From contig JAPLKR010000003.1 of assembly GCA_026387965.1 (NCBI GenBank), positions 1 to 13,093 on the forward strand: a DNA stretch of 13,093 nucleotides, written 5' to 3'. This stretch comes from Fusobacteriota bacterium. Its GTDB lineage: Bacteria > Fusobacteriota > Fusobacteriia > JAPLKR01. Each line of letters opens with the position of its first letter. The first letter of the stretch is position 1. Below the pieces are notes generated by a model. The model was not told the DNA's origin and did no database searches. It saw only the letters and a program-made list of their open reading frames with translations. The translations under genes and the position numbers were made by a program. This document shows positions 1 to 13,093 of the stretch, piece by piece.

Positions 1-8
1 AATCTATT

Positions 9-85
9 GCCGATATAGCTCAGCTGGCTAGAGCATACGGTTCATACCCGTAGGGTCAGAAGTTCGAATCTTCTTATCGGCACCA
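9..85 (+). tRNA. tRNA-Met (anticodon CAU)
   Basis: The acceptor strands GCCGATA and TATCGGC pair perfectly and are followed by discriminator A and an encoded CCA. The anticodon stem TACGG/CCGTA closes a 7-base loop with CAT at 43-45, and the T-arm holds TTCGAAT. The first pair is G-C, so it lacks the C1-A72 mismatch of initiator tRNA. It is either elongator Met or the lysidine-modified Ile(CAU) species, which I cannot separate by eye. It sits just upstream of 5S rRNA, so it is probably part of an rRNA operon. Confidence 0.95.
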
Positions 86-92
86 AATCATT

Positions 93-205
93 TGCTTAGT
101 GTGCATAGTAGCGAGGGTACACCCAGTAACATTCCGAACCTGGTAGTTAAGCTCGTTTACGCTTACGATACTGCGAAAGTGGGAAAATAAGTTCATGCTA
201 AGCAT
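93..205 (+). rRNA. rrf: 5S ribosomal RNA
   Basis: The terminal helix pairs TGCTTAG (93-99) with CTAAGCA (198-204). Inside are the conserved 5S segments CCGAACCTGG and GTTAAG, followed by the GCGAAAGTGGG region. The length of about 112 nt fits bacterial 5S. It follows a tRNA by only about 8 nt and is followed by a terminator, as at the 3' end of an rRNA operon whose 16S and 23S genes would lie left of the window. The exact ends are estimated from the helix. Confidence 0.92.
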
Positions 206-226
206 TTTTTTTATTGAAAAATTGAT

Positions 227-251
227 GAGTCCGTAAGGGACTCTTTTTTTT
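227..251 (+). terminator. Rho-independent terminator of the tRNA-5S unit
   Basis: GAGTCC (227-232), a 5-nt loop and GGACTC (238-243) form a perfect 6-bp stem followed directly by a run of eight T. It ends the rRNA/tRNA transcript before the promoter of the glutathione gene. Confidence 0.85.
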
Positions 252-269
252 GAATTGATAAATATTAAA

Positions 270-298
270 TGTACAATATGTTATTATTTTGATATGAT
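270..298 (+). promoter_or_regulatory. Candidate sigma70 promoter of the gshAB operon
   Basis: TGTACA (270-275) as -35 and TATGAT (293-298) as -10 are separated by 17 bp and lie between the 5S terminator and the ribosome site AAAGGAG of the glutathione gene. The -10 matches 5 of 6 and the -35 matches 4 of 6 consensus bases. Assigned by eye only. Confidence 0.45.
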
Positions 299-328
299 AT
301 AGTTATACGAATTTTAAAGGAGTATTGA

Positions 329-2431
329 ATGAACTTACTAAAAATAGTCACAGATAATAATCTAACAAAAATGTTTATTCAAGGTAATTTCGGATTAGAA
401 AAAGAGAACTTAAGAGTGACTAAAGAGGGAAATTTAGCCCTTTCAAAACACCCTGAAGTATTTGGAGATAAACAGAAAAACCCTTATATAACTACGGATT
501 TTTCTGAAAGTCAAATAGAGATGATCACACCAGTACGCCCATCTGTTGAACTTGCATATACGTGCTTAGAAAATATTCATAATTGCGTTCTTGAAAGACT
601 AGATGGAGAATATTTATGGTCTCAAAGTATTCCTCCGAAACTCCCATCGGAGGAGAGAATTCCAATTGCAGAATTTTCGGACAGCGTTGAAGGGAGAGCG
701 GCACGTGTTTATAGAGAAAAATTAGCTGAAAATGGTAAGGCCAAACAGTTAATCTCAGGAATTCATTATAATTTTTCTTTTTCTGATGAATTTATTTTGA
801 AATTATGGAAAGTAACGGAGTGTAAATTAGAGTATAAAGAATTCAAAAGTGATTTATATATGAAGCTTTCAAGAGGATTTTTGAAATATCGCTTTGTAAT
901 TATTTATCTTTTTGGGGCAAGTTTTGCCATGGATAAAAGTTTTGGACATAATAAGTGTGGACTTCCGAGTTTAGATGAAGATACCCTTTATTTTAAAGAT
1001 GCTACTTCATTTAGAAATGGACGATGCGGGTATAATAATAAAGAGAGTTTTAATGTTCATTATGATTCTTTAGAAAGTTATATTCAGGGTATAGAAAATG
1101 CTATTTCTGAGGGTAAAATTCAAGGACTTTCTGAATTTTATAGTCCTATTCGTCTTAAAACGAAAAATAGTAAGCCAACCATATCACTGCTTAAATCACA
1201 AGGTGTTGAGTATGTAGAAATTAGAACAATTGATTTGAATCCATTAAATAAAATAGGTCTTGAACTCAAAGATATTCAATTTTTACATTACTTTTTGCTT
1301 TTTTGCGTATGTCAAGATATTGAGCAAACAACAGATTCTTTAGGTAAGTGGGCTTATAATCATAATTTAGTGGCTGAGCAAGGTAGAAATCTTGATATTT
1401 TATTGAAAGATGATGCGGGTGAGAAAAGTCTAAAAGTCACGTTAAATAATTTCTTTGATAATTTTAAGGAATTTTTATTAAAATTAGAGTTATATGAAAA
1501 TGTTAAAGAAATCTATACATTTCAACAGGTTAAAGTTCTTAATACAGATAGGACTTATGTTGCAGTTTTAGAAAAATTAGTGAGAGAAAATGGATATATC
1601 ACTTCACAAATGAATATGCTTATAAAATTTCATGAAACTGCTCTCGTCACGGCCTATCAAATGGTTGGGTATGAGGATCTAGAGCTTTCAACTCAAATTT
1701 TATTGAAAGCAGCCATTGTTAAAGGAGTTAAATTTCATTTTTTAGATGAAGATAAAGCGATTGTGATAAAACCAAAATCCACTAATTTTGGAATTGGAAT
1801 ATCAATTTTAAGAGAAAACCATGATTTAGATGCTTTTAAAGAAGCGTTAATGATAGCTTTTTCTCACGACATTGCTGTACTAGTAGAAGAGTTTATACCC
1901 GGTGAAGAGTATCGGTTTCTGATTATTGATGGTAAAGTAGAAGGGGTATTAAATAGACGTGCAGCTAATGTACTTGGTGATGGTATTCATACGATAGCTG
2001 AACTTGTTTCTATCAAAAATCAAGATTACCTAAGAGGTGAAGGATATGTTCGGCCTTTAGAGAAAATTCAAATTGCTGAGATTGAACGAGCCCTTATAAA
2101 AGTTCAAGGTTACACCGAATTTGATATTGTACCCCAAAATATTACAGTTTTTTTAAGAAAAAATTCTAATATTAGTACGGGTGGAGATAGTATAGATGTC
2201 ACAGATATGGTAACTTCAAAGTTTAAGAAGTTAGCCCTTCTTGCAGCGAAATCTGTTTCAGCAAATGTGTGTGGAGTGGATATGCTAATTGATCGAATTG
2301 ATGATGAAACGAGCGATTATTCAGTTATTGAACTTAATTTTAATCCAGCTATTCACATTCATTGTTTTCCATATCAAGGTAAGAAAAGAAAAATTGGTGA
2401 TAAAATTATAGATTTACTTTTCAAAATATAA
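329..2431 (+). CDS. gshAB: Bifunctional glutamate-cysteine ligase / glutathione synthetase (GshAB/GshF type)
   Basis: A cytoplasmic enzyme that makes glutathione in two ATP-dependent steps: Glu + Cys to gamma-Glu-Cys, then addition of Gly. The N-terminal half (about residues 1-430) has glutamate-cysteine ligase signatures: FGLEKENLRV (21-30), TTDFSESQIEMITP (55-68), SGIHYNFSFS (143-152) and VEIRTIDLNP (296-305). The C-terminal half is an ATP-grasp domain with KPKSTNFGIGIS (481-492), EEFIPGEEYR (520-529), STGGD (616-620) and VIELNFNPAI (666-675). Its 700 residues are slightly shorter than the roughly 750 usual for GshF, but both catalytic halves look complete. The start is set by AAAGGAG (316-322), 6 nt upstream of the ATG. 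It is the first gene of an operon, and the next gene begins 11 nt after its stop. The fused form is known from Firmicutes and some other bacteria, in contrast to separate gshA and gshB. Confidence 0.95.
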   Translation: MNLLKIVTDNNLTKMFIQGNFGLEKENLRVTKEGNLALSKHPEVFGDKQKNPYITTDFSESQIEMITPVRPSVELAYTCLENIHNCVLERLDGEYLWSQSIPPKLPSEERIPIAEFSDSVEGRAARVYREKLAENGKAKQLISGIHYNFSFSDEFILKLWKVTECKLEYKEFKSDLYMKLSRGFLKYRFVIIYLFGASFAMDKSFGHNKCGLPSLDEDTLYFKDATSFRNGRCGYNNKESFNVHYDSLESYIQGIENAISEGKIQGLSEFYSPIRLKTKNSKPTISLLKSQGVEYVEIRTIDLNPLNKIGLELKDIQFLHYFLLFCVCQDIEQTTDSLGKWAYNHNLVAEQGRNLDILLKDDAGEKSLKVTLNNFFDNFKEFLLKLELYENVKEIYTFQQVKVLNTDRTYVAVLEKLVRENGYITSQMNMLIKFHETALVTAYQMVGYEDLELSTQILLKAAIVKGVKFHFLDEDKAIVIKPKSTNFGIGISILRENHDLDAFKEALMIAFSHDIAVLVEEFIPGEEYRFLIIDGKVEGVLNRRAANVLGDGIHTIAELVSIKNQDYLRGEGYVRPLEKIQIAEIERALIKVQGYTEFDIVPQNITVFLRKNSNISTGGDSIDVTDMVTSKFKKLALLAAKSVSANVCGVDMLIDRIDDETSDYSVIELNFNPAIHIHCFPYQGKKRKIGDKIIDLLFKI

Positions 2432-2442
2432 AAGGATGTCAT

Positions 2443-3585
2443 ATGAAACTTTTCAATATTGTAGCAACCACAACCATAGGGTTGGAGTCTTGTGTTAAGA
2501 TAGAGCTAAAAAATCTTGGCATTGAAAATGTAAGAGTTGAGAACGGGTATTTAGAGTATGAAGGTACAGCTGAAACAGTGATTAAAAGTAATATTTATCT
2601 GCGTTGTGCTGATAGAGTATATGTTAAAATGGGAGAGTTTAAAGCCTTTACATTTGATGAGCTTTTTGAAGGTACTAAAGCGATTATGTGGGAAGAGTTA
2701 CTTCCGGTTACGGCTAATTTTCCAATTTCTTGGGTAAGTAGCGTTAAATCAAAACTTTTGTCAAAATCTGATTGCCAAAGAATCGTAAAAAAAGCGATTG
2801 TTGAGAGACTTAGAAACGTATACAAAGTTGATGAGATTCCTGAAACACATAGTAAGTATGCAATTAAGGTTCAGTTAGAGAAAGACCTTGCTACGATTCT
2901 TATAGATACAAGTGGAGAAGCACTTCATAAACGTGGGTATAGAAAAAAACATTTAGAAGCACCATTGAAGGAGACCTTAGCCGCTGGAATGATCATGCTT
3001 TCTTCATGGCGTGGAGATAGGTTCAATTTTATCGATCCAATGTGTGGAACAGGGACGATTCCTATTGAAGCGGCTATGATCGCTAAAAATATTGCACCAG
3101 GTGCTAATCGTAAGTTTATTTCAGAAGAGTGGTGTAGCTTGAAGAAAGAGTTGTGGTTAAAAGTGCGTGATGAGGCTTTTTCTGGCGAAAAAGAGTCTAT
3201 TATAATTAAAATCTTTGGTTCAGATTCGGATAAAAAAGCTATTGAAATTGCAAAAGAAAACGCAATTGAAGCTGGTGTAGAGGAGTGTATTATTTTTGAA
3301 GTAAAAAACTTTACAGAACTCGAAAAATCTGATGAGAGAAATGTGATTGTCACCAATCCTCCTTATGGTGAGAGACTTATGCAAGATGTAGAAGTAGAAG
3401 CGCTTTACTACCAGCTTGGAAAATGTTTAAAGGCTAATCATCCAGAGAGTAGTTGGCATATCATCACATCCTATGAAGCTTTTGAGAGCGCATTTTCAAA
3501 AAAGGCTGAAAAAAACAGAAAGTTGTATAATGGTGGTTTAAGATGTTATCTTTACCATTATCAAAATAGCAAAAAAAAATTATAG
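2443..3585 (+). CDS. THUMP-domain class I SAM-dependent RNA methyltransferase (RlmL N-half/YpsC-like)
   Basis: A probable rRNA guanine-N2 methyltransferase. Residues about 1-160 have the N-terminal ferredoxin-like plus THUMP arrangement that grips RNA, followed by the family linker LHKRGYR (161-167). The Rossmann methyltransferase domain has the SAM-binding motif DPMCGTGTIPIEAA (198-211) and the catalytic N-P-P-Y motif NPPYGERL (305-312). A length of 380 residues is normal for the stand-alone family; E. coli RlmL is longer because a second methyltransferase is fused to it. By homology the target would be the 23S rRNA m2G site (E. coli G2445), but the sequence alone does not prove the target. 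AAGGATG lies just upstream of the ATG, and the gene follows gshAB by 11 nt, so the two are co-transcribed. Confidence 0.88.
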   Translation: MKLFNIVATTTIGLESCVKIELKNLGIENVRVENGYLEYEGTAETVIKSNIYLRCADRVYVKMGEFKAFTFDELFEGTKAIMWEELLPVTANFPISWVSSVKSKLLSKSDCQRIVKKAIVERLRNVYKVDEIPETHSKYAIKVQLEKDLATILIDTSGEALHKRGYRKKHLEAPLKETLAAGMIMLSSWRGDRFNFIDPMCGTGTIPIEAAMIAKNIAPGANRKFISEEWCSLKKELWLKVRDEAFSGEKESIIIKIFGSDSDKKAIEIAKENAIEAGVEECIIFEVKNFTELEKSDERNVIVTNPPYGERLMQDVEVEALYYQLGKCLKANHPESSWHIITSYEAFESAFSKKAEKNRKLYNGGLRCYLYHYQNSKKKL

Positions 3586-3619
3586 AGTAGAAGATTACTC
3601 TAAAAAAGGAAGGTACAAA

Positions 3620-4471
3620 ATGATAGAAGTAGGAAAAAACAAGGTAATGAAAATCAACAATTTGAGTAAAATTGGAGTATATCTCGATGCAGAAACAGGA
3701 GATGCATTAGATAATATATTGCTTCCAAACAATCAAATTTTAGGTAAAAATTTTGTTGTAGGCCAAGAAATTGAGGTTTTTATTTACAGGGATTCTTCAG
3801 ATAGACTTATTGCGACATTAAAGGAGCCAAAATTAAAAGTTGGCGAAATAGGTAAGTTGAAAGTTGTTGATAAAGCTGAAATTGGATACTTTTTAGATCT
3901 AGGCCTAGAACGAGATCTATTTATGCCTAAAAAGGAAGCTGAAAAAGGTACTTTGATCGGTCAAGAGTATTTAGTTTACATGTATGTTGATAAAAGTGAT
4001 CGATTATGTGCTACAATGAAGATACATAAGTTATTGAATTCTACTGAGAAATTTAATGTTGGTGAGCTTGTAAAAGGAACAGTGTATCAGCTTGAAGAGA
4101 AACTTGGAGCATTTATTGCAGTAGAGAATCAATTTTATGGAAAAGTAGCAAAAGAGCTTATTTTTACTACGCTTGAACTTGGCAAAGAGTATGATTTTTA
4201 CGTTACCCGTATTACGGAAGATTTTAAATTAGATCTTTCATTTGGTAAACTAAAATTAGATCAACAAGCAGATGATTGGCAAAAATTATTAAACCATTTG
4301 AAAGAACACGGTGGAGTACTTGATGAGAGTTTAGAAGCTGATGACATTCGTGAAAAATATCAAATGAGTAAAAAGGCCTTTAAACGTGCCATTGGGATAT
4401 TGTTCAAGATGCGCCGTGTAACCCGTACCGATAAAGGATTTGTTGTAAATGAGCACAAAGGAAAACAATAA
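3620..4471 (+). CDS. cvfB: CvfB-family S1 RNA-binding protein
   Basis: A cytoplasmic RNA-binding protein of the CvfB/YitL family, linked in Staphylococcus to control of virulence gene expression. The 283 residues show three consecutive S1-like beta-barrels (about 5-66, 70-135 and 146-210). The first two share the pattern VGxE(I/Y), (V/I)YxDxSDRL, AT(L/M)K. A C-terminal winged-helix segment follows (about 215-283), ending in the family-like stretch REKYQMSKKAFKRAIG and then TDKGF. AAGGAAGG lies 7 nt before the ATG, supporting the start. It follows the methyltransferase by 34 nt and is followed 18 nt later by a tiny basic gene, so it belongs to the same operon. Its role in this organism is not shown by the sequence; it may influence translation or RNA turnover. 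Confidence 0.9.
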   Translation: MIEVGKNKVMKINNLSKIGVYLDAETGDALDNILLPNNQILGKNFVVGQEIEVFIYRDSSDRLIATLKEPKLKVGEIGKLKVVDKAEIGYFLDLGLERDLFMPKKEAEKGTLIGQEYLVYMYVDKSDRLCATMKIHKLLNSTEKFNVGELVKGTVYQLEEKLGAFIAVENQFYGKVAKELIFTTLELGKEYDFYVTRITEDFKLDLSFGKLKLDQQADDWQKLLNHLKEHGGVLDESLEADDIREKYQMSKKAFKRAIGILFKMRRVTRTDKGFVVNEHKGKQ

Positions 4472-4489
4472 AATTTAAAGGAGAATGAA

Positions 4490-4606
4490 ATGACTAAACC
4501 ACAGCTTCCCCCACAGGGAAAAAAACCTATGCAAGTCGGAAATTCAACGAAACCTACAGCAGTGCCGGCAATGAAAAAAATTGTTACAAGAGTAAAAAAA
4601 CCTTAA
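4490..4606 (+). CDS. Small basic Pro/Lys-rich protein, function unknown (38 aa)
   Basis: A 38-codon frame beginning MTKPQLPPQGKK and ending RVKKP, with AAAGGAG 7 nt before the ATG. It has 7 Pro, 8 Lys, 1 Arg and no Asp or Glu, so it is strongly cationic and probably unstructured. It follows cvfB by 18 nt and sits just before the operon terminator, which supports real expression as the last cistron. It has no signal peptide or membrane segment. Possible roles such as RNA or ribosome binding fit its charge and its RNA-related neighbours, but that is only inference. I do not recognise a family. Confidence 0.6.
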   Translation: MTKPQLPPQGKKPMQVGNSTKPTAVPAMKKIVTRVKKP

Positions 4607-4662
4607 TGTTAAATTAAAGGTTTTGAAGATCTTGAATCACGAATATTATTTAATTGAAATAA

Positions 4663-4698
4663 TACAAAAGAAACTCCTGCAAAGGAGTTTCTTTTGTA
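4663..4698 (+). terminator. Rho-independent terminator of the gshAB-cvfB operon
   Basis: A 16-bp perfect stem pairs TACAAAAGAAACTCCT (4663-4678) with AGGAGTTTCTTTTGTA (4683-4698) around a GCAA tetraloop. The GC-rich core is followed by a T-rich descending arm. The symmetric A/T arms mean it could act in both directions. Confidence 0.8.
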
Positions 4699-4699
4699 A

Positions 4700-5180
4700 A
4701 ATGAGCATTATCTGATTTTTTTATTTTGATTAAAATTTAAAGAAAAAATGTGTGGCAAATAATATTCTGATTGCATTCATAGAAATACTGTAATGTATTC
4801 GACAACTTTTGCGCAAAAAGTTATAAGTATTTCAGTAATAAGTAATAGTAAAGAAAAGTAATTATTATTGAAACTTGCTTGGAGAGTATTACTCAAAATG
4901 AGATATATTTTCTGCGTTACTTAAATTTATTTGAAGATAAGACTATAGTGACGGCTGTTCTTGAACCAAAACAAAAATCAATGTTTCAAGAGTGTTGGAA
5001 TGCGATAAATAAAAACTACAATTAATGTGAATCATAATTATTGCTTTTGAAAAGCACGTTAAAATAGGATGTTAACGATTAAAATTAAATACATTTATAA
5101 ATAAAATCACTTGGGTTTCAAATGAATGATGTATAATATATGTAAATTTATATATACTATTTGAAATGGAGGTGAAAGAG
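4700..5180. other. Intergenic region without a convincing intact gene
   Basis: Nearly 500 nt of very AT-rich DNA after the operon terminator. It holds a nested dyad (4782-4833): GAAATACT pairs with AGTATTTC around an inner AACTTTT/AAAAGTT palindrome with a GCGC centre. It also holds one open stretch (4858-5025) described separately. I see no tRNA, rRNA or mobile-element end. A possible promoter for the 55-codon gene lies near its right edge (TATAAT at 5132-5137). Confidence 0.5.
4858..5025 (+). pseudogene. Possible decayed gene fragment without a start codon
   Basis: One frame stays open for about 55 codons to a TAA at 5023. It reads as plausible protein with segments such as NEIYFLRYLNLFED and AVLEPKQKSMFQECW. 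No ATG or ribosome site precedes it in frame, so it looks like the 3' end of a lost gene rather than a working one. I do not recognise the family. It could also be chance, because the region is short. Confidence 0.25.
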
Positions 5181-5348
5181 ATGCCGGAGTATAGTTATGA
5201 AGATTTCTTTCAGACACTTCCTGAAGATGGCAGTAAAAAAGTTGTCAAGGAGAAGATTTGTTTGATAGATAAAATAGGGCATATATTTGCAATACTTGAA
5301 AATTGCGTTGTAAGTAGGAAAAATGGGTATATTTTTGTAGAAAGATAG
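5181..5348 (+). CDS. Hypothetical small protein (55 aa)
   Basis: A short stand-alone gene starting MPEYSYEDFFQTLP and ending NGYIFVER. I chose the ATG at 5181 because GGAGGTGA lies about 6 nt upstream. An ATG 15 nt earlier is in frame but overlaps that ribosome site. A TATAAT at 5132-5137 could be its -10, with a weak TTGGGT at 5111-5116. The protein is soluble-looking and mixed-charge, with two Cys and no signal peptide or transmembrane helix. A T-rich hairpin follows the stop. No family is recognised and no neighbour suggests a role, so it may be an orphan or a remnant. Confidence 0.5.
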   Translation: MPEYSYEDFFQTLPEDGSKKVVKEKICLIDKIGHIFAILENCVVSRKNGYIFVER

Positions 5349-5354
5349 CGAAAG

Positions 5355-5389
5355 AAGCTTCTCGAGAATTTGGAAAGCTTTTTTTTTAT
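5355..5389 (+). terminator. Probable terminator after the 55-codon gene
   Basis: AAGCTT at 5355-5360 and 5375-5380 can pair around a 14-nt loop that itself contains the palindrome TTCTCGAGAA. The second arm runs straight into a T stretch. The stem is short, so this is a moderate call. Confidence 0.4.
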
Positions 5390-5792
5390 TAGAAAATCTT
5401 GACTTTAATAGGGAAAATACCATTAATATTAATAAATATCATTAAAAGTGCAAAATAACTAATAAATATAAATTAAAGTTGGTTGGATTGTTTTCGCATT
5501 ATTTTGACGAGTATATTGGAGTTTTGACCGAGTAATAGTGCGACCTGCATTTCAGCAAACACAAGTCAAAATGATTCAGAATTGGCTTATAATGAGTTTA
5601 ATAATAATCTAAAATATAGAAAAGATATTAAAAAATTTTAAAAATATAATAATGGCGCTAAATAGAGGGTAGCCAACAAAAGAAAAAGATTGAAAACACA
5701 AGAAGAACTATCAAATATGGTATAAATGAGTGCGCGGAAAAGAGGCGAAAAAGGCGAAAAAGCGAGCACTTTAAAAATTTAGGAGTCCCAAA
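5390..5792. other. Non-coding, possibly degraded DNA leading into IS wreckage
   Basis: About 400 nt with no gene I can support. A short open stretch (5528-5641, about 37 codons, no start codon) may be debris. The last 65 nt probably belong to the left end of the IS1182-like element: TATAAA at 5721-5726, AGTGC at 5729-5733 pairing with GCACT at 5766-5770, and a short tandem of GGCGAAAAA units at 5743-5760 between them. Confidence 0.4.
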
Positions 5793-6449
5793 ATGTACAA
5801 TCATATAGAAAATCAGTTGAGTCTAGATGAATTTGACTATCCCATCGGAAAACTTAAGGCGGATAATAGATGGATAGTTTTATCCAAGTTAATCCCATGG
5901 GAAGCAATAGAAAAAAAGTATAGAGAACATTTTGGAAAAAAAGGCAATGTTGCAGAGTCGTCTCGAATAGCTTTAGGTAGTTTAATCATAAAACGATATA
6001 CAATTGTAGTGATGAAGATGTAATTCTTCATGTAGAAGAAAATCCATACTTGCAATATTTTTTAGGGATGAAAAAGTCTGAAATAAACACGTGCCCGTTT
6101 TCAAAGCAGAGTATGAGTGAATTCAGAAAAGTTTCAGCGGTTAAATGCAATCAATGGGATTATTATAGAAAAAGTTCATCCCATTGAAGAGAAAAAAACG
6201 AAAACAAAAAATAGTGGAGAATTAGTGATAGATGCAACGTGTATACCAGCAGATATAACGTATCCCCAAGATACAAAGCTTCTAAATCGCTGTAGAGAAG
6301 AAACAGAAAAAATCATCGATGAAGTGTGCAAGACGAATAAAATCAAGAAGCCAAGAATGAAGAGATAGCTAGCACGACGAGACTATTTGAAATTCTCAAA
6401 AAGCAAAAAACAAGGAGCGAAGCAAACTCGTAAGGCGCTAAAGTGGATA
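5793..6449 (+). pseudogene. IS1182-like (IS5-related) transposase, frameshifted and truncated
   Basis: The N-terminal part of a transposase of the IS1182 type, which would cut and paste its own element. The first frame carries NRWIVLSKLIPWEAIEKKY and later GSLIIKRY. Reading then shifts at about 5990-6000 into another frame with VEENPYLQYFLGM, and shifts again near 6110-6130 into a frame with GELVIDATCIPADITYP and LLNRCREETEKIIDEVC. An in-frame TAG at 6366 interrupts it before a basic segment (RRDYLKFSKSKKQGAKQTRKAL). The rest of the gene, including the C-terminal catalytic part, is missing where the IS150-like element begins. AGGAG precedes the original ATG. At least two frameshifts plus a stop and a truncation make it dead. 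Confidence 0.85.
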
Positions 6450-6463
6450 GGTTATACTAAACT

Positions 6464-6491
6464 GGACAGGAAATAAAAGACATCCTATAAT
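6464..6491 (+). promoter_or_regulatory. Transposase promoter inside the IS left end
   Basis: TGGACA (6464-6469) and TATAAT (6486-6491) are spaced by 16 bp. The -35 box is part of the terminal inverted repeat, so transposase binding to the end could repress it. The -10 is perfect and the -35 matches 5 of 6 bases. Confidence 0.55.
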
Positions 6492-6526
6492 ATTAAGAAG
6501 AGAAAAAAGTAGGAGGATGTTTGGAA

Positions 6527-6805
6527 ATGAAAAATAAAAAATATACAAAAGAATTTAAAGCTCAAATAGTAGCGTTGTATCAAAGTGGAAAAACGCCAGG
6601 AGACATCGTGAGAGAATATGAATTAAGTAGTCACTCTCTGATATCCACATGGGTAAAGCAATTTGAAACCAGTGGAAAATTTACAGTAGCAGATAATCGG
6701 AGTATCCTGGAAAAAGAGCTAATAGAGCTCAAAAAGCGCAATAAGCAATTAGAAATGGAAAATGACATACTAAAGCAAGCAGCGCTGATAATGGGACGAA
6801 AATAA
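6527..6805 (+). CDS. IS3-family transposase OrfA (helix-turn-helix subunit)
   Basis: The DNA-binding part of an IS3-family transposase. Residues about 5-50 form the HTH_Tnp_1 fold (YTKEFKAQIVALYQSG, then a second helix pair ending in STWVKQFE). Residues about 60-85 are a leucine-zipper-like coiled coil (KELIELKKRNKQLEMENDIL) that lets OrfA and the OrfAB fusion dimerise. I place the start at the ATG 6527, 10 nt after AGGAGG (6511-6516). A TTG at 6521 in the same frame is the alternative. The stop at 6803 lies 41 nt before the first ATG of orfB, which is in the -1 frame. An A-run (6799-6802) just before the stop could allow the programmed -1 shift used by this family, though it is short. Confidence 0.85.
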   Translation: MKNKKYTKEFKAQIVALYQSGKTPGDIVREYELSSHSLISTWVKQFETSGKFTVADNRSILEKELIELKKRNKQLEMENDILKQAALIMGRK

Positions 6806-6846
6806 AGCTTATACGATACAACAGTGAGAAATATTCGATATCAGCA

Positions 6847-7605
6847 ATGTGCAAATTATTAAACATCCCAAGGAACAGCTATTACTATGAAAGTAATAGA
6901 GAAGTAAGAGATGAAACCGAGTTAGAAAAATTAATAATAGTAAGCTTTAAAAACAGCAGAAACAACTATGGTACACGAAAAATCAAGCAAGAAATGAAGA
7001 ATTTAGGGCATCAGGTATCAAGACGTAGAATAGGCCGCATCATTAGAGAATTAGGATTAATTTCAAACTATACAAAAGCACATTACAAAGTAAAGAAAGC
7101 AAAATGTAATGAAGAATGCGTTGAAAACATAGTAAATCGTGAGTTTTCTGAACGTAAAGAATACGATGTAGCAATCAGTGATTTAACCTACGTACGAGTG
7201 GGTGGAAAGTGGCATTACATCTGTTTAATTGTAGATTTATTCAATAGAGAAATAATAGGGTATAGTGTAGGTCCACATAAAGATGCAGCATTGGTATTAG
7301 AAGCGTTTAGAAGTATTAAAGTATCGTTGAAGAAAATAACAATATTCCACACCGATAGAGGAAGTGAATTTAAAAATGAAGCAATTGACACACTTCTTAA
7401 AACTTTCGAAATAACAAGATCTCTCAGTGCAAAAGGAACACCATATGACAATGAAAAAGAATTTGTTTATCAGAAACAGTTCAACAGTTTAAATGAACTC
7501 AGAATTCTTTTAGCAGATTATGTGCATTGGCATAATTTTATTAGATTACATGGTTCCATTGGTTATATGCCGCCTGAAAAATATCGGTTAGTTTCGTCTT
7601 TTTGA
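6847..7605 (+). CDS. IS3-family (IS150-like) transposase OrfB, catalytic Glu region deleted
   Basis: The integrase-type catalytic subunit of the IS. The N-terminal helix-turn-helix region reads CKLLNIPRNSYYYES, followed by NYGTRKIKQEM. The DDE core has the first Asp in ISDLTYVRVGGKWHYICLIVD and the second in HTDRGSEF. After GTPYDN the sequence jumps directly to EKEFVYQKQFNSLNELR. In this family a segment like AVAEATYKIFKTEF normally stands there and supplies the third catalytic Glu, so roughly ten residues are missing without loss of frame. The protein is therefore probably inactive. In the native arrangement it is translated by -1 frameshifting from orfA, and the frame is open upstream of this ATG to around 6793. 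Confidence 0.8.
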   Translation: MCKLLNIPRNSYYYESNREVRDETELEKLIIVSFKNSRNNYGTRKIKQEMKNLGHQVSRRRIGRIIRELGLISNYTKAHYKVKKAKCNEECVENIVNREFSERKEYDVAISDLTYVRVGGKWHYICLIVDLFNREIIGYSVGPHKDAALVLEAFRSIKVSLKKITIFHTDRGSEFKNEAIDTLLKTFEITRSLSAKGTPYDNEKEFVYQKQFNSLNELRILLADYVHWHNFIRLHGSIGYMPPEKYRLVSSF

Positions 7606-7628
7606 TTTTGTCCAAATAACTGTTGACA

Positions 7629-8435
7629 ATCCAATTACTCGGAATTAACCGTTCTAGCTACTATTATAAATAGAAAGACAAGCCCTCTATGACAGATGAA
7701 CTCTATCATATCGTATTGGCTTTACATCTTAAGTATCCCTATTTGGGAGCACGAAGTATAAGGGATCAATTAAAGCGGAGCGGGCATAATATTGATGGAC
7801 GAAAATCGAGTAAAATGACGAAAGAACTTAAAATCAAAATGGTGTCTCCCAAACCTAATTAAAGTTTGGCCAATAAAACGTATAAAAAGTTCCCCTATTT
7901 GTTGACAGGCATAGAAATACCAAGAAAAAATCAAGTGTGGTGTACCGATATCACGTATATACGTTGCCAAAATGGATTCATGTACCTTACAGCTATTACC
8001 GATGTCTACTCACGCTATATCGTAGCATGGGGACTCTCGAACTCACTTAACAAGGAACTCTGTACGAGTGTATTGAAAAAAGCCTTAAAACGGGTAAAAC
8101 CTGAAATCATTAACACAGATCAAGGGAGTCAATACATGAGTAATGACTTTGTTGACCTTGTGAGTAAAAACAAGATCCAATTAAGTATGGATTCTAAATG
8201 GAGAACTCGGGATAATATTCGGATTGAACGCTTTTGGCGTAGCATTAAATATCAAGAGATATTCTTAAACGAATATCCCAATGTGACAGGACTTTACCTT
8301 GGGATTCAGAAATATATCGGATTTTATAACCATCATAGAGGACATCAATCATTAGAGATGAATACTCCCGCATCCGTTTATTTCCATAGTTTAATTTTCT
8401 ACTCTAAAAAAGTATACGTTAAAAAAATTGCTTAA
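7629..8435 (+). pseudogene. Second IS3-type transposase OrfB, two in-frame stops, 5' part lost
   Basis: A remnant of a different IS3-family element. Read in one frame it gives LLGINRSSYYYK, a TAG stop (7671-7673), then DELYHIVLALHLKYPYLGAR and VSPKPN, and a TAA stop (7860-7862). A long open part follows with all three catalytic positions in context: WCTDITYI, INTDQGSQY and RIERFWRSIKYQE, ending in YNHHRGHQSLEMNTP. No orfA is found; the sequence begins directly at the right end of the IS150-like element, which probably replaced it. The open part from about 7866 could be translated from a TTG, but it would lack the N-terminal DNA-binding domain. It has clearly different sequence and different termini from its neighbour element. 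Confidence 0.85.
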
Positions 8436-8468
8436 ACTTTTTAAAAGAGTGTCTTGACTTCTGCTCCA
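8436..8468 (+). other. Right terminus of the second IS3-type remnant
   Basis: Directly after the transposase stop. Read inward from the right, the end begins TGGAGCAGAAGTCAAGACA, resembling the TG-starting, GACA-containing terminal repeats of IS3 elements. The left copy is lost, so the boundary at 8468 is inferred from the terminal CA and from where the truncated precursor coding begins. Confidence 0.5.
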
Positions 8469-8510
8469 TTATATATATTTTGAATTTTTTATACCATAAA
8501 CTTTTAACAT
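8469..8510 (-). pseudogene. Truncated ninth Cys-rich precursor, cut by the IS end
   Basis: On the minus strand, AGGAAGG and an ATG at 8510 begin MLKVYGIKNSKYI followed by a stop at the IS junction (8469-8471). The first six residues are the leader shared by all precursors of the cluster. The 13 residues end just before the point where siblings have their first Cys (usually residue 15), so the Cys-rich core was removed by the insertion. It follows precursor 8 by 13 nt, the same tight spacing as the other members. The missing half is not found anywhere left of the IS wreckage in this window. Confidence 0.8.
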
Positions 8511-8523
8511 AAAGCCTTCCTAA

Positions 8524-8760
8524 TTAAAATCCGGTGCAATCCGATGGACAATTATTATTGCTACAAACTTGACTACATTGTGCATTACAAACTTGTCCAC
8601 ATTTAGAATTGCAATTAGATGCACAACTATTGGAAGAACAACTGTTGTCCAATTGACAATAATTTGTACATTGCGATTTTGATATACATTGAGTAGTGCA
8701 TTTGATATTAAAAGGGCAAGTTTCAAATTTTTGATTATTAAATCCATAGACTCTCAACAT
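8524..8760 (-). CDS. Cys-rich RiPP precursor peptide (78 aa, 14 Cys)
   Basis: Starts MLRVYGFNNQKFETC, a variant of the MLKVYG leader with Arg at position 3. The core has 14 Cys, of which six run at an exact spacing of four residues (positions 46 to 66, units such as CGQVCNAQCSQVC). The core is otherwise made of Ser, Asn, Gln and Thr, ending DCTGF. The ribosome site AGAGG lies about 9 nt before the ATG. It follows the outer-membrane protein gene by 41 nt and would be the third cistron of the second transcript. By context it is a substrate of the radical SAM/SPASM enzyme. A metallothionein-like metal binder is the main alternative, but the conserved leader argues for enzyme recognition. Confidence 0.85.
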   Translation of the reverse strand: MLRVYGFNNQKFETCPFNIKCTTQCISKSQCTNYCQLDNSCSSNSCASNCNSKCGQVCNAQCSQVCSNNNCPSDCTGF

Positions 8761-8801
8761 TATTTAATCCTCTTATCATTAGAATTTTTTTATGTAATTA
8801 A

Positions 8802-9425
8802 TTAAATATTGAAGTTATATCCCATTGAAACACCATATCTCATATAATTTATTTTTGTGCCTTGTTGATTATTATTTGTTGCGTATACATTTCCATCTTC
8901 AATATTTAATTCAAAGTTTATATTTGATAAATTAACAAACCATAATTGAGTATTTTTAAAAGTTGTACCAATACCAGCACTCCAAAATAATCCAGGATTA
9001 TAAGTACATCCAAAGTTAGGTGCATGAGCAAAATCTAAACCTAATTTTCCTTCAAAATATGGAAGAAAAATAGAGTTGTTTAGAAGATTAAGACGATAAA
9101 TTGCATAGATAGGTAAATTTCCCATAACGGTATAATAATTAGGATACCCAGACATTTCTTGAACATTGTGCAAATCTTCAATATTAAATCCCAATCCAGC
9201 CCATTGAGAATTAGAAAATTTATAGAAACTGTTAAAACCCAAAAATAGAGGGGTAGTAGTACTTGGACGACTTAAACTTTCACTGCCATTTGATAGTTTT
9301 ATATTTCCTGCGGATGTGTTTTGCCCAATATTAATCTGAAAATTCCATGGATTGGATATAGTATCAGCTAAACATAGACTTGAAATTATAGATAGACTTG
9401 AAATTAAAATAATTATTTTTTTCAT
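8802..9425 (-). CDS. Secreted outer-membrane beta-barrel protein in the peptide cluster
   Basis: A 207-residue protein with a clear Sec signal peptide: MKK, a hydrophobic stretch ISSLSIISS, and cleavage likely after SLCLA (residue 20). The mature part has alternating polar/apolar strands rich in aromatics and Asn (NPWNFQINIG, TPLFLGFNSFYKF, GLGFNIEDL, GLFWSAGIGTTF, MRYGVSMGYNFNI), as in small 8-stranded barrels, and closes with an aromatic-containing last strand. I do not recognise a specific family. AGGAG of its ribosome site overlaps the TAG stop of the preceding precursor gene, only 12 nt away, so the two are probably translationally coupled. That places it inside the peptide pathway. Export, surface display or self-protection are reasonable guesses, none shown by the sequence. 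Confidence 0.75.
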   Translation of the reverse strand: MKKIIILISSLSIISSLCLADTISNPWNFQINIGQNTSAGNIKLSNGSESLSRPSTTTPLFLGFNSFYKFSNSQWAGLGFNIEDLHNVQEMSGYPNYYTVMGNLPIYAIYRLNLLNNSIFLPYFEGKLGLDFAHAPNFGCTYNPGLFWSAGIGTTFKNTQLWFVNLSNINFELNIEDGNVYATNNNQQGTKINYMRYGVSMGYNFNI

Positions 9426-9437
9426 TTTATTAAGCTC

Positions 9438-9662
9438 CTAACTGTGAATAACACAATTTCCATGACAACTAACAGAAGAACACACACTAGCACACTTAGA
9501 TGTACATACGTTGCTGCATTGAGTAGTACAAACGTTTGAGCATTGTGTATTGCAAACAGAAGTACAAGTATCTGTAATACAAGTATTAATCGAACAAACT
9601 TTTTTACATACTGAATTAACATTTGAAAATTCAGTAACATATATTCCATAAACTTTTAACAT
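9438..9662 (-). CDS. Cys-rich RiPP precursor peptide (74 aa, 13 Cys, CXXX repeat)
   Basis: I chose the ATG at 9662, which gives MLKVYGIYVTEF and has AAAGGA about 7 nt upstream. An earlier in-frame ATG at 9710 would add 16 residues not found in any sibling. The core has 13 Cys, and eight of them (positions 33, 37, 41 through 61) are spaced exactly four residues apart, with the near-repeated units NTQCSNVC and TTQCSNVC. It ends CHGNCVIHS, like the end of the 65-residue sibling at 10264. It is the first gene of the second transcript, behind a hairpin and an AT-rich promoter region, and its stop overlaps the ribosome site of the outer-membrane protein gene. Confidence 0.88.
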   Translation of the reverse strand: MLKVYGIYVTEFSNVNSVCKKVCSINTCITDTCTSVCNTQCSNVCTTQCSNVCTSKCASVCSSVSCHGNCVIHS

Positions 9663-9673
9663 TTTTTTCCTTT

Positions 9674-9687
9674 CGTTATCGATAGCG
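9674..9687. promoter_or_regulatory. Dyad in the leader of the CXXX precursor gene
   Basis: CGTTATCGATAGCG is a near-perfect 14-bp palindrome centred on TATCGATA, just before the ribosome site of the precursor starting at 9662. A second dyad, AAACAA/TTGTTT with a 4-nt centre, lies at 9705-9720. Either could bind a dimeric regulator. No regulator gene is in the window. Confidence 0.3.
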
Positions 9688-9720
9688 TTGAAATAAAATA
9701 TATCAAACAATATTTTGTTT

Positions 9721-9747
9721 CATATAGTAAAAATAATTTTAAATCAA
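9721..9747 (-). promoter_or_regulatory. Weak candidate promoter of the second precursor transcript
   Basis: On the minus strand TTGATT (9747-9742) is followed after 15 bp by TATATG (9726-9721). The spacing is shorter than ideal and the region is very AT-rich, so the exact boxes are uncertain. A promoter is expected here because a hairpin separates this unit from the upstream genes. Confidence 0.25.
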
Positions 9748-9763
9748 TAAATTTTTTTTTTAG

Positions 9764-9806
9764 AAATACAAGACATCTGTGTAGAATCATCAGATGTCTT
9801 GTATTT
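9764..9806 (-). terminator. 16-bp hairpin between the two precursor transcripts
   Basis: AAATACAAGACATCTG (9764-9779) pairs perfectly with CAGATGTCTTGTATTT (9791-9806) around an 11-nt loop. It starts 21 nt after the stop of the precursor at 9828. On the minus strand the stem ends in GTATTT but is followed by CTAAAA rather than a long T tract, so it may act as a leaky terminator or an RNA-stabilising 3' end rather than a strong terminator. Confidence 0.5.
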
Positions 9807-9827
9807 TAAGATTTAAATATGAACTAA

Positions 9828-10001
9828 TTATTTTGATAGCCAAAGAGTTGAACATGTATTCGAAGTACAGTTATAACCAGTGCAATTCATATTACAATTA
9901 TCAATATCGCAATTTCCATGACAAACTCCTGAACATTGAATTTGGCATACGTAAGTGCAACTTTCTTTGTTAATTGTATCAAAACCAAATACTTTTAACA
10001 C
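9828..10001 (-). CDS. Cys-rich RiPP precursor peptide (57 aa, 9 Cys), GTG start
   Basis: The start is a GTG at 10001 with AAGGAG about 7 nt upstream, giving (M)LKVFGFDTINKESC, the family leader with Phe at position 5. The only in-frame ATG is 75 nt farther up, inside the preceding gene, and would add unrelated residues. The core holds nine Cys with mixed spacing (CTYVCQIQCSGVCHGNC, then CNMNC) and, unusually, a Cys-free hydrophobic tail LWLSK. It is the shortest intact member and the last gene before the hairpin at 9764-9806. It follows the precursor at 10022 by 20 nt. Confidence 0.82.
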   Translation of the reverse strand: MLKVFGFDTINKESCTYVCQIQCSGVCHGNCDIDNCNMNCTGYNCTSNTCSTLWLSK

Positions 10002-10021
10002 AATAATACTCCTTAAATAAT

Positions 10022-10243
10022 TTATTTTTTTAAGGCATTTTGAGGACTGCAGAAAACTAAACAATCGCCAGTACACCCTCCATTATTTATACATTGTCCA
10101 TAGCATTGTGACGGGCATTGCACATTGCAGTAATTCATACAATTATTAGTACAGCCATTTGAATTACATGAATGAAAAGGACACCCAATGTCAAAAGGAC
10201 AAGCGGTATTGATATTTTTATTTATTCCATAAACCTTTAACAT
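10022..10243 (-). CDS. Cys-rich RiPP precursor peptide (73 aa, 12 Cys)
   Basis: Begins MLKVYGINKNINTAC, with AGGAG 8 nt before the ATG. Twelve Cys follow, with the segment CNVQCPSQCYGQC and then GGCTGDC. It is clearly related to the next member upstream (10264-10461), which has CNTQCPQQCYQC and GGCHGNC, so the two look like a duplicated pair. It ends with a Cys-poor basic tail (SPQNALKK). Neighbours lie 20 nt away on each side, consistent with one polycistronic message with separate translation starts. Confidence 0.88.
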   Translation of the reverse strand: MLKVYGINKNINTACPFDIGCPFHSCNSNGCTNNCMNYCNVQCPSQCYGQCINNGGCTGDCLVFCSPQNALKK

Positions 10244-10263
10244 ACAATGTTCTCCTAATTAGA

Positions 10264-10461
10264 TTAATGTATAATACAATTTCCGTGACAACCACCATTT
10301 GCAGAACATTGATAACATTGTTGAGGACATTGTGTATTACAATATGTTCCACACATTGTTGTACAATGATCCGCTTGACAAGTATGCACAGCACAGCCGA
10401 TATCTGTTTGGCATATTCCAACATTTTTGTTCGTGTAAGATAAACCATAAACTTTTAGCAT
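10264..10461 (-). CDS. Cys-rich RiPP precursor peptide (65 aa, 11 Cys)
   Basis: Begins MLKVYGLSYTNKNVGIC, with a strong AAGGAGG 4 nt before the ATG, perhaps the best ribosome site of the cluster. Eleven Cys, first at residue 17. The core contains CQADHCTTMCGTYC and CPQQCYQC, and ends HGNCIIH. Its core aligns with the 73-residue sibling downstream, and its C-terminus aligns with the CXXX member at 9438. The mixed ancestry suggests recombination or repeated duplication within the cluster. Expected substrate of the radical SAM/SPASM enzyme upstream. Confidence 0.88.
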   Translation of the reverse strand: MLKVYGLSYTNKNVGICQTDIGCAVHTCQADHCTTMCGTYCNTQCPQQCYQCSANGGCHGNCIIH

Positions 10462-10489
10462 AAAACCTCCTTTTAAATTAAAATAATAA

Positions 10490-10687
10490 TTAATATTTTG
10501 TTACAGATGTACAAGAGTTTCCTGGACAATCATTTGTTCCACAAGTATTTGGTGAACATTGGTATGGACATACAGGATTACAATTAGGATTACAATTAGG
10601 AACGCACTGACCATGACATCCACAATTATTACAAATATCAAGACACATACTATCTTTATAGCTCTGAACTCCATAGACTTTAAGCAT
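10490..10687 (-). CDS. Cys-rich RiPP precursor peptide (65 aa, 12 Cys)
   Basis: Begins MLKVYGVQSYKDSMC, with AGGAG 8 nt before the ATG. The first 28 residues match the next member upstream (10715-10921) except at two positions, so these are recent duplicates. The second half differs completely: Pro/Asn-rich with NCNPNCNPVCPYQC here against Gln/Thr-rich there. The NCNP unit is encoded by an exact 12-bp tandem repeat. Twelve Cys in total. The shared front and divergent back show where the leader plus conserved core ends and where diversification is tolerated. Confidence 0.9.
   Translation of the reverse strand: MLKVYGVQSYKDSMCLDICNNCGCHGQCVPNCNPNCNPVCPYQCSPNTCGTNDCPGNSCTSVTKY
10575..10598. repeat. 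12-bp exact tandem repeat inside a precursor core
   Basis: Two exact copies of GGATTACAATTA, followed by a partial third (GGA). On the minus strand they encode consecutive Asn-Cys-Asn-Pro units. In-frame repeats of this kind can expand or contract the core by slippage without breaking the gene. Confidence 0.85.
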
Positions 10688-10714
10688 TTTAAATTCTCCT
10701 ATATTCTTTTAAAA

Positions 10715-10921
10715 TTAATGTGTAGCACAGGATTGTGTAGTACATGTTTGAGTGGGACACATTTGTGCTGTGCAAGTTTGAGTTTGACACTGTCCCGTAC
10801 ATGTATTGTAAGGATTACAATTTGGTATACATTGATTGCACTGACCACGACAACCGCAGTTGTTGCAGATATCAAGACACATACCATCTTTATAGCTTTG
10901 AACACCATAAACTTTTAGCAT
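10715..10921 (-). CDS. Cys-rich RiPP precursor peptide (68 aa, 13 Cys)
   Basis: Begins MLKVYGVQSYKDGMC, with AAAGGAG 7 nt before the ATG. Thirteen Cys: an N-terminal cluster CLDICNNCGCRGQC shared with its downstream twin, then a Gln/Thr-rich region in which Cys recur every four to five residues (CQTQTC, CPTQTCTTQSC). It is the first gene after the maturase, 24 nt from its stop, so enzyme and substrate are on the same message. The absence of a double-Gly or other recognisable protease site means the leader may be removed by an enzyme encoded elsewhere, or not removed at all. Confidence 0.9.
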   Translation of the reverse strand: MLKVYGVQSYKDGMCLDICNNCGCRGQCNQCIPNCNPYNTCTGQCQTQTCTAQMCPTQTCTTQSCATH

Positions 10922-10945
10922 TTAACTGCTCCTTTCTTAAAGTTA

Positions 10946-12445
10946 TTAATTACATTCGTTACATGTTTGACAAGTATTACACTTTTCTTCGTGTTTTGGT
11001 TCATGTTCTTTTAATAAATAAACGTCTAAATAATTTTTGAGCTTTTCCATTACTGTATCTTCTGTAGCTAGACATCCTTCCATAAGAACTTCAATTTTAT
11101 TATATTTACAACCACCAATACAAACAGGAAGCAATTTGCAATCAATACAATTTTTATATTGTGTAAGATTGTTAAACATGCTATCTTTCCATTTTTTGAA
11201 CATTTTGTCATAAAATTCCATAGTACCATCTTGATTTAGTTTTCCAACTGCTTTTGAGTCCTCGCCAACCATAGATTCACAAGCAAATAATGCTCCTTTA
11301 ACGGTTACACAATAAGTGTTATTGGTAGAAAAACAAGGATGAAATTTAGGTCTCGGTAATACTGAATAAAGATGTTCGATTTGAGAAAGTTTAAGTTTTT
11401 CAATATCGTATGAGTTGTTTAATTGGCATGCAGTATCTAAACCATCTTTTTCTCCAAATATTTTTTCAGCAATTTCACCGGTGTCATTTTCAGCCTGATA
11501 TACTTGATGAAAGTAATTTGAAAAACGTTTGTCATCTTCAAAATCTTTTTTTAACATATCTTTGAGTTCTAACATTGAATCAATATTAGAATTTAAGAAA
11601 TTTGAACGTATAGAAATATTGAAATTCATCTCAGGAGTTGATTTTTCTTTAATTTCTAATAGATTTTTATAAATTGTATCAAAAGTAGGGCCTTTATTTC
11701 CACGCAAATATCTTGTTTGATCGTGAGTTTGCTTGTTTCCATCTAGAGTAATTTGAAAAAATGTAATTTTTCTATCTACAAATTTTTTAAGAAGATCAAA
11801 ATTCAACAAATAACCATTTGTAATCATTGTAGAACCAACATGAACATTTGTATAATTTTTTTCTAATTCTAAAACTCTATCCATAAATTTTATAATGCTG
11901 TCAGCTGCACAAGTTGGTTCCCCACCAAACCATGAAACATCCACGCGAGTAGGAATAATTATTTTTTCAATTTCTTCTTCAGTTTTTCCTTCTTCTTTAG
12001 CTTTTTCTTTTAATTCTAATTCTTTTTTCTTATTCTCTTCAATTTTTAAAATAAAAGAATTGTATATTCCATCGAAAACTTCTTGACTCATTGGCGGTCT
12101 ATCATAACTATAAATAAAACAATAAGGACAAGCAAAATTACAATATTCTGTAGGAACGATAACGTAACCGATATGTTGTTTTGCTTCTTCGATTGCCAGT
12201 TCGTGAAGCTCTTTAATATTTCCAATTTCATCTTCATCAGAATCGACTACAAACTTATAATCAACTAATTGTTTTAACATAGTGTCATCTTTGTCAAATT
12301 TTTTAGGATTACTTAATACGTTTTTGAAGTTTTCTGTATCTTGTTTGTCTGGGACAACAACACCTCCAGTTTTAAAATTAAAAACAACTACTCGTCCATT
12401 ATTTTCATACTTAAGATTATAAATGCTTTCTCTGTAATTATTCAT
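10946..12445 (-). CDS. Radical SAM/SPASM peptide maturase (Clo7bot/ranthipeptide-like)
   Basis: Probable modifying enzyme for the Cys-rich peptides. It would use a SAM-bound 4Fe-4S cluster to make radicals, plus auxiliary clusters in a SPASM domain. Residues 1-95 form a leader-binding-like N-terminal region. The radical SAM motif is C102-x3-C106-x2-C109 (CNFACPYC) and the GGEP motif is at 174-177. The SPASM Cys are C371, C379, C389, C433, C436, C442, C446 and C458. Between the first two motifs lies a charged helical insert (about 132-163, Lys/Glu-rich). The protein ends in an unusual CNTCQTCNECN tail. I use the ATG at 12445, 8 nt after AAGGA; a TTG just before it is the alternative. Family members of this type form thioether bonds from Cys; the exact product here is inferred. 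It lies between precursors and shares their promoter. Confidence 0.9.
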   Translation of the reverse strand: MNNYRESIYNLKYENNGRVVVFNFKTGGVVVPDKQDTENFKNVLSNPKKFDKDDTMLKQLVDYKFVVDSDEDEIGNIKELHELAIEEAKQHIGYVIVPTEYCNFACPYCFIYSYDRPPMSQEVFDGIYNSFILKIEENKKKELELKEKAKEEGKTEEEIEKIIIPTRVDVSWFGGEPTCAADSIIKFMDRVLELEKNYTNVHVGSTMITNGYLLNFDLLKKFVDRKITFFQITLDGNKQTHDQTRYLRGNKGPTFDTIYKNLLEIKEKSTPEMNFNISIRSNFLNSNIDSMLELKDMLKKDFEDDKRFSNYFHQVYQAENDTGEIAEKIFGEKDGLDTACQLNNSYDIEKLKLSQIEHLYSVLPRPKFHPCFSTNNTYCVTVKGALFACESMVGEDSKAVGKLNQDGTMEFYDKMFKKWKDSMFNNLTQYKNCIDCKLLPVCIGGCKYNKIEVLMEGCLATEDTVMEKLKNYLDVYLLKEHEPKHEEKCNTCQTCNECN

Positions 12446-12466
12446 CAATATTTTCCTTTCAAAAAA

Positions 12467-12676
12467 TTATAGGTTTGTTGAACATGCAAAAACTGTGCAA
12501 TTTTGACTTGTACATTGTTCGTTTTGACATGGATGGTAGTAAGTATATTGCATTGTACATTGTGAATTAGCTATATAATAAATGTTGGAAGGGCAATCAC
12601 AAGGACAATTTGGACAGAATGATTGAGAATTGATTTTTTTCGAATTTTGGTTAGTCAAACCATAGACTTTTAACAA
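12467..12676 (-). CDS. Cys-rich RiPP precursor peptide, first gene of the operon (69 aa, 9 Cys), TTG start
   Basis: A TTG at 12676 gives (M)LKVYGLTNQNSKK, matching the family leader exactly, with AGGA about 8 nt upstream. An ATG at 12685 in the same frame would add MTT but has the AGG directly against it. This is the most divergent member: the first Cys comes only at residue 21 (CPNCPCDCP), and the middle is rich in Tyr with few Cys (MQYTYYHPC), followed by CTSQNC. It alone lies upstream of the maturase (18 nt away), so it is first on the transcript. It may be a preferred substrate or have a separate role. Confidence 0.85.
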   Translation of the reverse strand: MLKVYGLTNQNSKKINSQSFCPNCPCDCPSNIYYIANSQCTMQYTYYHPCQNEQCTSQNCTVFACSTNL

Positions 12677-12725
12677 AGTAGTCATCCTAAATAAAATTTA
12701 TATATTAACAATGCGAATTATTAAT

Positions 12726-12754
12726 ATTCTATCATTTTTTGTTTTTTTAGTCAA
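12726..12754 (-). promoter_or_regulatory. Sigma70-type promoter of the peptide/maturase operon
   Basis: On the minus strand TTGACT (12754-12749) is followed after exactly 17 bp by TAGAAT (12731-12726). The boxes match 5 of 6 bases each. The predicted transcript would start about 12719, leaving about 40 nt before the first precursor. Confidence 0.7.
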
Positions 12755-12853
12755 TACAGTTGTTTGTTATTAGTGTGGATAGGTATGATTTGTTTTTTAA
12801 ATGTGGTGGATTGTATAATTAAGTGCTACAGGGAAAAATAAAGGTAATAAAAA

Positions 12854-12924
12854 AGCTCATAAGAAGGAAGTCTGTTATAATGTAGGTTACGATCAAACAT
12901 TAAGGAGACTTTAACTTATGAGCT
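12854..12924 (+). repeat. Inverted repeat overlapping the IS30 transposase start
   Basis: AGCTCATAAG (12854-12863) is the exact reverse complement of CTTATGAGCT (12915-12924). The second arm contains the ATG of the transposase. In a transcript reading through from outside the element the arms could pair and hide the start codon; a transcript from the internal promoter would lack the first arm. Confidence 0.6.
12873..12881 (+). promoter_or_regulatory. Extended -10 promoter of the IS30-type transposase
   Basis: TGTTATAAT (12873-12881) combines a TG extension with a perfect TATAAT. No good -35 is seen 17 bp upstream, which extended -10 promoters can tolerate. It lies between the arms of the inverted repeat. 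Confidence 0.5.
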
Positions 12925-13093
12925 ATATCCATTTTACCATAGAAGAGCGCGAAAGTATACAGATGATGCTTGCCCGAGGAGAAAATCAAACAAGTATAGC
13001 GGAAAATCTTAATCGCAGTAAAAGCACTATAAGTCGAGAGTTAATAAGAAATAGTCTGAACGGCAATTATAGTACACTCAAAGCAGAAAAGCT
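12918..13093 (+). CDS. IS30-family transposase, N-terminal part (runs off the window)
   Basis: The ATG at 12918 has AAGGAG 10 nt upstream and opens a frame that continues past the window end (58 codons visible). The visible protein, starting MSYIHFTIEERESIQMML, carries the IS30-type N-terminal helix-turn-helix: EERESIQMMLARGENQTSIA, then LNRSKSTISRELIRN. The DDE catalytic part would lie to the right, so whether the gene is intact cannot be judged. The element's left end lies somewhere between the cluster promoter and about 12850, but I cannot fix it. With the wreckage at 5.7-8.5 kb it brackets the peptide cluster. Confidence 0.88.
   Translation, partial: MSYIHFTIEERESIQMMLARGENQTSIAENLNRSKSTISRELIRNSLNGNYSTLKAEK

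Follow-up and report, generated by a model that had tools for sequence, protein, structure and literature searches.

The locus described here raises the question of whether a single radical SAM/SPASM enzyme could modify a whole set of very different cysteine-rich peptides and, if so, by which chemistry. It lies on contig JAPLKR010000003.1 of the assembly of a Fusobacteriota bacterium (GCA_026387965.1, 1.79 Mb), and the window analyzed is the entire contig, 13,093 nucleotides in length. The reading that we consider probable is that of a radical-SAM RiPP cluster: a single maturase would act on all eight precursors through their leader and join residues i and i+3 in thioether rings.

Organization of the precursor array

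On the minus strand, from position 12685 to 8469, one radical SAM/SPASM gene lies amid eight intact Cys-rich ORFs and a broken ninth, in the order P8, radical SAM/SPASM gene, P7, P6, P5, P4, P3, P2, outer-membrane gene, P1 and P0 (Table 1); this inventory is the one given in a preliminary description of the locus. When all six frames of the window were scanned for a high density of Cys, these eight precursors were the only ones to emerge. Intergenic gaps are 12–41 nt, with the exception of the 165 nt between P3 and P2, and the radical SAM/SPASM gene sits 21–24 nt from the precursors on both sides. Because a strong hairpin is found in the 165-nt gap, two transcripts are likely, one running from P8 through the enzyme gene and P7 to P3, and one comprising P2, the outer-membrane gene, P1 and P0; the hairpin, which has no T run behind it on the minus strand, is the probable end of the first. 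The proposal that the enzyme shares a message with its flanking substrates is thus likely to hold for P8, the enzyme and P7 to P3, while the second group is set apart by the hairpin (z -5.9) and the gap. The promoter-like site ahead of P8 is only suggestive as the promoter of this gene, and sites of this type are not enriched relative to shuffled sequence. No protease or transporter was found in the cluster within the extent of the contig, and no C39 peptidase or exporter-peptidase was found in the genome.

Table 1. Features of the precursor cluster, listed in the direction of transcription.
Feature	Position	Strand	Length and Cys content	Remarks
Promoter-like site	12726..12754	minus		TTGACT-17-TAGAAT, TG before -10; 50 nt upstream of P8; 10/12 matches in consensus scan
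Precursor P8	12467..12676	minus	69 aa, 9 Cys	MLKVYGLTNQ...; TTG start, AGGA upstream; listed ATG ORF begins at 12685
Radical SAM/SPASM peptide maturase	10946..12445	minus	499 aa	Assigned from motifs, NCBIfam and predicted fold
Precursor P7	10715..10921	minus	68 aa, 13 Cys	Near-identical to P6 in the N-terminal half
Precursor P6	10490..10687	minus	65 aa, 12 Cys	
Precursor P5	10264..10461	minus	65 aa, 11 Cys	
Precursor P4	10022..10243	minus	73 aa, 12 Cys	
Precursor P3	9828..10001	minus	57 aa, 9 Cys	(M)LKVFGF; GTG start
Hairpin	9764-9806	minus	16-bp perfect arms	In the P3–P2 gap; -23.9 kcal/mol, z -5.9
Precursor P2	9438..9662	minus	74 aa, 13 Cys	Extended run of CX3C
Outer-membrane protein, predicted	8802..9425	minus		8-stranded β-barrel (OmpW/OmpA-like fold), signal helix; between P2 and P1
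Precursor P1	8524..8760	minus	78 aa, 14 Cys	MLRVYGF
Broken precursor P0	8469..8510	minus		Leader MLKVYGIKNSK (ATG TTA AAA GTT TAT GGT...); cut by IS end at ~8468

The broken precursor retains its leader. A second copy of the insertion sequence, at another place in the genome, has the same sequence as far as CTCCATTATA and diverges beyond it, and a search of the rest of the window for a Cys-dense frame did not find the remainder of P0.

The product of the gene between P2 and P1 is predicted to be an ordinary small β-barrel, on the basis of a model of moderate confidence (pLDDT 62.8) that matches OmpW, OprG and OmpA. Weakly related proteins are encoded in 34 of the 98 genomes from the phylum, some of them fused to OmpA-like domains. 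A protein of this kind supports a diderm cell, and the signal helix, the eight strands, the structural matches and the relatives in the phylum all favor the suggestion that the cluster, in a diderm organism, includes a gene for an outer-membrane protein.

The precursors share a leader and differ in their cores

Every precursor begins with M-L-[K/R]-V-[Y/F]-G, in line with the (M)LKVYG-like leader of the preliminary description, provided that P8 starts at the TTG at position 12676. This is most likely the true start, giving an N-terminus of MLKVYG in place of MTTLLKVYG, because an AGG directly touches the listed ATG while the TTG three codons further on combines good spacing with the common leader. 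Counted from this codon, the reported 93 Cys in 549 residues (9–14 per peptide) is exact. A Shine-Dalgarno-like AGGA or GGAG stands just 5' of every precursor. Codons 2, 3, 4 and 6 of the leader vary synonymously across the nine leaders and the sole replacements are K→R and Y→F; selection has therefore acted on the peptide. When the ATG-leader pattern was back-translated it occurred three times in the 1.79-Mb genome, each time in the cluster, and the control did not occur at all.

The precursors have few discernible relatives. A profile of the eight found no copy beyond the cluster in 98 genomes of the phylum; searches with one precursor in plasmids and one in phages gave no relatives; the ten matches to the ribosome-binding site and leader pattern in IMG/VR included none that was Cys-rich; and comparison of the precursors with Pfam, NCBIfam and PHROGs yielded nothing meaningful. 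No signal peptide could be read in any precursor, which counts against simple Sec-exported disulfide peptides. Downstream of the leader the peptides diverge: P6 and P7 have near-identical N-terminal halves (86% over 86 nt) and different C-terminal halves, and a CHGNC module is repeated in P2, P3 and P5, as if the cores had been reshuffled behind a fixed leader.

The maturase has a predicted fold akin to that of CteB

The enzyme carries the SAM motif CX3CX2C (C102, C106 and C109) and seven SPASM cysteines (C371, C389, C433, C436, C442, C446 and C458), all of which are conserved without exception between this enzyme and eight relatives, and it ends in a Cys-rich tail, KCNTCQTCNECN. It is the sole protein in the genome matched by the SPASM model TIGR04085 (44.8 bits, cut-off 27). 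The best NCBIfam match is TIGR04463, yet at 176.5 bits the enzyme remains below membership (cut-off 525). Scores were also below the cut-off for the SCIFF maturase TIGR03974 (53.9 bits, cut-off 425) and for the sulfatase-maturase model TIGR03942 (59.2 bits, cut-off 349), the latter speaking against an enzyme of an unrelated sulfatase-maturase subfamily. Assignment as a PapB-type ranthipeptide system was rejected, with 94.6 bits to the PapB model NF047865 (cut-off 340), only one or two Asp/Glu residues per core, and N/Q/D at position +3, not +4.

A phmmer search of the PDB with the maturase gave nothing at E 0.01, and structure comparison was used for this reason. The AlphaFold2 model has a mean pLDDT of 76.7, with values of about 90 in the N-terminal β/α domain and a weak SPASM region. 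Its top match in Foldseek is the ranthipeptide synthase CteB (PDB ID: 5why, E 1.9e-13). Alignment to CteB with VIA-align extends over residues 7–474 with a Z score of 19.4, a value that anSME equals over the catalytic part; as it starts at residue 7, it covers the RRE-like domain. Residues 1–70 are thus predicted, by fold, to form an N-terminal leader-recognition (RRE) domain. The view that this is a RiPP-type radical SAM/SPASM enzyme with several substrates and a common leader is supported by the motifs, the predicted fold and the leaders.

Cysteine spacing suggests a core rule

The cores have a strikingly regular Cys pattern. Among 85 Cys-Cys gaps, 44 are CX3C, 22 are CX4C and none is CC, where shuffled cores give 9.3, 7.2 and 18.6, respectively; CXC accounts for four gaps. 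At +3 after Cys, N, Q or D stands in 49 of 76 cases, against 23.3 expected, and Val in 11. An effect at +3 was told apart from one on the residue that precedes the next Cys by keeping only gaps of at least four; N/Q/D is then found at +3 in 24 of 32 cases (expected 9.9), a number reached in 0 of 2000 shuffles, while its frequency at +1, +2 and +4 is at or below expectation. The precursors are paralogues, not independent, and the shuffle P values overstate the evidence. In the reverse, NxxC orientation, Gln is depleted at -3 and Asn is not one of the residues enriched there. The rule can be written C-X-X-[N/Q/D, less often V/Y/H]; Asp and Glu are scarce, at one or two per core. It suggests i to i+3 thioethers, with Cys i as the donor and residue i+3 as the acceptor, and it makes the question of which residues are joined a testable prediction.

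Proposed mechanism and its alternatives

In the favored scheme the MLKVYG leader and some 8–14 residues after it would be read as a β-strand by the RRE-like domain of the enzyme. In CteB the leader is bound in this manner (PMC8326336), and by analogy the short alternating MLKVYG[I/L/V/F] segment would suit a β-strand on the RRE. From the chemistry of CteB and PapB, the radical SAM cluster would generate a 5'-deoxyadenosyl radical, which would remove a hydrogen atom from a residue of the core; a Cys thiol positioned close to a SPASM cluster would then close the thioether with a loss of 2 Da per ring. Each Cys could in this way be joined to the residue three positions downstream, forming a string of small four-residue rings. 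The enzyme would tolerate divergent cores because recognition sits in the leader, and the earlier idea of combinatorial chemistry by one enzyme on divergent cores is plausible. PapB forms CX3D rings, accepts one to five residues in between and is unable to process the inverted order (PMC9413430), a tolerance and direction that make the reading from Cys to a downstream acceptor chemically reasonable. In characterized ranthipeptides the acceptors are Asn, Thr and Asp, residues with an amide, hydroxyl or acid function (PMC8326336); N/Q/D at +3 fits this series and Val does not, and with Val at 11 of the positions an α-carbon (sactipeptide-like) linkage, as distinct from the non-α-carbon thioether of ranthipeptides, therefore retains some chance. 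In NxxcA, a known Cys-Asn ranthipeptide, Cys23 is linked back to Asn20, in the direction opposite to C to i+3 (PMC9413430, PMC8326336). This direction, the CX3D spacing used by PapB and the Val residues at +3 were counted against the favored scheme, as were the absence of a neighboring protease or exporter and of a C39 peptidase in the genome.

The Cys residues might have another role. A radical-SAM RiPP cluster with a non-thioether modification (epimerization, C-C bonds or oxidation), in which Cys serves for disulfides or metal, would accord with the many types of reaction catalyzed by SPASM maturases (PMC8326336; PMC11002830), as well as with the lack of a common side-chain chemistry among V, Y and other +3 residues; we nevertheless regard it as rather unlikely, given that the closest fold match of the enzyme forms thioethers and that the regular Cys-to-+3 rule marks Cys as a partner. 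Very little credence is given to unmodified metal-binding or disulfide peptides beside an enzyme that acts elsewhere. The precursors are 17% Cys and an exporter is absent nearby, but the enzyme gene is embedded within 21–24 nt of precursors on either side, the common leader is under selection, metallothionein-like CXC spacing is rare (4/85) and CC is absent.

The preliminary description had also likened the leader to that of the Clo7bot family. This likeness was not borne out by the Clo7bot peptides of a Paraclostridium plasmid, which start MKFIKKPxxKFEEGFC, and membership in the family was rejected, with both peptide and enzyme far below the model cut-offs: the best precursor score to TIGR04333 was 9.8 bits (E 2.45, cut-off 31) and that of the enzyme to the maturase model TIGR04334 was 162.2 bits (cut-off 600). 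The window does share with Clo7bot the presence of several Cys-rich precursors beside one SPASM maturase, the predominant CX3C spacing, the +3 preference for N/D and the Cys tail of the enzyme, features that would be expected had a genuine Clo7bot system been acquired by this lineage through transfer. Against such a transfer, which we deem very unlikely, stand the two model scores, the different leader and a 100/100 branch between the enzymes in the tree described below.

A bolder form of the i to i+3 thioether scheme, which we put forward tentatively and with some doubt, is that the cluster represents a new RiPP class, in which a single enzyme guided by the leader would form up to ~76 C(i)-i+3 thioether rings, mainly on Asn/Gln/Asp acceptors, across eight divergent cores. 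If true, a diderm anaerobe would possess a combinatorial device of natural origin for stapling peptides.

Relatives of the maturase

Only two other genomes of the phylum hold a match to the maturase at E 1e-20, namely G063 (39% identity) and G025 (29%), the latter belonging to a different C-rich system. Further relatives are held by Elusimicrobiota (L008 and L063–L068), and a scan of genome contigs with tight patterns gave one moderately close relative (L008, 32% in the best segment) and distant ones; none was found in viral contigs. All of these relatives score best against TIGR04463, below its cut-off. In a tree of 12 rows, in which the window enzyme has a long branch and sampling is thin, this enzyme joins G063 (90/89) and then the Elusimicrobiota, and a 100/100 branch splits the group from Clo7bot and the TIGR04463-annotated representatives.

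Comparison with known systems

The cluster extends multi-precursor radical SAM systems beyond Clostridia, to a lineage that has an outer membrane. Radical SAM maturases with tolerance for many divergent substrates are of use in the preparation of stapled peptides, and this locus supplies one enzyme together with nine leaders and eight cores of natural origin. The C-x-x-[N/Q/D] rule, the leader family and the enzyme branch appear to be new, with no description in the resources searched. The layout of one maturase with many precursors is already known from the annotation of Clo7bot, and its novelty is lowered by the fact that some nine precursors per maturase are annotated there; no paper in the literature searched names Clo7bot or TIGR04463.

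The Clo7bot system (maturase CtpM) of the Paraclostridium bifermentans plasmid NZ_CP094934 lines up about nine Cys-rich precursors with one SPASM maturase, as here, with a short N-terminal leader and mostly CX3C cores. Seven of its peptides follow a weaker +3 rule (15/37, expected 7.2) and, unlike the window, it has the leader MKFIKKP..FEEGFC, adjoining ABC exporters and an enzyme on a separate branch. TIGR04463 ('rSAM_vs_C_rich') maturases provide the best model for the window enzyme and its relatives, the window enzyme itself not being a member. The closest relatives found, in G063 and Elusimicrobiota, group with the window enzyme, while their precursor leaders differ from MLKVYG (..VDVYGYEDGG.. 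and MFTWYQ..) and their loci show one or two precursors with proteases or ABC transporters nearby, against eight precursors in the window; some Elusimicrobiota loci combine one or two MFTWYQ-led precursors with ABC transporters. CteB has the same RRE–radical SAM–SPASM fold as that predicted for the window enzyme. NxxcA and PapA use Asn or Asp acceptors, as proposed here, in a spacing of N-x-x-C and CX3D, respectively, compared with C-x-x-[NQD] in the window. Eight-precursor arrays are not known from the CteB, PapB or NxxcA systems. In its overall logic, the cluster resembles the prochlorosins, for which one tolerant enzyme, ProcM, acts on many divergent cores behind a shared leader, through lanthionine chemistry and with an enzyme unrelated to the maturase described here.

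Genomic context of the cluster and of related enzymes

The cluster is bordered on both sides by insertion-sequence material, comprising two IS3-like sets, one further transposase fragment and one IS30-like start, and the contig breaks at these elements. Flanked in this way by decayed and partial insertion sequences, the cluster is possibly a mobile unit or one undergoing erosion. The gshF-like assignment within 329-4471 was made by reading.

The neighbourhood of the closest enzyme, in a genome of the same phylum (G063), contains a second, related copy of the precursor-like peptide, genes for proteases of the S8 and S41 types, and an exporter set of the ABC/HlyD/TolC type; the peptide shares VYG with the leader in the window. 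The radical SAM enzyme of G025 scores 342 bits against TIGR04463, below the cut-off of 525 bits. The tandem peptides of Elusimicrobiota adjoin genes for ABC transporters and for an enzyme resembling TIGR04463, and constitute a second Cys-rich system, which has no name. The maturase on MT836101.1 reaches 292 of the 600 bits required by the Clo7bot maturase model, and this scaffold is probably bacterial DNA rather than phage.

Coordinates of features in the window and in comparison loci
Feature	Location	Remarks
gshF-like bifunctional glutathione synthesis gene, then rRNA/DNA methyltransferase-like gene and CvfB-like S1 protein	window 329-4471	
Insertion sequences, decayed and partial	window 5793-8468 and 12918-13093	both cluster sides
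Cys-rich tail, KCNTCQTCNECN	window 10946-10985	maturase C-terminus
Charged helical insertion	window 11940-12030	maturase residues about 138-166
Precursor-like peptide, MKDKIKELELEELEVNGYVDVYGYEDGG..GCHHICNSHDC	L028 10097-10276	G063; adjoins closest enzyme
Another radical SAM enzyme, then Cys-bearing peptides containing MEWIQKP	L003 1057-2835	G025, same phylum
Short peptides in tandem pairs, [M]xxWYQ...EAVEC..ACCLSG(V/C)CCK	L063 8517-8804; L066 4414-4760	Elusimicrobiota
Clo7bot-like maturase and start of ABC transporter	L025 5971-8337	MT836101.1, unverified 'Bacteriophage sp.' faecal scaffold

Distinctive segments of the maturase

The radical SAM domain of the window enzyme carries a charged helical insertion of ~27 residues, which is missing or shorter in all eight aligned relatives. 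The Cys-rich C-terminal tail is absent from the closest relatives. A Cys-rich C-terminus is, though, common to the window enzyme and the Clo7bot maturase CtpM (GCEKGCCSCG) and looks like a substrate-like segment carried by the enzyme itself.
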